The notes under the pieces: generated by a model
The model's input: the letters and a program-made list of their open reading frames with translations, nothing else
Told to the model about the DNA's origin: nothing
The model's database searches: none
Made by a program: the position numbers and the translations under genes
Assembly (NCBI RefSeq): GCF_023169885.1
Contig: NZ_AP025516.1
Location: forward strand, 3,079,501 to 3,143,500
Length of the DNA stretch: 64,000 bases
Direction of reading: 5' to 3'
From: Desulfofustis limnaeus
Lineage (GTDB): Bacteria > Desulfobacterota > Desulfobulbia > Desulfobulbales > Desulfocapsaceae
Part shown: positions 1 through 64,000 of the stretch, piece by piece
Position numbering within the stretch: position 1 is the first letter of the stretch
How the letters are laid out: each line of letters starts with the position of its first letter

Positions 1-1
1 T

Positions 2-823
2 CCTGTAATCGTCTTAGTAACCGCACTTCTGCTCTCATCATTTTCAGGTCTTGCATGCTTGGCCAGTGACTTGGATGGCTTCACCGGGCAGAAAGGCACC
101 CTGAAGATCGCCGGAGGAACGGCCCATATCCCGGTCATGAAAGATGCCGCCCAGGCGGTCATGGAAATGAACCCGGAGATCAAGATCACTATTGCCGGCG
201 GTGGTTCCGGAGTCGGCATCAAACAGGTCGGCGAAGGGATTATCGATATCGGCAACGCCGGCAGGGAAGCGACCACCGCGGAATTGGAGACTTTCGGCCT
301 GACCATGATCCGCTGGGCCATAGATGGTGTCGCTGTGGCGGTCAACCCGAAGAACCCGGTGCACGCGCTCACCTCCGAGCAGCTGCGAGATATCTTCGCC
401 GGCCGAGTAACCACCTGGAAAGACGTGGGCGGAGAGGATCGCCAGATCAACCTTTACACCCGAGATGAGGCCAGTGGCACCCGCGAGGTATTCTGGACAA
501 AGGCGATCAAAAAGGAAGTCATCGACACCAAGGCGAACGTGGTTGTTTCCAATGGCGCCATGAAAACCGCCATCGCCAATGACCCCTACGCCATCGGCTA
601 TGTTTCGGTGGGACACATCGACGAGACGGTCGCCCCGGTGACTTTGGATGGCATCACCCCGTCTTTAGAAACCGTCAAAAACGGTGACTACAAAGTCGCC
701 CGCGGCCTGTTCAGCCTGACCAAGGGTGATCCGCAAGGACTTGCCAAGCTCTTTCTTGAATACTTGCTCAGTCCCTCCGGGCAGGACATCGTTGTCGAGA
801 AGGGATTTATCTCAGTCCAGTGA
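2..823 (+). CDS. pstS: Phosphate ABC transporter substrate-binding protein PstS-like (5' partial)
   Basis: Periplasmic phosphate-binding component of a Pst-type importer. The reading frame is already open at the left edge, and the first visible codons encode a hydrophobic stretch ending in SGLACLAS, the end of a signal peptide (possibly a lipobox), so the true start lies outside the window. The mature part shows family features: a glycine-rich GGGSGVGIKQ segment, the IGNAGRE motif and TRDEASGTREVFW, which matches the anion-binding loop of PstS-type proteins. The stop codon overlaps the pstC GTG start by 4 nt. Family and operon context make the role secure; specificity for phosphate rather than a related oxyanion is inferred. 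Confidence 0.88.
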   Translation, partial: PVIVLVTALLLSSFSGLACLASDLDGFTGQKGTLKIAGGTAHIPVMKDAAQAVMEMNPEIKITIAGGGSGVGIKQVGEGIIDIGNAGREATTAELETFGLTMIRWAIDGVAVAVNPKNPVHALTSEQLRDIFAGRVTTWKDVGGEDRQINLYTRDEASGTREVFWTKAIKKEVIDTKANVVVSNGAMKTAIANDPYAIGYVSVGHIDETVAPVTLDGITPSLETVKNGDYKVARGLFSLTKGDPQGLAKLFLEYLLSPSGQDIVVEKGFISVQ

Positions 824-1671
824 GGAAAGCGGATTCACGGCAGGAGTCGATCCTCCTGGCTGCCACCATCGGCAGCGGGACGCTGGTGATTGGCGTCTTC
901 TTCCTCATGCTGCATCTGGGCTGGCCGCTGCTCGTCAGCGGCCAGTTTTTTTCCTTGCTTTTCCAGGAATGGCGGCCGGCTGAAGGGATATACGGCATTT
1001 ACCCGATGCTGGTGGGCAGTATCGCCATTTCCCTGCTGGCCCTTGTCATCTCGCTTCCCATCAGTCTCGGTGCCGCCTTTTCGGCCACTTTGCTGGCCCC
1101 GTTCTGGGCACGCTCATTTTTGCTGCTGCTGGTCAGGTATATGGCCGGCATCCCGACCGTGGTCTACGGCTTCGTCGCCGTTTTTTTCCTGGTCCCGTTC
1201 ATGCGTGAACATGTTACCGGCGGCTCCGGGTTCACCATCCTTGCAGCAGCCATCGTTCTGGCAATCCTTATCAGCCCCACCATGATCATTTTTTTCGTGA
1301 ACGGGTTGAACAGTGTCTCCAGGAGCCACCGTTTGGCCGTCGACGCCCTGGGAGGCAGACCCACGCAGAAATTGCTCTATCTGCTCATTCCCCAGGCTTG
1401 GCCTTCTCTAGCCGCCGGAACGATCATGGGGCTTGGACGAGCCATGGGAGACACCTTGATCAGCCTGATGGTGGCCGGCAACAGCATAGCCGTGCCGGAA
1501 ACCGTCACCGATTCGGCACGAACCTTGACCGCTCATATCGCGCTGGTTATCGCCGCTGATTTTTCCGGCATGGAATTCATGTCAATCTTTTCCTGCGGGA
1601 TTGTCCTGTATATCTTCACCGTACTTTCTGTCGGCGTTATCCGTTTAAGTACCGGTAATAAAATCGAATAA
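820..1671 (+). CDS. pstC: Phosphate ABC transporter permease PstC
   Basis: Inner-membrane permease subunit, 283 residues, with about six hydrophobic segments. The cytoplasmic EAA-type loop is visible near residues 175-210 (DALGGRPTQKLLYLLIPQA followed by GLGRAMGDT), which contacts the ATPase. It starts at a GTG that overlaps the pstS stop (GTGA), the usual sign of translational coupling. It is shorter than E. coli PstC (about 319 aa), mostly at the N-terminus. The next gene begins 3 nt after its stop. It pairs with PstA to form the translocation channel. Confidence 0.9.
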   Translation: MRKADSRQESILLAATIGSGTLVIGVFFLMLHLGWPLLVSGQFFSLLFQEWRPAEGIYGIYPMLVGSIAISLLALVISLPISLGAAFSATLLAPFWARSFLLLLVRYMAGIPTVVYGFVAVFFLVPFMREHVTGGSGFTILAAAIVLAILISPTMIIFFVNGLNSVSRSHRLAVDALGGRPTQKLLYLLIPQAWPSLAAGTIMGLGRAMGDTLISLMVAGNSIAVPETVTDSARTLTAHIALVIAADFSGMEFMSIFSCGIVLYIFTVLSVGVIRLSTGNKIE

Positions 1672-1674
1672 TCC

Positions 1675-2553
1675 ATGCGCTGGCTCGCTGAACGATTCAT
1701 CATCGGACTATCTTTGATCAGTACGGCCCTGCTTTTTCTCTGCGTCGTCGTGGTGACCACCTCTGTTTTCTGGCGTGGGCTGGACGCTTACAACCTCCAG
1801 TTGATTTTCGGCACTGTCAACCCGCTCGATGCGCTGCTCGGCAGAAAACCGGTTTTCAACGGCCTCCTACCGGCCCTGGCCGGCACTGCGCTGCTGGTAT
1901 GCTGTGCGCTCGCCGTCGCCACTCCGGTGGGCCTGGCGACGGGAATTTATCTGGCTGAATATGCGCCGTCCCGATGGCGGGTCGTCCTTTCAGCACTCTT
2001 CGACATCCTCGCCGGCCTCCCATCAATCGTCATCGGTCTCTCCGGTTTCGCCGTCACCATCTACCTCCATCGCCTTTTTCCCGGCAGGATCGGTCCGTGT
2101 TTGCTGATTTCAGCCTTGTCGCTTGGTTTTCTGGTGCTCCCCTATATCATTCGATCCACCCAACTGGCCCTGGAGTCGGTTGAGCCGGCGGCACGATTGA
2201 CGGCACCTGCGCTTGGAGCCACCCGCTGGCAAACGATCCGACATGTGCTGCTGCCCGCATCCACGTCGCGCATCCTTGGTGGGATCATTCTCGCCATCGG
2301 CCGTGCCGCCGAAGATACGGCAGTCATCATGCTGACCGGAGTCGTTGCCTCGGCCGGCCTCCCCCGCTCGCTTCTCGAACAGTTTGAAGCCCTGCCGTTT
2401 TTCATCTATTATATCTCTTCCCAGTACAGCACCAGTGATGAACTGGAAATGGGCTTTGCCGCTTCATTTTTGCTGTTGCTACTGTGCGGTTTTTTGTTTC
2501 TGCTCGCCTTTGTGTTTGAAAAATTCCTCACACGAAACTTCTCCACCCGGTGA
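1675..2553 (+). CDS. pstA: Phosphate ABC transporter permease PstA
   Basis: Second permease subunit, 292 residues, strongly hydrophobic. The segment AGLPSIVIGLSGFA and the EAA-like loop with ALGATRWQTIRHVLLPAST followed by AIGRAAEDTAVIM are characteristic of PstA. The gene follows pstC after 3 nt and its stop overlaps the GTG start of pstB (GTGA), so all four pst genes are probably co-translated. No PhoU gene follows pstB; the next gene is on the opposite strand. Confidence 0.9.
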   Translation: MRWLAERFIIGLSLISTALLFLCVVVVTTSVFWRGLDAYNLQLIFGTVNPLDALLGRKPVFNGLLPALAGTALLVCCALAVATPVGLATGIYLAEYAPSRWRVVLSALFDILAGLPSIVIGLSGFAVTIYLHRLFPGRIGPCLLISALSLGFLVLPYIIRSTQLALESVEPAARLTAPALGATRWQTIRHVLLPASTSRILGGIILAIGRAAEDTAVIMLTGVVASAGLPRSLLEQFEALPFFIYYISSQYSTSDELEMGFAASFLLLLLCGFLFLLAFVFEKFLTRNFSTR

Positions 2554-3257
2554 TCATGGATTCTTCAGCTAAGATCATAACCAGATCCCTCACCTTCAGC
2601 TACGGCAAGCGGCTGTTGTTCGGTCCCATCGACTTGGCGCTTCCAGAAAACAACATCATCGCTGTGACTGGTCCCTCCGGTGCCGGCAAATCAACCTTTC
2701 TATCAATCTTCAACCGATTATGGGAGGAAAACGGGACCGGACACGTCAGTGGTACCGTGCTGTTGCGACTGGCAGGCACGGTGGCAGATATCTACCGTAA
2801 CGACCTTGACCTTTCCGCATTGAGACGAAAGGTCGGCATGGTTTTCCAGACACCCAACCCTCTACCGATGAGTATCCGTAAAAATGTTGCTTTTCCCCTG
2901 TTCCTGGCGGGTCGTAGGGAAGGCGAGAGAGACCATCTGGTTGAGCGGGCGCTGCAAAGGGCCCATCTCTTCGATGAGGTCAAGGACCGCCTGCACGAGG
3001 ATGCCCGTAACCTCTCGGGCGGGCAACAGCAGCGTTTGTGCATCGCCCGGGCCCTGATGCTGGAACCGGAAATTCTGCTGCTTGATGAACCGACTTCGTC
3101 TCTCGACGGCACATCGAGTGCCGGAATAGAAGCATTACTGGTTGAACTCCGGCAGACCTGCACCCTGCTCATGGTTTCCCATTATCAGGACCAAGTCCGG
3201 CGGATCGCAGATCAGGTTTTTGAAATGATCGACCAAAACCTGGTCAGAATTGCCTGA
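2550..3257 (+). CDS. pstB: Phosphate ABC transporter ATP-binding protein PstB
   Basis: Cytoplasmic ATPase of the Pst importer, 235 residues. Walker A GPSGAGKST is at residues 41-49, the ABC signature LSGGQ at 155-159 and Walker B ILLLDE at 175-180, followed by the D-loop SSLD and the switch histidine in MVSHY. It is somewhat shorter than E. coli PstB (257 aa). The GTG at 2550 overlaps the pstA stop; an in-frame ATG at 2556 is the alternative start. The downstream gene is convergent and only 33 nt away, and no clear intrinsic terminator is visible between them. Confidence 0.92.
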   Translation: MIMDSSAKIITRSLTFSYGKRLLFGPIDLALPENNIIAVTGPSGAGKSTFLSIFNRLWEENGTGHVSGTVLLRLAGTVADIYRNDLDLSALRRKVGMVFQTPNPLPMSIRKNVAFPLFLAGRREGERDHLVERALQRAHLFDEVKDRLHEDARNLSGGQQQRLCIARALMLEPEILLLDEPTSSLDGTSSAGIEALLVELRQTCTLLMVSHYQDQVRRIADQVFEMIDQNLVRIA

Positions 3258-3290
3258 ATCCTTCAGTCAAAAAATGGTGCTGAAATCAGC

Positions 3291-4160
3291 TCAGCCCTTT
3301 GAAATCTTTTGCAACAGCTCCTCGGCGGCCGACTCGATCCGGGAAATGATCTCACTCACCTGCGTGGCCGGGTTCGGATGGGCCAACTCCCCGGCACGAC
3401 GATTGATACGGGCCGCTGCCTCGGCGGCGGCTGGAACCCCCCATCCCGCCTGGATGAGAACAGCGGCGATACCGGTCACCGTGTCTCCGGTGCCGCCGAT
3501 CGGCTCCAATGCCGGTACGCTCGGAGTATCGATCACTGCCCGGATGCCCCGGCGATCGGCCACGTAATCCCTCCTCCCCTTGACCAGCAGGTACTTGGCG
3601 GCATTGGCATGACGGTAGGCCATCTCGATCATCTCGGGAACCTTTTCCTCCATATGGAGGATGAAGCCCCGGGTATAGAACGGGTGCGGCGCCTGTTCGT
3701 CGGCCAGGAAGGAGAGCTCACCAACGTCCGGGGTGAAGAGGTCGTACGAATCGGCCTGGCCGCTCATCTTGGCTACGTACATGAACCCGGCATCGGCAAT
3801 GAGCAGCGGCGTTACGTTCATCTCCCCGACCGCCAGCAGCACGCGGCCATGCCAGTCCACATCGGGCTGCAGGTAATGAAACGTGATGACCTGATGGTCG
3901 GTATGAGGCAAATGCTGAGCCAGGTGGGCATACAACCGGCGACTCCCGTCACCCCGGCCGATGTCGCCCACCAGATAAGCAAACGGAGGCGGTTGGCCGA
4001 GCACCCGACTCATGGTGGCGGCCGCGGCCAACAGGGCCGGCGTGCCCCGGTTCACGGGAAAACGGTTCCCGGCAAGTACCAGAGACTGCCGATCAAGCTC
4101 CACGTTTCCCGCTACTACCGGCACGGCCGGATCGGGTACGGTCCCTACGATGGCGAGCAT
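3291..4160 (-). CDS. YjeF C-terminal/ribokinase-like protein of the selenium cluster
   Basis: 289-residue protein of the ribokinase-like superfamily, resembling ADP/ATP-dependent NAD(P)H-hydrate dehydratase (YjeF C-terminal) proteins. The anion-hole motif near the C-terminus is clear: PIGGTGDTVTGIAAVL, with the GTGD aspartate expected as catalytic base. It is the last gene of a minus-strand operon after yedE, a TusA-like gene and a DUF3343 gene, overlapping the DUF3343 gene by 16 nt. Such proteins recur in these selenium-linked clusters but their substrate is, to my knowledge, not established; a true NADHX dehydratase function is doubtful because the YjeF N-terminal epimerase domain is absent. 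The start is the first in-frame ATG. Confidence 0.7.
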   Translation of the reverse strand: MLAIVGTVPDPAVPVVAGNVELDRQSLVLAGNRFPVNRGTPALLAAAATMSRVLGQPPPFAYLVGDIGRGDGSRRLYAHLAQHLPHTDHQVITFHYLQPDVDWHGRVLLAVGEMNVTPLLIADAGFMYVAKMSGQADSYDLFTPDVGELSFLADEQAPHPFYTRGFILHMEEKVPEMIEMAYRHANAAKYLLVKGRRDYVADRRGIRAVIDTPSVPALEPIGGTGDTVTGIAAVLIQAGWGVPAAAEAAARINRRAGELAHPNPATQVSEIISRIESAAEELLQKISKG

Positions 4161-4708
4161 TGCCGCAGCATCTCCTCATAGGCCAGGTGCAGGGCATAGC
4201 CACACAAGGTGTGACCGATCTCCCGGGGGCTCGGAACCTCGGTCAATCGCCGACCCACCAGCATCGCCGCCAGATACGGGACGTCCGGGCAACCGCCGCC
4301 GGAAATGTTGACGATAATCTGCGAACATTTTTCCACGCAGATCTTCATGTTGGCCGCCCGTACCATCAAATAGTCGCCGTAATCCACCTGCTGGAACAAG
4401 TCCACCGGCTGCAACAGGGGCCCGGTCACCGGCACCGTCTCCAGCGGTTCCAGCCCAGATTCGCTGAGGAGCCGCGCAATTTCCAACCGCTCGATCAATG
4501 GAAACTCGATCACCAGGTCACAGCCGCGTTGGATCTCGGGAGGGGGGCCCATCACCCGAACCGTCCAGCCGTGCTTTTTGAGCGTTTTCTCCGCCTGAAT
4601 GACCTCACTGGTGTTTTCAAAGACGAGGAAACCGCGATCCGCCTTGCGCCGTGAATCGCACGATACAGGCGCAGAGAAGGCCTTTCTCAATCGAGCAACA
4701 AGGGTCAC
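4145..4708 (-). CDS. DUF3343 domain protein
   Basis: 187-residue protein with a DUF3343-like segment at about residues 25-95 (GFLVFENTSEVIQAEKTLKK, then MGPPPEIQRGCDLVIEF), a small fold found beside TusA/YedF and YedE proteins in selenium-utilising bacteria. The C-terminal ~90 residues contain Cys-rich stretches (MKICVEKCSQIIVNISGGGC) that could bind a metal or selenium species; this is inference. It overlaps the TusA-like gene by 4 nt upstream and the kinase-like gene by 16 nt downstream, so the operon is tightly coupled. The role is unknown beyond the genomic association. Confidence 0.72.
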   Translation of the reverse strand: MTLVARLRKAFSAPVSCDSRRKADRGFLVFENTSEVIQAEKTLKKHGWTVRVMGPPPEIQRGCDLVIEFPLIERLEIARLLSESGLEPLETVPVTGPLLQPVDLFQQVDYGDYLMVRAANMKICVEKCSQIIVNISGGGCPDVPYLAAMLVGRRLTEVPSPREIGHTLCGYALHLAYEEMLRQCSPS

Positions 4709-4929
4709 GACACCCCTCTGCGCACGGTCAGCCGGTACCCTTCTCCATCTTGATCCACCTTCGCCACACCATAGCCCTGACTGGCTGCCGCCCGACAGAC
4801 ATTCTCCCGAGACGTATCGGTATCAACCAGGACAATCAGTTCAGCCTCTGCCCCGGCCTTGATCGCTTCCAGCGTCAGTAAGACCGGTTGCGGGCAGGAC
4901 AACCCTCGTGCGTCAATTATCGTCGCCAT
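4705..4929 (-). CDS. TusA/YedF-like sulfur (selenium) carrier protein
   Basis: 74-residue SirA/TusA-fold protein. The signature CPxP motif is at residues 12-15 (RGLSCPQPV), whose cysteine carries persulfide, or possibly selenosulfide, in the family. It lies 13 nt downstream of the YedE-like transporter gene and overlaps the DUF3343 gene by 4 nt. This corresponds to the YedE/YedF pair known from selenium-metabolism gene clusters. The size is normal for TusA and lacks the extra C-terminal domain of longer YedF proteins, which may be supplied here by the separate DUF3343 gene. Confidence 0.85.
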   Translation of the reverse strand: MATIIDARGLSCPQPVLLTLEAIKAGAEAELIVLVDTDTSRENVCRAAASQGYGVAKVDQDGEGYRLTVRRGVS

Positions 4930-4942
4930 ATTCTCCTCCTCT

Positions 4943-6034
4943 TTACGCCGTCTTGCGCATGGTGAAACCGATGAAAAGGCACACTGCCAGACCGATCACC
5001 ACTGCGGCGATACCATTGGGACCAACCCCGGCCGGAGAACTGGCCAAACCGAAATTATGGGCAAATGCGGCCCCGACCAGCATGCCGCAGACAAAAACGG
5101 CGGCATCGCCGTCGCCTTCACCGGCCATGAACAATTGCCGACCGGGGCAACCACCGGCCAGAGCAAAGGCCAACCCGGCCAGAACCATACCGGCGAAATT
5201 CCATACCTGCATGGTATGCGCCACCGGTTGTCCAGAAAATCCCGGTTTAAACTGACCGAGCACGAGATTGGCGGCAAAGGCAAACACGAGCAAGGCCAAA
5301 AATCCGCTCATCAGGTGGGTCTGTCGAAACAGAAGCAAGTCGCGGATAGCACCCATCGTGCAGAAACGACTGCGTTGGGCCAGCACCCCAATCACCAGCC
5401 CGGCGACCAGCGATACCGCCAGCGGTGCATGGGCCGCCCCCGGCCCCTTGACGCTGAAGAACAACACACCGCTCTTCGGCTCACCGGCCGCCTGGGGATT
5501 GAACAACAACAGCAGGAGAAAACCGATCATGACCAACGGCATGAGCCAGCCGACGGAGGAATACGTCTTTTGCGCCCGCCCCAGGTTGTAACCGTTCTTC
5601 AGGAAATAGGCGCCAATGCCAATGCCGGTGGCCAAACCGGCCAGGCCGAGGATGGCGTTACCGTCGCCACCGGCCAGCCGTAGCACCGCACGCCATGGAC
5701 AACCGAGGAAGACCAGGGCGCCAATCATCGCGAAAATTCCAAGGATGAAACGGGCAATCGGTGCCGAGCCGGCGCGAGGCCGGAACTCCTTGAACAGATA
5801 GGAGGAGAGTAAGGCTCCCAGAACGAATCCGATGATTTCGGGACGCAGATACTGCACCACCTCGGCCCGGTGCAGACCGAGTGCCCCGGCCAGATCACGC
5901 TCAAAGCAGGCGACGCAGATGCCCATGTTGGCCGGATTGCCCCAGTACTGAAGCAACGCGGCGAGCACTCCGATAACCGCACCAACGCTCATAATGCCCC
6001 AACGACCGGCAAAAAACCTTTTGATAATATCCAT
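4943..6034 (-). CDS. yedE: YedE-family putative selenium transporter
   Basis: 363-residue polytopic membrane protein of the YeeE/YedE family, made of two repeated halves. Conserved motifs are visible: GICVACFERDLAGALG near the N-terminus, RSRFCTMGAIRDLLLF in the middle and GGCPGRQLFMAGEGDGDA in the C-terminal half, all containing the cysteines thought to pass sulfur or selenium through the pore. It is the first gene of the operon with tusA-like, DUF3343 and kinase-like genes. Structural homologues transport thiosulfate; the selenium role here is inferred from the partners. Confidence 0.85.
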   Translation of the reverse strand: MDIIKRFFAGRWGIMSVGAVIGVLAALLQYWGNPANMGICVACFERDLAGALGLHRAEVVQYLRPEIIGFVLGALLSSYLFKEFRPRAGSAPIARFILGIFAMIGALVFLGCPWRAVLRLAGGDGNAILGLAGLATGIGIGAYFLKNGYNLGRAQKTYSSVGWLMPLVMIGFLLLLLFNPQAAGEPKSGVLFFSVKGPGAAHAPLAVSLVAGLVIGVLAQRSRFCTMGAIRDLLLFRQTHLMSGFLALLVFAFAANLVLGQFKPGFSGQPVAHTMQVWNFAGMVLAGLAFALAGGCPGRQLFMAGEGDGDAAVFVCGMLVGAAFAHNFGLASSPAGVGPNGIAAVVIGLAVCLFIGFTMRKTA

Positions 6035-6414
6035 GCTCCCTCCTCTCTCTCGGTAACAACGATGATTCCCTGAAGAACTGCAATCCTTGGTACCTCGAAA
6101 ACATGGCCTGGTCCAATATTATATATCGATAAATATTTTTATTTGCATTGAATGTACCGATATTTGACGGGGTTGGGGAGGAGCTTTCGAAAAGGGGTGG
6201 CGGACATTTCTCTCGTATAGTACCAACGAATAGAGAGAGCACTTCATATCGTTTTTTCCTATTTGACTTCCACACTCCAGCCGATCATCATACCTGTTGA
6301 ACGGTCTGCATCTCGGCCCACCTTCTAAATGCCTGGAGGCTCACGCTGAACTGCGCAGCCATCCGACAATCCCATCACCTATTCGAGACGACCAGACGCC
6401 AGGAGGGTTGACGC
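6035..6414 (-). promoter_or_regulatory. Divergent intergenic region upstream of yedE
   Basis: 380 bp without a convincing gene. An AT-rich core at about 6118-6155 contains a TATAAT on the minus strand (6118-6123 on the plus-strand scale) that could be the -10 of the yedE operon, but no good -35 precedes it. The right end holds the ribosome-binding site AGGAGGG just before the start at 6415. Confidence 0.3.
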
Positions 6415-6945
6415 ATGCTACGCTCCATTCATCTCGCGCGGGCAATCAAACGACAACTGGCTACCATGCGCCGCTCCGGAAAAAAGGGAGACCTGGCAGC
6501 CAATCAATGCGAGAGAATCCTTGCCGAACTCAAGGCCAACGGCACGGTAACCACTGGGCTATTCGCCAAGAGAACCAAAAACGGCGAATATCGGTTGAAG
6601 AACTGTATCAAATATGATCTCGGCAGCGGCTATCGGCTGGTAACGATTCGTTGCGGGGATCGACTCTATGTTCCTTTCCTGGGGACCCATGACGAAGCCG
6701 ATATCTGGCTGGAACGTCACCGAACCGATGATTTCCTGCCCAATGATCCATCTTTCCAACGGGAACCAGTCAGTTCCAGAACCGAAGCACTGCGCCATTC
6801 GCCCAACCCTGACCGCCAAGAGCAAGAGATCGTGGACCTCTACGAAGAACAACTACTCCAACGCCTCGACGAGGCAACGCTAAAATCCGTTTTCACCGGT
6901 CTCTTCCGAAGATATACCAAAACAAACGACAGCCAGCCGGGTTGA
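6415..6945 (+). CDS. Hypothetical protein with RelE/ParE-like segment
   Basis: 176-residue protein of unknown function. The central part (IKYDLGSGYRLVTIRCGDRL then FLGTHDEADIWLERHR) has the pattern of RelE/ParE-fold proteins that end in a histidine-rich strand, suggesting a toxin-like or mRNA-interferase-like fold. The extra ~70 residues at the C-terminus are charged and unrecognised. A strong ribosome-binding site (AGGAGGG, 7 nt spacing) supports the start. No antitoxin-like gene is adjacent: the upstream neighbour is divergent yedE and downstream is a MITE copy. Function is therefore uncertain. Confidence 0.6.
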   Translation: MLRSIHLARAIKRQLATMRRSGKKGDLAANQCERILAELKANGTVTTGLFAKRTKNGEYRLKNCIKYDLGSGYRLVTIRCGDRLYVPFLGTHDEADIWLERHRTDDFLPNDPSFQREPVSSRTEALRHSPNPDRQEQEIVDLYEEQLLQRLDEATLKSVFTGLFRRYTKTNDSQPG

Positions 6946-6999
6946 TCCGTTAACCAGAGCGTGATACATAACATCATACGCGTTTGTCATTATGTTGGA

Positions 7000-7140
7000 G
7001 GGGAACTTGAAAAATGAAAAATTTCGATCGAGATCGAAACGCACGAAAATTTTACCGCAGGCATATATATGATATTCCGAGTGAAAAATGTGATTGCGCA
7101 ACGATGAGGTTGGGCTAAATGGCAATTTTTTAAGGTTCCC
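7000..7140 (+). mobile_element. MITE copy 1 (IS5-derived)
   Basis: 141-bp miniature inverted-repeat element. Its left end GGGGAACTTGAAAAAT and the reverse complement of its right end GGGAACCTTAAAAAAT are imperfect inverted repeats. It is flanked by the 4-bp direct repeat TGGA (6996-6999 and 7141-7144). The interior closely matches copies at 21189-21331 (same orientation) and 60997-61139 (opposite orientation). No coding capacity. Confidence 0.85.
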
Positions 7141-7152
7141 TGGAGAATAATC

Positions 7153-7623
7153 ATGTTCACCCTCAACGTGCCCGCGTACGGCTCCCTGACCATCACCCAT
7201 TGCGTAACTGACTACACCGGAACCTTGTCCGTTGACGGCAGGGTCGTGCCGGGTGTACGAGACGGGCTGCGTGAATTGGCCAAATTGGTCGAGGTGCATG
7301 TGCTCACCTCCGACACGTTCGGTACGGCTCGGCAGGAATTAGCGGACACGCCCTGCACGCTGCACATCCTGACCGGTGAGAATCATACCGGCCAGAAGGA
7401 GACCTATGTCCAGCGACTGGGGGCCGAACAGGTCATTGCTCTGGGGAACGGCAACAATGATCGTCTGATGCTCCAAGCGGCCCGGATCGGTGTTGCCGTT
7501 ATGCTTGCCGAAGGATGCGCCGCGCAAGCGCTCAACGCGGCCGACATCCTGGTCTTCTCCCCGCTCGACGCGTTCAACCTCCTGCTCTCCCCAAACCGGC
7601 TCAAAGCGGTTCTCCGCAGCTGA
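7153..7623 (+). CDS. HAD-family hydrolase, soluble P-type-ATPase-like
   Basis: 156-residue HAD-superfamily protein resembling the isolated phosphorylation domain of P-type ATPases (COG4087-like). Motif I is TDYTGTLS with the nucleophile at D20 (normally DKTGT), motif III corresponds to the GQKETYVQRLG lysine and motif IV is GNGNNDRLML (normally GDGxND). There are no membrane segments, so it is cytoplasmic; a phosphatase role is inferred and the substrate is unknown. The start lies only 12 nt after MITE copy 1, whose flank provides the GGAG ribosome-binding site, so the gene's promoter must lie within or beyond the MITE. Confidence 0.8.
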   Translation: MFTLNVPAYGSLTITHCVTDYTGTLSVDGRVVPGVRDGLRELAKLVEVHVLTSDTFGTARQELADTPCTLHILTGENHTGQKETYVQRLGAEQVIALGNGNNDRLMLQAARIGVAVMLAEGCAAQALNAADILVFSPLDAFNLLLSPNRLKAVLRS

Positions 7624-7729
7624 AAAAGGTGCCCTGTCTCGCCCCGCAGAGTTCAGGCTGGATCTGCTTTTTCATCGCAAACGCCGTTCGTCCATGCTAG
7701 GTTCTGGCGCACCTCAAAAGGAGAACCCC

Positions 7730-8524
7730 ATGACTGCTGCTCAGTGCTGTTATTCGTTCACCGCTGCCATTGTGCGTGCGCCGTCCCACTCGGTGGTCCA
7801 CGGGCTGAGGGCGGCTGATCACGGCAACCCAGACTACCACGAACTGCTCAAGCAGCATGACGCCTATCGTGACGCCTTGCGTTCGGCAGGGCTGGAGACC
7901 ACCGTCCTGCCACCTCTGGAGGACTATCCGGACAGCATCTTTGTCGAAGATGTCGCTCTCGTTTTCAGTCAGGGAGCGATCTTGCTACGCCCAGGGGCCG
8001 CCACTCGCCAGGGCGAAAGCGAACAGATCAAGGCGACCCTCAACGAGTTGTTCGCCACGGTACTCACCATCCCCCCACCCGGTCGGGTCGATGGTGGTGA
8101 TGTTCTGGTGCTGCCGGAGGCGGTAGTGATCGGCCTCTCCGGGCGCACCGACCGGACCGGAGCCGCAGCGCTGGCCGATTGCCTTGCCGCCTTTGGCCTC
8201 CGCAGCGAAATAGCCCGTACGCCACCGGGTGGGCTGCATTTCAAGAGCGAATGTTCGCTGGTAGACGAAGAAACCGTGCTGGTCACCCGCCGCCTGGCTT
8301 CATTGACGGCCTTTGCGAAGATGCGCCGTCTGGTGGTCCCTGAAGGGGAAGAACCAGCAGCCAACGTCCTTCGCATCAACCACCTCCTGCTGGCCAGCGC
8401 CGGCTATCCCCGCACCCTCGATCTGCTCGACCAACACGGCAGCACCGTCGTTCCCCTGGAGACGAGCGAAATTGAGAAAATCGATGCCGGGCTCACCTGC
8501 ATGTCGCTGCGCTGGTACCGCTGA
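7730..8524 (+). CDS. Dimethylargininase (DDAH family)
   Basis: 264-residue amidinotransferase-fold enzyme that would hydrolyse N-omega-methylated arginines to citrulline and (di)methylamine. Visible family motifs: LEDYPDSIFVEDVALVF (substrate-binding Asp/Glu), PGRVDGGDVLVL, PPGGLHFKSECSLV carrying the catalytic His, and the C-terminal DAGLTCMSLRW whose cysteine is the nucleophile. The ATG at 7730 is chosen because AAGGAG lies 5-11 nt upstream; the frame is open further upstream but without a plausible start. It is followed 28 nt later by a thioesterase gene. Arginine deiminase-like activity on free arginine cannot be excluded. Confidence 0.85.
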   Translation: MTAAQCCYSFTAAIVRAPSHSVVHGLRAADHGNPDYHELLKQHDAYRDALRSAGLETTVLPPLEDYPDSIFVEDVALVFSQGAILLRPGAATRQGESEQIKATLNELFATVLTIPPPGRVDGGDVLVLPEAVVIGLSGRTDRTGAAALADCLAAFGLRSEIARTPPGGLHFKSECSLVDEETVLVTRRLASLTAFAKMRRLVVPEGEEPAANVLRINHLLLASAGYPRTLDLLDQHGSTVVPLETSEIEKIDAGLTCMSLRWYR

Positions 8525-8552
8525 CCCCCTTTTGTTTCCCGAGGAATTACCC

Positions 8553-8987
8553 ATGGACACCGAAACTGCCAAGACCTTTTTCAGCCGCGACCGGTACGCC
8601 GCTCTCAGCGGCATCGAGATCCTGGAGGCGGCACCAGGCTTCTGCCGAACCTGCTTGCGAGTAGAGGAAAAACACCTGAATGCGGCGGGAGTGGTTCAGG
8701 GTGGGGCCATTTTCACGCTGGCCGACCTGGCCTTCGCGGTCGCCTCCAACAGCCATGGTCAACTGGCCTTGGCGGTCAACGTCAACATCTCTTTTTTGGC
8801 GGCCGGCACATGCGGCGATACCCTTGTCGCCACCGCCACCGAAGTGGGAACCCCCAAAAGGATCGGCGCCTATGATGTTCTGGTCACCAACGACCGGAAC
8901 AACGTGGTGGCCCACTTCAACGGCATCGTCTATCGCAAAAAAGAGCTGCTGCCGCTCGCCCGAGAAGAACACGCTACTCAATCGTAG
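8553..8987 (+). CDS. PaaI-family hotdog thioesterase
   Basis: 144-residue single hotdog-fold acyl-CoA thioesterase. The signature LNAAGVVQGGAIFTLADLAF contains the HGG-like oxyanion loop (VQGGAIFTLAD), and GTPKRIGAYDVLVTN matches the second strand of PaaI-like proteins. The start ATG at 8553 has GAGGAATTACCC before it. The 3' end overlaps, convergently, the last 10 nt of the acyl-ACP thioesterase on the other strand. The substrate is unknown; phenylacetyl-CoA-type intermediates are typical for the family. Confidence 0.82.
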   Translation: MDTETAKTFFSRDRYAALSGIEILEAAPGFCRTCLRVEEKHLNAAGVVQGGAIFTLADLAFAVASNSHGQLALAVNVNISFLAAGTCGDTLVATATEVGTPKRIGAYDVLVTNDRNNVVAHFNGIVYRKKELLPLAREEHATQS

Positions 8988-9739
8988 TGAGGACGGTTAT
9001 CCTGACTGACCACGGCCTGCAGGGTAGCGCTTCCGGTGACGAACTGGGCTTCGCCGGCACCGATCGTAAACAGGCAGCCCTCCGGGATCTGCTGGACAGC
9101 GACCGTCACTTCACGAACCGACAACGGGATTTCCCTCTGAAAGACCAGGCTGATCCCGGCCACCGCGGTCTCCGACCCATGATATCGGTAGATCGCCGTC
9201 TCCAGGTACTGCAGCATGACCGCGTTGTTCACATGGCCGTTGACGTCGTAATCCGAGATCCGGGTGGCAACGGTGAGCTGGTAATCGGGGCGGTCCAGAG
9301 CGGGAAAAAGCAGCTCTTCAATGGCACCGTCGACCGCCTGGTCGGAAACCAGACCGTACCTGGCCTCATAGTTGTCCGGCACCCGGGTCGGTCGCCCTTT
9401 GCGCGTATCAAGATAGACCCAAAGCGTTGAGGCGGCAATGACCGCGTGGCCGTGGCGATCAATGACGAATTCTCGAAAACCCTTGAAGCGTCTGACGCCT
9501 CTCGACCAGGTGGTGACGATTATCGTCTCGTCCAGCAGCGGGAGCTCCTCGATCCGGACCACGGCGCGACTCAGCACCCAGGTGTGTCCCGATTCGAGCA
9601 GCTCATGCAACGATAACCCGACGCGCTGGGTATGCCGTACGGCCATTTCCTGAAAGATGCTGAACAGCGCGTCCAGGCGGAGCTTCCGATCCGTGGCGAC
9701 GTCGCTGACCTGTACCGTTTGCGTTTTCTCGATCTTCAT
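8978..9739 (-). CDS. Acyl-ACP thioesterase (double hotdog)
   Basis: 253-residue protein with two hotdog domains, as in the FatA/FatB and bacterial acyl-ACP thioesterase family. The N-terminal half contains FSIFQEMAVRHTQRVGLSLH and GHTWVLSRAVVRI; the C-terminal half carries SDYDVNGHVNNAVMLQYLE, where Asp, Asn and His form the catalytic site. It would release free fatty acids from acyl-ACP in the cytoplasm. It stands alone on the minus strand and overlaps the PaaI gene convergently by 10 nt. Confidence 0.85.
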   Translation of the reverse strand: MKIEKTQTVQVSDVATDRKLRLDALFSIFQEMAVRHTQRVGLSLHELLESGHTWVLSRAVVRIEELPLLDETIIVTTWSRGVRRFKGFREFVIDRHGHAVIAASTLWVYLDTRKGRPTRVPDNYEARYGLVSDQAVDGAIEELLFPALDRPDYQLTVATRISDYDVNGHVNNAVMLQYLETAIYRYHGSETAVAGISLVFQREIPLSVREVTVAVQQIPEGCLFTIGAGEAQFVTGSATLQAVVSQDNRPHYD

Positions 9740-9878
9740 GGTTTGGACCTAACCATTGCTCCGATCCCCGAATGTCCTCATCGCCACCGCTTGAGCGCCG
9801 GAGTGCACGGCAGTGCCGCCGGATGATAGTCGGGCAGGCAGCACAGGCGGACTCGTGACCGAACGAGTGGTCACCACA

Positions 9879-10394
9879 TCAATACTCGACACCTTCCCGA
9901 GCGACCACGCCATCGTTGAAGTAATGCTTGATTTCTTTCATCTCGGTAACGAGATCGGCGGCGGCGACCAGTTCCGGTGGTGCGTAACGACCGGTGACGA
10001 CGACCTCGGTAGCCTGGTGGCGGGATCGGATCGCCTCAAGCAGTTCATCGACCGTGAACAATCGGTAATGAAGAGCGATAGCGGCCTCGTCAAGAATCAC
10101 CAAGCCATATTCGCCCGACCGAAGAACTGCCTGAATTTCGGCCAGTCCTTGACGGGCGACATCGATGTCCGCCTGCTCCGGCTCCTTGACAATGAAACAG
10201 CCACGCCCATACTGCCTGACGGTGATAGGAGGGAGCCATTGCTCAACGGCTTTGATCTCGGAATATGATCTCCCTTTGACGAACTGGGCAAAGAACACCT
10301 TTTTGCCGGCGCCGACCGCTCGCAGGGCCAAGCCGAAAGCGGCCGTCGTCTTCCCCTTGCCATTACCGGTATAGACCTGCAGATAGCTCTTCAT
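9879..10394 (-). CDS. cobO: Cob(I)alamin adenosyltransferase (BtuR/CobO family)
   Basis: 171-residue CobA/CobO-type ATP:corrinoid adenosyltransferase. The P-loop TGNGKGKTT is at residues 9-17, and the family motifs FVKGRSYSEIKAVEQW, ILDEAAIALHYRLF and VTGRYAPPELVAAADLVTEM are present in order. The enzyme makes adenosylcobalamin. It is short but full length for the family. No other cobalamin genes are in the window. A GC-rich hairpin and the glutamine synthetase gene lie upstream. Confidence 0.9.
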   Translation of the reverse strand: MKSYLQVYTGNGKGKTTAAFGLALRAVGAGKKVFFAQFVKGRSYSEIKAVEQWLPPITVRQYGRGCFIVKEPEQADIDVARQGLAEIQAVLRSGEYGLVILDEAAIALHYRLFTVDELLEAIRSRHQATEVVVTGRYAPPELVAAADLVTEMKEIKHYFNDGVVAREGVEY

Positions 10395-10464
10395 GGATTC
10401 CCCATCTCACCGGCTTCGATTGTCCTATCATTCGGCAACGCCACATGGTCAGCCGCCGGAACCC

Positions 10465-10484
10465 GATGCCCCTTGCGGGGCATC
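10465..10484 (-). terminator. GC-rich hairpin after the glutamine synthetase paralogue
   Basis: Perfect 8-bp stem GATGCCCC/GGGGCATC with a 4-nt loop, placed 24 nt downstream of the stop of the minus-strand glutamine synthetase gene. No U-run follows, so it would be a non-canonical terminator or an mRNA 3'-end stabiliser. Confidence 0.4.
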
Positions 10485-10507
10485 CTCAACCATAGTTCCG
10501 TAAACCA

Positions 10508-11815
10508 TCAGTTGCCGAGATACCGCTCCCATTCCCGGGGAGTCACATGGGTTCGATGCTCCTCCCAGTCAGCGGTCTTCAATGCCATATAACTGTCGTA
10601 TATCCGTTTTCCCAGGACTTCCGGCAGGAATTTACTGCGCTCCGCCTCCACCAGCGCCTCGAACATGGATTTCGGCAAGAGCCGTTGATCCCAGATCCGG
10701 TGATTTCTCATGTATCCGTAGGCGCTGCCGCGATCAGGACGACCACAATCGAGCTTCTCTTCGATCCCGCGCAACCCCATGGCGATCAGCGTGGCCATCT
10801 GCAGATAGGGGTTTCCGCACGGGTCAGGATTGCGCAACTCGATGCGGGTGCTCTGAGGATTCACCGCGTAAGGAATACGGACCATGGAGCTGCGGTTTTT
10901 TAGCCCCCAGCCACGAATCACCGGCGCTTCCCGCTCGACGACATAGGCTTTGTAGGAATTAAAGGTCGAGGCCATGACCAACGAGGTTTCCCGTCCATAT
11001 TTGATGATCCCGCCGATGAACTGCCGAGCCGTGGTGCTCAGGCCGTATTCCTGGTCGGCATCGTAGAACACGTTGTTCCCGTCCAGATCGGACATGGACA
11101 GATGGATATGAAAGGCGCTGCGGTTCTGGTTATCGAACGGTTTCGGCATGAAGGTGGCATAATAGCCGAATTCACGAGCCACCTGATGGGTAATGTGATT
11201 AAAGATGACCGTGCGGTCGGCGGCGTCGAGGGGCCGGGTCGGCACCAGATTGATCTCATGTTGCGATGGGGTCACTTCATGGTGGGCTTTCTCGAATTCG
11301 ATACCGCATTGGGCAAGAATAGCGATGATCCGGTTGCGCACCCGCTCCCCTTTGTCATGCGGGGTGGCAACGAAATAACCGGCTTCGTCGGAATGTTTTT
11401 TCTCGCCGAACTCGTCGCCGGAGAGCAGAAAGAATTCATGTTCCGGACCGAGCAGAAATCGATATCCATACTCCTTTTCCGCCTCCTCGATGACGCGCTC
11501 CAGTACCGCCCGTGGGTCGGCCTGTGAACGCAGGCCGCGTTCATTGAAGATGCGCCCAATGAAACAGCCGAGCGTCTGCTCCTTGAACGTGATGATACGC
11601 AGGCTGTCGATATCTGGAAAGAGTTGACGGTCACTATTGTCCACCCGCGCCATTCCAGCTATCGACGAGCCATCGAAGCCAATACCGTCACGCAGGATGG
11701 CCGGCAGATGCGCCGGGTTCACCGGGAGACTCATCAACCTGCCGTTGAGATCGGTAAAGAAGATCTTGGTTGCATCGAGGTTTCGCAGATGGTCTTGCAT
11801 GTCGTCCATGGTCAT
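10508..11815 (-). CDS. Glutamine synthetase family protein (type I, second copy)
   Basis: 435-residue type I glutamine synthetase-like protein. It shows GIGFDGSSIAGM at the N-terminal beta-grasp boundary, the metal-binding LLGPEHEFFLL, EVTPSQHEINLVPT, the ATP-loop segment MPKPFDNQNRSAFHIHLSM and the catalytic ELRNPDPCGNPYLQMA. It differs clearly from the glnA at 43654-44985, so the genome has two paralogues. Whether it makes glutamine or ligates another amine (as gamma-glutamyl-polyamine ligases do) cannot be decided from sequence alone. It is flanked by a cobO gene and a glnHPQ-like transporter cluster on the same strand. Confidence 0.85.
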   Translation of the reverse strand: MTMDDMQDHLRNLDATKIFFTDLNGRLMSLPVNPAHLPAILRDGIGFDGSSIAGMARVDNSDRQLFPDIDSLRIITFKEQTLGCFIGRIFNERGLRSQADPRAVLERVIEEAEKEYGYRFLLGPEHEFFLLSGDEFGEKKHSDEAGYFVATPHDKGERVRNRIIAILAQCGIEFEKAHHEVTPSQHEINLVPTRPLDAADRTVIFNHITHQVAREFGYYATFMPKPFDNQNRSAFHIHLSMSDLDGNNVFYDADQEYGLSTTARQFIGGIIKYGRETSLVMASTFNSYKAYVVEREAPVIRGWGLKNRSSMVRIPYAVNPQSTRIELRNPDPCGNPYLQMATLIAMGLRGIEEKLDCGRPDRGSAYGYMRNHRIWDQRLLPKSMFEALVEAERSKFLPEVLGKRIYDSYMALKTADWEEHRTHVTPREWERYLGN

Positions 11816-12130
11816 GATTGTCGTTTACTCCTCTGCTCATGAAATGATTGCCCTAAGCCGCCGTCACGGGTACAGGGGCGGACGCACCAACCCGTCCACC
11901 CGTATGGTTGAGGCGTCCGTTGTTTCATCCGCCCATACAAAATCTCTGGCACGTTATCTTTTTTGGAACGATTTTCCCAGATTTTTCTCAGAAAAGACCG
12001 ATCCTTCCTGATCGGACAAGCGTGGAGCCGAGCCACAAACAACCTGCAGGAACCAGACAGAAGAACCCGGCAGGACCGTCACCTGGCCAGTCCGGACACG
12101 ACCGGGGATACAGGCAGCGACACCCGTCCA
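11816..12130. other. Non-coding stretch between glnQ and the glutamine synthetase paralogue
   Basis: 315 bp with no convincing gene on either strand. It should contain the promoter of the glutamine synthetase at 11815 (minus) and the 3' end of the glnQ transcript. A short inverted pair GGACGCACCAACCCGTCC (about 11880-11897) is visible. A TGGCAC on the plus strand at about 11948 lacks a proper -12 element and points away from the gene. Confidence 0.4.
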
Positions 12131-12874
12131 TCAACCGATGGTGGGTTTTTGCACTTTCCCCAGAAAATTTCTGGTTCGCTCGAACTTGGGATTGCTGAAG
12201 AACTCGTGCGGGGGCGCTTCTTCCAGAATAACGCCGTTATCAACGAAGATGACTCGATCGGCCACCTCTCTGGCAAACCCCATTTCATGGGTGACGACAA
12301 CCATCGTCATGCCTTCCTTTGCCAGGGTTTTCATGACCTCCAGCACTTCTCCCACCAGTTCCGGATCAAGGGCGCTAGTCGGTTCATCAAACAACATGAC
12401 CTTGGGCCTCAAAGCGAGAGAACGGGCGATGGCCACTCGCTGCTTCTGGCCGCCGGACAACTGATCGGGATAGACGCGGGCCTTGTCTTCCAGCCCGACC
12501 TTGGCCAACAGCTCCATACCGAGTTTATTCGCCTCGGCTGTCTTCATCCGGCGCACCTTCAGGGGGCCGAGGGTAACGTTTTGCAGCGCCGTCATGTGGG
12601 GAAAGAGATTGAACTGCTGGAACACCATTCCGGCCTCAGTCCGTATCATATTGATATCGGTTGTCTTATCCGTCAGACTGAAACCGTCCACCTTGATCTC
12701 ACCACTGGTAAGCTCTTCCAGTTTGTTGATACAGCGCAGCAGCGTACTCTTGCCCGACCCCGAAGCGCCGACAATAACCACCACCTCGCCCGGCTCGATA
12801 TTCAGGTCGATGCCTTTGAGCACTTCCAGCTTGTCAAACGATTTGTGCAAATTTTTGATTTCAATCATCGGCAT
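12131..12874 (-). CDS. glnQ: Polar amino acid ABC transporter ATP-binding protein (GlnQ-like)
   Basis: 247-residue ATPase of the polar amino acid importer family. Walker [10 protein letters not shown] is near residues 36-44, the signature [16 protein letters not shown] near 138-151, and Walker [20 protein letters not shown] follows, with the switch region [16 protein letters not shown]. It is very similar in layout to E. coli GlnQ (240 aa). It is the last gene of the minus-strand set glnH-glnP-glnQ, starting 18 nt after the permease stop. Confidence 0.92.
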
Positions 12875-12892
12875 GGCTGCTTCCCCGAATAC

Positions 12893-13561
12893 TTAACGCC
12901 GCACGTGGAACACTTTTTCTTCCACGACGCTGAGGATCTTGGATATGGTCATGGTCAGGACCAGATACATGATGGCAACGGTAAGCCAGACCTCGAAGGC
13001 CCGGAAATTAACCGAGATGATTTCCTGGCCGGTCCTGGTCAACTCACCCACACCGATGACCACGAGCAACGAGGTGTCCTTGAGGCTGATGATGAACTGA
13101 TTGCCCAGAGGCGGAATCATCCGCTTCAGCGCCTGCGGCCAAACCACGTAGCGCATGGCCTGAAACCGGGTAAGCCCGATGGAGCGCGCCGCCTCCATCT
13201 GACCGGGATTGATCGACTGGACGGCGCCGCGCACGATCTCCGCGATATAGGCGCCGGAGTTCAGGGCGATGGTGACAATCCCAGCGGTCAGCGGGGGGAT
13301 CCGGATGCCGATGGCCATGGGCAGGCCGAAGTAGAGAAACATCACCTGAACCATCAATGGCGTGCCCCGGATCGACTCGATATAGGCCCCTGCCAGTTTG
13401 CGCAGAAAGACATTGCGGGAGAGCTTCAACAACCCGGCGGTTGCTCCGAAGATGAATCCGAAAAACAGCCCGACGATGGTAATAATGATGGTCAGCCGGA
13501 TGCCGGTCAGCAGGATGGGGACCGAATCCCACATGACACTGGCGTCGAAGTCAAAGGCCAT
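12893..13561 (-). CDS. glnP: Polar amino acid ABC transporter permease (GlnP-like)
   Basis: 222-residue inner-membrane permease of the His/Glu/Gln family. It has about five hydrophobic segments and the typical motif ESIRGTPLMVQVMFLYFGLP. The EAA loop is EAARSIGLTRFQAMRYVVWPQ. It forms a homodimer in the family. It lies between the binding-protein gene (68 nt upstream) and the ATPase gene. Confidence 0.92.
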   Translation of the reverse strand: MAFDFDASVMWDSVPILLTGIRLTIIITIVGLFFGFIFGATAGLLKLSRNVFLRKLAGAYIESIRGTPLMVQVMFLYFGLPMAIGIRIPPLTAGIVTIALNSGAYIAEIVRGAVQSINPGQMEAARSIGLTRFQAMRYVVWPQALKRMIPPLGNQFIISLKDTSLLVVIGVGELTRTGQEIISVNFRAFEVWLTVAIMYLVLTMTISKILSVVEEKVFHVRR

Positions 13562-13629
13562 GACAACTCCAGGTATCGGGAAGGACGAAGGGCGAGTCCA
13601 CGATGGACCCGCCCATTGGGTGCGGCAGG

Positions 13630-14376
13630 TTATTTCGGTTCAGTTCCGAACCATTTTTTGTACAGTTCAGCGTACTTGCCCGATTCCATCAGGTTGAGGA
13701 TCTCAATGGTCACCTTCTCGCGCAGTTCGCTGCCGGCCGGAAAGGCAATGCCATAGCTCTGACCCATGTACAGCGGGCCGACCACTTTGGCTTTCCCCTT
13801 GCCTGCCGTCTGGGCGTAATACATGACGGCCGGAGAATCGAACAGCACCGCTTCGGCTCCGCCGGTGGCGAGTTCCATGTAGGCTCCGTCGATGTTGGGA
13901 AACAGGCTGACGTCTTTGGCCTTGGCGTTCTTCTTGACGAAGTCCTCACTGGTGGTCCCCAGTTTGGTGGCGACAACCTTGCCTTCCAGGTCTTCCAGAT
14001 TCTTGATGTCTTCGTTGTCACTGCGCACAAGGATCATCAAGCCGGCATCGTAGTAGGGATAAGCAAAATCCACCACCTTCTCGCGCTCACTCTTGATGGT
14101 CATGCCGGCGATGGCGGCGTCGATATTTCCGGACTGCAGGGCCGGAATGAGTCCGTTGAAATCCATCGGCTGCAGCTCGTATTCGATGCCCAGGCTCTCG
14201 GCAATCAGGGTCCACATGTCGATATCGAAACCGACATACTTGCCGCTGTCCGGATCCTTGAACTCAAAAGGCATGAAGTTGGTGTCGTGTCCAACGATAA
14301 TCTTCTTGGCTTGCGCCATGGCTGTCAGCGATAACGCCAGGGCTGCGGTCAATACGATAGTCAGCAGTTTTTTCAT
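13630..14376 (-). CDS. glnH: Glutamine-binding periplasmic protein (GlnH-like)
   Basis: 248-residue solute-binding protein. The ATG at 14376 is chosen because AAGGAGG lies just upstream and it is followed directly by a signal peptide (MKKLLTIVLTAALALSLTAMAQA). The mature region closely resembles E. coli GlnH: MPFEFKDPDSGKYVGFDIDM, YELQPMDFNGLIPALQSGNI, PNIDGAYMELATGGAEAVL and the C-terminal YKKWFGTEPK. Glutamine specificity is therefore likely but remains an inference. It follows the KamA-family gene by 94 nt and may be co-transcribed with it. Confidence 0.88.
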   Translation of the reverse strand: MKKLLTIVLTAALALSLTAMAQAKKIIVGHDTNFMPFEFKDPDSGKYVGFDIDMWTLIAESLGIEYELQPMDFNGLIPALQSGNIDAAIAGMTIKSEREKVVDFAYPYYDAGLMILVRSDNEDIKNLEDLEGKVVATKLGTTSEDFVKKNAKAKDVSLFPNIDGAYMELATGGAEAVLFDSPAVMYYAQTAGKGKAKVVGPLYMGQSYGIAFPAGSELREKVTIEILNLMESGKYAELYKKWFGTEPK

Positions 14377-14470
14377 ATACCCTCCTTGCCTCGTTTGGTG
14401 ATATTTGGCCATTTCCGCGCTGCAGACTGGGGCTACAGCGCGGAAGACCGTTATGCCGAACCCCCGTCGA

Positions 14471-15586
14471 TCATTCCGGGATGTTCGGTAATTTCGTCAC
14501 TTGCCCTTTGTAGTTGACCAGCGTGTACTCGTGCTCGTTGCGCTCCTTGATGTAATAATCGGGCATCAACGGGATCTTGCCCACATTGGTGGCCACCACG
14601 TACATGGGCTGGGCCAGTCCGGTGGTATGGCCGCGAATGGCGTCTCTGATCAGCTCGGCGCCTTTTTCCACCGGCGTCCGGAAATGATCGATACCGGGGG
14701 CCGGTTCACAATAGAAGACGTAATAGGGCCGGATGCGGAACTGCAGCAGCTTGAGATGCAGCTGCTTGAAGGTGTCGACATCGTCATTGATCCCCTTGAG
14801 CAACACCGCCTGGTTGCCCACATTGATACCGCAGCCCATGAGTTTGTAGACCGCCTCGGCGGTCTCCGGCGTCAATTCCTTCGGGTGGTTGCACTGGGTA
14901 TTGATCCAAATAGGCACCCGGTGCATGCCGCCGAGCACCTTGAGCAGGCCATCTTCCATGCGCTGGGGCAGGGCGATGACGGTGCGGGTACCGAAGCGGA
15001 TCATCTCCACGTGCGGTATCTCGCGTATTTTCCTGATCAGGTAATCGATGCGATCGTTGGACAAGAGAAAGGGGTCGCCACCGGTGATCAGCACGTCCCT
15101 GATTTCCGGCGACTTCCTGATCCACGCCAATCCCTCGTCAACGTCGAAGCGCAGTTCCAGGGCCCGGTCCACCACCAGTTCCTTGCGGAAGCAATGGCGG
15201 CAGTAATTGGCACAGATGTCGGTGACGGTAAAGGCGATCTTGTCATGATACTGCCGGGCGATGGAGTCGGGCCGATGCTCCTCGGTGTTGCGATTTTCCT
15301 TCCAGATCAGATAATTCTGAATGCCGTAACGATTCACCTGTTCCTGCAAGGACGGCACCACCTGTCGCCGGATCGGACAGGCCGGATCCTTCCTGTCCAT
15401 GAGGGCTGCATAGTGCGGGGTTGTGCCCCACTTGGTCTTCATGGTTTCGATGGCCTTCACTTCCTCATCAGTGGGATCGATGTACTGACGTAAGCGATCC
15501 AAGGTGTTGACGTGATTCTGTAATTGTTCTTTCCAATCCATGATCGATAAGCTCATCTCGTTGTTGTGATTAATTATGATGGCCAC
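14471..15586 (-). CDS. KamA-family radical SAM aminomutase of uncertain substrate
   Basis: 371-residue radical SAM protein of the lysine 2,3-aminomutase family. The cluster motif CANYCRHC is at residues 125-132, the SAM-binding LITGGDPFLLSNDRIDYL follows, and the PLP lysine is probably K337 in VGKIPLMPDYY. Where lysine aminomutases have a VVDAPGGGGK segment this protein has VVATNVGK, and the segment before IEHFRTP reads CEPAPGIDHFRTP. The two aspartates that bind the lysine side chain in characterised enzymes therefore appear changed, and lysine may not be the substrate. It lies directly upstream of the glnHPQ-like genes. The N-terminus is uncertain; later in-frame ATGs at residues 11 and 16 are alternatives. 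Confidence 0.8.
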   Translation of the reverse strand: MAIIINHNNEMSLSIMDWKEQLQNHVNTLDRLRQYIDPTDEEVKAIETMKTKWGTTPHYAALMDRKDPACPIRRQVVPSLQEQVNRYGIQNYLIWKENRNTEEHRPDSIARQYHDKIAFTVTDICANYCRHCFRKELVVDRALELRFDVDEGLAWIRKSPEIRDVLITGGDPFLLSNDRIDYLIRKIREIPHVEMIRFGTRTVIALPQRMEDGLLKVLGGMHRVPIWINTQCNHPKELTPETAEAVYKLMGCGINVGNQAVLLKGINDDVDTFKQLHLKLLQFRIRPYYVFYCEPAPGIDHFRTPVEKGAELIRDAIRGHTTGLAQPMYVVATNVGKIPLMPDYYIKERNEHEYTLVNYKGQVTKLPNIPE

Positions 15587-15869
15587 TCCATTGTTGCCGA
15601 CCTGTCGACACAGCCTCGGATATCAGGAGAGCACGTTGCCCGAGCCAGTTCCTTCCTTTTGCGCTACCACGAGCGGGAGGCTGTTCCGATACACGATATT
15701 TTTTAATCCTATTCCATCGACTGTGGTGAGGCAACTGATTAATTGTTGCGTTCGACGTCCCGTTGAGAAATAGTGTTGCCACGTGAAACCAGAGCCAAAC
15801 GGCCGGCTTTTTCGCCAGACATGGTTGAAAATCAGGCTGAAACCTGCAAAATTCAGAAAATCAGGAGCG

Positions 15870-16373
15870 CATTCCGACGGATCGAGGCTATTGCATCGTC
15901 GCCAATCACCAGGGAGCCTTCGACATTCCGATCCTGCTCGGCTATCTGCCCGACTCCATCGGGTTTCTGGCCAAAAAGGAATGCGTTACCTACCCGTGCT
16001 CAGTACCTGGATGAAGGCCATCCACTGCATCTTCATCGATCACTCCAATCGCCGCGCAAGCCATGCAGCAGGCCATCGGAACGGCACAAAGCGGGCATCC
16101 CCTCGTGATCTTTCCCGAGGGTACGAGAAGCCGCAGCGCCAGGATGGGTCCGTTCAAAAGCGGCAGCCTGAAACTGCCGATCCGTTCCCGGGCGTTGATC
16201 GTTCTCGTGACGATCGACGGCTCCCACCTATTGAAGGGGCTAACGGCGGCCTGATGCGACCCGCGCAGGTCACTCTGACTATTCATCCGCCGGTTGACAC
16301 GGCGCCATTGAACGATAAGCAAACCAGAGACCTGACCGAACGATTGAGCAAAATCATTGAGCCAGCGAACTGA
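15870..16373 (+). pseudogene. Broken lysophospholipid acyltransferase (PlsC family)
   Basis: Remnant of a 1-acyl-glycerol-3-phosphate acyltransferase-like gene spread over all three plus-strand frames. Recognisable parts in order are NHQGAFDIPILLGYLP (the NHxxxxD motif), LPVLSTWMKAIHCIFIDHSN in a second frame, LVIFPEGTRSRSARMGPFKS (the FPEGTRS motif) in a third frame, and a C-terminal RPAQVTLTIHPPVDT. At least three frameshifts separate them and no intact start is seen, so no functional product is expected. The upstream 280 bp show nothing recognisable. Confidence 0.85.
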
Positions 16374-16411
16374 TTAGCAGGAGCGAGGAAACGGTCTTCG
16401 TCACCTGTTCC

Positions 16412-17821
16412 TCATTTTGAATCTAACTCGGCCATGGCTTTTTCAAAGCACTCTGGACAGAGGCCATGGGAAAATGTGGCATCGGTATGAGCAGCGAGGT
16501 AGCTCTCCAATTGTTCCCAATAGCCCTGATCATCTCTGATTTTTTTGCAACCCGCGCAAATGGGAATGAATCCCTTGAGTGTCTTGATCTGCTCCAAAGC
16601 TTCGCGCAATTGCCTGATTGTTTTCTCACGCTCCACTTCGGCGAGATTCCGGTCCGCCATCGCCCTTTCAAGTTTTTTGACGCTTCCAGACAACCGTTTG
16701 ATCTCATTGCCAAACAACTCGTCATGCGCCAACGCTCCAATCCTATTGAGCTCCCGGTCAATTGTTTCCAAGGGTGAAATTACCTGTTTGATAACGTAAT
16801 AGAGCGATACCAAGAGCAGGGTCACGAGCGACAACGTGATCATAAGAGAAACCAGAAATCGGTTGCGGTATGCGTCTTGCAGCTCTATCGCTGAATTCGT
16901 CGCCGCATGTGCCGTTGTGGTCATCATGGCGGCAATGCCATTGAGGACCGGAACCGCTGACGAGAACAAGGCTTCAATAGTTACCGTGGATCGGCCATCC
17001 GCCACAAGTTCATCAAGAACCTGTTCCTGCAACGGGACCAGCTGCTCGTTTTGGTGGCTGACCTCATTCATCTTGGTCCGTATCGTATCTGCATCCAGAT
17101 ACGATACCAGTCTGGTAATATCTTCCCACAGCTTCCGTTCTCTTCCGCGCAATGAATTGATATGAGCGATCTCTGCAGGACTGGGCTGAACACCCGATGA
17201 AAGTGCCTGGGATATCAGGGACGCCTTCCACCCGGTGGTGTCTCGAAGATCAAGAATTGTCGCTGCCAGATGTTTCAGCCTGACGGAAGTTTCTCCGGGC
17301 CTGAAATTTTCGAGTAATCGCAAAGCGATCATCCTGATTTCCTGAAGAAGATCACTCGCTGCGGTTTCCCATTCTTGAAGCAGGTGCGGATCCCTTTCCT
17401 CCCGTGGAAGGAGAAAACCATTCTCGACGGCACTTCTCGTCTTTTTCAATTCATCCCATCTATTTTGCAGCTCCCGGGCACTATTCAGTTCTTCCTCCTC
17501 TTTCAGACCTGCGATTGCAGCCTCAAGCGCCATATCGCCATTTGCCCGCCTGCCATCGATAAAGACCCTGTTTTCCTGGCTGATCACCCCGTTGCTTCGC
17601 AAAACAACAGCCGTGCGCCCCCGCTCGAAAGCCAAATGCTGTGCGGATCCCAGAAGATTTTCCGTCGTCCGGGCCCGATGTAAGATCAAGACGCTTTCTC
17701 GATAATTGAAAAAACTTATTACGGCCTGACTGAAAGAAACAAAGCTCCCCCAGCCGCCGAGGATGAGGATTACGCCAAACAGAACAGTACGGATTGACGT
17801 CGATGTGGACCAGAATTGCAT
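16412..17821 (-). CDS. Membrane sensor protein with nitrate-sensor-like domain and CxxC tail
   Basis: 469-residue protein. One membrane segment is near residues 10-37 and a second near 330-352, enclosing a mostly helical periplasmic region of about 290 residues that resembles NIT/4HB-type sensor domains. After the second segment comes a HAMP-like linker, a coiled coil (VEREKTIRQLREALEQIKTL) and a C-terminal tail with GFIPICAGCKKIRDDQGYW and LCPECF. This Cys-rich tail is frequent at the ends of deltaproteobacterial PAS and receiver proteins. No histidine kinase, GGDEF or chemoreceptor output domain is present, so signalling would depend on a partner. The downstream plsC remnant is convergent. 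Confidence 0.65.
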   Translation of the reverse strand: MQFWSTSTSIRTVLFGVILILGGWGSFVSFSQAVISFFNYRESVLILHRARTTENLLGSAQHLAFERGRTAVVLRSNGVISQENRVFIDGRRANGDMALEAAIAGLKEEEELNSARELQNRWDELKKTRSAVENGFLLPREERDPHLLQEWETAASDLLQEIRMIALRLLENFRPGETSVRLKHLAATILDLRDTTGWKASLISQALSSGVQPSPAEIAHINSLRGRERKLWEDITRLVSYLDADTIRTKMNEVSHQNEQLVPLQEQVLDELVADGRSTVTIEALFSSAVPVLNGIAAMMTTTAHAATNSAIELQDAYRNRFLVSLMITLSLVTLLLVSLYYVIKQVISPLETIDRELNRIGALAHDELFGNEIKRLSGSVKKLERAMADRNLAEVEREKTIRQLREALEQIKTLKGFIPICAGCKKIRDDQGYWEQLESYLAAHTDATFSHGLCPECFEKAMAELDSK

Positions 17822-18015
17822 AGCGGAGTGTTACCGGAATATTTAAGAAACCGTTATAATACCACGTTCTCCTTCGTTTTGAGAGGTCTTTTTGGGTTCC
17901 GCTCGAATAATCCATCGCTTTGGTCGGCACGAGTAAAACATCACCCGTGTCAATCAGCATTCAATATTGACCCCTTTCAGCGTCCAAATTTGACCCCTCT
18001 TTTGTTAAAAAAAAG

Positions 18016-18694
18016 TCACGTTCTCTTCTTGAGCCGGAAGGACTCGTTTCCTGTCTCTATGATGTCGCAGTGATAGGTCAACCGATCGAGCAAGGCGGTG
18101 GTCATCTTGACATCGCCGAAGATCTGAGACCATTCGGCAAAGCTCAGATTGGTCGTCACGATCAGCGAGGTTCTCTCGTACAAGGTACTGACCAGGTGGA
18201 ACAACAAGCTGCCGCCAGCCTGAGAGAAGGGCAGATATCCCCGTTCATCCAACACGACGAAGTCGATATTGGCCAAACGACTGGCCAGTGAACCCCGCCC
18301 TGCCGGCCAACTTTTCCTGCTCGAGTTTGTTGACCAGGTTGACCACGCTGTAAAAGCGGCCGCGCTTGCCCAAGCGGATGCACTGCATGGCAAGGGCGGT
18401 CGCCAGGTGGGTTTTCCCGGTCCCCGTGCCACCGATGAAGATCAGGTTGCGGGGTACATCGAGAAAGCTGCCGGTATGAAGATCCCGGATCAACTCTTCA
18501 TTGACCTGCGCGTCCGCAAAGCGGAAGGTGTCGAGGTTTTTGAGGACCGGGAACTTGGCAATCCCCATCTGATACCGGACCGACCGGGCTTGGCGCTCCG
18601 CCATTTCCGCCTGGCAAAGCAATATGAGCATGTCCTGTAGTGCGGTATTGCGCCGAATCCCCTGGGTGACCACTTCATCAAAGACAGCGACCAT
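18016..18694 (-). pseudogene. istB: Frameshifted IS21-family IstB ATPase
   Basis: IstB-like helper ATPase split between two minus-strand frames. The N-terminal part (from 18694) includes the P-loop [15 protein letters not shown]; a frameshift near 18290-18300 separates it from the second half, which contains [20 protein letters not shown] and [19 protein letters not shown] full-length IstB is about 245 residues, which matches the sum of the two parts. The IstA transposase is missing apart from a possible tail. Repeats of TTGACCCCT at 17968-17998 look like the subterminal repeats of an IS21-family end. Confidence 0.85.
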
Positions 18695-18723
18695 GCCGGA
18701 GAGTTTCAGAGCGCGAAGCAGGC

Positions 18724-18804
18724 TCAGGAGGTCATGGCGGTTGCATGGGGAACCTCCTGGCGCAGGGCATCATAACGGGCGCAGTCGGCGATCGGTTCGA
18801 CGCT
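18724..18804 (-). pseudogene. Possible C-terminal remnant of IS21 IstA
   Basis: Minus-strand codons just upstream of istB read SVEPIADCARYDALRQEVP before a stop, a pattern like the C-terminus of IstA transposases, which normally precede istB closely. Everything N-terminal to this is lost. The assignment rests mainly on position. Confidence 0.35.
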
Positions 18805-18932
18805 GAGCAGCACAATAGAGATGTTGAGGTGTATGATGCTGTTGTTGAAGACTTGAATGGCTTCATAGACCAAGTTGTATCTGATGAGACTGGTTTCAAT
18901 GTTGTGTGGTTTGTAAGTTCCCACAGAAGTTC

Positions 18933-18979
18933 CCACCATACAGACTTGGGTTTTCTCAGTCCTACAGTCTGTATGGTGG
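18933..18979. repeat. 14-bp perfect inverted repeat
   Basis: CCACCATACAGACT (18933-18946) and its exact reverse complement AGTCTGTATGGTGG (18966-18979) are separated by 19 bp. No T-run follows on either strand, so an intrinsic terminator is unlikely. It lies between the IS21 remnant and the island boundary. Confidence 0.6.
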
Positions 18980-19110
18980 CTCCCTAGCTATTTCACCTTG
19001 TCCTAAAATACCAGTCTCTGTATCCTTGAAAGTTTTCAGCCTGTTCTCGAAATAACTGAATTAGTTACAGGTTCTCATGATTCCCAAAAGGTTCCCACAA
19101 GATTTTGGAC

Positions 19111-19142
19111 AAAAAAAAGGGTTAGGTTTTTTGGCCTAACCC
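19111..19142 (-). terminator. Original tRNA-Arg terminator, now displaced
   Basis: Read on the minus strand: 8-bp stem GGGTTAGG/CCTAACCC followed by eight T, a textbook intrinsic terminator. It lies 12 nt downstream of the 3' fragment of tRNA-Arg at 19154-19199. It is therefore most likely the terminator of the tRNA before the island inserted and moved it 21 kb from the intact gene. Confidence 0.8.
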
Positions 19143-19153
19143 CTTGAATTTGT

Positions 19154-19199
<46 letters not shown>

Positions 19200-19255
19200 G
19201 TGTGGGTCTATCTTTCGACCTACGGATATATATTAATATTTAATTCTATTTTCTA

Positions 19256-19284
19256 TTGACTTATAGCATAGAACGGCCTAACAT
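19256..19284 (+). promoter_or_regulatory. Probable integrase promoter
   Basis: TTGACT (19256-19261), a 17-bp spacer and TAACAT (19279-19284), 87 bp upstream of the integrase ATG. A partial copy of the island's arm repeat (GCATAGAAC, 19266-19274) lies inside the spacer, so integrase binding could repress its own promoter; that is inference. Confidence 0.5.
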
Positions 19285-19322
19285 AAATTAGTATTATTCG
19301 ACTTAAATCGACCTATTTTGAT

Positions 19323-19348
19323 GCAATCCATAGAACCGGCATAGAACC
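19323..19348 (+). repeat. Candidate integrase arm-type site, left
   Basis: A 26-bp sequence containing CATAGAACCGGCATAGAACC, itself a tandem of CATAGAACC. It matches 40290-40315 near the other end in 25 of 26 positions and in the same orientation. The location inside both island ends is what is expected of arm sites bound by the N-terminal domain of a P4-type integrase. Confidence 0.6.
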
Positions 19349-19371
19349 GATACTAGAACCAGAGGCTGACA

Positions 19372-20595
19372 ATGTCTAATAAATTCAATTTCACAGACAA
19401 CAAGATCCGCACTGTCCAGCCAATTGCTGATCAAAAACGTGGTTATTACTACGATACGAAGACCGCAGGACTCAGGTTGCAAGTGACAGCATCCGGGACC
19501 AAGTCTTTCCAGTTTCAGGCATGGGATGCCAAGCGGGGCCGACCAGCCACACGCACTCTTGGTAAATACCCGGCCATTTCTATCAATAAAGCTAGAGAGT
19601 TAGCACTGAGGGCAATGACGGCCCTAAGCGACGGTGTTGATATCGAAAACGAGGCTCAACGGCTGCGAGACGAAGATACGCTCGATACCGTTTTCGAGCG
19701 ATGGTTAGATCAATTCGCTATACCTCACAAGAAATCGTGGCCCGAGGATGTCCGCCGTTATGATCTCTACATAAAGAAACCGCTTGGCAACAAACGAGTA
19801 TCGTGGTTTTCAGCTGCGAAAATCAGAGCGTGGCATAACAAGATCACCACCATGCCTAAACAACGCGGGGAAGGAACCTTAACGCAGAGCACAGCTAACC
19901 GCGCCCTCGCCCTTCTGAGCACCGTATTCAATCAGTCATTGCCGGAGATCCCGAATCCCTGTCGTAGCGTCAAGAAATTTCATGAGGAATCGAGAGATCG
20001 ATTTCTCCAGCCGGATGAACTGAAAAGGTTTTTCGAGGCGCTCCTCCATGACGACACACCGGAAACTCTCCGTGACTACGTTCTCATATCTCTTTTCACC
20101 GGGGCACGACGGTCGAACAACCTGTCGATGATGTGGAACGAAATATCCTTCGAAAGGGGCGTCTGGATCATCCCTGCCAAAAAGAGCAAAAATGGCAGTA
20201 CGATGGTAGTCCCGCTCGTTGAAGAGGCTCTGGAAATCCTCCAGAAACGGAAGCAACAAACACGCTCGGTATTCGTTTTCCCCGGATCTGGCAAAACGGG
20301 TCACTATCTGGAACCCAAAAGGGCTTGGAAGTCGCTGATCACTAGAGCAAATCTTCAAGACATCCGTCTTCACGATCTGAGACGGACCATGGGAAGTTGG
20401 CAGACGATGACAGGGGCGAGTTCGACCATTGTCGGCAAAACTCTTGGACACAAATCACCGGAAGCTACGGCAGTTTACGCACGGCTCAATCTCGACCCGG
20501 TACGGACCAGCATGGCCGTCGCCGTCAAAGCAATGTTGGCGAACCAGCTTACCTCAGAAAAAATCAAGTTAATTAGAGAGGTTGAGAAGAGCTAG
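19372..20595 (+). CDS. int: Tyrosine integrase, P4/phage-island type
   Basis: 407-residue site-specific recombinase. The N-terminal ~90 residues form the DUF4102-like arm-binding domain (YYYDTKTAGLRLQVTASGTK). The catalytic residues are R246 in TGARRSN, H334 and R337 in RLHDLRR, H360 in LGHKSPEAT and the nucleophile Y369. All are intact, so the protein should be active. It reads into the island from the attL side. An AGAGG ribosome-binding site precedes the ATG. It is next to the tRNA 3' fragment, not the intact tRNA, which is the less common arrangement. Confidence 0.93.
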   Translation: MSNKFNFTDNKIRTVQPIADQKRGYYYDTKTAGLRLQVTASGTKSFQFQAWDAKRGRPATRTLGKYPAISINKARELALRAMTALSDGVDIENEAQRLRDEDTLDTVFERWLDQFAIPHKKSWPEDVRRYDLYIKKPLGNKRVSWFSAAKIRAWHNKITTMPKQRGEGTLTQSTANRALALLSTVFNQSLPEIPNPCRSVKKFHEESRDRFLQPDELKRFFEALLHDDTPETLRDYVLISLFTGARRSNNLSMMWNEISFERGVWIIPAKKSKNGSTMVVPLVEEALEILQKRKQQTRSVFVFPGSGKTGHYLEPKRAWKSLITRANLQDIRLHDLRRTMGSWQTMTGASSTIVGKTLGHKSPEATAVYARLNLDPVRTSMAVAVKAMLANQLTSEKIKLIREVEKS

Positions 20596-21188
20596 ACTCC
20601 TATATAATCTGATATCAAAGTTATTACTGACTATACCAGTCTCCAAATGATGTTTTTCCCTTTTTCCAACCGTGCTCCATTGTCATCCCTTTATATCCAT
20701 AGCACTGCCGTTGAACTTCAATCCTTACCGCAAACCCTCTTGAACCCACGGTCGTTCAGTGTCTGGACTATCTAACGGAGATAAATAAATCTTTTTACAC
20801 TCCCTAAAACCTCGCCGTACACTTATCCCTACCTTATCTCTACGTTGCCCAGAACCTTGCCGGTTCCTTGACTGTCGAACCTCAGGGAAACCTTGGGTAT
20901 ACTCCCCCTTTTTTACCGCGTCAAAAAAACCTTGCTTGCCAATGGGCGATAAGGAATAAATACTTTGCTGTGCCGCCGTCTCGTTGTGCTGCTCGGCAAC
21001 AACCTGCGTTACCGTTTTCCAACCCTGGTGTCGCAGGTTCCATTACTGCCGGAGGAACAAAAAAATTCATTTATTTATCTTCTGTGGAGCCTGCTGCTGT
21101 GGGCTGGGACGACAATAGGGTGATATCCGCGCCGTTTTGACTTGTACAAACCTTGTAGCTCATTCCTTTTTTTCCATCTCTTTTTTAA
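20596..21188. other. Non-coding stretch after the integrase
   Basis: About 590 bp in which no gene with plausible codon use or ribosome-binding site is seen. It ends with a T-rich run leading into the TTAA that flanks MITE copy 2. No repeats or RNA gene were recognised. Confidence 0.4.
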
Positions 21189-21331
21189 GGGGAGCTTGAA
21201 AAATTCGATATTTCGTTCAAGAAAGAGGCGCGCACGATCATTTTTCCGCAGGCATATACATGATATTCCGAGGATAAAATTTTATTGCGCAACGATGAGA
21301 TTGTACGTAATGGCAATTTTTCAAGGTTCCC
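21189..21331 (+). mobile_element. MITE copy 2 (IS5-derived)
   Basis: 143-bp element with termini GGGGAGCTTGAAAAATT and, reversed, GGGAACCTTGAAAAATT (15 of 17 identical). It is flanked by TTAA on both sides (21185-21188 and 21332-21335). Its interior matches the other two copies. The right TTAA is shared with the insertion sequence that follows at 21336. Confidence 0.88.
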
Positions 21332-21335
21332 TTAA

Positions 21336-22669
21336 GGGTTCCTTGAAAAATAGGGGCTAAAAATCTGGCAAATTATTCAAAAAAATCAGCGAAAAATCTC
21401 TGAAAATATATTAATATCAACACGTTGGTTATGATATCACCATTTCATTCCCCCTTTTCAGAGATAGCGCCATGACACAATTCGGCCTCTTCGATTATCA
21501 CAAGCGACTCTCCCGGATCGATAAAGCCGGTGATCCCCTGATCGAACTCAATAAGGTGGTTGATTGGGAACAGTTCCGTGTCCTCATCAACCGTGCACTT
21601 GAGAAACCGCGTAAATCTCCAGCCGGTGCCAAGGGCTACGACCCAATCCTGCTGTTCAAGATCCTGATTCTCCAGTCTTTGTACAATCTCTCCGACGAGG
21701 CCATGGAGTATCAGATCCTTGATCGCTATTCGTTTTCCCGGTTCCTTGGTATTCGTGAAGGTTCCAAGGTGCCCGATGCCACCACCATCTTCCGCTTCCG
21801 GGATGAACTGGCCAAAGCCGGCGTGGTGGAGCTGCTGTTTACCCAGTTCGATCAGTTCCTCCGTGAGCATGGCTTTCGTGCGCAAAAGGGCCAGATTGTC
21901 GATGCCTCCATTATCCGCGTTCCCACTCAGCGCAACAGCCGGGAAGAAAACGAAGATATCAAAGCCGGCACACCCATCACCTCATGGGACGAACCGAAAC
22001 GCCGGCAAAAAGATACCGATGCCCGCTGGACCAAGAAGAACGGCAAAGCGTTCTTTGGCTACAAGAACCATGTCAGTATCGACGTCGGTCACAAGTTCAT
22101 TCGCAGCTATGAGGTCACCGACGCCAGTGTCCATGACAGTCAAGTGTTTACCGAGCTGCTTGACCCGGAAAATACCAGTAATGACGTCTGGGCCGATTCT
22201 GCGTACCGTTCCGAAGAATCGTTGCAGGAGTTGGCACAACAAGGGTTTCAAGAACACCTGCAGCTCAAGGGCAACCGGCACCGAAAGCTGACCGACGAAG
22301 AGCGCCAGGCGAATCGGACCAGATCGAAGATCCGTAGCCGTGTCGAACATGTCTTCGGGGTGATGGCCATGCGTACCGGCAGTACACTGATGCGCGGGAT
22401 TGGCATGGTCAGAATCAGGGCCAAGATCGGCTTGCGCAATTTGGCTTACAATGTGAGCCGTTTTGCACTGCTGGCCACCGCTTAACAGCAGACGTGCGCC
22501 TTCAGAACGTAGAAGGCGCTCACCGGCTCCTGAAAGAGCGATACGTGAGATCAAGAGAGCAGAAAATCGTCTCATGGCCGTCATAGTTTGACGAAAAACG
22601 GTGTTCATGAGTGCAGATTTTTACGGCGCAACAACGCGTTTATTGAAAATGGCATTATTCAAGGTGCCC
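21336..22669 (+). mobile_element. IS5-family insertion sequence
   Basis: 1334-bp element with termini GGGTTCCTTGAAAAAT and, reversed, GGGCACCTTGAATAAT (13 of 16 identical), flanked by TTAA duplications at 21332-21335 and 22670-22673. TTAA fits the YTAR target of the IS5 group. It has one intact transposase gene. About 55 bp of its right end resemble the right arm of the MITE, pointing to a parent-derivative relationship. The insertion lies at the stop codon of the small minus-strand gene that follows. Confidence 0.85.
21472..22485 (+). CDS. IS5-family transposase
   Basis: 337-residue DDE transposase. The N-terminal DUF772-like region reads RKSPAGAKGYDPILLFKILI and LYNLSDEAMEYQILDRYSF. The first catalytic Asp lies in GQIVDASIIRVP, the second in VWADSAYRSEE and the Glu in IRSRVEHVFGVM, with the conserved GYKNHVSIDVGHKFI between them. 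The reading frame is intact, so the element may be active. The promoter would lie in the 136 bp between the left terminus and the ATG. Confidence 0.93.
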   Translation: MTQFGLFDYHKRLSRIDKAGDPLIELNKVVDWEQFRVLINRALEKPRKSPAGAKGYDPILLFKILILQSLYNLSDEAMEYQILDRYSFSRFLGIREGSKVPDATTIFRFRDELAKAGVVELLFTQFDQFLREHGFRAQKGQIVDASIIRVPTQRNSREENEDIKAGTPITSWDEPKRRQKDTDARWTKKNGKAFFGYKNHVSIDVGHKFIRSYEVTDASVHDSQVFTELLDPENTSNDVWADSAYRSEESLQELAQQGFQEHLQLKGNRHRKLTDEERQANRTRSKIRSRVEHVFGVMAMRTGSTLMRGIGMVRIRAKIGLRNLAYNVSRFALLATA

Positions 22670-22870
22670 TTAAGTGTCAGAAATCTCACTACCCTCACCA
22701 AAACCCACCTCCTCCGGTTCCATTCCAAACTCCCACTCAAGATACTCCAGCCAATCGCAGGCTGTCCCTTCTTGGCATCTCCTGCGGTAATCCTTAATTA
22801 CCTCTGCTTTCAACCACTGAGCCGTATAGCCCCACTGTTCTAGAATTTCGTCCTTTCTTTCCGGTGTCAT
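22670..22870 (-). CDS. Small acidic hypothetical protein
   Basis: 66-residue protein, mostly helical and acidic, with the segment CDWLEYLEWEFGMEPEEVGF. A C-terminal fragment with HDWMEYLEWAFGLEPEG occurs at 27654-27716 on the same strand, so it belongs to a family that has moved within this island. The stop codon TAA coincides with the TTAA target duplication of the IS5-family element, so the original C-terminus may have been altered. Family unknown to me; no strong ribosome-binding site is seen. Confidence 0.5.
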   Translation of the reverse strand: MTPERKDEILEQWGYTAQWLKAEVIKDYRRRCQEGTACDWLEYLEWEFGMEPEEVGFGEGSEISDT

Positions 22871-22941
22871 AAGCGTTTTATTTGAATCGTACTCGCATTA
22901 TCTGACAAATTTCTTACAGTCATCTTTTCCGACGGTATGCA

Positions 22942-23575
22942 ATGTCACGAAAACTCCTTCTGGCACTTCTCCTTTCAATAACACCGGTCATCGCTAATAC
23001 CCTTGAAGGCAGGGTCGTTCATGAGCCAATGGTGGGTGATACTATCACGACCCTTTCACAGGGCAATCAGCAAACCTAGATTCTGTTGTATAAAATAGAC
23101 TGCCCGGATGGCAGGAAACCCTTCGGAAAGGAAGCAAAGAAGTATACTGCAAGCCTGGTTGCACGGAAGAGTACTCAGGTCACAAAACTCGACAGTGATA
23201 AGTATTGTCGCATGATTGGTGTTGCGACAGCCAACGGCAAACGCCAATGAAAGAATCATTGCAGCTGGATATGCATGGCAATATCGGAAGTACAGCCTTG
23301 AATCGCTCTGCTCAGATTGAGCACAAATTTGAACAGCGGGCAAAATCAACGGAGCGAGAACTGTGGGGTGGTAAAGATCCTATTCCGCCGTGGGAATGTA
23401 GAACTCAGCAAAGAGATTCGTCTTAATCAGATGTCAAGGGTGGCGTAGGTATTTATCCTGGCAACCTGAGAACAAAAGTTCTGCACCAGTTTGGGTGCCA
23501 GGTATACCATTGCAATAATTGTACTGAGGTATTTGGAACGGCGGAAGGTGCATTAATGGTTCGATATACGAAGCA
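22942..23575 (+). pseudogene. Broken thermonuclease-like (SNase) gene with Cys-rich tail
   Basis: Remnant of a secreted staphylococcal-nuclease-fold protein. An ATG at 22942 begins a signal peptide (SRKLLLALLLSITPVIA), then NTLEGRVVHE and GDTIT. After an in-frame TAG come LYKIDCPDGRKPFGKEA and ARKSTQVTKLDSDKY, the expected Arg/Asp core. A TGA and a frameshift follow, then RELWGGKDPIPPWE, and finally a tail matching the usual C-terminus with VYHCNNCTEVFGTAEGAL. At least two stops and two frameshifts make it non-functional. A second fragment of such a leader is at 29268. Confidence 0.8.
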
Positions 23576-23753
23576 ATCAATCTGTATAATAACATGGAAC
23601 TAAAAATAAACTTCAATAACATTAATAGAAGTTTAAAAACAATATTCCGTTTGGTAGTATTCCTTATCACTTACGTTATCATTTATAATGAAATTATTCG
23701 ACTCTTTAACCAGAGTAGAGATATTTGAGCGCTACCATCAAGGCAATTGATGG

Positions 23754-23782
23754 TTGACCTCACAAATACTCTAGCGTATAAT
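23754..23782 (+). promoter_or_regulatory. Sigma-70-type promoter of the KAP NTPase gene
   Basis: TTGACC (23754-23759), 17-bp spacer and a perfect TATAAT (23777-23782), 125 bp upstream of the KAP gene start on the same strand. It is the best promoter match seen in the island. Confidence 0.65.
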
Positions 23783-23907
23783 CGCCTGAGACGATTCAGA
23801 TGATATATAAGATCTTTATGATGTCTACCTCTTAGTTATAAAACAACTTACTTGCGATGCGACTTGGTTAAATAATTATAATATATTTCTGGTGATCACA
23901 ATCTATT

Positions 23908-25707
23908 ATGAACAAATACTTCAGAGATAAACCTATTGATTTTGAGGCCCATTCACGAAATTTATCTGAGAAAGTCGAACAGTTCGATCGACTAGGAATT
24001 GCAAATTACGCAATTGCATTGTCAGAATTTATTCAAGAATGTTCCACTCCAATGACAATAGGTATTCAAGGAGATTGGGGAATAGGAAAGACAAGCACGC
24101 TCAACCTTATTAAAGCTTATCTTACAACAAGAAAAAGAACACAGGGCAAGAATGCAATCATCTGGTTTAATACATGGCATTATTCGATGTTTAACCAAGA
24201 CGAATTTTTAGGAGCGGCTGTAATCAATGGGCTTCTTGATATAATAAAAGAACAATTTGACCTAAAAGAAGGTGCTATTAACCAAGGCAAAGCTGCTATT
24301 GGAAGAGTCTTAAAGTCTATGGCGGGGTCTATCACTATCGCAGGTGTTTCAATCAATCCAACGAAAGTACTCGAAGCAGATCCCTCTTTTGAAGACAAAT
24401 TAGGATTTACCAATCTTGCTACTCACATGCTAACATTTAGGCAAACATTTCAAAAAATAGTCGATCAAGCACTTGAGAAACAAGGGGGTGAAAGGCTTGT
24501 CATATTTGTAGATGACCTTGACCGCGTTAAACCAGTTAAGGCATTAGAACTTCTAGAATCATTAAAAAATTTTTTAGATGTAGAGCGTTGTGTTTTCGTT
24601 CTTGCGGTCGACTATGAAGTAGTTCAAATCGGAATGGCAGATAAGTTGGGACAAGATATCCAAAAAAGTAGTGGCAAGTCATTTTTTGATAAAATCATTC
24701 AACTACCTTTTACAATGCCTTCTAGTAGTTATTCTCTAGACAATTATATCGAATCTTTGCTCGAAGAAAGTGGATTCGTAGGAGCCAGAGGGATAAAGCA
24801 CGAACACAAACAATTTTATGCTGAAATCACAGCAACAAGTGTCGGACGAAATCCACGCAGTATCAAACGGGTAATAAACTATGCTGTATTACTTGAAAAA
24901 ATACGTAGCATGAATGCAAAATTATCAGAAGGTAAGGTAACCATGCAAGATCGCATGATACTGTATTCTTTGATATGTATGCAAGTTGCTTGGCCGGAAG
25001 TATTCGATCATTTTGTCAGAAATCCTTCAGCAAGTGTAATGCAAAAACTTGAAGATTGGGAGTACTTAGACAGCATTCCTAATATTTCAAAATTATATGC
25101 TAGAACAATCGATGTAACTCAATTGAAAAGTAATATTAGTTCCTACGCAGATCTTTTGTTTGAATTGGTTGACGAAGACCATAGTGGCGCAATAGGCAAG
25201 GAAGAATTTGAACGTGTTTTTAAAATTATGAAACTTACTCGTCTCACAGCAATAGATGACTATAGAGATAGTATTGAAATTATTATTGATAAAATTAATA
25301 ACAATGGAGGAAATGATCGATTTCCAAATTTTATTAATTCATTCAAAAATTCTAGATGGAAAACATCGAAAATTGTAGATTATAAAACTTCTGGATCGCG
25401 ATACGCTACGATTGTTATGTCGCGTAAACAAGTAGGATCAATAGTCACCACCCAACGCAATCCTATTCTTTTCAGGATTGACGCGCAATTAGATGATTTT
25501 TTAAACCATTTTGGCAAAAAAAATGATAATCTATCTGCCAATGACTGGGTGTACGAATTGCCAACTGCAAACCAGATTGGATTTGGAGATATTGCGATCA
25601 ATATAGAAAAGCTTGAAAATGCTGACCATAAAGTAGCTATTAATGTTTTAAATATGATTTTGGAAACTATACATGATATGTACAAACCGAATAGTAATAT
25701 TTCCTGA
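23908..25707 (+). CDS. KAP-family P-loop NTPase with an EF-hand-like loop
   Basis: 599-residue STAND-like KAP NTPase. Walker A GDWGIGKTS is at residues 55-63, followed by the KAP motif WFNTWHYSMFNQ; Walker B with the KAP-type DDLDR (LVIFVDDLDR) is at 197-206. The sensor region ATSVGRNPRSIKRVINY is also typical. In the C-terminal half, residues 422-433 read DEDHSGAIGKEE, a canonical EF-hand calcium loop (DxDxSGxIxxxE), followed by a helix. No transmembrane insertion is obvious, unlike many KAP proteins. KAP NTPases are often found in phage-defence and mobile loci; that role is inferred here. The gene is AT-rich and stands alone behind its own promoter. Confidence 0.82.
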   Translation: MNKYFRDKPIDFEAHSRNLSEKVEQFDRLGIANYAIALSEFIQECSTPMTIGIQGDWGIGKTSTLNLIKAYLTTRKRTQGKNAIIWFNTWHYSMFNQDEFLGAAVINGLLDIIKEQFDLKEGAINQGKAAIGRVLKSMAGSITIAGVSINPTKVLEADPSFEDKLGFTNLATHMLTFRQTFQKIVDQALEKQGGERLVIFVDDLDRVKPVKALELLESLKNFLDVERCVFVLAVDYEVVQIGMADKLGQDIQKSSGKSFFDKIIQLPFTMPSSSYSLDNYIESLLEESGFVGARGIKHEHKQFYAEITATSVGRNPRSIKRVINYAVLLEKIRSMNAKLSEGKVTMQDRMILYSLICMQVAWPEVFDHFVRNPSASVMQKLEDWEYLDSIPNISKLYARTIDVTQLKSNISSYADLLFELVDEDHSGAIGKEEFERVFKIMKLTRLTAIDDYRDSIEIIIDKINNNGGNDRFPNFINSFKNSRWKTSKIVDYKTSGSRYATIVMSRKQVGSIVTTQRNPILFRIDAQLDDFLNHFGKKNDNLSANDWVYELPTANQIGFGDIAINIEKLENADHKVAINVLNMILETIHDMYKPNSNIS

Positions 25708-25798
25708 AATATTTTTCCAGTTCATCATATAGGTTCGTTGATTATAATTATTTTGAATAATAATGGCATTCCAATTGAGCGACACTAATTAATATTTA

Positions 25799-26861
25799 TC
25801 TGATTACGCATGAAGCTCAGCCATTTTCAAAACCCGGGCCGGGAAGGGTTGAGTTCTCACAGCTATGAAACAAAATCGCGGTATCAACTGACGCAGATCA
25901 AAACGCCTGTTGAACCGATAACAAAATTCTGCCAAATACCGGGGGAAATGCTTTGCGCTGATGGCATGGAAGGTTCCTCGTAAAGAGTTCTTCACGTTGC
26001 CGATGATGGTGTTGAGCCACTTGAATTCAGGGATCTTGACACTATCCGGGCCACCTCCGGTGATGATTGCCGTATGGTCATATCCGGCTCGGCCAATGGC
26101 GTTGAAACAACCAAGACCATCGGAGATAACGCGAGAACCTGGCGCCACATGTACAGCAGCCCAGTCACCAACAGCTTTCAAGGAGAATGATCGGACACGA
26201 GTAAAACGCATATTCAGCGGGTGCCCTTCGTCGCTGGCTGCCACGGCAGCAATAAACGGAATCTTACCGGTGGCACCTCGACCGCGATTACCGTCATGTT
26301 TTTTGCCACCCCAATAGGAGTCGTCAATCTGCACGAGACCGGCAAGGGGCTTACTATCGTCACGCAATTTCATGACCTGCTGGAGTTTATGCTTCATGAG
26401 CAGTGCGGTATTGCTGGCAACACCCAGTGTCCGCGAGAGACTGAGCGCTGATACACTGGTTTTGGATTGAGTCACCAGGTAGATACCAAGAAACCAAGTT
26501 GCAATGGGCAGTTTGGTGGCAGCAAAGATGGTTCCGGAAGTCAGCGATGTCTGAGTATGGCAGCGATTACATTGAAACAGCATGCGGCATTTCAGTTTAC
26601 AGAACGAACTCTGTCCGCAGTCAGGGCAGACGAAGCCATTAGGCCATCGCCATCGGAAAAGGGCTTGGCGACACTGTTCTTCGGTGCCGTATTTATTAAA
26701 AAATTCCGTCAAACTGAGTCCGGGTTGAAATTGGATTTTATTTCTGGCCATGGTCTTGTTCCTCCTGTTAAGGTTTGGAACAGGCTACCATGGTAGGGGT
26801 ATCACCAGGTGATCACCCCTCACCGAAAAACGCGCCTAGCTGAGTTTGCTGCGTAATCAGA
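25799..26861 (-). mobile_element. IS1595-family insertion sequence
   Basis: 1063-bp element with outermost termini TCTGATTACGCA and TGCGTAATCAGA (12-bp perfect), the similarity extending to CTCAGC inside. It is flanked by a perfect 8-bp target duplication AATATTTA (25791-25798 and 26862-26869), as expected for IS1595. One intact transposase gene. The intact duplication indicates recent insertion. Confidence 0.92.
25804..26751 (-). CDS. IS1595-family (ISXO2-like) transposase
   Basis: 315-residue transposase. It begins with a zinc-ribbon (CPDC at about residues 42-45 and CNRC near 61-64), then the ISXO2-like DDE domain: VQIDDSYWGGKKHDGNRGRG, SDGLGCFNAIGRAGYDH and the loop ending in EFKWLNTIIGNVKNSLRG, where Asn replaces Glu at the usual third acidic position in this family. 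The C-terminal FCYRFNRRFDL motif is typical. The frame is intact. Confidence 0.93.
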   Translation of the reverse strand: MARNKIQFQPGLSLTEFFNKYGTEEQCRQALFRWRWPNGFVCPDCGQSSFCKLKCRMLFQCNRCHTQTSLTSGTIFAATKLPIATWFLGIYLVTQSKTSVSALSLSRTLGVASNTALLMKHKLQQVMKLRDDSKPLAGLVQIDDSYWGGKKHDGNRGRGATGKIPFIAAVAASDEGHPLNMRFTRVRSFSLKAVGDWAAVHVAPGSRVISDGLGCFNAIGRAGYDHTAIITGGGPDSVKIPEFKWLNTIIGNVKNSLRGTFHAISAKHFPRYLAEFCYRFNRRFDLRQLIPRFCFIAVRTQPFPARVLKMAELHA

Positions 26862-26932
26862 AATATTTAAAATATGTTATTATTTTCAAAATAAAAACAG
26901 GTTATTATTAAATCAATTTAGAAATTTTTCAC

Positions 26933-26961
26933 TTGACAACATAAATTCAACGAGATAGCAT
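26933..26961 (+). promoter_or_regulatory. Promoter upstream of the small Cys-rich gene
   Basis: TTGACA (26933-26938), 17-bp spacer, TAGCAT (26956-26961), 60 bp before the ATG at 27022. The -35 is perfect and the -10 matches at four of six positions. Confidence 0.55.
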
Positions 26962-27021
26962 ATGGTATTCCTTTTTTAGAAATGCAGATTTATTATTATA
27001 ATTTATTAGCAAGGTGGTAAC

Positions 27022-27231
27022 ATGGCAGATTATACAAAAAGTCATAAACTTTGTTGCACATGTTCGTGTTGGGGAGGCCCTAGAAAACTGACAAATAATG
27101 GGCGGTGGGTAAATGTAAAAAGCATTACTGACAAAGGCAAGTGCCAAATGCCAAGAACCTCAACAACTAATATGAACATGGGTGCTGCTAATACTTGTAA
27201 AAAATGGGACAAATGGGGGCCATTAACTTAA
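27022..27231 (+). CDS. Small Cys-rich hypothetical protein
   Basis: 69-residue protein starting at ATG behind AAGGTGG (4-nt spacing) and a good promoter. Cysteines cluster in LCCTCSCWGGPR and recur as KCQMP and NTCKKWDKWG, suggesting a small metal-binding fold. I do not recognise the family. It is AT-rich like the rest of this part of the island and sits alone between the IS1595 copy and an IS3 remnant. Confidence 0.6.
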   Translation: MADYTKSHKLCCTCSCWGGPRKLTNNGRWVNVKSITDKGKCQMPRTSTTNMNMGAANTCKKWDKWGPLT

Positions 27232-27299
27232 GCTCGAGAGGTGGCCTTACCCATTTGAACAGTTTGCCGTAGTTTCTTAAGTGGAAGCTCTGCCTGTTC

Positions 27300-27625
27300 T
27301 TATGCTGCCAGGTTTACCGCAGGCAGCATCATTCCATACGCTTCATCAGGTGCCATCGTATCCAGCTTTGAATGTGGTCTGGCCTGATTATACCAAGCGA
27401 GATACTGTTTGATTGATGTCCGTGCCTCACCTACTGAATCATACGCATAAAGGTAGACTCGTTCGTATTTGATCGTTTTCCATAAACGTTCCACAAAAAT
27501 GTTATCACACCAGGCTCCTCGGCCATCCATGCTGAGCTGACAGCAGTAGTTTTTACTGCCTGGATAAATTCGTGCGCCGTAAACTGACGGCCCTGGTCGG
27601 TATCAATTTTCCGGGGCCACCTCTT
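27300..27625 (-). pseudogene. Truncated, frameshifted IS3-family transposase (OrfB)
   Basis: C-terminal third of an IS3-type integrase-domain transposase in two frames. The upstream piece reads TDQGRQFTAHEFIQAVKTTA, the downstream piece DGRGAWCDNIFVERLWKTIK and YLAWYNQARPHSKLDTMAPD. The final acidic residue of the DDE triad is preserved (VERLWKTIKYE), but the N-terminal two-thirds and OrfA are missing. No IS ends were identified. Confidence 0.85.
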
Positions 27626-27653
27626 ACAAAACTCTCCACCCCTTTCCTTAACC

Positions 27654-27716
27654 TTACCCCTCCGGTTCCAGCCCAAACGCCCATTCAAGATACTCCATCC
27701 AGTCGTGGACCGTCAC
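27654..27716 (-). pseudogene. C-terminal fragment of the small acidic protein family
   Basis: Reads VHDWMEYLEWAFGLEPEG and a stop, clearly related to the C-terminal part of the 66-residue protein at 22670-22870. No upstream coding continuation is evident, so it is a leftover piece. Confidence 0.6.
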
Positions 27717-28024
27717 AAGGCAATCACAGACAGCTGCTACACCTTGGTGATGGCGTAGCCTGGCAAAGAACAAAGGATACCATCAAACGAGTCAAGGAGG
27801 GGGGGGGAGACGTACCAGTGGCAGTAGTTGCAATGGAGACATTAAGAGGTAGGCGTTTTAATGCACCTTGATATTATATGCGATTTGCAAATGACAATTC
27901 AGTACGAAATGCAAATTACAGTTTTAGTTCTAAAATCAGAATCCGATGCATAACAATCTTAAATATGAATAATCGCGTTTTAGAAGCGCGCAAATCATAC
28001 TTCACTGACATAGCTAACTAATTT

Positions 28025-28483
28025 TTAATATGGAACTTCACCTTCTACATTCGCTATGCCACGTGAAGTTAGCACTAATTTTCCCTTATATATGGCATCC
28101 CACTTATCTATATATTCCCCTTCCACTAATCTCAAACAAATTATAACTTTTTTGTCAATTTGTCTTTCAAGCCATCCCTGAACGAAATCTGCTGAACAAT
28201 TAATTTCATGATCACTATTTACTAGTTCTGTTAGATTGTCAGATATTTGACTATTTAATAAGCTAAAAGCTTCTTCAAAAGAAGGATGGTGATCCAACTC
28301 GTAAATGATCTTACATAACAATCGTATAAAAAAGTCATAACAATCGTTATCAAACTCAAACTTTGCATCTTTCCCTAAGCGTTTGTAAACTGTTTCAAAG
28401 GGTAAAGAAGGAAATGCCTCCTGGTAGTGATCGTAAGCACCTTGATTAATATTATTTTCGCGCGTAATATCCTTGTCTTTCAT
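28025..28483 (-). CDS. Hypothetical protein, AT-rich
   Basis: 152-residue soluble, acidic protein preceded by GAGGAGAGT just before the ATG, a good ribosome-binding site. The middle (DCYDFFIRLLCKIIYELDHH) is helical; the C-terminal third (EGEYIDKWDAIYKGKLVLTS) looks like beta strands. I do not recognise the family. Its composition matches the AT-rich part of the island and it has no close operon partner; the next gene leftward is an IS3 remnant. Confidence 0.55.
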   Translation of the reverse strand: MKDKDITRENNINQGAYDHYQEAFPSLPFETVYKRLGKDAKFEFDNDCYDFFIRLLCKIIYELDHHPSFEEAFSLLNSQISDNLTELVNSDHEINCSADFVQGWLERQIDKKVIICLRLVEGEYIDKWDAIYKGKLVLTSRGIANVEGEVPY

Positions 28484-28527
28484 ACTCTCCTCACATAGGA
28501 AAATATTACACTAGATAGCAAACAAAT

Positions 28528-28755
28528 TTGAAAATTGACATCCATAACTTGATTGAAGATGCTCATCAGATCATCGATGGCTCGTCGATCTACGAAGAGA
28601 TCGACCTCAATGTCGCCGTGCAGTCAAGAGATAGAACCAAAGAAATCTATGGTAACGTAGAGGCGGCAACTATCAATGCAAATTTAGAAATGGTTGATAA
28701 GATCAAGGTGGTTACGATTCCATCTCAGGAGGGTATCGTTTTAATAGCAGACTAA
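28528..28755 (+). CDS. Short ORF, possibly a gene fragment
   Basis: 75 codons from a TTG, without a recognisable ribosome-binding site. The product (EEIDLNVAVQSRDRTKEIYG and LEMVDKIKVVTIPSQEGIVL) has the look of real coding sequence and ends as a natural C-terminus, but its 3' end overlaps the cpYpsA gene on the other strand by 44 nt. It may be the tail of a lost gene. No family recognised. Confidence 0.35.
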   Translation: MKIDIHNLIEDAHQIIDGSSIYEEIDLNVAVQSRDRTKEIYGNVEAATINANLEMVDKIKVVTIPSQEGIVLIAD

Positions 28756-29194
28756 TAACCTCATAAACGACACCGTAGATCTTCTCATCCTTAGATGCAC
28801 TTTTTCCTGCAACATTCAGTGTTGCAATGCCGTTTTCTTTAACCCATTGGTTCAATACTTCACATGCTTCAGCGATAGACAAGGCTGTCATGTCAAGATG
28901 GAACCACGGCTTGTTATGCTTGATTGCCAGTTTTCTTGTCAGCTCTGAGCCACCAGACAAACCACCGTGGGTGAAAATAATAGTGCCATCTGAGTTTAGG
29001 ACATTCTGCTCAGTGCGTTTCGGATAACCAGCGGTCGGCATTTCTCGGACTACATAACGCTCTGGCAGAGAACCGACTTCGGTCTTCCTGCCCTTTGGCA
29101 CCCAGCCACCATACGAAAATCCATTGTGAATAGCGGCATCAATAGCCGCAATATCAGCACCCATCTGGCAGCCTGAGACGATCTTCTTCAGCAT
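28712..29194 (-). CDS. Circularly permuted YpsA-like (SLOG) protein
   Basis: 160-residue protein of the cpYpsA/'putative molybdenum carrier' family, a Rossmann-like SLOG domain. The N-terminal LKKIVSGCQMGADIAAIDAA corresponds to the nucleotide-binding SGGQTGAD motif (here SGCQMGAD), followed by GGWVPKGRKTEVGSLPERY and IIFTHGGLSGGSELTRKLA. SLOG domains are thought to sense or process nucleotide-derived ligands and are often found beside defence genes. It lies about 260 bp downstream of the restriction-like operon, on the same strand. A direct role in that system is speculation. Confidence 0.75.
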   Translation of the reverse strand: MLKKIVSGCQMGADIAAIDAAIHNGFSYGGWVPKGRKTEVGSLPERYVVREMPTAGYPKRTEQNVLNSDGTIIFTHGGLSGGSELTRKLAIKHNKPWFHLDMTALSIAEACEVLNQWVKENGIATLNVAGKSASKDEKIYGVVYEVISLLLKRYPPEMES

Positions 29195-29267
29195 ACCGGA
29201 TTCACGCTAGGCCACCGGTTGGGCAACCATTCTTTTCGAGCATCTTCAATTTTCGCGAGTATCTGCA

Positions 29268-29462
29268 ATGTTGGGGTTCCCTCATGTATTTCTCCTTCCC
29301 ATAATTCCGGCCATCGCAAATGCTTTTGAAGGCAGTGAGCTGAAGTCAATCATAAATTTGGCTCATCTTGAATTACTCAAGGAGTGGGAGCCAAATCGTA
29401 GCAGGATACCGCCGTCCTTGTTGATAAGAGATGCTTTAGCACTCCCCTCCCTCAAAGTCTAG
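29268..29462 (+). pseudogene. Thermonuclease leader fragment
   Basis: Codons for FLLPIIPAIANAFEGSEL correspond to the signal peptide and first mature residues of the broken SNase-like gene at 22942, with about three-quarters nucleotide identity over some 47 bp. After that the similarity ends. The open frame continues to 29462 and overlaps the stop of the restriction-like gene. It is most likely debris left by recombination. Confidence 0.45.
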
Positions 29463-32101
29463 TTAAGCAGTTCATGATAACGAGCCCCGCCCACACTCTG
29501 GCCACCGATCATTTTATACGTCATGCCACTCACCACCGCCAACTGTTCAGCATAATCTTTCTTCGCTTTGACTATTGAATCGTCCATCTGATGCTCCCCT
29601 TTCACCTCAATAATAACATAGGTGTCATCATCTTTTTTCACAAGAAAATCTGGATAATAGCTGCGTACCGTATGGGATTCGGGGTCGATGTACTGGACAT
29701 AAAAATCTGATTGGCCATGAGTAAGCATCCCGGTGAAATACACTTCTTTGACCTTTTTATCCTGCAGTAGACGCCAAAACAGGTCGCGTTCAGGATTTGA
29801 ATCAAAGCAATAGGTGTCCATGTGGAAACTCTTCTCTGCTGGCATTTTAACAGCTTGAGGATCACTATTCCGGGCCACCTTGTCTTCTTCTCCAGAAACC
29901 TCGTAAAAACCATTTTCAGGCTTATTAATCAGCTCAATATCGTACTCTTCTGTACTCTCGATGGAGGTGATAAGGTAGAGTTTATGAAACAATCGAGGAA
30001 TCAACTCATCATACAGGAGAGCGTTAAACTCGTTCACCATCTCAAGGATCTTGTCTATCCCTTCCGCTGTATCCGCCAGCATGTCTCCAATGGCTAAACA
30101 CGGCTTGTTGAGATAGCGTGCGATCTCAGCCACCAGAGTGAGCTCACTGAAAACACGCTGATCACGCAAATGGCTAAGATCTTCGGCCTTGACCTCTTTT
30201 TGTTTCACTGCGTGGGCAGCGCTCACCCCCTCCTGGGTATAGTGAAGGAGTCTGTACTTTTCAGTATCTACCTGATCAAGTGCCAGGCTAATGGTCCCCG
30301 TTTGTTCCTTTTCCACTATATGGAATTGCCTTTTGATCCGTTTGAGTTTTATTTTCCGCGGTGGAGGCACAACTCGGACCTCATATATATTCTTTTTCTT
30401 GCAGGCCCCTTGAAACTCGTCAGCGCTAATACGGAAATTCTGTTGGAGCTCATCGTTGAGGATCTCCATATTGGAACGACTCAAATAGACATGACCGGTG
30501 TGCTGCACGTCTCCAATCTGGCGAAGACAGCGCATAGTGGCTTGGAGGACAAATATTTTCGAGGTCGGTTCACGAAACAGACCGACTCCGAACAAAGAGC
30601 GGCAATTCCACCCTTCGCGCCCCTTGTTTACCAGCAAAATGAAGCGCTTTTCTGAGCTTGAAGTATCCAATCGGTTGAACTCTCGGATATCATCATTGGT
30701 GGTAATTTTTTCATCGCCAACATTAACCAGGATGGTTTCTGATGAAATACCATGCTTTGCCAGTTCCCTCTCGACAACCGGGCGGAGTATTTGTTGAACC
30801 TCCCTGATTGTTGATCCAAAAATGGCCAGCTTGGGAAGCATTCCCTCTGGCCGCAACCCATCAGTTGCTTTAAGAAAGTTGGCTATTGTTAAGGAAATAA
30901 AATCTTGATCCTTAGTTGTCGTATAACCGTGTAGGATGACCTTTTTCAGGTATTCATTATCAATGGCCTCCTGCAATCCATAAGCATAGACCACTTCCGG
31001 GAGAATTTCCTGACCAACATAGGGGGTGCCAGTGTAATTATAACACGCCACAACATGCGTTCCTGAATTTTCCAAACTCTTAGCCAACAGATCCACCGTA
31101 TTGCGTAAGCTCGTTTTCCTTGTATCTTCCAGGCTGCCAGTGTCTTTCCCGAGGTTTTTTCCAAAGGCATGGTGAGCCTCGTCGATGTAAATCCCTAATT
31201 GCCCGAGACGACGTATTTTTTCAAAACGCTGGTTGGTGGTAAGATCCTGTTCATCTTCAGGGACATCAAACTCGTAAAGATCTGCGGCCTGATCATAGAT
31301 AGACTTTTCGTTATAGGTGAGTTTACCGCTGCCAAAGAGCTTTGCTGTGGGGTTGGCTTCCTTGCGCTGTTTTTTGAGTATAATCTTTTGGGTGTTGGAT
31401 ATGATCAGATTGAATCGGGAATGATCAAGCGTACTCAGCGATGTTCCGGCTTCTTCAAGGAAGTGGAATTGGATATGGCTTGAGAGAAAATTGACATACT
31501 CGGGAGGAACAACTTTATCCATCTCAAAAGTCTGGATCTCCTTGAGCGACTGGAGGACAGTCTTGTCAGGAGCAAATACCAGAGCATTGTGACAGTAGTT
31601 CTTGTCCTTTGGGAACTTGTTGGCCAAGATGAACTCATAAAAGATACAGGTGGCCATGAGTATGGTCTTGCCCGCGCCCATGGTGAGGGCAAAGATATAA
31701 TTCGGGTAGAGCCGGGCTTGCTTCTTCATCCGCTTGAAGACTTTTTCGTAGCTCTTCTCGTCGAACCTGTCAAACATGGAGAGTTGAGTTTCTCCAGCAC
31801 CAGTAAGCCCAATTTCTTTGCGGTTTTCAAAACCGTTTTTCTTTTTATACCAGTTCTCAAATATTTGATGAACGGGTCGGTTATTCTGAAACTCTTTGAG
31901 GAAGATATAGATTTCCAAAGCCTCAAACTGTGGAGTTCGAAGAAAGGCTTTGGCATTTTCGGAATCGTTGAAATCCAAAAACTTCTTTGAAAGATCCCGG
32001 TAGTGCTTGCGAATTGCGCCCTTGTTGTGTCTGTAAAAACGAAGAAGATAGCTGTAAAAGCTAAAGTTAAGTTCGATGGTCTCTTGTTTTCCCTTAGCCA
32101 T
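29459..32101 (-). CDS. Type III restriction-like helicase-nuclease (Res)
   Basis: 880-residue DEAD/DEAH-box superfamily 2 helicase with a C-terminal nuclease. Walker A MGAGKT is at residues 141-146, the DEAH box (YIDEAHHAF) at 307-310, and motif VI-like GLFREPTSKIFVLQATMRCL near the second RecA domain. A PD-(D/E)XK nuclease follows at about 815-834, with PDF then EVKGE (PD at 817-818, E832, K834). This is the architecture of type III Res subunits. It is the last gene of a three-gene operon; its start overlaps the methyltransferase stop by 8 nt. No frameshift is seen, so it should be functional. Confidence 0.85.
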   Translation of the reverse strand: MAKGKQETIELNFSFYSYLLRFYRHNKGAIRKHYRDLSKKFLDFNDSENAKAFLRTPQFEALEIYIFLKEFQNNRPVHQIFENWYKKKNGFENRKEIGLTGAGETQLSMFDRFDEKSYEKVFKRMKKQARLYPNYIFALTMGAGKTILMATCIFYEFILANKFPKDKNYCHNALVFAPDKTVLQSLKEIQTFEMDKVVPPEYVNFLSSHIQFHFLEEAGTSLSTLDHSRFNLIISNTQKIILKKQRKEANPTAKLFGSGKLTYNEKSIYDQAADLYEFDVPEDEQDLTTNQRFEKIRRLGQLGIYIDEAHHAFGKNLGKDTGSLEDTRKTSLRNTVDLLAKSLENSGTHVVACYNYTGTPYVGQEILPEVVYAYGLQEAIDNEYLKKVILHGYTTTKDQDFISLTIANFLKATDGLRPEGMLPKLAIFGSTIREVQQILRPVVERELAKHGISSETILVNVGDEKITTNDDIREFNRLDTSSSEKRFILLVNKGREGWNCRSLFGVGLFREPTSKIFVLQATMRCLRQIGDVQHTGHVYLSRSNMEILNDELQQNFRISADEFQGACKKKNIYEVRVVPPPRKIKLKRIKRQFHIVEKEQTGTISLALDQVDTEKYRLLHYTQEGVSAAHAVKQKEVKAEDLSHLRDQRVFSELTLVAEIARYLNKPCLAIGDMLADTAEGIDKILEMVNEFNALLYDELIPRLFHKLYLITSIESTEEYDIELINKPENGFYEVSGEEDKVARNSDPQAVKMPAEKSFHMDTYCFDSNPERDLFWRLLQDKKVKEVYFTGMLTHGQSDFYVQYIDPESHTVRSYYPDFLVKKDDDTYVIIEVKGEHQMDDSIVKAKKDYAEQLAVVSGMTYKMIGGQSVGGARYHELLN

Positions 32102-34016
32102 GATTGATCTCCTGCTCCAGCGACTCGGAAAGGAGGTCAGTGATTTTTACCCTTATAGTGCCGGCGTCTTTCGGGATTATGTATTCCCCTTTGACCAATT
32201 CATCTCTTTCGGGCAGGTCGACAACAGATGGTTCGAGAACAGCCCCATCATAATTCCAGTCGACCATGATTGATTCTACCAACTCACGCCAGTCATCCAC
32301 CTTTTCCTTCTGCAAGCTGAGCTTCTGAAGGAGGTTCATTGGATAGAATTGTTTGACCACTAGCTTTTTCCCTTCTATGGCGATCCTAGCTTCAGATTCG
32401 CGCTTGAACTCCAGGTTGGCCTTATCACGGAGAATGTCCACTAACTCAACATCCAGATTGAAGGAGACTTCTTTTTTTAGAACGGCTTTCAAATCTGCCT
32501 CATGGCCCATGCAAACCAAGAGAATCTTTTCCACGGGTTGATTGGGTTTTTCCTCCTGGCGACGCTCAAAGGCCTTGTAATCGAAACCAGAGATCAATTC
32601 GTTGAGATCGGCCCGGGTGGCAATACGGTTTACCGGCATGATCTTGACCATTCGGCCGTCTTTTTCTCCATCATAGAGATTGCTCTTCTCAAAGGGGTGA
32701 ATTTCTAATGCTTCGATGAGGAGTTCTTTGGCCTCCAATGGATTTCTGAAAATATCGTAATGGTTGACATTGTATACTTCGAGCCCTGTGAATAACCGGT
32801 AATTTTCTTTGCCAATTATAGTTTGTTGTTTGGTTTGTAGATCATTAGCATTACTCAAAAGACGTTTGGTTGATGTTTGAATAGCCCCTAGATTTATATC
32901 AGCCCCTAAAAACCTGCGTCCCATCTTCATTGCAGCAGCCTGCGTAGTTCCTGATCCCATGAAACTATCAAAAACGATATCTCCAGGATTTGTAGAAGCA
33001 GAAATTATTCGCTCCAATAAAGCCTCAGGTTTTTGGGTGGGATATTTTAAATAATTGCCGCTCCGGCTCATTACTGCAGGAATATCTGCCCACACATCTT
33101 GGATAACAGCTCCCTCTACTTCATCAAGGTAACGTTTTAGACGCGGGACTCCTTCTGCGCTCCATTCAATTCTCTCTTCTTCTAAAAACTTGTCCAATGT
33201 TTCTAATTTATAAGCCCAGCCACGGCCTTCGGGAGGTTTGACCCCCTGCCATATAGGAACATGTTTAGCTGGATGTCCACTATGTAGAGGTTGGGTTACA
33301 TAGGGTCCTCTAGCATCAACTTTATTAAAGGTCGCTCTATACTCATCAGAAATAGGGCCATATTGCTTATTCCACGTGTAAGTATTAGTTTTTGTATAAA
33401 AAAGAATAGTATCTTTTATTCTTCCAAAATATTCCGGGTGAGACTTACCAGGACCTCTAGTCCACACAATGTCATTTTTAAAATTCGAAGGTCCAAAAAG
33501 CTCATCCATTATACATCTGACATGGTGCACTTTCTCGTGATTCAAATGAACATATATCGAGCCTTCATTTGACAATAATTCCCGAATAATCACTAACCTC
33601 TCATACAAATATTGCAGATATTCATCGTTAGTCCAAATATCTGTATATTGCTTTTCTTCAAAGCTCCCATAGTCATTAATCGCTTGTTTTCCTTTAATAT
33701 TAATAATTTTTTTATAGTCAGCTTTTGAATCATAAGGCGGATCGATATAGATTAATTTTACTTTGCCCCTATAGTCCTTTAAAAGGTGACTCATTACCTG
33801 AAGATTATCCCCCCAATAAATTCTATTTCGCCATCCTTCAACCTCTTCCCCATAACTCTCCTTTAACTGAGCTGGATAAAACTGGGTCGAAGTAAAGGGC
33901 CGCTTTCCCCTCCAGTTGAGCATAGGGAATCCCTGAATAGGCTCAAACTCATACTTTCCTACTTCAGTGATTTCGCTTGCTGAGGTACCAAAATTCAAGT
34001 TTCCTTGTTTGCTCAT
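32094..34016 (-). CDS. Type III-like adenine DNA methyltransferase (Mod, beta class)
   Basis: 640-residue N6-adenine/N4-cytosine DNA methyltransferase. The catalytic DPPY is at residues 92-95 (LIYIDPPYDSKADY) and the SAM-binding motif FDSFMGSGTT at 349-358, preceded by YPTQKPEALLERII. Because the catalytic motif comes before the SAM motif it is a beta-class enzyme, as type III Mod proteins are. The target-recognition region would be between them. The ~270-residue C-terminal part presumably contacts Res. It overlaps the upstream UvrD gene by 4 nt and the downstream res by 8 nt. Confidence 0.88.
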   Translation of the reverse strand: MSKQGNLNFGTSASEITEVGKYEFEPIQGFPMLNWRGKRPFTSTQFYPAQLKESYGEEVEGWRNRIYWGDNLQVMSHLLKDYRGKVKLIYIDPPYDSKADYKKIINIKGKQAINDYGSFEEKQYTDIWTNDEYLQYLYERLVIIRELLSNEGSIYVHLNHEKVHHVRCIMDELFGPSNFKNDIVWTRGPGKSHPEYFGRIKDTILFYTKTNTYTWNKQYGPISDEYRATFNKVDARGPYVTQPLHSGHPAKHVPIWQGVKPPEGRGWAYKLETLDKFLEEERIEWSAEGVPRLKRYLDEVEGAVIQDVWADIPAVMSRSGNYLKYPTQKPEALLERIISASTNPGDIVFDSFMGSGTTQAAAMKMGRRFLGADINLGAIQTSTKRLLSNANDLQTKQQTIIGKENYRLFTGLEVYNVNHYDIFRNPLEAKELLIEALEIHPFEKSNLYDGEKDGRMVKIMPVNRIATRADLNELISGFDYKAFERRQEEKPNQPVEKILLVCMGHEADLKAVLKKEVSFNLDVELVDILRDKANLEFKRESEARIAIEGKKLVVKQFYPMNLLQKLSLQKEKVDDWRELVESIMVDWNYDGAVLEPSVVDLPERDELVKGEYIIPKDAGTIRVKITDLLSESLEQEINHG

Positions 34017-36925
34017 TTTTCCACTCTAAAGATCCAATTTTTCGTGTCACAGTAGGAGCGCATATCGCATTCTACGCAAAGTTTCTCTGGTCGCTCAGGA
34101 ATATTGAAGTCATGGCTCTCAATACTCCCGACAACCTCGTCAAAGGTTTGAATCGTTCTCTCTATGGAACCATCGTCCTTATTAAAGGAAATGTAGGGGT
34201 TGCCGGCCTCTTCGCTGGTATAATAGAGGTGTGTTTTGGTTACCTTTAGACCAGTACGCTCCTCTACCAAGTGCGCATACACCTCAAGCTGGCGCTGATA
34301 ACGTCGCAGCTTCTCGCGGTCCTTCTCCATGTCCGGCTTTTTCTCTGACTTAAAATCAACAATCTCTACAGTATCATCCTCGCCGGTAATCAAATCCACA
34401 CTCCCTTTTAAAATGTACTGATCCTTGACCAAGGAAATATCTACCTCAGCCTCAACAATCCGTGACCAGTCGCCTCTGTGGCGATCATAGTATCGTATTA
34501 CATGGCCGAGGGCTACCTTCCGGATCGGCTCAGCCAGGTAGACCCGCTCTCTTTTGGTGAGGTACTTGTAGTTGGTCTCAAACCAGGAACTGATCTGCTC
34601 ATGCGAGAGCTTTGCCTCGTCCCCACGTAGCACTGTCTTATGGATGTCTTCGATGGTCTGGTGGACTAGCGTGCCGAAAAGAATAGGACTCTTGCGGACC
34701 GGGCTGAACTCCAATTCCTTAAAAAAGAGGTATTGCTGGGCGCAGTTTTCAAAAAGAGAAAGATGGGAAGTAAAAGAATACTCTCGCTTGAGACGAACTT
34801 CCTTTATCTGGTCTAGGTTTAGAAAATGTGGAATGAACGCTGCATCCCGCCATGATGGTAGGGCATCATAATAATCTACGAAATGTTTAGATGGTGTTCT
34901 CCCCCGGCCAGAAACTTCCTGGCAGGTTAAGGCAAGTACATTCTGAGCTCTGGAGTAGGCTGTATAGTAGAGCCTCCAAAAATCATAATATTTCGTGTGT
35001 TCGATTGGCTCAAAAGGTGGCCGCGAAAGATAGTCCCGCTCCAAGATCTCGTCTAGGTCGGTGTACTGTTTTCTCGGAGTAGCATGAAGAGAACCAACCA
35101 TGACCACCGGAAATTCTAACCCCTTTGACTGGTGGATAGTAAGGAAAGAGACACAGTCACGGGGTGCATACTCTGAACTATCCTCATATTCATCAATCCC
35201 GCCCTCTTTTAAAAAGCGCAGAAAGGTGTTGAAGAGAGTCTTAACGTTCCCTTCGAGATAAGCCGGGTTCAACACGGAGATATGGTGGAGATATTCAAAT
35301 TTGACGAGCAATCTGGTAAGCATGGCCAGGTTACGAGCTGCCCGCTCATCGACCAACTGTCCGTTTTCATCCTCGCTTAAGAAGCGGCTGAACAAAGGAA
35401 ACCGGAGAAGACTATAGAAAAGACCCGTGAAGCCATAGTCTGTATTCTCTGTTAGCACGAAATGTTTTTTGGCCAAAGAACGCGCCCAGACCAGAAGGTC
35501 TTTGTTCTCCGGTTGACGCAATTCATGGACAAAAGGGGCAAAACACTCTTGATCGTAATAATCCCAAATAGCCAGGTGGGCACTATCCGACCACTTCCTA
35601 ATCTCAGGGAATTGGGGAAAAAGAAAGATAAGTGCTCCGAATATTAGGCGGACTTCTTCCCGATCAAAAAACATATTAGAGCGTGGAGAGTAGACCCCTA
35701 TTCCCCGCTCCTCAAGAGACCTAGCTAGAGAGACCACCCGATGGTGTTTGACCGAACGAAAGAGAAAGGCTACTTGGTTCCAATTAGTAATTATTCCTTC
35801 ACCTCGGAGATAGGTCAAAAAGTCATAAACCTCATTATGCCAGTTGCCATTAATACCCGAAGAGACCTTGAGAACTGTTGCAGTCTCTGGAAAATTCAGT
35901 GAATTATTCTCCTCTATAACCTTATCATAACGAAAGGTTTGCCCACCAAAAGTCCAGCCCTCCCGTTCCATCCAACGATTAAAATATCGGATAATGTCGG
36001 GATGTGAGCGGTAATTAATAGTGAGGTTGACCTGTTTACAGATCCCCCCACCGAATTGCTCTTTGAAAGTTAGTATGTTGCGAATAGATGCACCACGGAA
36101 ACGATATAACCCTTGATCATCGTCACCAACCACGCAAAGGTTTGGATTTTCACCGCAGAGGAGCTTAAGAAACATCTCTTGGATAGTATTTGTGTCCTGA
36201 TACTCATCCACCATCATGTATTTAATTTTGCCCCTGAGGTCTCGCAGCACCTCTGGGAAGTTCCGCAGCAGAAGTAAAGCCTCATATTGGATACCTGAAA
36301 AATCGAGAACATTATGTTCCTCTAGCTGATGGTGATAAAGTTGCAAACACTTCCCGAGAGCCTGCACCGCCCCATCATTGGCCTTTATCAGCCCAGCTGG
36401 ATCGAGGGCCTCTTCCGTCGCCTTATTCAACCACGTCACGAGAGACTCAGAGCGTTTCCAGCGGCTACTTCCTGGATCCCCAAGTATTACCTGGGCGTTG
36501 TCGATATCCCCGTATGGATCAAGATTCTGATAGAGAAAATACTGTTGATCAAACTGATCCATTAATGAAAAGCTACGCTGTAATCTCGTATATTCCCGAT
36601 GTTCTTCTATTAACCTGAGGCAGATGGAATGAAACGTCCCCAGATACATTTCATGAAGATTGAACCGAATACCAAGCTCCAGAAGGCGGTTAGAAACGCG
36701 CGTGGTGAGTTCTGCCGCAGCCTTTTCTGTAAACGTTACAACGAATAAGGACTCTGGTTCAGCCCCCTTTTCGATAATGAGATAAACCACTCTCTCGACA
36801 AGGGTGAAGGTTTTGCCGGAACCGGGGCCAGCAATAATCAGCAAAGGCCCTTCCGTTGCTTGAATAGCTTCAAGCTGCTGTTTGTTTGCCTTGGTCTGAA
36901 AAAGGTGCTTTGTCGAAGTTTTCAT
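34013..36925 (-). CDS. UvrD/Rep-family helicase with RecB-type Fe-S nuclease domain
   Basis: 970-residue superfamily 1A helicase from the ATG at 36925; the frame is open 183 nt further upstream but the P-loop region fits this start. Walker A GPGSGKT is at residues 33-39, motif II MVDEYQDTN, motif III VVGDDDQGLYRFRGA and motif V LTIHQSKGLEFPVV. The C-terminal ~230 residues form a RecB/AddB/Cas4-like PD-(D/E)XK nuclease: GSVDLI, IVDFKSEKK and QLEVYA. A cysteine before it (LSLFENCAQQYLF) plus three after (CVECDMRSYC) look like a 4Fe-4S cluster site. First gene of the operon with mod and res; TTGACA (36950-36955, minus strand) could be its -35. Confidence 0.85.
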   Translation of the reverse strand: MKTSTKHLFQTKANKQQLEAIQATEGPLLIIAGPGSGKTFTLVERVVYLIIEKGAEPESLFVVTFTEKAAAELTTRVSNRLLELGIRFNLHEMYLGTFHSICLRLIEEHREYTRLQRSFSLMDQFDQQYFLYQNLDPYGDIDNAQVILGDPGSSRWKRSESLVTWLNKATEEALDPAGLIKANDGAVQALGKCLQLYHHQLEEHNVLDFSGIQYEALLLLRNFPEVLRDLRGKIKYMMVDEYQDTNTIQEMFLKLLCGENPNLCVVGDDDQGLYRFRGASIRNILTFKEQFGGGICKQVNLTINYRSHPDIIRYFNRWMEREGWTFGGQTFRYDKVIEENNSLNFPETATVLKVSSGINGNWHNEVYDFLTYLRGEGIITNWNQVAFLFRSVKHHRVVSLARSLEERGIGVYSPRSNMFFDREEVRLIFGALIFLFPQFPEIRKWSDSAHLAIWDYYDQECFAPFVHELRQPENKDLLVWARSLAKKHFVLTENTDYGFTGLFYSLLRFPLFSRFLSEDENGQLVDERAARNLAMLTRLLVKFEYLHHISVLNPAYLEGNVKTLFNTFLRFLKEGGIDEYEDSSEYAPRDCVSFLTIHQSKGLEFPVVMVGSLHATPRKQYTDLDEILERDYLSRPPFEPIEHTKYYDFWRLYYTAYSRAQNVLALTCQEVSGRGRTPSKHFVDYYDALPSWRDAAFIPHFLNLDQIKEVRLKREYSFTSHLSLFENCAQQYLFFKELEFSPVRKSPILFGTLVHQTIEDIHKTVLRGDEAKLSHEQISSWFETNYKYLTKRERVYLAEPIRKVALGHVIRYYDRHRGDWSRIVEAEVDISLVKDQYILKGSVDLITGEDDTVEIVDFKSEKKPDMEKDREKLRRYQRQLEVYAHLVEERTGLKVTKTHLYYTSEEAGNPYISFNKDDGSIERTIQTFDEVVGSIESHDFNIPERPEKLCVECDMRSYCDTKNWIFRVEK

Positions 36926-37180
36926 AACATATTGAATGACTGAATTTTTTGTCAAATTCAAGAGTAAAAGAAACCTCCCAAGGGGAACAGCGGCTTTGAG
37001 TACATTTGAATATCTCTTTGTTGATGTGCAACCATTTTGAGATTGCATGGGACGGAGAGGTGTTGCTAAAGGGAAACTTGGTGGAAATAATTTCTTGGCC
37101 TCCGTCATCCCCGAATTTGTTCTGTATCCTCAAGTAAACAATGTAAACTTCAGAACTCTAACCCCTTTTTATAGCGGCTG

Positions 37181-37480
37181 TTAATCAGCCAGTTTCACGC
37201 AAGAATATGCTCCCGGTACATTCACTCTTGTGACCAGTCCTTTTGCCATCAGGCGGTTGAAAGACTTGCATATTGCTGCACGTGCTGCATGAATCCGAGA
37301 TTGCTCGCATGGTGCGACCCTGAACAGAAAACGTCCATTGTTACACGGAAGAGGTCGGAAGCCATAATAGCGATGCAAGACATCTGCATAGCTGACGACT
37401 ACTTGTTGTTGGGCAAGGTCAAGGATGGTTGACATCAGGGGGGACAAATTGGCTCCCTGTTGCTGCTCCTGTGTTGTCAT
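37181..37480 (-). CDS. Hypothetical protein, winged-helix-like
   Basis: 99 residues from the ATG at 37480, which follows the preceding gene's stop by 1 nt; the frame is open further upstream but overlaps that gene. The product has SYADVLHRYYGFRP in a helix-turn-helix-like context and ends with LMAKGLVTRVNVPGAYSCV, typical of a winged helix. A transcription-regulator or replication-accessory role is possible. It forms a pair with the upstream 128-residue protein gene. Confidence 0.55.
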   Translation of the reverse strand: MTTQEQQQGANLSPLMSTILDLAQQQVVVSYADVLHRYYGFRPLPCNNGRFLFRVAPCEQSRIHAARAAICKSFNRLMAKGLVTRVNVPGAYSCVKLAD

Positions 37481-37481
37481 A

Positions 37482-37868
37482 TCAAACACTTTCCTGGTTA
37501 AGCGAATTACACTTCTCGAATATCTGGTATTTTGGCAGCTGCTCAAGTTCTTCAAATGGATCAGGCGAAGCTTGCTCCAGGGCGTCGCCAAATGTTAGCC
37601 GCTGACAGTAGGCGGCATACACGACTCGATACCCACACTCCTTGGGGAGTTGATAGTCGATTATGGTGCCCGAGACTTTGACAGCTGTTCCCACAGGCAC
37701 GTGGAACGATCGATGCGCCCGCCACCCGTGCGCGACGACCGCAAAGAATTTTTCCATCGCCCGAATGATCAGTATCTGCTCCACGTCGTCTGCGTGAGCG
37801 TGATACTTTGCTACGATGGTCCCACCGAGTTTGACAATGCTTTCTTCCTTGATGGTTGGTCTGCTCAT
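37482..37868 (-). CDS. Hypothetical island protein
   Basis: 128-residue protein starting behind AGGGAG. It contains VKLGGTIVAKYHAHADDVEQ and GTAVKVSGTIIDYQLPKECG, which suggest a beta-rich fold, but no family is recognised. It is directly followed by the 99-residue gene, so the two are probably co-transcribed. About 210 bp without a gene separate it from the next gene upstream. Confidence 0.55.
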   Translation of the reverse strand: MSRPTIKEESIVKLGGTIVAKYHAHADDVEQILIIRAMEKFFAVVAHGWRAHRSFHVPVGTAVKVSGTIIDYQLPKECGYRVVYAAYCQRLTFGDALEQASPDPFEELEQLPKYQIFEKCNSLNQESV

Positions 37869-38079
37869 GGTCTCCCTATAGGCACATAGTATGGCTATAC
37901 ATGAAATACACGTAGGCCAGAGGGGGTTAGGTCAGTTTTATCGATCCGACAACTTCTGCCCTTTCCCAAAGGGGTTTGATGCGTTTTTTTGGTACGTAGC
38001 TTGACGGGGGTTAATTCGGGAAGTTTTCAATTTTGACACGTAGCCCTGCGTGTAAAGCTTACACTTAAGGCAGCCCCCC

Positions 38080-38574
38080 TTATTTTTTTCTGTCACTTGT
38101 ATAAAATACCCCCGACTTCGGTTGGCAGAATCCTTTTTCTCTGGTCATTCCTTTCTTGGTAAAACACGCCGGGTCTCCCACCTTCCATCGCTTCCAGCTG
38201 TCTTCAAGCTGGTATATGCTCTGATCCCCCGGACCATTTCCGCCCTGATGCACGATGCTGAGGAATCCGACTGCCATGAATTTCTTGAATGCCCGCCGTA
38301 TCGTATCAGCGTTATGTGAAGGCATGGACATCTTCCACGCCGGGCCATTGAAGAAATCCTGAATGGCAATCGTAGGAACTTTGAGACTGTTTTTATTTTG
38401 TACCCTTGTGTAATCATAACGTCCTCTTGTATCCTTTCCGTACTTTCTGAGCGTCAAGATGAATAGCCAAATATCTTTGTGAGCACTACTCAGCGATCGG
38501 AAAGCATCCGAGTGCAGCAGCTCTTTCGTTAACCATGTGCCGGGCTCACTACCACTGTTTCGCTTTTTTGCCAT
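38080..38574 (-). CDS. Hypothetical protein, putative wHTH replication/regulatory protein
   Basis: 164 residues from the ATG at 38574, which has AAGGAGG 8 nt upstream. The segment TWLTKELLHSDAFRSLSSAH resembles the start of winged-helix replication-accessory proteins in small islands, and ADTIRRAFKKFMAVGFLSIV looks like a second recognition helix. The C-terminal part is rich in Lys and Gly. Function is not established. It lies 120 bp downstream of a conserved Cys-containing small gene. Confidence 0.55.
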   Translation of the reverse strand: MAKKRNSGSEPGTWLTKELLHSDAFRSLSSAHKDIWLFILTLRKYGKDTRGRYDYTRVQNKNSLKVPTIAIQDFFNGPAWKMSMPSHNADTIRRAFKKFMAVGFLSIVHQGGNGPGDQSIYQLEDSWKRWKVGDPACFTKKGMTREKGFCQPKSGVFYTSDRKK

Positions 38575-38694
38575 CTCACCCCTCCTTGCCGCCGACATGA
38601 TGGGTGCCGCCTGAGGGGGTGAGGCTGCATCTTTTCACGAGTTCCCACACTCGCGCCCATCATGTTAGCAATTCATAGTAATTTTCCGTGGTGA

Positions 38695-38958
38695 TTACCT
38701 ATACGGTCGATGTCGGTACAACGCACAGGCCGGACTCGTGCAGGTGCGGATCAGCTCTCGCCAACCGGCGTTGGGAAGTTCTTCCTCCGTCCCGCCGTAG
38801 CATTGATAGCACATGGCTGCGATCGCTTTGACCTTGCTCCCCGGATGGGCGTTCGCCCGGCGGATGAGATTGTGCTCCTGCAGAATCTTCTCACCGGCAG
38901 ATTTCATCTGTGACCGTCGTTGCCGTGCTTTTTTCATCCGTGTTTCTGTCAAATTCAT
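38695..38958 (-). CDS. Conserved small Cys-motif island protein
   Basis: 87-residue basic protein. The C-terminal half has MCYQCYGGTEE and IRTCTSPACALYRHRPYR, four cysteines arranged CxxC plus CxxxxxC-like, probably a zinc-binding knuckle. This pattern recurs in proteobacterial integrative islands next to excisionase-like genes, from my general knowledge; its role is not known. GAGGGTGAAACA precedes the ATG. Confidence 0.65.
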   Translation of the reverse strand: MNLTETRMKKARQRRSQMKSAGEKILQEHNLIRRANAHPGSKVKAIAAMCYQCYGGTEEELPNAGWRELIRTCTSPACALYRHRPYR

Positions 38959-39171
38959 TGTTTCACCCTCAAAATTTGAACGATTGGAGGGGAGAGTGAC
39001 TAATCGCCCCTCACCGGCTATAACGTCGTTTTTTCACGCCGCTCGTCTTGAAGATTTCACCGCAGCGACGAAGCAGATAGGAAGGCCAGTATCTCAAACT
39101 CGTCATGCCATTGATGGCCAATATGATTTCCTGAATCATTACAGCACCTCTCAATTACGTGGACTAGTCCA

Positions 39172-39543
39172 TTAAATTGCGATACCGACAGATTCAATCG
39201 CCTTGATTCTACCTCCGGCTCTTTGATTCCTCTGAGTGTCAGGTGCTGTCAGATTGTCAATTGCTTTGCGCTCGACAAAGTCGTTGAGCCATTCTCGTTT
39301 GAAACGGACGAGACTTCCGAGCTTGCTATATTTCGGAGCCGTCCCGTCCGTTATCCATTTGGAAAGAGTGCATGGTTGTATGCCGAGAAACGCAGCGGCC
39401 TTATCTTTATCCAACAACTGGTCGGCGGTCGCGGATGCTAGTTCATCTCGTACCGCCGTGATGATTTTTTCCTGAAGAACCTCAATCGCCTCACCGAAGA
39501 CACTACGTAACTGATCTGAAATAATAGAATTATCTATAGTCAT
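39172..39543 (-). CDS. Excisionase-like helix-turn-helix protein
   Basis: 123 residues from the ATG at 39543; an upstream in-frame GTG lies inside the ribosome-binding site AGGAG and is less likely. The central region DKDKAAAFLGIQPCTLSKWI followed by RFKREWLNDFVERKAI is the MerR/HTH_17 excisionase signature. It probably controls excision direction of the island or regulates the small genes downstream on the same strand. Unlike many P4-type islands, the integrase gene is 19 kb away at the other end. Confidence 0.7.
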   Translation of the reverse strand: MTIDNSIISDQLRSVFGEAIEVLQEKIITAVRDELASATADQLLDKDKAAAFLGIQPCTLSKWITDGTAPKYSKLGSLVRFKREWLNDFVERKAIDNLTAPDTQRNQRAGGRIKAIESVGIAI

Positions 39544-40289
39544 CAAAAAAGTGCTCCTCACCGGAATACCTCCGGTGTCGTCTCAAAAGGGAATCGAGAG
39601 AAACCGTTGAACAGGCGCTATCGGTTCAAAAAATGAATCGCACGCCGGGCTCTTCTACTGCGTGACTGCCGGGTAATGGTTACGACGGTGCTGTGATGTT
39701 CACAATGCAATCCTCCTGGTTCAGGATGAAAGCACCATGAGAGGGGGTGTCAAGGTATTCGCGTTTTACAATAAGTAAAATCTGTACTTGACGAATGCGT
39801 CCTCGGGGGTGTAGGTTGAACGCATAGAGTCCCTCTCATGGGGCTTGTGACATGAACCCCTCTTCCCAGTCGCGCGTCGCCAAACGTTGAATGGGATTGG
39901 GGTTCTGTTGTTTTTAAAAAATGACTACAAAAAGAGAAAAATATCAATAAAATAATGGGGTAACTCGGTTTTTCCATTGGTGTATCAGTCCGATACCAAG
40001 ACGACGGCATGACTTCTACTCATTTTGATCGCCCCGACCTCGCTTGTTCACTCTCAAAAAACAAAAAAAGTCAGCACGATATCGATTTTCCTATCAGTCC
40101 TTCTCGTCGTTGTCGTTCCTGAATAGGAACCCATCCTTGCCCAATAGGAGCACCCCAGCCTTTAAAGACCTATCAGCCATTATACCATATTTCCTAACAA
40201 ATGAAGTATATTTTTCTATATGATTTGATTTACTTCAACAGATAATGACGTGAAGCGAACCCATTTAAAAGAGACGAGCCCCCAACTCC
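39544..40289. other. Non-coding right end of the island
   Basis: About 745 bp without a believable gene. It contains short inverted repeats such as TTTTAC/GTAAAA at about 39766-39782 and ATGGGGCTTG/CATGAACCCC near 39838-39860, and CCTATCAG twice (about 40092 and 40169). It may hold the excisionase promoter and protein-binding sites for excision or replication, but no origin can be asserted. Confidence 0.35.
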
Positions 40290-40315
40290 GCAATTCATAG
40301 AACCGGCATAGAACC
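40290..40315 (+). repeat. Candidate integrase arm-type site, right
   Basis: 26-bp match (one mismatch) to 19323-19348, including the full CATAGAACCGGCATAGAACC. It is 48 bp inside the right attachment site. Confidence 0.6.
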
Positions 40316-40318
40316 AAC

Positions 40319-40355
40319 AAAAAAAGCGGCTACAGGTCGAAACCAGTAACCACTT
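40319..40355 (-). terminator. Island-supplied terminator for tRNA-Arg
   Basis: On the minus strand: a 13-bp stem (one mismatch, two G-T pairs) formed by AAGTGGTTACTGG and CCTGTAGCCGCTT with loop TTTCGA, followed by a run of seven T. It lies 8 nt after the tRNA-Arg 3' end and so replaces the terminator that integration moved away. Confidence 0.75.
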
Positions 40356-40363
40356 GATATTTA

Positions 40364-40440
<77 letters not shown>

Positions 40441-40567
40441 TTGGGGTGGGGGGTGTGGACGATGCGACGATGCACGACTGATGCGGCGCTCCTCCAGGCG
40501 CGCTATTTTACTAGACGGAGGCTAAAAAGCAATCGCAATTTGTGCCAGGCACGAGGGAGGAACAGCC

Positions 40568-42910
40568 CTATTGTTCCTCCGTCTCCGTGACCCGTTTCCA
40601 CACCGGGCCGTTGGCCGTATCAATGACGGCGATGCCGCGCTCCGCCAGTTCATTGCGGGCCCGGTCGGCAGTCTGCCAGTCTTTTTCCACCCGGGCCTTT
40701 TCGCGTAGTTGAATGAGCGCATCGATCTCCGGCTCGAGCGGACAGCCTTTGAGCTTAAAGATCTTCAGGACCTGATTGAGCTGGTCGAGCTTCTCGATGA
40801 TATAGCTTTTCTGGTCCCGGTCCAGATGGTTGATCTGCAGGATCGGATTGACCTTCTTAATAAAATTATAGATGGCAGCCATGGCCAGGGAGACGTTGAG
40901 GTCGTCATCCATGGCGGCGAAGAACTGCTCTTCGAGGGCGGAGACATAGGCAGTCACTTCCGGATGGGGGCGTCCAGGAGGCAGACAGAGCAACTTGCAG
41001 GTGAAGTCATCCAGCCGTTTCAGGGCGGTCCTGACATTCTCCAGCCGCTTGAGGGAAAAATGGATCGGCTTGCGGTACTGCACCGAGATCAGCATGAAGC
41101 GAACCTCCCGGCCGGTGAAGCCGCGGGCCAGCAGGTCCTTGAGGGTGACCACGTTGTTGTTTTCGGGGGACATCTTTTTGCCATCCACCAACAGCAGCTC
41201 AGAGTGCAGCCAATAGCGGGCCAGCGGTTTACCGGTCAGAGCCTCGGCGATGGCGATCTCGTTCTCGTGGTGGGGGAACATCAGGTCCCGGCTCGAGGTA
41301 TGGATGTCGAGCGTCTCGCCGAGATAACCGGTGGACATGGCCGAACACTCGATATGCCAACTCGGCCGGACGTTACCCCAATCGGTCTCGAAAAAAATGC
41401 CCTTCTTCAGTTCAGACAGAGTCGATCGTTTGAGCAGCGTGAAATCGCGAGGGTTGTCCTTTTCGTAGTTATCCAGATCAACGGTGCGCCCCACCTGTAT
41501 TTTGGACAAATCGATACCGGAGAGCTTGCCGTAGCGGGGAAACTTGGAGATATCGAAATAGATGGAGCCGTGCTTCTCGTAGGCGAACCCCTTGTGGATC
41601 AGCTGATGGCTGATGTCGATCATGTCCTGCACATGCTCAGAGGCCTTCGGGTAGCCATTGGCTCGACGCACCCCGAGGGTATCGATATCGGACAGGAAAC
41701 TATCGATATACCGTTCCGTAAATTCCTTGAGCCCCAGACCGGTCTCCTCCGCCCCGGCGATGGTGTTGTCGTCGAGATCGGTAAAATTCATGTAAGAGGC
41801 GACCTCATGGCCGCGGGCCTCGAGATAGCGTACGATCAGGTCCGCGACCACAAAGCGGCGGCACAATGACAGACTGGCCGGCTGATAGGCGGTCGGACCG
41901 CAGGAATAGAAGGTGACCCGTTCCTTGCTGGCCGGCACGAAGGGCTCCTTCTTCTTGGTCATGGTATTGAAAAAGCGCAGCCGCGGTTTCTTGCCCTCGG
42001 CCGGCGGCTCCTTGGGGGTGAACAGCGGCGTGCTCAGATAACGCTCGCCACCGTCCGGCAGCATGGCCACTATCAGTCCTTCCGAAAGTGTCTCGGCGAG
42101 TTGCAGTGCTGCATACATGGCCGCACCGCTGCTCATGCCGACGAATATGCCCTCCTGCCGCGCCAGTTTCCGGGCCGTAATGAAGGCGTCGTCGTCGTCG
42201 ATGGTGACGATCGAGGCCGGTACCGACTTGTCAAAGATCCCCGGCCGATATGACTCCTTCATGTTTTTCAGGCCCTGAATCTTGTGGCCGAGGTGCGGCT
42301 CCACCGCCACCACCTCTACCTGCGGCTGGAACTCCCGGAACCAGGCGCTCAGGCCCATTACGGTGCCGGATGTCCCGAGGGTGGCCACTACGTGGGTGAC
42401 CCGTCCGTCGGTCTGCTCCCAGATCTCCGGTGCGGTCTGGTCGTAATGGGAGCGCCAGTTAGCCTCGTTGTTGTATTGATCGGTGAGGAAATAGCGTTGC
42501 GGGTACTCCCGGGCCAGAGCGTAGGCCTTTTCGATGGCCCCGTCGGTCGCTCGGGCTGCCGGCGTCAACAGGATCTCGGCCCCGTAAGCCTGCATGATGC
42601 GGCGCCGCTCGATGGATGCCGATTCCGGCATCACCAGCATGCAACGATAGCCCTTGGCGGCGCAAACCATGGCCAGACCGATCCCGGTATTGCCGCTGGT
42701 GGCTTCAAGTACGATCTTGTCTCTGGTCAATTCACCGGATCGCTCACCGGCCTCGATCATCGAAAGGGAGATACGTTCCTTGATGGAGCCGCCCGGATTG
42801 CGGGATTCAAGCTTGGCAGCGACGGTCACCGCCGGATTCGGGTTGAGTCGATTGATCCGGACTAGCGGGGTATTGCCAATGGATTCGAGTATCGTGTTAT
42901 AGATCATCAC
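40568..42910 (-). CDS. Cysteine synthase/cysteinyl-tRNA synthetase-like fusion
   Basis: 780-residue fusion. Residues 1-300 are a PLP-dependent cysteine synthase: GGSIKERI with the PLP lysine K44, TSGNTG at 71-76 and LGTSGTVMG. Residues from about 317 are a CysRS-like domain starting YSCGPTAY. The zinc ligands C337, C522 (WHIECSAM), H547 and E551 (HHENE) are kept with normal spacing. The HIGH motif is replaced by SLSL (346-349) and KMSKS by KMSPE (579-583), so tRNA charging as in normal CysRS is doubtful. The C-terminal ~150 residues with AMDDDLNVSLAMAAIYNF are also CysRS-like. The start could be either of two adjacent ATGs. Confidence 0.88.
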   Translation of the reverse strand: MMIYNTILESIGNTPLVRINRLNPNPAVTVAAKLESRNPGGSIKERISLSMIEAGERSGELTRDKIVLEATSGNTGIGLAMVCAAKGYRCMLVMPESASIERRRIMQAYGAEILLTPAARATDGAIEKAYALAREYPQRYFLTDQYNNEANWRSHYDQTAPEIWEQTDGRVTHVVATLGTSGTVMGLSAWFREFQPQVEVVAVEPHLGHKIQGLKNMKESYRPGIFDKSVPASIVTIDDDDAFITARKLARQEGIFVGMSSGAAMYAALQLAETLSEGLIVAMLPDGGERYLSTPLFTPKEPPAEGKKPRLRFFNTMTKKKEPFVPASKERVTFYSCGPTAYQPASLSLCRRFVVADLIVRYLEARGHEVASYMNFTDLDDNTIAGAEETGLGLKEFTERYIDSFLSDIDTLGVRRANGYPKASEHVQDMIDISHQLIHKGFAYEKHGSIYFDISKFPRYGKLSGIDLSKIQVGRTVDLDNYEKDNPRDFTLLKRSTLSELKKGIFFETDWGNVRPSWHIECSAMSTGYLGETLDIHTSSRDLMFPHHENEIAIAEALTGKPLARYWLHSELLLVDGKKMSPENNNVVTLKDLLARGFTGREVRFMLISVQYRKPIHFSLKRLENVRTALKRLDDFTCKLLCLPPGRPHPEVTAYVSALEEQFFAAMDDDLNVSLAMAAIYNFIKKVNPILQINHLDRDQKSYIIEKLDQLNQVLKIFKLKGCPLEPEIDALIQLREKARVEKDWQTADRARNELAERGIAVIDTANGPVWKRVTETEEQ

Positions 42911-43028
42911 CGTACCAGTTTTCCGATCGTCAGAGAGAACAGCGACGGTTTTGCCGCCGCCCCGATCAGAAAGTACTCCCTTTCACCGGGCGGTCAAGCA
43001 CTTTTGCCATGAACACGGAGCCGGTAGG

Positions 43029-43505
43029 CTATTCGCGCCGGCATGCCTGCGCCAGGTACCAGAGCCGCAGCAACGACTCGCGGATGGCCTCATCATCGAT
43101 AAAAGATATTTGCTGACGAAACGCCTCCACCTCCTGTTCCGGCGGCGGTACGAAACGGACAACCGGCTCCCGCGGCGGAGTCGGTTGCCGACGTTCTTCC
43201 TGAAGGGTGAAGCGGATGTCGGAGAAGCGGGAGATGCGGAGATGGTTGTTGAGGGTCTCCAGCAGGTGCAGCTTCTGGAAACGCAGTTGCTGCATCCAGG
43301 CGGAATTCTCCACCGCCAGCCAGAGCACGTCCTTGACCACTTTCAACGGACGGCTGTGGACCGCCGTATCGGGATCGACCAGGTTCGACCAGTCGGAAAA
43401 GACCCGGTACTGGTCATGCTTATAGTTCCAGTCCTTGTCTTTGAGAATGGTGCTGAAGGCGGCGGCCAGCAGCGTCGGTTGCAAACGGTTTTCCCTGGTG
43501 TTCAT
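43029..43505 (-). CDS. DUF721 (DciA-like) domain protein
   Basis: 158-residue protein with a DUF721 domain in its first ~100 residues (YRVFSDWSNLVDPDTAVHSR, VVKDVLWLAVENSAWMQQLR, LHLLETLNNHL). The family includes DciA, the loader of the replicative helicase DnaB in bacteria without DnaC, so a replication role is plausible. The C-terminal part is Pro-rich and then helical. It lies between glnA and the CysK-CysRS fusion on the same strand. Confidence 0.75.
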   Translation of the reverse strand: MNTRENRLQPTLLAAAFSTILKDKDWNYKHDQYRVFSDWSNLVDPDTAVHSRPLKVVKDVLWLAVENSAWMQQLRFQKLHLLETLNNHLRISRFSDIRFTLQEERRQPTPPREPVVRFVPPPEQEVEAFRQQISFIDDEAIRESLLRLWYLAQACRRE

Positions 43506-43591
43506 GGCATCTGTGGTTGCGGGCCACCTCCTGCTCCCGTTCTATCGGTTCTTTTCCCTAAAGGCAAGCACGATACGCTGGATAACAACGA

Positions 43592-43620
43592 GGCCCGCCA
43601 GCCGGAAGGGCAGGCGGGCC
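43592..43620 (-). terminator. Hairpin downstream of glnA
   Basis: GGCCCGCC and GGCGGGCC form a perfect 8-bp stem, extended inward by GCC/GGC after one mismatch. It is 33 nt after the glnA stop on the minus strand. The following sequence is only moderately T-rich, so termination may be partial. Confidence 0.5.
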
Positions 43621-43653
43621 AGACCCGTTTGAGGACAACCGCGGCTGAGTGGA

Positions 43654-44985
43654 TCAATAGACCCGCAGGTAATTATCCAGCTCCCAAGCGGAGACGGCAC
43701 AGCGATATTCGTCCCACTCCTTCTGCTTGGCCTCGACGTATTTCTCGAAAATATGCGGCCCGAGGGTCTCTCTGGCGATCGGGCTCTGTTTCAGCTCGTT
43801 GATCGCCTCCTCCAGGCTACCGGGCAGCACGGTGATGCCCTCCTCGACCATTTCGGCCCGGGTCATCTCATAGATGTCCTTGTTGACCGGCGGCGGCGGA
43901 GCCAGCTTGTTCTTGATGCCGTCCAGACCGGCGTTGAGCATCATCGCCAGGGCCAGGTACGGGTTGGTGCTTGGATCCGGGCTGCGCAGCTCGGCGCGGG
44001 TGGACATGCCGCGGGAAGCCGGTATCCTGATCATCGCCGAACGGTTGGACGCCGACCAAGAGGAGTAGACCGGCGCCTCATAGCCAGGCACCAGCCGCTT
44101 GTAGGAGTTGACCAGCGGGTTGGTGATCGCGGTAAACCCGCGCGCGTTCTTCATCAGCCCGGCGATATAGTGATAGGCCACCTCGGAGAGCTGCAGCTTG
44201 TCTTTTTCGTCATAGAAGGCATTGGTACCTTCCAGGTTGAACAAGGACTGGTTGGTGTGCATGCCCGAACCGTTGATGCCGAAAATCGGCTTGGGCATGA
44301 AGGTGGCGTGCAGCCCGTACTTGGCGGCGATCGTCTTGACCACCCACTTGAAGGTGATGGTATTGTCGGCGCAGGTCAGCGCATCGGCATACTTGAAATT
44401 AATCTCGTGCTGCCCTTCGGCGACCTCATGGTGTGACGCCTCGATTTCAAAGCCCATTTTCTCCAGCACCTCGATGATCTCGCGGCGGCAGTCATTGGCC
44501 TTGTCTTCCGGATCGAGGGAAAAATAGCCGGCAATGTCCTGGGAAACCGTGGTCGGCTGCCCGTCTTCATCAAACTCGAAAAGAAAGAATTCGCATTCGG
44601 TACCGACGTTCATGGTGAAACCAAGTTCGCGGGCCTCGGCCAGCACCCGCCTCAGGTTGACGCGCGGACACCCGAAAAACGGCGTCACCCCGTCGGACAT
44701 ATAGACATCGCAGATGACCCGGGCAGCGGCTATACCTTCCTTGTTCCGCCAGGGTAAGACGACAAAGGTATCGTAATCGGGCTTGAGGTACATGTCTGAT
44801 TCGTTGATACGAACGAAGCCGTCGATCGACGAGCCGTCGAACATCATCTTTCCATCCAGCGCCTTTTCTATCTGGCTACGGGGAATGGCCACGTTTTTCA
44901 TGAAACCGAAAATATCGACGAACTGGAGGCGGAAGAAATGAATATTCTTTTCCTCAATTATTTTCATGATGTCTGCTCTGGTCAT
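43654..44985 (-). CDS. glnA: Glutamine synthetase type I
   Basis: 443-residue glutamine synthetase. Motifs in order: [11 protein letters not shown], metal-binding [35 protein letters not shown]-site [20 protein letters not shown] and catalytic [20 protein letters not shown]. The length fits the short GSI-alpha-like forms. Regulation by feedback or adenylylation cannot be read with certainty; a DIYEMTR segment sits near where the adenylylated tyrosine lies in longer forms. It is the last gene of the amtB-glnB-glnD-glnA set and is preceded by a 143-bp gap with its own ribosome-binding site. Confidence 0.93.
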
Positions 44986-45128
44986 AGCGCGTTTCTCCTC
45001 ATCCTGTAAGAAATCGCTCGGCGGCTTCCGATGCGACAGGTTTACCGTTGTTTACCGGATCATTTCCTCTTGCGCCAAAGTGATCAGCCGCTTTGACGGA
45101 ACCGCCGAGCCACAGCTCACGGTCCTGT

Positions 45129-47705
45129 TCACTGCCGGCCCAGCGCCCGCAGCACCTCCTCCACCAGTTCGTGCCGAAGAACCGGATCGTCAATCCGTTT
45201 GCCCCGTCGATCCGTGACGTAGAAGACGTCGATGAGCTGGCCGACCTCGGTGGCAATAAAGGCCTTGTGGATGTTGATGCCGAAATCGGCAAGGGTCTGG
45301 GTAATACGATACAACTGACCGGGCAGGTCGGCGGCATGCACCTCGACAATGGTAAACTCGTCGGAGCTCTCGTTCTCCACCTCCACCCGGTATTCATGGC
45401 TACCGGCCAATTCCAGACGGCGCCCAGCTGATGCTTTCAACTTCTCGTGCAGACGCTGGGCGAGGCTGAATCGGTGGCTGACAGCCAGATCAAGCTGGTG
45501 GTTGATCTCGGCCCAGTCAAATTCGGAAAACTCCACCCCATCGGCCGGCCGGACATCGATCGTATCCACCACTGTCCCATCCGCCCAGGTGAAGATCTGG
45601 GCGTTGACCACATTGAGGTTATTGTAGGTCATCACCCCGCAAATCTTGGCCAGCAGCCCCGGCTGATCATGGGCCATGACCAGCACCGACCAGTGATCTC
45701 CACTCTCCTCGGCCAGCACCAGCGATTTCTGGCGGATCACCGAATACCGGTCGCGATGGAGGCGCAGATGGGTAAGAACGGTCCCCGGGGTAAAACTGCA
45801 AAGATAATCGGGAGCCAGGTCTGCCACCGACATCCGCAGCCCCTTCTGGTTTTGGGTCAGGTCCTGCACCTGCTCGCGCAGCCAAGCGACCCCTTCCAGA
45901 TACTGGCGGTCAACCATCGCCGACACATCGGCTTCCTCGTCGGTGTGAGCCAGGTAAGCGGCAACCTTATGATACAGATCCCGCATCAACGATGCCTTCC
46001 AATCGCTCCAGGCCGAAGGGCCGGTGGCACGCGAATCGGCGACCGAGAGCAGGTAGAGCATGGCCAGCCGCTCCGGGTCGCCGATGAACTCGGCACAGCG
46101 TTTGATGAAAGCGCGGTCCTCCAGGTCCCGGCGTAGCGCGTTTTCCGGAATAAACAGGTGATGACGAACGAGAAAGACCAGCAAATCGACCTCGATCTCA
46201 TCAAGCTGCAATCGACCGCCGATGGCCCCGGCCAACTCGGACCCATAGACGGAATGGTCGCGACCGCTGTTCTTGCCGATGTCATGCAACAGCGCTGCCA
46301 GATGCAAGGGACGGTTCCGGGTGACCAGTCCGGCGATCTCCGGTTCCTCGGCAACGACTCGATGCAACTCGGCAAGCGCCTGCAGCGAGTGCCGGTCGAC
46401 CGTGTAGATGTGATAGACGTCATGCTGAGCCAAGGCGTCGATTCGGGAAAACTCGGGCAGATAGGCGCCAAGCAGGCCGGTGTCGAGCATGATCTCCACA
46501 TACGGCAGGCAATCACCATCGGCCAGCACCGCAAAAAACGGCTTGGCCATCCGTGGCGAAGCCCGCAGCTTCGGGTTAATCAAATGTACCTGTTCGGTTA
46601 TCGTCATCCGCGATCGATGATGCAGTGGCAGGCGGCAGCGAACCGAAGCGAGGATAGCCCGCATCATCAGGTAGGGCTTGGCGGCCAGTTCCTCCCCCCG
46701 GGCCGTCAGATGCACCCGGTTATTCCGTATTTCAATACCCTTTTCCAGCAAACGGTCAGGTTCCTGCCGGCCGGTGTCGGACAGGCCCAAGATCTCGTCC
46801 ACGTGGTCGAAAAACAACTCGCCGACCACGGTAATGGTGCGCAGATGGCCATACACTTCGCGCATGAAGGCCTCGACGTTGGCTTTCAGCTCCGGTCCAT
46901 CGAAGCCGAAGGCGGCCGCCATCTCTTCCTGTTGCTCGAAAAAGAGCTGGTCATTCTTGCGGCCGCTGACATAGTGGAGCCGGTTTCTGATCCTGACCAG
47001 AGCATCATAGGCTCCCTGGCAACGCTCCCCCTCGGACTTGATCAAGAAACCCGCCTCGACAATCCCGGACAGGGAGGAAAGCCCGAACACCACCTTGGCC
47101 GCCCACAATACCGACTGAGCATCCCGCAGGCCCCCTTTGCTTTCCTTGATGTTGGGCTCCAACAGGTATCCGTGGCTGCCGAACCGGCTGCGGCGCTCTG
47201 CGTTAAATCGATTCAGGGAAGCGATAAAATCGGATCGACGACCGTCGATATAGTCACGGCGATAGGCCTCCTGCAACCGGCTGAACAACTCCTCATTGCC
47301 GGCGATCAGACGGCCATCGAGTAGGGCCACACGGAATACGAAATCATCGGCGGCTTGCCGGAGAGACTCCTCCACCGTCCGCACCCCATGGCCGACCTCA
47401 TAACCGGCGTCCCAGAGCGGATAAAGGACCGCATCGGCGCAACGGGAGATATCCTGACGTACCTGCGGGTCGAACAGGATCATCAGGTCGATATCGGAAA
47501 AGGGGAACAATTCCTCCCGTCCGTACCCACCGAGCGCGATCAGCGCTACTTGACCGGCCGTTTCTCGATCCTCGAAGCGGGCAAAACAGTCCGTGATAAA
47601 GCGATCGACCATCAGGCTGTGTTCACGCAACAGCGACGCACCGCTTAATCCTTTTTGCCAGAGCTCATCGAGCGCCTGACGCTTCCTGCTGAATCCCCGG
47701 GCCAT
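45129..47705 (-). CDS. glnD: PII uridylyltransferase/uridylyl-removing enzyme GlnD
   Basis: 858-residue nitrogen-status sensor. The nucleotidyltransferase domain shows GGYGREELFPFSDIDLMILF near residues 58-77, followed by the GlnD helical domain; the HD hydrolase domain carries LLHDIGKNSGRDHSVYGSEL, and two C-terminal ACT domains (MAHDQPGLLAKICGVMTYNN and VEVHAADLPGQLYRITQTLA) would bind glutamine. It modifies GlnB, encoded 5 nt upstream. All domains are intact. Confidence 0.95.
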   Translation of the reverse strand: MARGFSRKRQALDELWQKGLSGASLLREHSLMVDRFITDCFARFEDRETAGQVALIALGGYGREELFPFSDIDLMILFDPQVRQDISRCADAVLYPLWDAGYEVGHGVRTVEESLRQAADDFVFRVALLDGRLIAGNEELFSRLQEAYRRDYIDGRRSDFIASLNRFNAERRSRFGSHGYLLEPNIKESKGGLRDAQSVLWAAKVVFGLSSLSGIVEAGFLIKSEGERCQGAYDALVRIRNRLHYVSGRKNDQLFFEQQEEMAAAFGFDGPELKANVEAFMREVYGHLRTITVVGELFFDHVDEILGLSDTGRQEPDRLLEKGIEIRNNRVHLTARGEELAAKPYLMMRAILASVRCRLPLHHRSRMTITEQVHLINPKLRASPRMAKPFFAVLADGDCLPYVEIMLDTGLLGAYLPEFSRIDALAQHDVYHIYTVDRHSLQALAELHRVVAEEPEIAGLVTRNRPLHLAALLHDIGKNSGRDHSVYGSELAGAIGGRLQLDEIEVDLLVFLVRHHLFIPENALRRDLEDRAFIKRCAEFIGDPERLAMLYLLSVADSRATGPSAWSDWKASLMRDLYHKVAAYLAHTDEEADVSAMVDRQYLEGVAWLREQVQDLTQNQKGLRMSVADLAPDYLCSFTPGTVLTHLRLHRDRYSVIRQKSLVLAEESGDHWSVLVMAHDQPGLLAKICGVMTYNNLNVVNAQIFTWADGTVVDTIDVRPADGVEFSEFDWAEINHQLDLAVSHRFSLAQRLHEKLKASAGRRLELAGSHEYRVEVENESSDEFTIVEVHAADLPGQLYRITQTLADFGINIHKAFIATEVGQLIDVFYVTDRRGKRIDDPVLRHELVEEVLRALGRQ

Positions 47706-47710
47706 GGAGA

Positions 47711-48115
<405 letters not shown>

Positions 48116-48143
48116 CTAACCTAACGACCATGTGTTTTCACGA

Positions 48144-49364
48144 TCAGCTATTATAGGCGGTCTCCGAATGCTCGGTTGAATCCAGTCCGGACACCTCGGC
48201 CTCATCGGTGAGGCGCAAGCCGATCGTAACATCGATCCCTTTGAATATACCCCAACTGACGGCAAAGGCATACCCACTTACCACGACTGCTCCAATGAGT
48301 TGGGCAAACAACTGGGAGGGATTTCCGGCCAGCAGGCCGTCAACACCACCGGGATTGACTGCGGTACTGGCAAAAATCCCGAGACACAGGGTTCCCAGCA
48401 GACCACCGACGCCATGGATACCGACCACATCCAGGGAGTCGTCGAGGTTCAGCCTGATTTTGAAATTCACTGCGGCAAAACAGAGCCCACCCCCGAGGAC
48501 ACCGATCAAGATGGCACTGTTCGGGCCTATGAATCCGGCCGCCGGGGTAACGGTTGCCAAGCCGGCAATGGCCCCGGATGCAGCGCCTAGTGTCGTTGGC
48601 TTACCACGAACCAGCCACTCCACGGCAACCCACATGCCCATGCCTGCCATTCCGGCCAGGTGCGTGGCCACAAATGCCGTCGCCGCCACTTCGTTTGCGG
48701 CCAGCGCCGACCCACCGTTAAACCCGAACCAGCCGAACCAGAGCAGAGCGGTGCCCATAACGGTCATCGGCAGATTATGGGGCATGAAGCTGGTTCTGCC
48801 ATACCCGCGACGCGAACCAATCACCAGGACTCCGGCCAAGGCCGCCATCCCGCAGGTTGCATGAACCACGAGACCACCGGCAAAATCGAGCACCCCGATC
48901 GCCCCCAGCCAGCCCCCTTTGCCCCAGATCCAATGGCAGACTGGATTATAAACCAGAACCGCCCACAGCACCGAGAAAATGACAAACGGCCCGAATCGCA
49001 CTCTCTCAGCAAAGGCACCGGTTATCAGGGCCGGCGTAATGATGGCAAACATACACTGATAGATCATGAACACCAACTGGGGAATGGAGGTGGCATAATC
49101 GGGGCTCGGTTCGGAACCGACACCACGCAAGGCAAACCAGGAAAAATCTCCAACCACACCGCCAATTGTCGGGCCAAACGACATGGAATAACCGATATAG
49201 ACCCACTCCACGGTTATCAGCGAGATCATGAACAAACTCTGCATGATCGTTCCAAGAACATTCTTCCCCCGAACCATGCCTCCATAAAATAAGGCAAGAC
49301 CGGGCGTCATCAGCATAACCAGTCCGGCAGCTGCGAGAATGAAGGCAGTATCCGCGTTGTTCAT
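48144..49364 (-). CDS. amtB: Ammonium transporter
   Basis: 406-residue Amt-family channel from the ATG at 49364, which has GGGGAGGGG just upstream. About eleven membrane segments; typical motifs are TPGLALFYGGMVRGKN at the N-terminus, the His pair region in DFAGGLVVHATCGMAALAG and GGLLGTLCLGIFA with the upstream GIHGVGG histidine. No cleavable signal peptide is obvious. It is the first gene of the amtB-glnB-glnD-glnA cluster; the upstream 283-bp region to mtnA is AT-rich and probably holds divergent promoters, although no clear sigma-54 site was found. Confidence 0.94.
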   Translation of the reverse strand: MNNADTAFILAAAGLVMLMTPGLALFYGGMVRGKNVLGTIMQSLFMISLITVEWVYIGYSMSFGPTIGGVVGDFSWFALRGVGSEPSPDYATSIPQLVFMIYQCMFAIITPALITGAFAERVRFGPFVIFSVLWAVLVYNPVCHWIWGKGGWLGAIGVLDFAGGLVVHATCGMAALAGVLVIGSRRGYGRTSFMPHNLPMTVMGTALLWFGWFGFNGGSALAANEVAATAFVATHLAGMAGMGMWVAVEWLVRGKPTTLGAASGAIAGLATVTPAAGFIGPNSAILIGVLGGGLCFAAVNFKIRLNLDDSLDVVGIHGVGGLLGTLCLGIFASTAVNPGGVDGLLAGNPSQLFAQLIGAVVVSGYAFAVSWGIFKGIDVTIGLRLTDEAEVSGLDSTEHSETAYNS

Positions 49365-49647
49365 AAATCCCCTCCCCCGAAATAGGCATGAGCCCACGTC
49401 ATTTATTTACATATTTGTAATATATAATTATATTTCATTATGATTAATAACATGTTTGAAAATATTTTCAAATCAAAAGTGCGCTTCCTCGAGTATCATG
49501 CTCATCTTCATAGTGTTTCAACCGGAAGTGGAGTTCTCTCGACACTCATCGCTTGACGAACCAGCCCGGCCCCGACTAGGATCTGTGGCGACGCCCCAGG
49601 GCCATAAACCGACACCACGCACCCCTTGCCACAGGCCGATACCCCGT

Positions 49648-50775
49648 ATGAACGTTCACGGCACCCACTATCGCACCATCTGGCCCGATCCGCATGATCC
49701 GGGCATTATCAACATCATCGACCAGCGACTCCTGCCCCATCGATTTGAAATCAAACCCCTACACAGCGTCGAGGATGCCCACCGGGCCATCCGCGAGATG
49801 ATGGTCAGGGGCGCGGGGCTGATCGGCGCCACCGCCGGCTACGGTATGCACCTGGCCGCCATGACCGCTGATGACGGGCAGATCCGCGAAAAACTGGCCG
49901 AAGCGGCATCCCTGCTCAGGTCGGCACGGCCAACCGCCGTCAATCTTGCCTGGGCGGTACGTCGCGTCCTGGCCGCCGCTGAAGAGCTTCCGACCGCGGC
50001 CGCCATTCGCCAGGCAGCCTTCGCCGCCGCCTCTCGAATAGCCGACGAGGATGCCCAGTTCTGCCAGGCCATCGGACAGCATGGCAAACAATTATTGTTG
50101 GAACGCTGGGAACAGAAGGGGCGGAAAACGTTGAACGTGCTCACCCATTGCAATGCCGGATGGCTCGCCTTCGTCGATTACGGGAGCGCCACGGCTCCCA
50201 TCTATGCCGCCCGGGACGAAGGCATCGATCTCCATGTCTGGGTGGACGAGACAAGACCGTGGAATCAAGGGGCCAGGCTGACCTGCTGGGAACTGGAGCA
50301 GGAGAAGGTTCCCCACACTCTGATCACCGACAATGCCGGCGGCCACCTGATGCAGCAAGGCCTTGTCGACCTGGTTATCGTCGGTTCCGACCGAACCACC
50401 CACACCGGCGACGTGGCCAACAAGATTGGTACCTATCTCAAAGCACTGGCCGCTCGGGACAACGACATCCCCTTTTACGTGGCCCTCCCCTCGTCTACTT
50501 TCGACTGGAACCTTGACAACGGCTCGGAAATTCAGATAGAACAGAGATCAGGAGAGGAAATTACCAAAATCTCCGGACTCACGGAAGACGGCCGAATGGA
50601 GACCATCGCCATCACTGCGGCCTCCACCCGTGCCCGCAACGACGGGTTCGACATCACTCCGGCACGACTGGTCACGGCTCTGATTACCGAGCGGGGCGTG
50701 GTTCCGCCCCGAGCCGAAGCGATCCATATGCTGTTCGCCGATCAGTGCTCGTCGCCGGAACATCACATCAGGTAA
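49648..50775 (+). CDS. mtnA: S-methyl-5-thioribose-1-phosphate isomerase (MtnA family)
   Basis: 375-residue protein of the aIF2B/MtnA family. Landmarks are REMMVRGAGLIGATAGYGMH, LTHCNAGWLAFVDYGSA with the catalytic cysteine, LITDNAGGHLMQQG and DRTTHTGDVANKIGTY with the catalytic aspartate. Several positions differ from typical MtnA (RGAPAIG, NMAAHLM, RIAANGD), so a related sugar-phosphate isomerase function is possible. The ATG at 49648 fits the N-terminus of the family; the frame is open upstream. A PilZ gene follows 9 nt later. Confidence 0.8.
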   Translation: MNVHGTHYRTIWPDPHDPGIINIIDQRLLPHRFEIKPLHSVEDAHRAIREMMVRGAGLIGATAGYGMHLAAMTADDGQIREKLAEAASLLRSARPTAVNLAWAVRRVLAAAEELPTAAAIRQAAFAAASRIADEDAQFCQAIGQHGKQLLLERWEQKGRKTLNVLTHCNAGWLAFVDYGSATAPIYAARDEGIDLHVWVDETRPWNQGARLTCWELEQEKVPHTLITDNAGGHLMQQGLVDLVIVGSDRTTHTGDVANKIGTYLKALAARDNDIPFYVALPSSTFDWNLDNGSEIQIEQRSGEEITKISGLTEDGRMETIAITAASTRARNDGFDITPARLVTALITERGVVPPRAEAIHMLFADQCSSPEHHIR

Positions 50776-50784
50776 GGAGATCGC

Positions 50785-51147
50785 ATGGCGCACGGTGAAA
50801 AACGAAAGTTCATCAGGTTGGACTCCCTGCACCTGCTCGACTATATCGTGCTTGACCGGGAACGGTCGAAAGGGCGTTACTCCATGGGTCGAACCCTCGA
50901 TGTCAGTGTCAACGGGATCAAGATGGAAACCGTGTACCCGCTGTCCACCGACAACACCCTGGAGATAACCGTCGGTATAGAGGAAGATCTGGTGGACATG
51001 GAAGGCCGGATCACCTACTGCCAAAAAGAAGGCGACCGCTTTGTTTCCGGCATCGAGTTCATCAGGATGTCACCCGAAGGACGGCGGGTCTTTCGCCGCT
51101 ACACGGAGGCCTTCAAGCAACAGCAGAAAGACCTACAGGACTATTGA
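50785..51147 (+). CDS. PilZ domain protein
   Basis: 120-residue single PilZ domain. The start EKRKFIRLDSLHLLDYIVLD matches the RxxxR part of the c-di-GMP site and GRTLDVSVNGIKMETVYPL corresponds to DxSxxG. It probably binds cyclic di-GMP. Behind a GGAGA ribosome-binding site and 9 nt after mtnA, so likely in one transcript with it. Confidence 0.85.
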   Translation: MAHGEKRKFIRLDSLHLLDYIVLDRERSKGRYSMGRTLDVSVNGIKMETVYPLSTDNTLEITVGIEEDLVDMEGRITYCQKEGDRFVSGIEFIRMSPEGRRVFRRYTEAFKQQQKDLQDY

Positions 51148-51149
51148 AG

Positions 51150-51169
51150 GGGGGCTCACCTCAGCCCCC
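51150..51169. terminator. Hairpin between convergent genes
   Basis: GGGGGCT and AGCCCCC form a 7-bp stem with a short loop between the PilZ gene and manC, which converge. A second GC-rich hairpin (GGCGGCT/AGCCGCC, 51179-51193) overlaps the manC stop. Neither has a T-run, so the terminator assignment is tentative. Confidence 0.4.
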
Positions 51170-51184
51170 ACCCCTGTCGGCGGC

Positions 51185-52600
51185 TCAGCCGCCGTGACGC
51201 CCATAGATATCGTCGAAACGGACGATGTCGTCCTCGCCGAGGTAACTGCCGATCTGCACCTCAATCAATTCCAGCGGAATGACCCCCGGGTTTTCCAGGC
51301 GATGACGGTTACCGGCAGGAATATAGACCGACTGGTTCTCATAGACGAGGACCTCTTCACTGCCGTTGGTCACCCGGGCCGTCCCTTTGACCACCACCCA
51401 ATGTTCGTAGCGGTGGTGGTGCATCTGTAACGACAACTTCTGCCCGGCATTGACGGTGATCCGCTTGATCTGGTAACGCGGTTCAATGGCCAGCACCGAG
51501 TAGCACCCCCAGGGACGATGAACGGTCTGATGTGTTTTGAACTCGTCCCGGCCCTCGCGTTTCAAGCGGGCGACGATTTTTTTCACGTCCTGCGACCGGG
51601 ACAACGGCGCCACTAGAACCGCATCAGCCGTCTCCACCACCAAGGTGTCCTCCAGGCCGACGGCGGCCACCATCATATCCTCGGCACGAACCAGCGAATT
51701 CCTGGTATCCTCGAGGAGCACGTCCCCTTGAGAGACGTTGCCGTTGGCATCTTTGTCCAGCACTTCGTAGAGAGCCTGCCAGCTGCCGATGTCGCTCCAG
51801 CCGAGATCCGCGGCCACCACCTCGGCTCGGCCGGTCTTCTCCATCAAGGCATAGTCGATGGAATCTTCCGGGCATCGCGCCATCTCGGTCCGGCCGAAAC
51901 GGAAGAATCGGTCATCCCGGACCCCGGCCGCCACGGCCAGATCCATGCTGGCCAGGATCTGCGGGGCGTGTTCCGCCATTTCCTTCCGGAACGTGGGCAC
52001 GGTGAAGGCGAACATGCCGCTGTTCCAGTAATAATTACCTTCGGCACAATACCGTTCGGCATCTTCTCGCGCCGGTTTCTCCTTGAACGAGGTGACCCGG
52101 TTGTCGGCGCCCCGTTCAATATATCCGTAACCGGTCTCCGGCCGGCGGGGGTGAATGCCGAAAGTCACCATCGCCCCCGCTCTGGCCCGTTCGGCACCCT
52201 CGGCAACTGCAGCGGCGAAGGCGTGCTCGTCGCGAACCAGGTGATCGGCAGGTAATACGAGGATAACCGTGGGATCACCATCGCCGCGACGGCGCACATA
52301 CTCGACCGCGCCGCTAATCGCCGGCGCCGTATTGCGACCGGTCGGTTCCAACAGGATGGCATAATCACCGTCGATGCCGAGTTCATCCACCTGACTCTTG
52401 GTGATGAAACGATGCTCCTCACCGACAACAATCAACGGCGCCAGCACCCCGGGCAGAGCCAGCACCCTTCTCAGTGTGTTCTGCAGTAGGGAGAGGTCAG
52501 AAGTCAGGCAGAGCAGTTGCTTCGGATAAATCTCCCGGGACAGAGGCCAGAGCCTGGACCCCGTCCCCCCTGCCAGGATGACCGGCTGGATGTGGTTCAT
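51185..52600 (-). CDS. manC: Mannose-1-phosphate guanylyltransferase/mannose-6-phosphate isomerase
   Basis: 471-residue bifunctional type II enzyme. The N-terminal nucleotidyltransferase has VILAGGTGSRLWPLSREIYP, then VLPADHLV and FKEKPARE. The C-terminal cupin isomerase domain contains RPWGCYSVL, QMHHHRYEHWVVVKGTARV and IPAGNRHRLENPG. It makes GDP-mannose for polysaccharides. The next gene in the operon order, manB, lies just upstream on the same strand (18 nt). Confidence 0.93.
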   Translation of the reverse strand: MNHIQPVILAGGTGSRLWPLSREIYPKQLLCLTSDLSLLQNTLRRVLALPGVLAPLIVVGEEHRFITKSQVDELGIDGDYAILLEPTGRNTAPAISGAVEYVRRRGDGDPTVILVLPADHLVRDEHAFAAAVAEGAERARAGAMVTFGIHPRRPETGYGYIERGADNRVTSFKEKPAREDAERYCAEGNYYWNSGMFAFTVPTFRKEMAEHAPQILASMDLAVAAGVRDDRFFRFGRTEMARCPEDSIDYALMEKTGRAEVVAADLGWSDIGSWQALYEVLDKDANGNVSQGDVLLEDTRNSLVRAEDMMVAAVGLEDTLVVETADAVLVAPLSRSQDVKKIVARLKREGRDEFKTHQTVHRPWGCYSVLAIEPRYQIKRITVNAGQKLSLQMHHHRYEHWVVVKGTARVTNGSEEVLVYENQSVYIPAGNRHRLENPGVIPLELIEVQIGSYLGEDDIVRFDDIYGRHGG

Positions 52601-52618
52601 CGTGTTCTCCTTGTTCCG

Positions 52619-54013
52619 TCACTGGTCCGGTGAGCCGTTATCGTTCTCGTCAGCTCTGATCAAATTCAGTAGTTTCGTTGTAGTCTCGCCCAAAAGGACC
52701 GTGTCGCCGCGCGTCTCGACATTCAGGCGCAACAGCGGCTCGGTGTTTGACTTCCTGATATTAAAGCGGAAGTCGGGGAAAGCAAGACTCAATCCGTCGG
52801 TGGTGTCCACTTCTCCGCCGGTAAAATGGCGCCGTACCCGCTCCATCGCCGCCTCGGCATCGGGAACCACCGAATTGATCTCGCCGGAGATGGGAAAACG
52901 CTCCATCCGCTCTCCGACCAACCGGGACAACGGCATGCCGGTTCGGCTGATCAGTTGACAGAGAAGCAACCAGGGAATCATTCCGGAATCGCAGCAACCG
53001 AACGAACGAAAATAATGGTGCGCCGACATTTCCCCTCCGTAGACGCTGCCCTCCTGCCACATCCGCTCCTTGATCAGGGCATGGCCGGTCCTGGTCTGCA
53101 GAGCAATCCCTCCGGCCTGTCTCACCAGCTCCTGGGTATTCCAGACGAGCCGGGGATCATGGAGGATCGTGCCGCCGGGTTCCTCCCGCAGCATCTCTTG
53201 AGCAAACAGCCCGACCAGGTAATAGCCGTCGATGAACCGTCCCTGCTCGTCCCAGAAGAAACAGCGATCAAAATCCCCGTCCCAGGCGATGCCGAGATCG
53301 GCCCCGTGTTGCCGCACCAGCCGTGCCGTTTCTTCCCGGCGATCGGGCAGCAGCGGGTTGGGTACGCCGTTGGGAAAGGTGCCGTCCGGTTGGTGATGCA
53401 GGCGCACGAAGGTAAAGGGCAGCCGCTCGGCCAGCAGGTCCAGGACCGGAGCGGCACAGCCGTTGCCGCTATTGACCACCAGCGTTAACGGCTGGAGGGC
53501 TGCAACCTCCACATACTCCAACAGGTGGTCGATATAGGCCGTCTTGTCGGACTGCCGCTGCTGGCCGCCGGCTCGAGTGGCCACCGGCGGCAGGGCGTTG
53601 CCGACGATCAGCTCACCCATGCGGACCAGACCGTTGTCGCCGGTGACCGGTCGGGCCTGGCGGGTGACGAATTTCATGCCGTTATAATCGGCCGGATTGT
53701 GGCTGGCGGTCACCATCACGCCGCCGTCGATACCCTGGTCAGCCAGACTGAAAGCGGCATGATACACCTCCTCGGTCCCACATAACCCGAGATGCAGCAC
53801 GTCCACCCCCTGCTCGTTGAGCCCTCGCGCCACCGCATCGGTGAGTTCCGGGCTGGAGAGGCGAATGTCGTGACCAAGAGCCACCGCCCGCGGCCCATAT
53901 ACGGCAGCGAACGCCCTGCCGATCTGACGGGCCAGCTCACGGTTCAACTGCTCCGGCACCCGGCCTCTGATGTCATACGCTTTGAAACAGGAAGGGATTG
54001 TCGTTGCGCCCAT
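52619..54013 (-). CDS. manB: Phosphomannomutase/phosphoglucomutase
   Basis: 464-residue alpha-D-phosphohexomutase. Start region [20 protein letters not shown], active-site serine loop [14 protein letters not shown], metal loop [16 protein letters not shown], sugar loop [10 protein letters not shown] and phosphate loop [18 protein letters not shown]. With manC downstream it supplies mannose-1-phosphate. The gene is divergent from rfbA with about 115 bp between them. Confidence 0.92.
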
Positions 54014-54128
54014 TTTTCGTTTTCTTTTTCGTCACGGCTGTTATATTCGTCAGCGAAACGTTTCCGGGCACCTACTCTACCCGCATCGCAGCCCATCAGC
54101 AAAGCTTTTCCACAGGTTAGCAGCTCCT

Positions 54129-55034
54129 ATGAAAGGAATCATCCTGGCCGGCGGTTCCGGCACCCGTCTCTATCCGTTGACCAAGGTCATCAGCAAGCAG
54201 ATCATGCCGGTCTACGATAAACCGATGATCTACTACCCACTCTCGGTACTGATGCTGGCCGGCATCAGGGATATCCTGATCATCTCGACACCGCACGACC
54301 TGCCGGTGTTTCAGGAACTCTTCGGCGACGGCGCCCAACTCGGCCTGGCCATCAGCTACGAAGTACAACCGAGCCCGGATGGACTCGCCCAGGCCTTTCT
54401 CATCGGCAAAAAATTCATCGGCACCAATTCGGTCTGCCTGATCCTTGGCGACAACATCTTCTTCGGGCCTGGCTTCACGGCCATTCTCCGGGAATCGGCG
54501 CGTTTGCAAAAAGGTGGCCTCATTTTCGGGTACCTGGTCAAGGACCCGGAACGGTACGGTGTTGTCCAGTTCAACGAGCAGAATCAGGTGGTCAGCATCG
54601 AGGAAAAACCGGCCCGGCCGAAATCCAAATATGCGGTCCCCGGACTCTACTTTTACGACAACGACGTAATCGCCATCGCCGAAGAGGTCAAGCCGTCGCC
54701 CCGTGGGGAATTGGAGATCACCGACGTCAACCTGGCCTACCTGCGCCGCGGCGACCTGAAGGTGCAGCCGCTCGGCCGCGGCTTCTGCTGGCTCGACACC
54801 GGGACCCACGAGTCATTGCAGCAAGCCTCGAGCTACATTCAGGCCGTCCAGGAACGCCAGGGGCTGAAGATCGCCTGCATCGAAGAGATCGCCTTCCAGC
54901 TCGGCTACATCAACGCCGACCAGTTGGCGGCGCTGGCCCGTGACACCCTGAAAAACCAGTACGGCCAGTATATAATGGATATCATAAGAGAACGCGACCA
55001 ACCGGAAAACTCTCACGTCTTCAGCCAGCAATGA
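54129..55034 (+). CDS. rfbA: Glucose-1-phosphate thymidylyltransferase
   Basis: 301-residue enzyme making dTDP-glucose. The N-terminus [20 protein letters not shown] is characteristic and fixes the ATG at 54129; further motifs are [30 protein letters not shown] and [12 protein letters not shown]. The stop overlaps the rfbD start (ATGA). No rfbB or rfbC lies next to it, so the rest of the rhamnose pathway must be elsewhere. Confidence 0.93.
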
Positions 55035-55921
55035 AAATTCTGATCATCGGCAGCGGTGGCCAGCTCGGTACCGACTGCAACGTTATCCTCTCCGGCAACC
55101 ACACGATCATCGCCAGCGACTACCCGGCTGTCGACATCGGCAGCCGCGACAGTGTTCAAGCGGCCCTCTCCGACGCCCGTCCCGATGCGGTTATCAATTG
55201 CGCCGCCTTTACCGCCGTGGACCGCTGCGAAAGTGAGCGGGAAGCGGCCTGGCGAATCAACGCCGATGGGCCCCGCCATCTTGCCGATTGCGCCGCCGCA
55301 CAGCAGTGCCGGCTCATCCACATCTCCACCGACTATGTCTTCGATGGACGCAAAACCCCACCCGAGGCTTACGAGGAGTCCGACGCGGTCAACCCCTTGT
55401 CCGAGTACGGGCGCAGCAAGCTGGCCGGAGAGCAGGCCGTACTCGAGCGCTGTCCCGAGGCCCTGATCCTGCGCACCGCCTGGCTCTATTCGGCCCATGG
55501 TGCCAATTTCCTCAAGACCATACTGCGCCTGGCGCTGTCCGATGCCACGCGTCCGTTCACTATCGTCAACGACCAGTTCGGTTCCCTGACTTGGTCACAC
55601 ACCCTGGCCCGACAGATCGAAAAATTACTCGAGACTTCGGTCTCCGGCGTTGTCCATGCGACCGCCGACGGCTTCTGTACCTGGTACGAAGGGGCCTGCT
55701 ACTTCCTGGAAAAAATGGCCGTCCCGCATTCGTTCGTCCCTTGCACTACTGAACAATACCCCACCCCGGCGCACCGGCCGGCCAATTCTATCTTGCGCAA
55801 CCGGGTGCTTGACGACCTCGGCCTGTCGGTATTCGGTTCCTGGCAGAAGGATGTGGACCACCTGGTGGATACCTGCCGGACGAAACTGCTTGCCGAGGCC
55901 CAGGCCGCTCTAGCCCGTTGA
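55031..55921 (+). CDS. rfbD: dTDP-4-dehydrorhamnose reductase
   Basis: 296-residue RmlD-type SDR enzyme. NAD(P)-binding [15 protein letters not shown] at the N-terminus, [24 protein letters not shown] and the catalytic YGRSKLAGE. It catalyses the last step to dTDP-L-rhamnose. Translationally coupled to rfbA by a 4-nt overlap; the next gene is convergent, 3 nt away. Confidence 0.92.
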
Positions 55922-55924
55922 GGG

Positions 55925-56359
55925 TCAAACGACGGGTCCGGCGGTGTGGGTCAGGCTGCAGGCGGGGCAGTCGGCATCAGCGGGTCTGAGGCTCTCCTCG
56001 ATGCTGAAATCGTCGACCAGCTGACGCAGGTGGCCGGGCAACTCAGGGGGAATTGAATCAATCCTGAAACCGGCAATATAGAAATCCGGATTGGTATCCT
56101 GCCGGCACCAGCGGCAGGTGGCCGTGAAGGCCAATTCCTGGCGTCCTGCCTGCTCCTTGGGCAGTTTCATGCGCAGTGACAACGACCTCCCCTTCTCGAT
56201 CGGCCCGTCGCTGACCAGCATCAGCCCACGGGTGGAAATATCCACCAGATGCCCGACGATTCTCTGGTCGTGACCATCAAAGACTCGAAGATAAAACACC
56301 AGGTGCCAACGCTTGGCCTTGCGTTTGTCCGCCGGGTGTTTTCTTTTCGTTCGTCGCAT
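55925..56359 (-). CDS. PilZ domain protein with Cys-containing tail
   Basis: 144-residue protein. The basic N-terminus followed by GHLVDISTRGLMLVSDGPIE supplies the DxSxxG motif; the RxxxR part is probably KRKAKRWHLVF. The C-terminal tail (DADCPACSLTH) has a CxxC and is not part of PilZ. It is likely a c-di-GMP effector. Ends 3 nt from rfbD, convergently, and is followed upstream by the UPF0280 gene with a 9-nt gap. Confidence 0.75.
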   Translation of the reverse strand: MRRTKRKHPADKRKAKRWHLVFYLRVFDGHDQRIVGHLVDISTRGLMLVSDGPIEKGRSLSLRMKLPKEQAGRQELAFTATCRWCRQDTNPDFYIAGFRIDSIPPELPGHLRQLVDDFSIEESLRPADADCPACSLTHTAGPVV

Positions 56360-56368
56360 GGGCTACCC

Positions 56369-57151
56369 TCAGCTCAAGGGATACAGCTCGATGTCTCCAT
56401 AGGCCCCCATGGTTTCTCCATGGATGGCCAGAACACCACGAATGGCCGGCATTGTTTTCGCCACGGCCAGAACGCGGCCGATGGCTGCCTCCGCCTTTTC
56501 TCCTCGACCGGCCTCGTTTCCCAGCCGGGTGGCGAACGCATCCGCGACCGCTGCCGTGGCGGCGATCACCGTCACCGAGTCGGCCTGGCCGAGGCTGAGA
56601 GAATGGCCGACGGTTCCCGAGGACGTGCAAATCCCCAACGGCATGGCCTCAGCGGGAAGATGCACGCCGACACGGTTGCTCAACGACGAGCGGCCAGCAA
56701 AGACCCCGATGGTGCACGGCCGGGTCCGGAGCAGAAAGACATCGCCGCCGTTTTCCACTATAACCTCTTTTTGACCGGCTTCAAGCAAGCCACGCCCGAC
56801 GAATTCGGCGATGGCCCCGGCAACCGCCGCCATCGGCCCGACTCCGGCCAGCGCCCCGGCGGCCAGCATCTGGCGTATGATCGGCGGCGCCAGTTCGTCA
56901 TCGGGGAGAGGGGCGAGCGAGCGGGCGAAATCCCGATGGTGCCCGATGTAGGTCTCAATCTGCAATCGGCAACGGGCCACCAGCTCCCCGGCCAGCCGGT
57001 GCACATCGGTAGTGGCGAGAATCTGCAGATCGGTCTCCCGCAGCCGCACGCGGCTGATCGTCAAGCCGGCCGCAGCGGTCCGGCTGCGATAGCTGCGCTC
57101 TCGATAGGACAGTGGGTTGCGCCCCGTTCGGGCCTGTCTTTTACGGGCCAT
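56369..57151 (-). CDS. UPF0280 family protein (ApbE-like fold)
   Basis: 260-residue protein. Conserved UPF0280 pieces: AAGALAGVGPMAAVAGAIAE, EVIVENGGDVFLL, ICTSSGTVGHSLSLGQADSV and the final GETMGAYGDIELY. The fold is related to ApbE flavin transferases, but no biochemical function is established. It is followed by a PilZ gene on the same strand and preceded, 88 nt upstream, by the CvpA-family gene. Confidence 0.85.
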   Translation of the reverse strand: MARKRQARTGRNPLSYRERSYRSRTAAAGLTISRVRLRETDLQILATTDVHRLAGELVARCRLQIETYIGHHRDFARSLAPLPDDELAPPIIRQMLAAGALAGVGPMAAVAGAIAEFVGRGLLEAGQKEVIVENGGDVFLLRTRPCTIGVFAGRSSLSNRVGVHLPAEAMPLGICTSSGTVGHSLSLGQADSVTVIAATAAVADAFATRLGNEAGRGEKAEAAIGRVLAVAKTMPAIRGVLAIHGETMGAYGDIELYPLS

Positions 57152-57239
57152 GAATCGTCTTTAGTCAGGAGGGAACCGGGAGAGGTGATGAACCACCTCG
57201 TCGCTCTGCACGACAGTGGATAGCCGGGCTACCCGTCGC

Positions 57240-57854
57240 TCATGGTTCGGGGCGGCGTGGTTCCACAGCGGCCGGCCCCTGTTCCACCGACGGCTCCGGC
57301 CCGATCAGAGAATCGAGGAACCCATGGGTGATGGCCGGAGTGTTTTGGCGCAGCGCATCACGAATCCGTTCATCGCGGATCACTTCCCGGGTCAAATCGG
57401 ACAGCCGGTTGAGCGTCGGGCAACTCTGGCAGGTGCGCAGCATGTCATTTTCCGGGGCCAACAAGGTGCCGAGGACGATATGGAGCAAAACCACGACGAG
57501 CACCGCCTTGGCGCATCCGAGGATCATGCCGAGCACTCGGTCGAACCACGGCGTGACGGTGACCTGGATCACCAGCGCCAGGCCTTTGCCGAGCAAAGTC
57601 GCCGCCACGAAGGTGGCGGCAAACAAGATGGCATAGGCACTGAGAAAAATGACCTTGGGATCGGTCGATACGTTCTGGAGAAACGGCAGCAGCTGCTCAT
57701 GGTAACGGCTGGCGGCAAAATACCCGAGATACAGGGCCAGCAGGGGCACCACCTGGCCCAGAAAGCCAGTCCATAATCCTCGGATCGCCAACAAGGCAAC
57801 AAGGCCGAGAACAACGAAATCGTAGGGGCTCACGTGCATGGTTTCCATCGTCAC
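57240..57854 (-). CDS. CvpA-family membrane protein
   Basis: 204-residue protein with four hydrophobic segments in the first ~130 residues: DFVVLGLVALLAIRGLWTGF, VVPLLALYLGYFAA, FLSAYAILFAATFVAATLL and LGMILGCAKAVLVVVLLHIV. This is the CvpA (colicin V production) fold; the C-terminal cytoplasmic tail (LTREVIRDERIRDAL) is charged. Members are linked to envelope stress tolerance and purine-operon context in E. coli, but no mechanism is known. The start could be M1, M3 or M6. Confidence 0.8.
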   Translation of the reverse strand: MTMETMHVSPYDFVVLGLVALLAIRGLWTGFLGQVVPLLALYLGYFAASRYHEQLLPFLQNVSTDPKVIFLSAYAILFAATFVAATLLGKGLALVIQVTVTPWFDRVLGMILGCAKAVLVVVLLHIVLGTLLAPENDMLRTCQSCPTLNRLSDLTREVIRDERIRDALRQNTPAITHGFLDSLIGPEPSVEQGPAAVEPRRPEP

Positions 57855-57934
57855 CTCTTGCGCAACGGGGGATCAGGCCATATCTTCAGGGAACGCTCTG
57901 TAATTCTCTCAATCACCGACAGGAAGACTTTACC

Positions 57935-58753
57935 TTGCAAAATCATTTTTCTCCAGAATTGAATAGTAGCTCGAGCATCGCAGCTGCGGATGTGCTGCCC
58001 ACAGGACTACGCTCGCTGCTCGACTCGTTGGCCCCCGGCAACACCCTGGCCGCATCCAGCCTGGCGGCCCCTCTGCTCCCCGAACCGGAGCTGGCCGCCC
58101 TCAGCTCGGCCTGGCTGACCGAGCATGAACAACGGCATTATCGGCGGTTTTCTTTTGCCAAACGGCGCTCGGAATGGCTATTTGGTCGGATCTGCGCCAA
58201 GCAGGCGGTTCTCGATCTCCTCTCCAACGGCACCGATACGCAACTCCGTCCCCTCGACATCACCATTGAGGCCGGATCGACCGGCCGACCGTCGGTGGTC
58301 CTGGTCGGCAACGGTCATCCAGCAACCGAGCCGGACATCTCCATTTCCCACTCCCATGGCATGGCCATCGCGGTCGCCGGCTCCGGACTGTGCGGCGTCG
58401 ATATCCAACAGCTCAATGAGACACTATACCGGGTCAAAACCCGCTATTGCGACGAGATCGAGACAGCCCTGCTGGAGACGACCATGGAGCGCGACCTCGT
58501 CCAACTGGGCCTGCTCTGGGTGTGCAAGGAGGCGATCCGCAAATGCTTCAGCGATATCGTCCTGCTCGGCTTCCTGGAGATCCACCTGGAGCGGATCAGC
58601 ATGGATCAGGGTCATCGGCTGCTTCACTTCCAACTCGACAAACCGTTCCAGACCCTCGGCCTGGTCGCCGTCGCTACCCATGTCCGCGAACCTTACGCGC
58701 TTGCTGTCTGCAACGTGACCAACGAACGGTTGCGCCATGCCGGAATTGCCTGA
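57935..58753 (+). CDS. 4'-phosphopantetheinyl transferase superfamily protein
   Basis: 272-residue Sfp-type enzyme transferring phosphopantetheine from CoA to carrier proteins. Motifs in the C-terminal half are DISISHSHGMAIAVAGSG, CGVDIQQLNE with the magnesium aspartate and LLWVCKEAIRKCF. It starts at TTG with AGGAAG 9 nt upstream; no better ATG is available. The 3' end overlaps fpg by 17 nt. Length and domain order fit secondary-metabolism or primary Sfp types equally. Confidence 0.82.
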   Translation: MQNHFSPELNSSSSIAAADVLPTGLRSLLDSLAPGNTLAASSLAAPLLPEPELAALSSAWLTEHEQRHYRRFSFAKRRSEWLFGRICAKQAVLDLLSNGTDTQLRPLDITIEAGSTGRPSVVLVGNGHPATEPDISISHSHGMAIAVAGSGLCGVDIQQLNETLYRVKTRYCDEIETALLETTMERDLVQLGLLWVCKEAIRKCFSDIVLLGFLEIHLERISMDQGHRLLHFQLDKPFQTLGLVAVATHVREPYALAVCNVTNERLRHAGIA

Positions 58754-59567
58754 AGTCGAGGTCGTCCGGCTCGGTCTCGAACGATTTCTGCCGGACCGGA
58801 CCGTGATCGATTACCGGAGCAATGGAAAGCCCCTCCGTCTTTGCAGTGAAACGCAAGACATGCGCCGGTTGCTGATCGGCTCGCGGTTCCTGACAGTCGG
58901 CCGCCGGGCCAAATACCTGCTGCTGGAATTGGATAACCGCTCGCTGCTGGTCATCCATCTGGGCATGACCGGCAGGCTCGGCTTGTTTCCAGAAAAGACC
59001 CCGGTCCTGACCCACGATCACCGCCGCTGGCTGCTCGACAACGGTCTCGAACTGCGCTTTAACGATGCCCGTCGTTTCGGCTCGCTGCTCATCTTTCCCG
59101 AGGAGACGAGGGCCACCGCAGAGCGGGAGCTGTTCGCAGGCATTGGCCTCGAGCCCTTCGCTCCCGACTGCACCGCTGATTATATGCGGGCCAAGGCAGC
59201 CGGCCGGACCCTGCCGGTCAAACAATTCCTGATGGACGGCCGCGCGGTGGCCGGTATCGGCAACATCTACGCCAACGAGGCCTTGTTCGCGGCAGGAATC
59301 AGGCCGGATCGACCGGCCGGTAGGATCAGCCGTAAAAAATGGCTGTTGCTGCTGCAAGAAATCATCAGGATCCTACGTCACGCCATTGCCTGCGGGGGGT
59401 CCAGCATCAGCGACTTTCTTGGAACAGATGGTAAGGGCGGTTACTTTCAGGTGCATTTCTCCGTCTACGGCAGGGCCGGCCAAGCCTGCCCGCGCTGTTT
59501 TAAACCGATTAAGGCGATTCGTCTCGCTGGTCGCTCAACGTTCTTCTGTGCTTCCTGCCAGCGCTGA
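58737..59567 (+). CDS. mutM: Formamidopyrimidine-DNA glycosylase
   Basis: 276-residue bifunctional base-excision repair enzyme. The N-terminal PELPEVEVVRLGLERFL holds the catalytic Pro2 and Glu3; GMTGRLGLF, FNDARRFGSLLI and GIGNIYANEALFAAGI (helix-two-turn-helix) follow, and a C-terminal zinc finger reads CPRCFKPIKAI and FFCASCQR. All catalytic elements are intact. Overlaps the phosphopantetheinyl transferase gene by 17 nt. Confidence 0.95.
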   Translation: MPELPEVEVVRLGLERFLPDRTVIDYRSNGKPLRLCSETQDMRRLLIGSRFLTVGRRAKYLLLELDNRSLLVIHLGMTGRLGLFPEKTPVLTHDHRRWLLDNGLELRFNDARRFGSLLIFPEETRATAERELFAGIGLEPFAPDCTADYMRAKAAGRTLPVKQFLMDGRAVAGIGNIYANEALFAAGIRPDRPAGRISRKKWLLLLQEIIRILRHAIACGGSSISDFLGTDGKGGYFQVHFSVYGRAGQACPRCFKPIKAIRLAGRSTFFCASCQR

Positions 59568-59726
59568 ACCGTCATCCGGTCCCCCGGCAAACGGGGAGAC
59601 GGCCATTTGGGTTATTGCAAGCAACGCGCATCTCTGGTTTATTGCATTATCTACGGATAGATGATCCGATTCACCTCAATCCCATTTCACGACCGATTTT
59701 AGGCCACCACTGCAAGGAGGAAGGTC

Positions 59727-61007
59727 ATGACCTCTCGTATCGCTGCCGTCGACGCTTTGGAGATTCTTGATTCACGCGGCAACCCCACCGTTCGGGTTTT
59801 CGTCGAACTGGAAAACGGCACCTGCGCCGCCGCCTCGGTCCCGTCAGGAGCCAGCACCGGCGAAAATGAAGCGATTGAATTGCGCGACAACAACTCTACC
59901 CGCTATAACGGCAAAGGCGTACGCACCGCCGTGGACAACGTGACCAAGATTATCGCCCCGGAAATCGTCGGGTACCCTGCCGAAAACCAGGCCGCCATCG
60001 ACCGTTTGATGATCGAGTTGGACGGATCGGAGAACAAGGCCAACCTTGGCGCCAATGCCATTCTCGGCGTCTCCATGGCCGTTGCCCGAGCCGCCGCCGA
60101 TTCGCTGGGGATGCCGCTCTACCGGTATCTTGGCGGTTGCGGCGCCTGCCGGCTGCCGGTGCCGATGATGAATATTCTCAACGGCGGCGCCCACGCTGAC
60201 AACAGCGTCGATTTTCAGGAATTCATGGCTGTGCCCATCGGCTTCGACTCCTTCAGTGAGGGGTTGCGCGCCGTCGCTGAAACCTTCCACGCCCTGAAAA
60301 AACTGCTCAACAGTCGGGGGCTCGCCACCGGGGTCGGCGACGAGGGCGGTTTCGCACCCAATCTCGGAAGCAACGAAGAGGCCATGGAAGTCATTCTCGA
60401 GGCCATCAAGAAGGCAGGCTATCAACCGGGTACCGACATTGCCATGGCCCTCGACTCCGCCGCCAGTTCCTTCTCTCCCGATCTGAAATCGAGTTACGAC
60501 TTGAAATGGTCCGGCGGTGGCACCCTGACCAGCGATGCGATGGTGGAGTTGGTGAAGAAATGGGCCACTGACTACCCCATCGTCTCCTGGGAAGACCCGC
60601 TGGCCGAGGGCGATTGGGACGGGTTCAATAAGATCACCGCACAGATCGGCGATCGGGCACAAATCGTCGGCGACGATATCTTTGTCACCAACACCCGCTA
60701 CATCGAGCGCGGCATTGCCTGGAAGACGGCCAATTCGGTACTGATCAAGCTCAATCAGATCGGCACCGTCACCGAGACCATCGAGGCTATCCGCCGCTGC
60801 CGCGACGCCGGCTGGAGTTACGTCATTTCCCACCGTTCTGGCGAGACGGAGGACACCTTTATCGCCGATTTCTCGGTTGCCATGGACGGTGGGCAGATCA
60901 AGACCGGCTCCGCTTCCCGCAGCGATCGCGTGGCCAAATACAACCGGCTCCTGGAAATCGAACACGAGTTGGGGCAAGAAGCCCGTTATTACTGGAGGAA
61001 ACCTTGA
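59727..61007 (+). CDS. eno: Enolase with MITE-supplied C-terminus
   Basis: 426-residue glycolytic enolase. Motifs include [72 protein letters not shown], the metal site GDDIFVTN, the lysine of [16 protein letters not shown] and [26 protein letters not shown] precedes the ATG. The last codons (AGG AAA CCT TGA) fall inside MITE copy 3, so the final residues RKP and the stop codon come from the element; usual enolases have several more residues after this point. Activity is probably retained because the catalytic core is complete. Confidence 0.95.
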
Positions 61008-61139
61008 AAGATTGCCATTTCGTCCAATCTCATTGTTGCGCAATCAAATTTTATCCTCGGAATATCATGTATATGCCTGCGGTAAAATTCTCTTGCGCGC
61101 CTCGATCTTGAACGGAATTTCGAATTTTTCAAGGCCCCC
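60997..61139 (-). mobile_element. MITE copy 3 (IS5-derived), at the end of eno
   Basis: 143-bp copy in the opposite orientation to copies 1 and 2. Its left end GGAAACCTTGAAAGATTGCC corresponds to the right end of the others, and its right end AATTTTTCAAGGCCCCC to their left end. Flanks are TGGA (60993-60996) and TAGA (61140-61143), an imperfect 4-bp duplication. It lies partly within the eno coding sequence. Confidence 0.85.
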
Positions 61140-61174
61140 TAGAAGCGGTAGCAGCGTAAACGGAGGTGGCAACG

Positions 61175-61363
61175 ATGGCAAACAGCCCCAAACCAGGACT
61201 CGACAAGGACCGGATTATCCCGGAGCGGATGGCGGCTTTGCGTTCCTTGCCGGTGGAGGTCAAGCAACAGCTCACCGGCGAGGAGGCCCGCGCCTTTCTC
61301 TACGGAGAGCCGCTCCCCGAGGCATTGATCGACAAATTGAAACCGTTTCTGGACGAGGTATAA
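61175..61363 (+). CDS. Small hypothetical protein
   Basis: 62-residue protein from the ATG at 61175, which has GGAGG 8 nt upstream. It is helical and charged: [20 protein letters not shown] and [20 protein letters not shown]. No family recognised. It lies between MITE copy 3 and the lemA-like gene (43-nt gap), and may head that transcript. Confidence 0.65.
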
Positions 61364-61406
61364 GTTCGCCCCGTCGAGCCTCAACCACTTCATCAACGGA
61401 GGATTT

Positions 61407-61994
61407 ATGGCGTCCATCGCCCGTTTGCTTCTGACGATATCCTGCTTGTTTCTTCTCGTCGGCTGCGGCTACAACACCCTCCAGGAAAAGGAGGAACAGG
61501 TCTTCAAGGCCTGGGCAGATGTGGAATCGACCCTGCAACGCCGGGCCGATCTGATCCCCAACCTGGTGGCCACCGTCAAGGGCTACGCCGCCCATGAACG
61601 GGAGACCCTGGAGGCGGTGGTCAACGCCCGGGCCAAGGCGACATCGCTGCAGATCAAGCCGGAGGATCTGAGCAACCCGACGATCATGCAGCAATGGAGC
61701 GCCGCTCAGGGCGGTTTGAGCTCGGCCTTGTCGAGGCTGATGGTGGTGGTCGAGCAGTACCCCGACCTGAAGGCCAACCAGAATTTTCTCGATCTGCAGA
61801 CGCAGCTGGAAGGCACCGAAAACCGGATCAACGTGGCCAGGCAACGCTACAACGCGGCGGTGGAGGACTTCAACGCCTCGATCCGCCGGTTCCCCGAGCG
61901 GTTGACCAACGCCATCCTGCTCAAACTGGAGCGAAAGGAATACTACAAGGCAGACGAGGGAGCCCAGCAGGCGCCCCAGGTGAATTTCAACTGA
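61407..61994 (+). CDS. LemA family protein
   Basis: 195-residue LemA protein. The N-terminus has a membrane or lipoprotein signal ([19 protein letters not shown], with a lipobox cysteine). The conserved core reads [72 protein letters not shown] and FNASIRRFP. LemA proteins commonly precede TPM-domain genes, as here; the function is not well defined. Confidence 0.92.
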
Positions 61995-62006
61995 TCGGGA
62001 GCACCA

Positions 62007-62900
62007 GTGGCACGAGCTTCTCAGGCAACCGGCGCGCGCAGCTGCCTGCTGATCCTGGTTCTCTGTATCCTGTTGGTTACGACGGCGGCGGTGGCCCGCG
62101 AGGTGCCGCCGCTGCAGGGTCGGGTCAACGACCTGGTCGGCATGCTCTCGCCGGCCACCATAAACCAGTTGGAATCGGTTCTGGCCGACCTGGAGGTCAG
62201 CGACTCGACCCAGATCGCGGTGCTGATCATCGATTCGCTGCAGGGAGACAGCCTTGAGGATTACTCTCTACGGGTCGCCGAACAGTGGCAGATCGGTCAG
62301 AAGGGCCGCGACAACGGGGCTCTGTTATTGGTCGTCCGCGACGATCGCAAACTGCGTATCGAAGTTGGTTACGGCCTGGAAGGCGTCCTCACCGATCTGG
62401 TCGCCGGCCGCATCATCCGCAGCGTCATCACGCCCCACTTTCGTCTGGGCAATTTCAACCAGGGAGTCATCGACGGGGTCGGTGCCATGATCAGCGCCGT
62501 CAGAGGCGAATTTCAGGCCGATGTCGAAAAACGACAGACCGGTCCTGCCGGAGTCGACCCGGGCGGTCTGCTGGTTTTTCTGATGGTCATTCTGTCGTTC
62601 ATCGGATCACTGTTCCGCCGCGCCAAACCGCTTGCCGCTGTCGCCGGCGGCATCGTCGTGCCGACACTCGCCTTTCTGCTTTTTGGTATCACCGGTATGG
62701 TGTTGCTGCTGCTCATCCCGGTCGGTATCATCGGCGGCCTGGTGGCCGCCTCGATCATGGGCCAGGCCGGAACCCGGCGGGGCAGCTCGGGTGGATTCTT
62801 TCCATCCGGCACCACGTTCGGTGGCGGATTCGGCGGTGGTGGCGGTTTCAGTGGCGGCGGTGGCGGCTTCGGCGGCGGTGGCGCCTCGGGAGGCTGGTAG
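62007..62900 (+). CDS. TPM domain protein with glycine-rich tail (YgcG-like)
   Basis: 297-residue protein starting at GTG behind GGAG. It has a signal peptide (CLLILVLCILLVTTAAVA), then a TPM domain (RVNDLVGMLSPATINQLESV, QIAVLIIDSLQGDSLEDYSL, RDNGALLLVVRDDRKLRIEV). Two membrane segments follow near residues 188-208 and 212-250, and the C-terminus is almost only Gly, Ser and Phe. The tail with GGGGGFSGGGGGFGGGGASG is typical. Probably works with LemA and the next gene at the envelope; mechanism unknown. Confidence 0.88.
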   Translation: MARASQATGARSCLLILVLCILLVTTAAVAREVPPLQGRVNDLVGMLSPATINQLESVLADLEVSDSTQIAVLIIDSLQGDSLEDYSLRVAEQWQIGQKGRDNGALLLVVRDDRKLRIEVGYGLEGVLTDLVAGRIIRSVITPHFRLGNFNQGVIDGVGAMISAVRGEFQADVEKRQTGPAGVDPGGLLVFLMVILSFIGSLFRRAKPLAAVAGGIVVPTLAFLLFGITGMVLLLLIPVGIIGGLVAASIMGQAGTRRGSSGGFFPSGTTFGGGFGGGGGFSGGGGGFGGGGASGGW

Positions 62901-62906
62901 ACAACG

Positions 62907-63557
62907 ATGAAAACCCTGGCCCAGAAATTTCTCACCGAAGAAGAACAGCAGCGGATCACAGCGGCAGTCCGCCAGGCGGAACGGCAGACCACCGGCGAAA
63001 TCGTGCCGATGGTAGTCTCGTCCAGCCATGAATACCCCTTGGCACCAGTGATCGGCGGTGCGGTTCTGGCCCTACCCCTGGGTCTGCTCGGCAGCCGCCT
63101 CATAGCGCACTATTTCTGGCTGGGGATCGATCAGCTCTGGCTGTTTTTCCTCTGCTTCCTGCCCTTCTTCGTTCTCGGTCATCAGGTGGGTAAACGGGTG
63201 CCGGCCCTGATGCGCCTGTTCCTCCTGTCCCGCCAGGCCGAAGAAGAGGTGGCGAAAGCGGCCGCGCTTGCCTTTTTCACCGAAAAGCTCTACCAGACCA
63301 AAGCCGAAAACGGCATTCTTCTTTATGTCTCGGTCCTGGAACAGCGGGTCTGGGTGCTTGGCGACCGCGGCATCAACGAAAAAATCGACCAGCAGCGCTG
63401 GCAGGAAATCGTCTCGCTGGTAGTCGACGGAGTCAAGGCCGGCAACCAATGCGACGCCATCTGCAACGCCGTCTCCCGCATCGGAGCGATCCTGAAGGAA
63501 TCGTTTCCTATCGCGCCGGGCGACAAAAACGAACTGCACAACCTGATCATCCGATAA
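62907..63557 (+). CDS. TPM domain membrane protein
   Basis: 216-residue protein, second TPM-domain gene in the set, 6 nt after the first. An N-terminal region (AAVRQAERQTTGEIVPMVVS) is followed by two membrane segments and a C-terminal part with KAAALAFFTEKLYQTKAENG, VWVLGDRGINEKIDQQRWQE and NAVSRIGAILKESFP. This matches the TPM_phosphatase form of the domain lacking a signal peptide. Likely partners are LemA and the glycine-rich TPM protein. Confidence 0.88.
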   Translation: MKTLAQKFLTEEEQQRITAAVRQAERQTTGEIVPMVVSSSHEYPLAPVIGGAVLALPLGLLGSRLIAHYFWLGIDQLWLFFLCFLPFFVLGHQVGKRVPALMRLFLLSRQAEEEVAKAAALAFFTEKLYQTKAENGILLYVSVLEQRVWVLGDRGINEKIDQQRWQEIVSLVVDGVKAGNQCDAICNAVSRIGAILKESFPIAPGDKNELHNLIIR

Positions 63558-63587
63558 CCAGCAGTACTGAACAAGATAGCCAGATAG

Positions 63588-64000
63588 ATGCCAGAATCAT
63601 CCCGTCCAGACGCAAGCCGCCACTCATTCTATCAGGGTAAACATATCCTCGTCACTGGAGCCTCCGGCGGTCTCGGTTCGGCGCTCATGCGCCGGCTCGT
63701 TGAACCGGCGGCCGTGCTCGTCCTGCACGCCCGCCTGGAGCAGCATCTCGAGACAGTAGTGTCGTCTCTGCCGCACCGCGATAAAATTATTCCCCTGGCC
63801 GCCGACCTCTCCGTGCCCGGAGAGGCGGCAGCGCTTGCCAAACGGGCACTGGCCGCCGCCGGGCGCATCGACCTGCTGGTCAACAATGCCGGCATCGGCT
63901 ACTTCGCCCTGATGGAAGAGACCGAGGAAGAGAGGATCCGCCATCTCTTCGAGGTCAATACGTTCTCACCCCTGATGCTGATCCAGGAATTGCTCCCGTC
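63588..64000 (+). CDS. SDR family oxidoreductase (3' partial)
   Basis: First 137 residues of a short-chain dehydrogenase, cut by the window edge. The NAD(P)-binding HILVTGASGGLGSALMRRL, LAADLSVPGEA and the NNAG motif in LLVNNAGIGYFALM are clear. The catalytic Tyr-Lys lies outside the window. The ATG at 63588 is the most plausible start but has a weak ribosome-binding site; the spacing of 30 nt to the upstream TPM gene suggests it may be co-transcribed. Confidence 0.85.
   Translation, partial: MPESSRPDASRHSFYQGKHILVTGASGGLGSALMRRLVEPAAVLVLHARLEQHLETVVSSLPHRDKIIPLAADLSVPGEAAALAKRALAAAGRIDLLVNNAGIGYFALMEETEEERIRHLFEVNTFSPLMLIQELLP

What the first reader, a model, noticed from the sequence alone, without database searches (positions are those of the whole stretch)
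29459..36925. Three-gene overlapping operon: UvrD/RecB helicase-nuclease, beta-class Mod, type III-like Res
Seen: three large minus-strand genes overlap by 4 nt and 8 nt, all frames intact, inside a tRNA-integrated island. Mod has DPPY before FDSFMGSGTT; Res has MGAGKT, DEAH and a PD...EVK nuclease; the first gene is an SF1 helicase with a RecB-type nuclease and four cysteines placed for an Fe-S cluster. Known: type III restriction is Mod plus Res only. Inference: the UvrD/RecB protein is an integral third subunit, giving a restriction-degradation defence system in which cleaved DNA is processed by a dedicated AddB-like nuclease. I do not know a named system with exactly this composition.
Basis: partly seen in the sequence, partly recalled or inferred. 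Interest (0 to 1): 0.75.

Follow-up and report, generated by a model that had tools for sequence, protein, structure and literature searches.

The report
Mobile restriction system with built-in helicase-nuclease
Three neighbouring genes on a mobile DNA island look like a bacterial anti-virus restriction system that carries its own helicase-nuclease, probably to finish off the DNA it cuts; the gene set recurs in many unrelated bacteria and was noticed in print in 2017, but I found no report of a test of how it works.

Summary
Three intact minus-strand genes overlap by 4 and 8 nt: a UvrD-type helicase + RecB/Cas4-type nuclease (Uvr, likely start 36925), a beta-class Mod, and a Res with a TnsA-like nuclease. 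They lie in a 21-kb, low-GC tRNA-Arg island with a tyrosine integrase and exact 45-bp att repeats.

The trio is a real unit. Mod and Res accompany Uvr in 70 of 72 genome loci with room to see them. Found from the Res side, near-full close copies also have Uvr, except one remnant and two contigs too short to tell. Uvr and Res diverge in parallel (r = 0.98), while the Mod recognition segment is swapped freely (r about 0). Eleven more distant Mod-Res loci lack Uvr; on a Res tree one change explains this.

Best reading: a type III-like restriction-modification system with a dedicated helicase-nuclease, probably processing cut DNA. The RM part is well supported; Uvr's role is inferred.

The architecture is not new: Hudaiberdiev et al. 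2017 reported UvrD-Cas4 genes most commonly beside type III Mod and Res, unnamed. Added here: the single acquisition, parallel evolution, recognition-segment swapping, and a divergent ATPase-nuclease gene beside a third of relatives, absent from this window.

The parts
34013..36925 (-). Uvr: UvrD-type SF1 helicase fused to RecB/Cas4-type PD-(D/E)XK nuclease with a cysteine quartet, 970 aa (ORF could start at 37108)
36053..36886 (-). UvrD N-terminal helicase domain of Uvr
   Evidence: PF00580 E 5e-74
34046..34768 (-). RecB/Cas4-type nuclease domain of Uvr
   Evidence: PF12705 E 4.6e-22, PF01930 E 3.3e-6
34049..34078 (-). Last three of the four predicted Fe-S cysteines, C950/C953/C959 (the first, C728, is at 34742-34744)
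   Evidence: invariant in 21 of 21; the cluster itself is inferred
32094..34016 (-). Mod: beta-class N6/N4 DNA methyltransferase, 640 aa, best sequence match among solved structures EcoP15I Mod
33732..33743 (-). Mod motif IV, DPPY
   Evidence: D92, P93, P94 invariant in 20 of 20
33093..33461 (-). Mod residues 186-308: hypervariable segment, predicted target-recognition domain
   Evidence: identity unlinked to the rest of Mod
32943..32963 (-). Mod motif I, FMGSGTT
   Evidence: F352, G354, G356, T357 invariant in 20 of 20
29459..32101 (-). Res: SF2 helicase with C-terminal TnsA-like PD-(D/E)XK nuclease, 880 aa
31664..31684 (-). Res Walker A (TMGAGKT)
31169..31183 (-). Res motif II, DEAHH
   Evidence: invariant in 20 of 20
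29507..29698 (-). Res TnsA-like nuclease domain with PD...EVK
   Evidence: PF08722 E 3e-6; Foldseek to TnsA 1t0f_A E 4.6e-3, probability 1.00
40364..40408 (-). att repeat in the tRNA-Arg 3' end (island right end)
19154..19198 (-). att repeat, exact 45-bp copy (island left end)
19372..20595 (+). Tyrosine integrase of the island
   Evidence: Phage_integrase E 3e-22

Best explanation
This is a mobile type III-like restriction-modification system with a dedicated third enzyme. Mod recognises a short sequence through its exchangeable target-recognition domain and methylates it, marking self DNA. Res, an ATP-driven SF2 motor with a TnsA-like nuclease, acts with Mod on unmodified incoming DNA and cuts it. 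Uvr, a UvrD-type motor with an Fe-S RecB/Cas4-type nuclease, then loads on the break and unwinds and degrades or trims the DNA, so that the invader cannot be resealed or copied even if the cell's own RecBCD/AddAB is absent or blocked. Shown by sequence: the domains, the intact catalytic motifs, the conserved gene set, and a recognition segment that swaps independently. Inferred: the cutting, the order of events, and any physical complex with Uvr.
For: Trio conserved: 70 of 78 Uvr-seeded genome loci have Mod and Res; six of the other 8 end under 4.8 kb beyond Uvr, so 70 of 72 with room. Res-seeded: 14 of 16 viral-contig loci have a long Uvr match, one (L183) a 78-residue remnant, one (L169) no room; two of three further close genome copies (L156, L158) have Uvr and the third contig (L157) is too short to tell; 14 of 14 plasmid records with a near-full Res are in the Uvr list with Uvr a few kb away; phage record H36 has Uvr. 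Uvr-Res identities r = 0.98, as high as between the two halves of Uvr (0.95); 0 of 2000 permutations reach it. Recognition segment against Mod core r = 0.06, against Res -0.01; L045/L046: Res 99%, Uvr 99%, segment 22%. Constraint against L005: Uvr pN 0.078 with pS 0.758, Res 0.081/0.759, Uvr nuclease half 0.057/0.782. Mod best matches EcoP15I Mod by profile (E 2.8e-35) and Foldseek (E 2.8e-22). Res tree: one change of Uvr state, SH-aLRT 99. Island, conjugative-plasmid and phage carriage.
Against: No activity, complex or phage protection was tested. Eleven distant Mod-Res loci do without Uvr, so it is not needed for such systems in general. Uvr also occurs without Mod-Res: L057, plasmid L092 with only a Mod remnant, viral L200 at 41% identity; truncated Uvr in L078 and L183, a Uvr in two pieces in plasmid KJ645709. 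Hudaiberdiev et al. argue for an ancillary role. No PADLOC model hits Res at E 1e-3, no solved chain matches Res by sequence at E 0.01, and the Res model is weak (pLDDT 66). Parallel divergence also follows from plain co-inheritance.
Confidence: 0.55

Rival explanations
1. Uvr is a protector: it repairs breaks that the restriction enzyme makes in the host chromosome, for example at newly replicated unmethylated sites, by resecting ends for recombination as AddAB/RecBCD do.
For: The domains are those of recombination helicase-nucleases; Hudaiberdiev et al. predict a RecB/AddB-like role in promoting recombination. Protection against self-cutting would also keep it linked to Res.
Against: Related Mod-Res loci exist without Uvr. 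The genome holds two further frames with partial similarity to Uvr's helicase part (743 and 1222 aa), so other UvrD/AddA-type helicases may be available; their identity was not checked.
Confidence: 0.22
2. Uvr is a physical part of the restriction complex: its SF1 motor and nuclease make or complete the first cut, so that restriction fails altogether without it.
For: Uvr-Res divergence in parallel (r 0.98), tight gene overlaps, catalytic residues kept in 21 of 21.
Against: Res keeps its own motor and nuclease motifs; distant relatives manage without Uvr; no interaction data.
Confidence: 0.15
3. An ordinary Mod-Res pair beside a hitch-hiking repair gene with no functional link.
For: Islands collect unrelated genes; here a KAP ATPase and a SLOG gene lie nearby.
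Against: 70 of 72 loci, six phyla in the tree sample, parallel divergence, strong constraint on Uvr.
Confidence: 0.04

Closest known systems
UvrD-Cas4-like fusion next to type III Mod and Res (Hudaiberdiev et al. 2017, PMC5704561; section 8 read in full)
   Same: Same three components: a pfam12705 Cas4-like nuclease fused to a UvrD-like helicase, most commonly beside Mod and Res of type III RM; predicted defence function.
   Different: Context only: no name or experiment in the section read, and an ancillary role is favoured. Its figure and supplements were not seen, so identity of the family rests on composition and the Pfam domain.
Type III restriction-modification, e.g. EcoP15I (structure 4zcf)
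   Same: Mod motif order and best matches; Res has an SF2 motor plus C-terminal PD-(D/E)XK nuclease; adjacent overlapping genes.
   Different: Third gene Uvr; the Res nuclease is TnsA-like, and no PADLOC model hits Res at E 1e-3.
BPTD_3080-family restriction endonuclease (NCBIfam NF046055)
   Same: The only NCBIfam match of Res at E 1e-3, E 2.4e-17.
   Different: 62 bits against a cut-off of 800: a distant relative, not a member.
Gabija (GajAB)
   Same: UvrD-type helicase; GajB models match the helicase part, about residues 60-380 of the 1031-aa frame.
   Different: Mod and Res instead of GajA; Uvr has its own nuclease. A GajA/OLD-like gene sits between Uvr and Mod in one relative, L063.
AddAB / RecBCD
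   Same: SF1 motor plus RecB-family nuclease; four cysteines spaced as in AddB/Cas4 (recalled).
   Different: No AddB/RecC-type partner among the operon proteins; part of an RM locus.
Hma (Payne et al. 2021, PMC8565338; passages seen)
   Same: Three-gene operon with a helicase and a methyltransferase.
   Different: Hma has a predicted m5C methyltransferase and an ATPase.

Membership tests
Type III restriction-modification | Beta-class Mod (DPPY before FxGxG) with a variable target-recognition domain | tested here: met
   EcoP15I Mod is the best profile match and the best Foldseek match
Type III restriction-modification | Res: SF2 helicase plus C-terminal PD-(D/E)XK nuclease, gene next to mod | tested here: met
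   both Pfam scores only just above their cut-offs
Type III restriction-modification | Res resembles characterised type III Res proteins | tested here: inconclusive
   no PADLOC model at E 1e-3, no solved chain at E 0.01; nuclease resembles TnsA; weak model
Type III restriction-modification | One-strand N6-adenine methylation of an asymmetric site; ATP-dependent cutting needing two sites (recalled) | not testable with these tools
   needs methylome and biochemistry
UvrD-Cas4 / Mod / Res locus (Hudaiberdiev 2017) | pfam12705 nuclease fused to UvrD-like helicase | tested here: met
   PF12705 79.6 bits (cut-off 22), PF00580 249.8 bits (cut-off 23)
UvrD-Cas4 / Mod / Res locus (Hudaiberdiev 2017) | adjacent Mod and Res of type III RM | tested here: met
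UvrD-Cas4 / Mod / Res locus (Hudaiberdiev 2017) | same clade as the published proteins | not tested
   their loci are in a figure and supplements not held
Gabija | GajA (OLD-type ATPase-TOPRIM) partner | tested here: not met
   no AAA_15 or OLD-type domain at E 0.01 among the 10 proteins of 28-39.6 kb scanned
Hma | m5C methyltransferase HmaB | tested here: not met
   the methyltransferase is N6_N4_Mtase

The most novel reading that the evidence does not exclude
A clade of type III-like restriction systems acquired an Fe-S helicase-nuclease once and came to depend on it, making a three-enzyme restriction-and-degradation machine whose target reader is swapped between bacteria while Res and Uvr stay locked together; in one large subgroup it gained a fourth, divergently encoded GHKL-ATPase/nuclease (TmtA/paraMORC3-like) as a further layer.
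Probability: 0.35. Interest if true: 0.65.

Novelty: new member of a known kind. Interest (0 to 1): 0.45.

Why it matters
Restriction systems are usually described as cutting and leaving the clean-up to the cell. A widespread restriction family that brings its own helicase-nuclease would show how defence can be kept working against phages that disable RecBCD-type enzymes (inference). The trio is compact and mobile, and single-gene deletions would decide quickly. No model of PADLOC-DB 2.0.0 (2023) hits Res at E 1e-3, so annotation with it would probably not report such loci as one system.

Tried and rejected
Tried without use: paper searches did not list the key paper (one search showed 20 of 24); it came. 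The E. coli genome collection has no near match to the Mod-Res part of the Enterobacter copy (near mode only). The first viral scan with the single Res found no relative; the Res alignment found 16. No solved chain matches Res by sequence at E 0.01. In the VIA-align rows for Res the best are SWI/SNF-type motors, with one type ISP restriction enzyme, LlaGI (Z 9.6, 155 residues, 3.1 A): generic SF2 matches, not used for membership; EcoP15I Res is not among the 50 rows shown, which excludes nothing. An apparent Mod-Res fusion in L068 (1554-aa frame) contains an undetermined residue and may be an assembly frameshift: not used. The idea that Uvr is needed by all such Mod-Res systems was rejected: distant pairs lack it.

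Rows dropped before counts: the conservation lines used 63 Uvr, 61 Mod and 63 Res rows, window included (complete ORFs in set length ranges); one search used the 46 rows, window included, that have all three. The recognition segment 186-308 was chosen because it is variable, so its low identity is by construction; the unlinked correlation and the swap pairs are the evidence. The tree holds 24 of the 78 Uvr-seeded loci, 7 viral/phage rows, the window and 10 rows without Uvr; L156-L158, L165, L111, L112, L166, L167 and the rest were left out, and L183 was labelled Uvr though it holds only a remnant. Of the 71 viral loci only L185-L207 were examined. In the genome searches the tool scored only the top few candidates per genome (for example 2 of 6).
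Full report
Observation. The three genes are as described: Uvr 36925..34013, Mod 34016..32094, Res 32101..29459, all minus strand, with overlaps of 4 and 8 nt. The first frame could start at 37108, but 68 of 78 genome matches align only from residue 61 or later of that frame; 10 reach further up, and in two of these (L015, L016) a stop codon falls in the early part. Pfam gives UvrD-helicase and PDDEXK_1 for Uvr, N6_N4_Mtase for Mod, ResIII and Tn7_TnsA-like_N for Res. In 21 aligned Uvr proteins the helicase motifs, the RecB-type nuclease residues and four cysteines are invariant; in 20 Res proteins DEAHH and the PD...ExK residues are invariant, and Walker A except one position; in 20 Mod proteins DPP of motif IV and F, G, G, T of motif I are invariant. 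That the cysteines bind an Fe-S cluster is inferred from the AddB/Cas4 pattern (recalled).

Surroundings. The genes sit in an integrated element of 21 kb between exact 45-bp repeats at 19154-19198 and 40364-40408, the latter in the 3' end of tRNA-Arg, with a tyrosine integrase at 19372-20595 and GC 44.7% against 56.3% and 59.5% in the rest of the window. It also carries a KAP ATPase gene, two transposase genes and a circularly permuted SLOG gene. Of 58 genomes searched as relatives, the window's own included, only the own genome has a close Res. The nearest locus from elsewhere is a Desulfobacteraceae MAG with 86% (Uvr), 85% (Res) and 67% (Mod) identity.

Conservation, Uvr side. One scan of species genomes with Uvr gave 78 loci. 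Mod and Res are both present in 70 of 78, in 68 of these 70 in the order Uvr-Mod-Res on one strand by the script's test. Of the 8 without both, six have less than 4.8 kb of contig beyond Uvr (four of the six do show Mod); two are exceptions, L057 and L078 (a truncated Uvr). So 70 of 72 with room. Mod overlaps Res by 8 nt in 36 and 11 nt in 18 of 63 measured loci; Uvr overlaps Mod by 4 nt in 13 and 1 nt in 10 of 56. Among viral contigs found by Uvr, of the 16 at 41% identity or more (L185-L200) 14 have all three genes, L198 has Uvr and Res pieces without Mod, and L200 has neither Mod nor Res. None of the seven more distant ones examined (L201-L207) has the trio; 48 were not examined.

Conservation, Res side. 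Because those loci were found by Uvr, the reverse test matters. Scanning viral contigs with a Res alignment gave 16 loci: 14 have a long Uvr match, L183 only a 78-residue C-terminal remnant, and L169 starts inside Mod; L176 and L177 give the same match coordinates and identities and are probably duplicates, and most of these contigs are the same ones as in the Uvr scan. In the plasmid collection 26 records match Res; 14 cover it at 80% or more, and all 14 are among the 15 best Uvr records, with Uvr and Res a few kb apart on one strand by the listed positions. Some are near-duplicates, and in KJ645709 Uvr is in two pieces. Of the 12 other records I looked at two: L091, an enterococcal Res cut off by an insertion sequence with no Uvr annotated in the stretch, and the distant L093. 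The phage record H36 (50%) has Uvr. The genome searches (tool counter 1,844, some genomes more than once) gave three further close full-length copies beyond the window and the six centres: G573 and G1429 have Uvr; in G1396 the contig holds about 740 nt before Mod, without a Uvr match, which is too short to tell, since Uvr and Mod lie 2.8 kb apart in L074 from the same phylum. G193 has two Res ends at contig ends, uninformative. Eleven distant Mod-Res loci (Res 25-36% identity: L093, L094, L109, L110, L159-L165) show no Uvr match at E 1e-3 in the 8-21 kb held; L162-L164 are near-copies on the tree, and L109's Mod is in several pieces. L166, a fragmentary locus, has a distant UvrD-like match (25-26%) near its Mod and is counted neither way.

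Evolution. On a quick Res tree of 42 rows, rows with and without Uvr are separated by one branch (SH-aLRT 99; one change against 9.1 in shuffles), with six phyla in the Uvr clade. The nearest row without Uvr, L159, has a long end branch, so the exact point of gain is unsure; it has a gene with a weak EVE match (21.9 bits, below the cut-off of 23) between Mod and Res. Across 46 rows with all three complete proteins, pairwise identities of Uvr and Res correlate at r = 0.98, Uvr and Mod core at 0.86, Res and Mod core at 0.87, and the two halves of Uvr at 0.95; no permutation of 2000 reached these. Co-inheritance explains this as well as physical contact. The Mod segment 186-308, chosen as the variable part, has median identity 25% against 70% for the rest of Mod, and r = 0.06 with the Mod core and -0.01 with Res. 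L045/L046 are 99% alike in Res and Uvr but 22% in this segment; L035 (Enterobacter) and L048 (Bacillus) share it at 77%, above their Mod core at 69%. That is what a swapped target-recognition domain would look like. Between the window and L005, synonymous sites are near saturation (pS 0.76) while pN is 0.078 in Uvr and 0.081 in Res (0.208 in Mod), and both halves of Uvr are constrained.

Structures. Mod's best solved relatives are EcoP15I Mod by profile (E 2.8e-35) and by Foldseek (E 2.8e-22); by VIA-align EcoP15I Mod (Z 21.9, 353 residues, 5.6 A) lies within about 1 of the top of a group of beta-class methyltransferases. The Mod model has pLDDT 70. Res (pLDDT 66) gives TnsA (1t0f_A, E 4.6e-3, probability 1.00; nothing reaches E 0.001) and generic SF2 motors.

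Variation. A gene of about 1,100 aa lies beside 27 of 78 loci (26 of 67 with 3.5 kb held upstream of Uvr). In 24 of the 27 it is divergent and its match begins 97-377 nt from the estimated Uvr start; the others are L026 (739 nt, partial match), L064 (3.5 kb) and L015 (downstream of Res). It has a sacsin-type ATPase domain and a NOV_C domain, matches PADLOC TmtA models (E 4.8e-65), and fits the paraMORC3 description (GHKL ATPase with a C-terminal nuclease) of Iyer et al. 2008 (PMC2292703; section 5 and passages read). Its identities correlate with Res at 0.81 (n = 19) and with Uvr at 0.59 (n = 15), against 0.85 for Uvr and Res in the same loci (n = 14). A distant Uvr relative, L201, has the same type of gene directly after Uvr. 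The window has none. Other insertions: an OLD-type ATPase between Uvr and Mod in L063 and an HNH protein between Mod and Res in L028. L057 carries a Uvr of this family (60-62% to its nearest) near an N6-methylase gene and without Mod-Res in the 10 kb held downstream.

How it most likely works. Mod marks self DNA; Res with Mod cuts unmarked DNA; Uvr processes or degrades the ends. The first two steps follow from the families (type III RM, established knowledge). The third is inference from domain content and conservation. A host-protection role and an integral role in cutting remain open.

Known or new. Hudaiberdiev et al. 2017 (PMC5704561; section 8 read in full, other passages seen) describe UvrD-Cas4 fusions whose most common neighbourhood is type III Mod and Res, argue for defence, and think the protein ancillary. 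They also report a Dcm/Vsr context, which I did not search for. I found no name or experiment for the trio in ten text searches (an eleventh attempt failed); beyond the papers named here I saw listings only. The library holds open-licence papers only, so absence there is weak evidence. Passages only were seen of PMC8565338, PMC3710099, PMC7641849 and PMC10653904 (Cas4-like and UvrD as separate genes, another setting); PMC12839542 had none of the five terms looked for. I therefore file the window as a new member of a kind described in 2017, with interest resting on the apparently untested third enzyme and the evolutionary pattern.

Noticed in passing
L035:6405-9716(-) and 26 other Uvr-seeded loci: Gene of about 1,100 aa (sacsin-type ATPase + NOV_C domain, TmtA/paraMORC3-like) beside the trio in 27 of 78 loci, divergent and close to Uvr in 24; possibly a fourth component.
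   Followed up: partly
window 23908-25707 (+): KAP-type P-loop ATPase in the same island, matching PADLOC PDC-S20, QatA and PifA models.
   Followed up: no
window 28712-29194 (-): Circularly permuted SLOG (cpYpsA) gene downstream of Res; none of the 82 loci held showed a match to it at E 1e-5.
   Followed up: partly
window 40568-42910 (-): A single ORF with a PLP-dependent enzyme domain followed by a cysteinyl-tRNA synthetase, next to the island's tRNA-Arg.
   Followed up: no
window 19329-19348 and 40296-40315 (-): An identical 20-bp repeat inside each island end, possibly integrase arm sites.
   Followed up: no
L159:7821-9029: Gene with a weak EVE-domain match (below the Pfam cut-off) between Mod and Res in the nearest relative without Uvr.
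   Followed up: no
L057:9983-16107: Uvr of the same family near an N6-methylase/specificity-type gene instead of Mod-Res.
   Followed up: partly
L063:12865-14829; L028:15618-18023: OLD-type ATPase-TOPRIM gene between Uvr and Mod; HNH protein between Mod and Res.
   Followed up: no
L068:12847-17511: Mod and Res read as one 1554-aa frame; a fusion or an assembly frameshift.
   Followed up: partly
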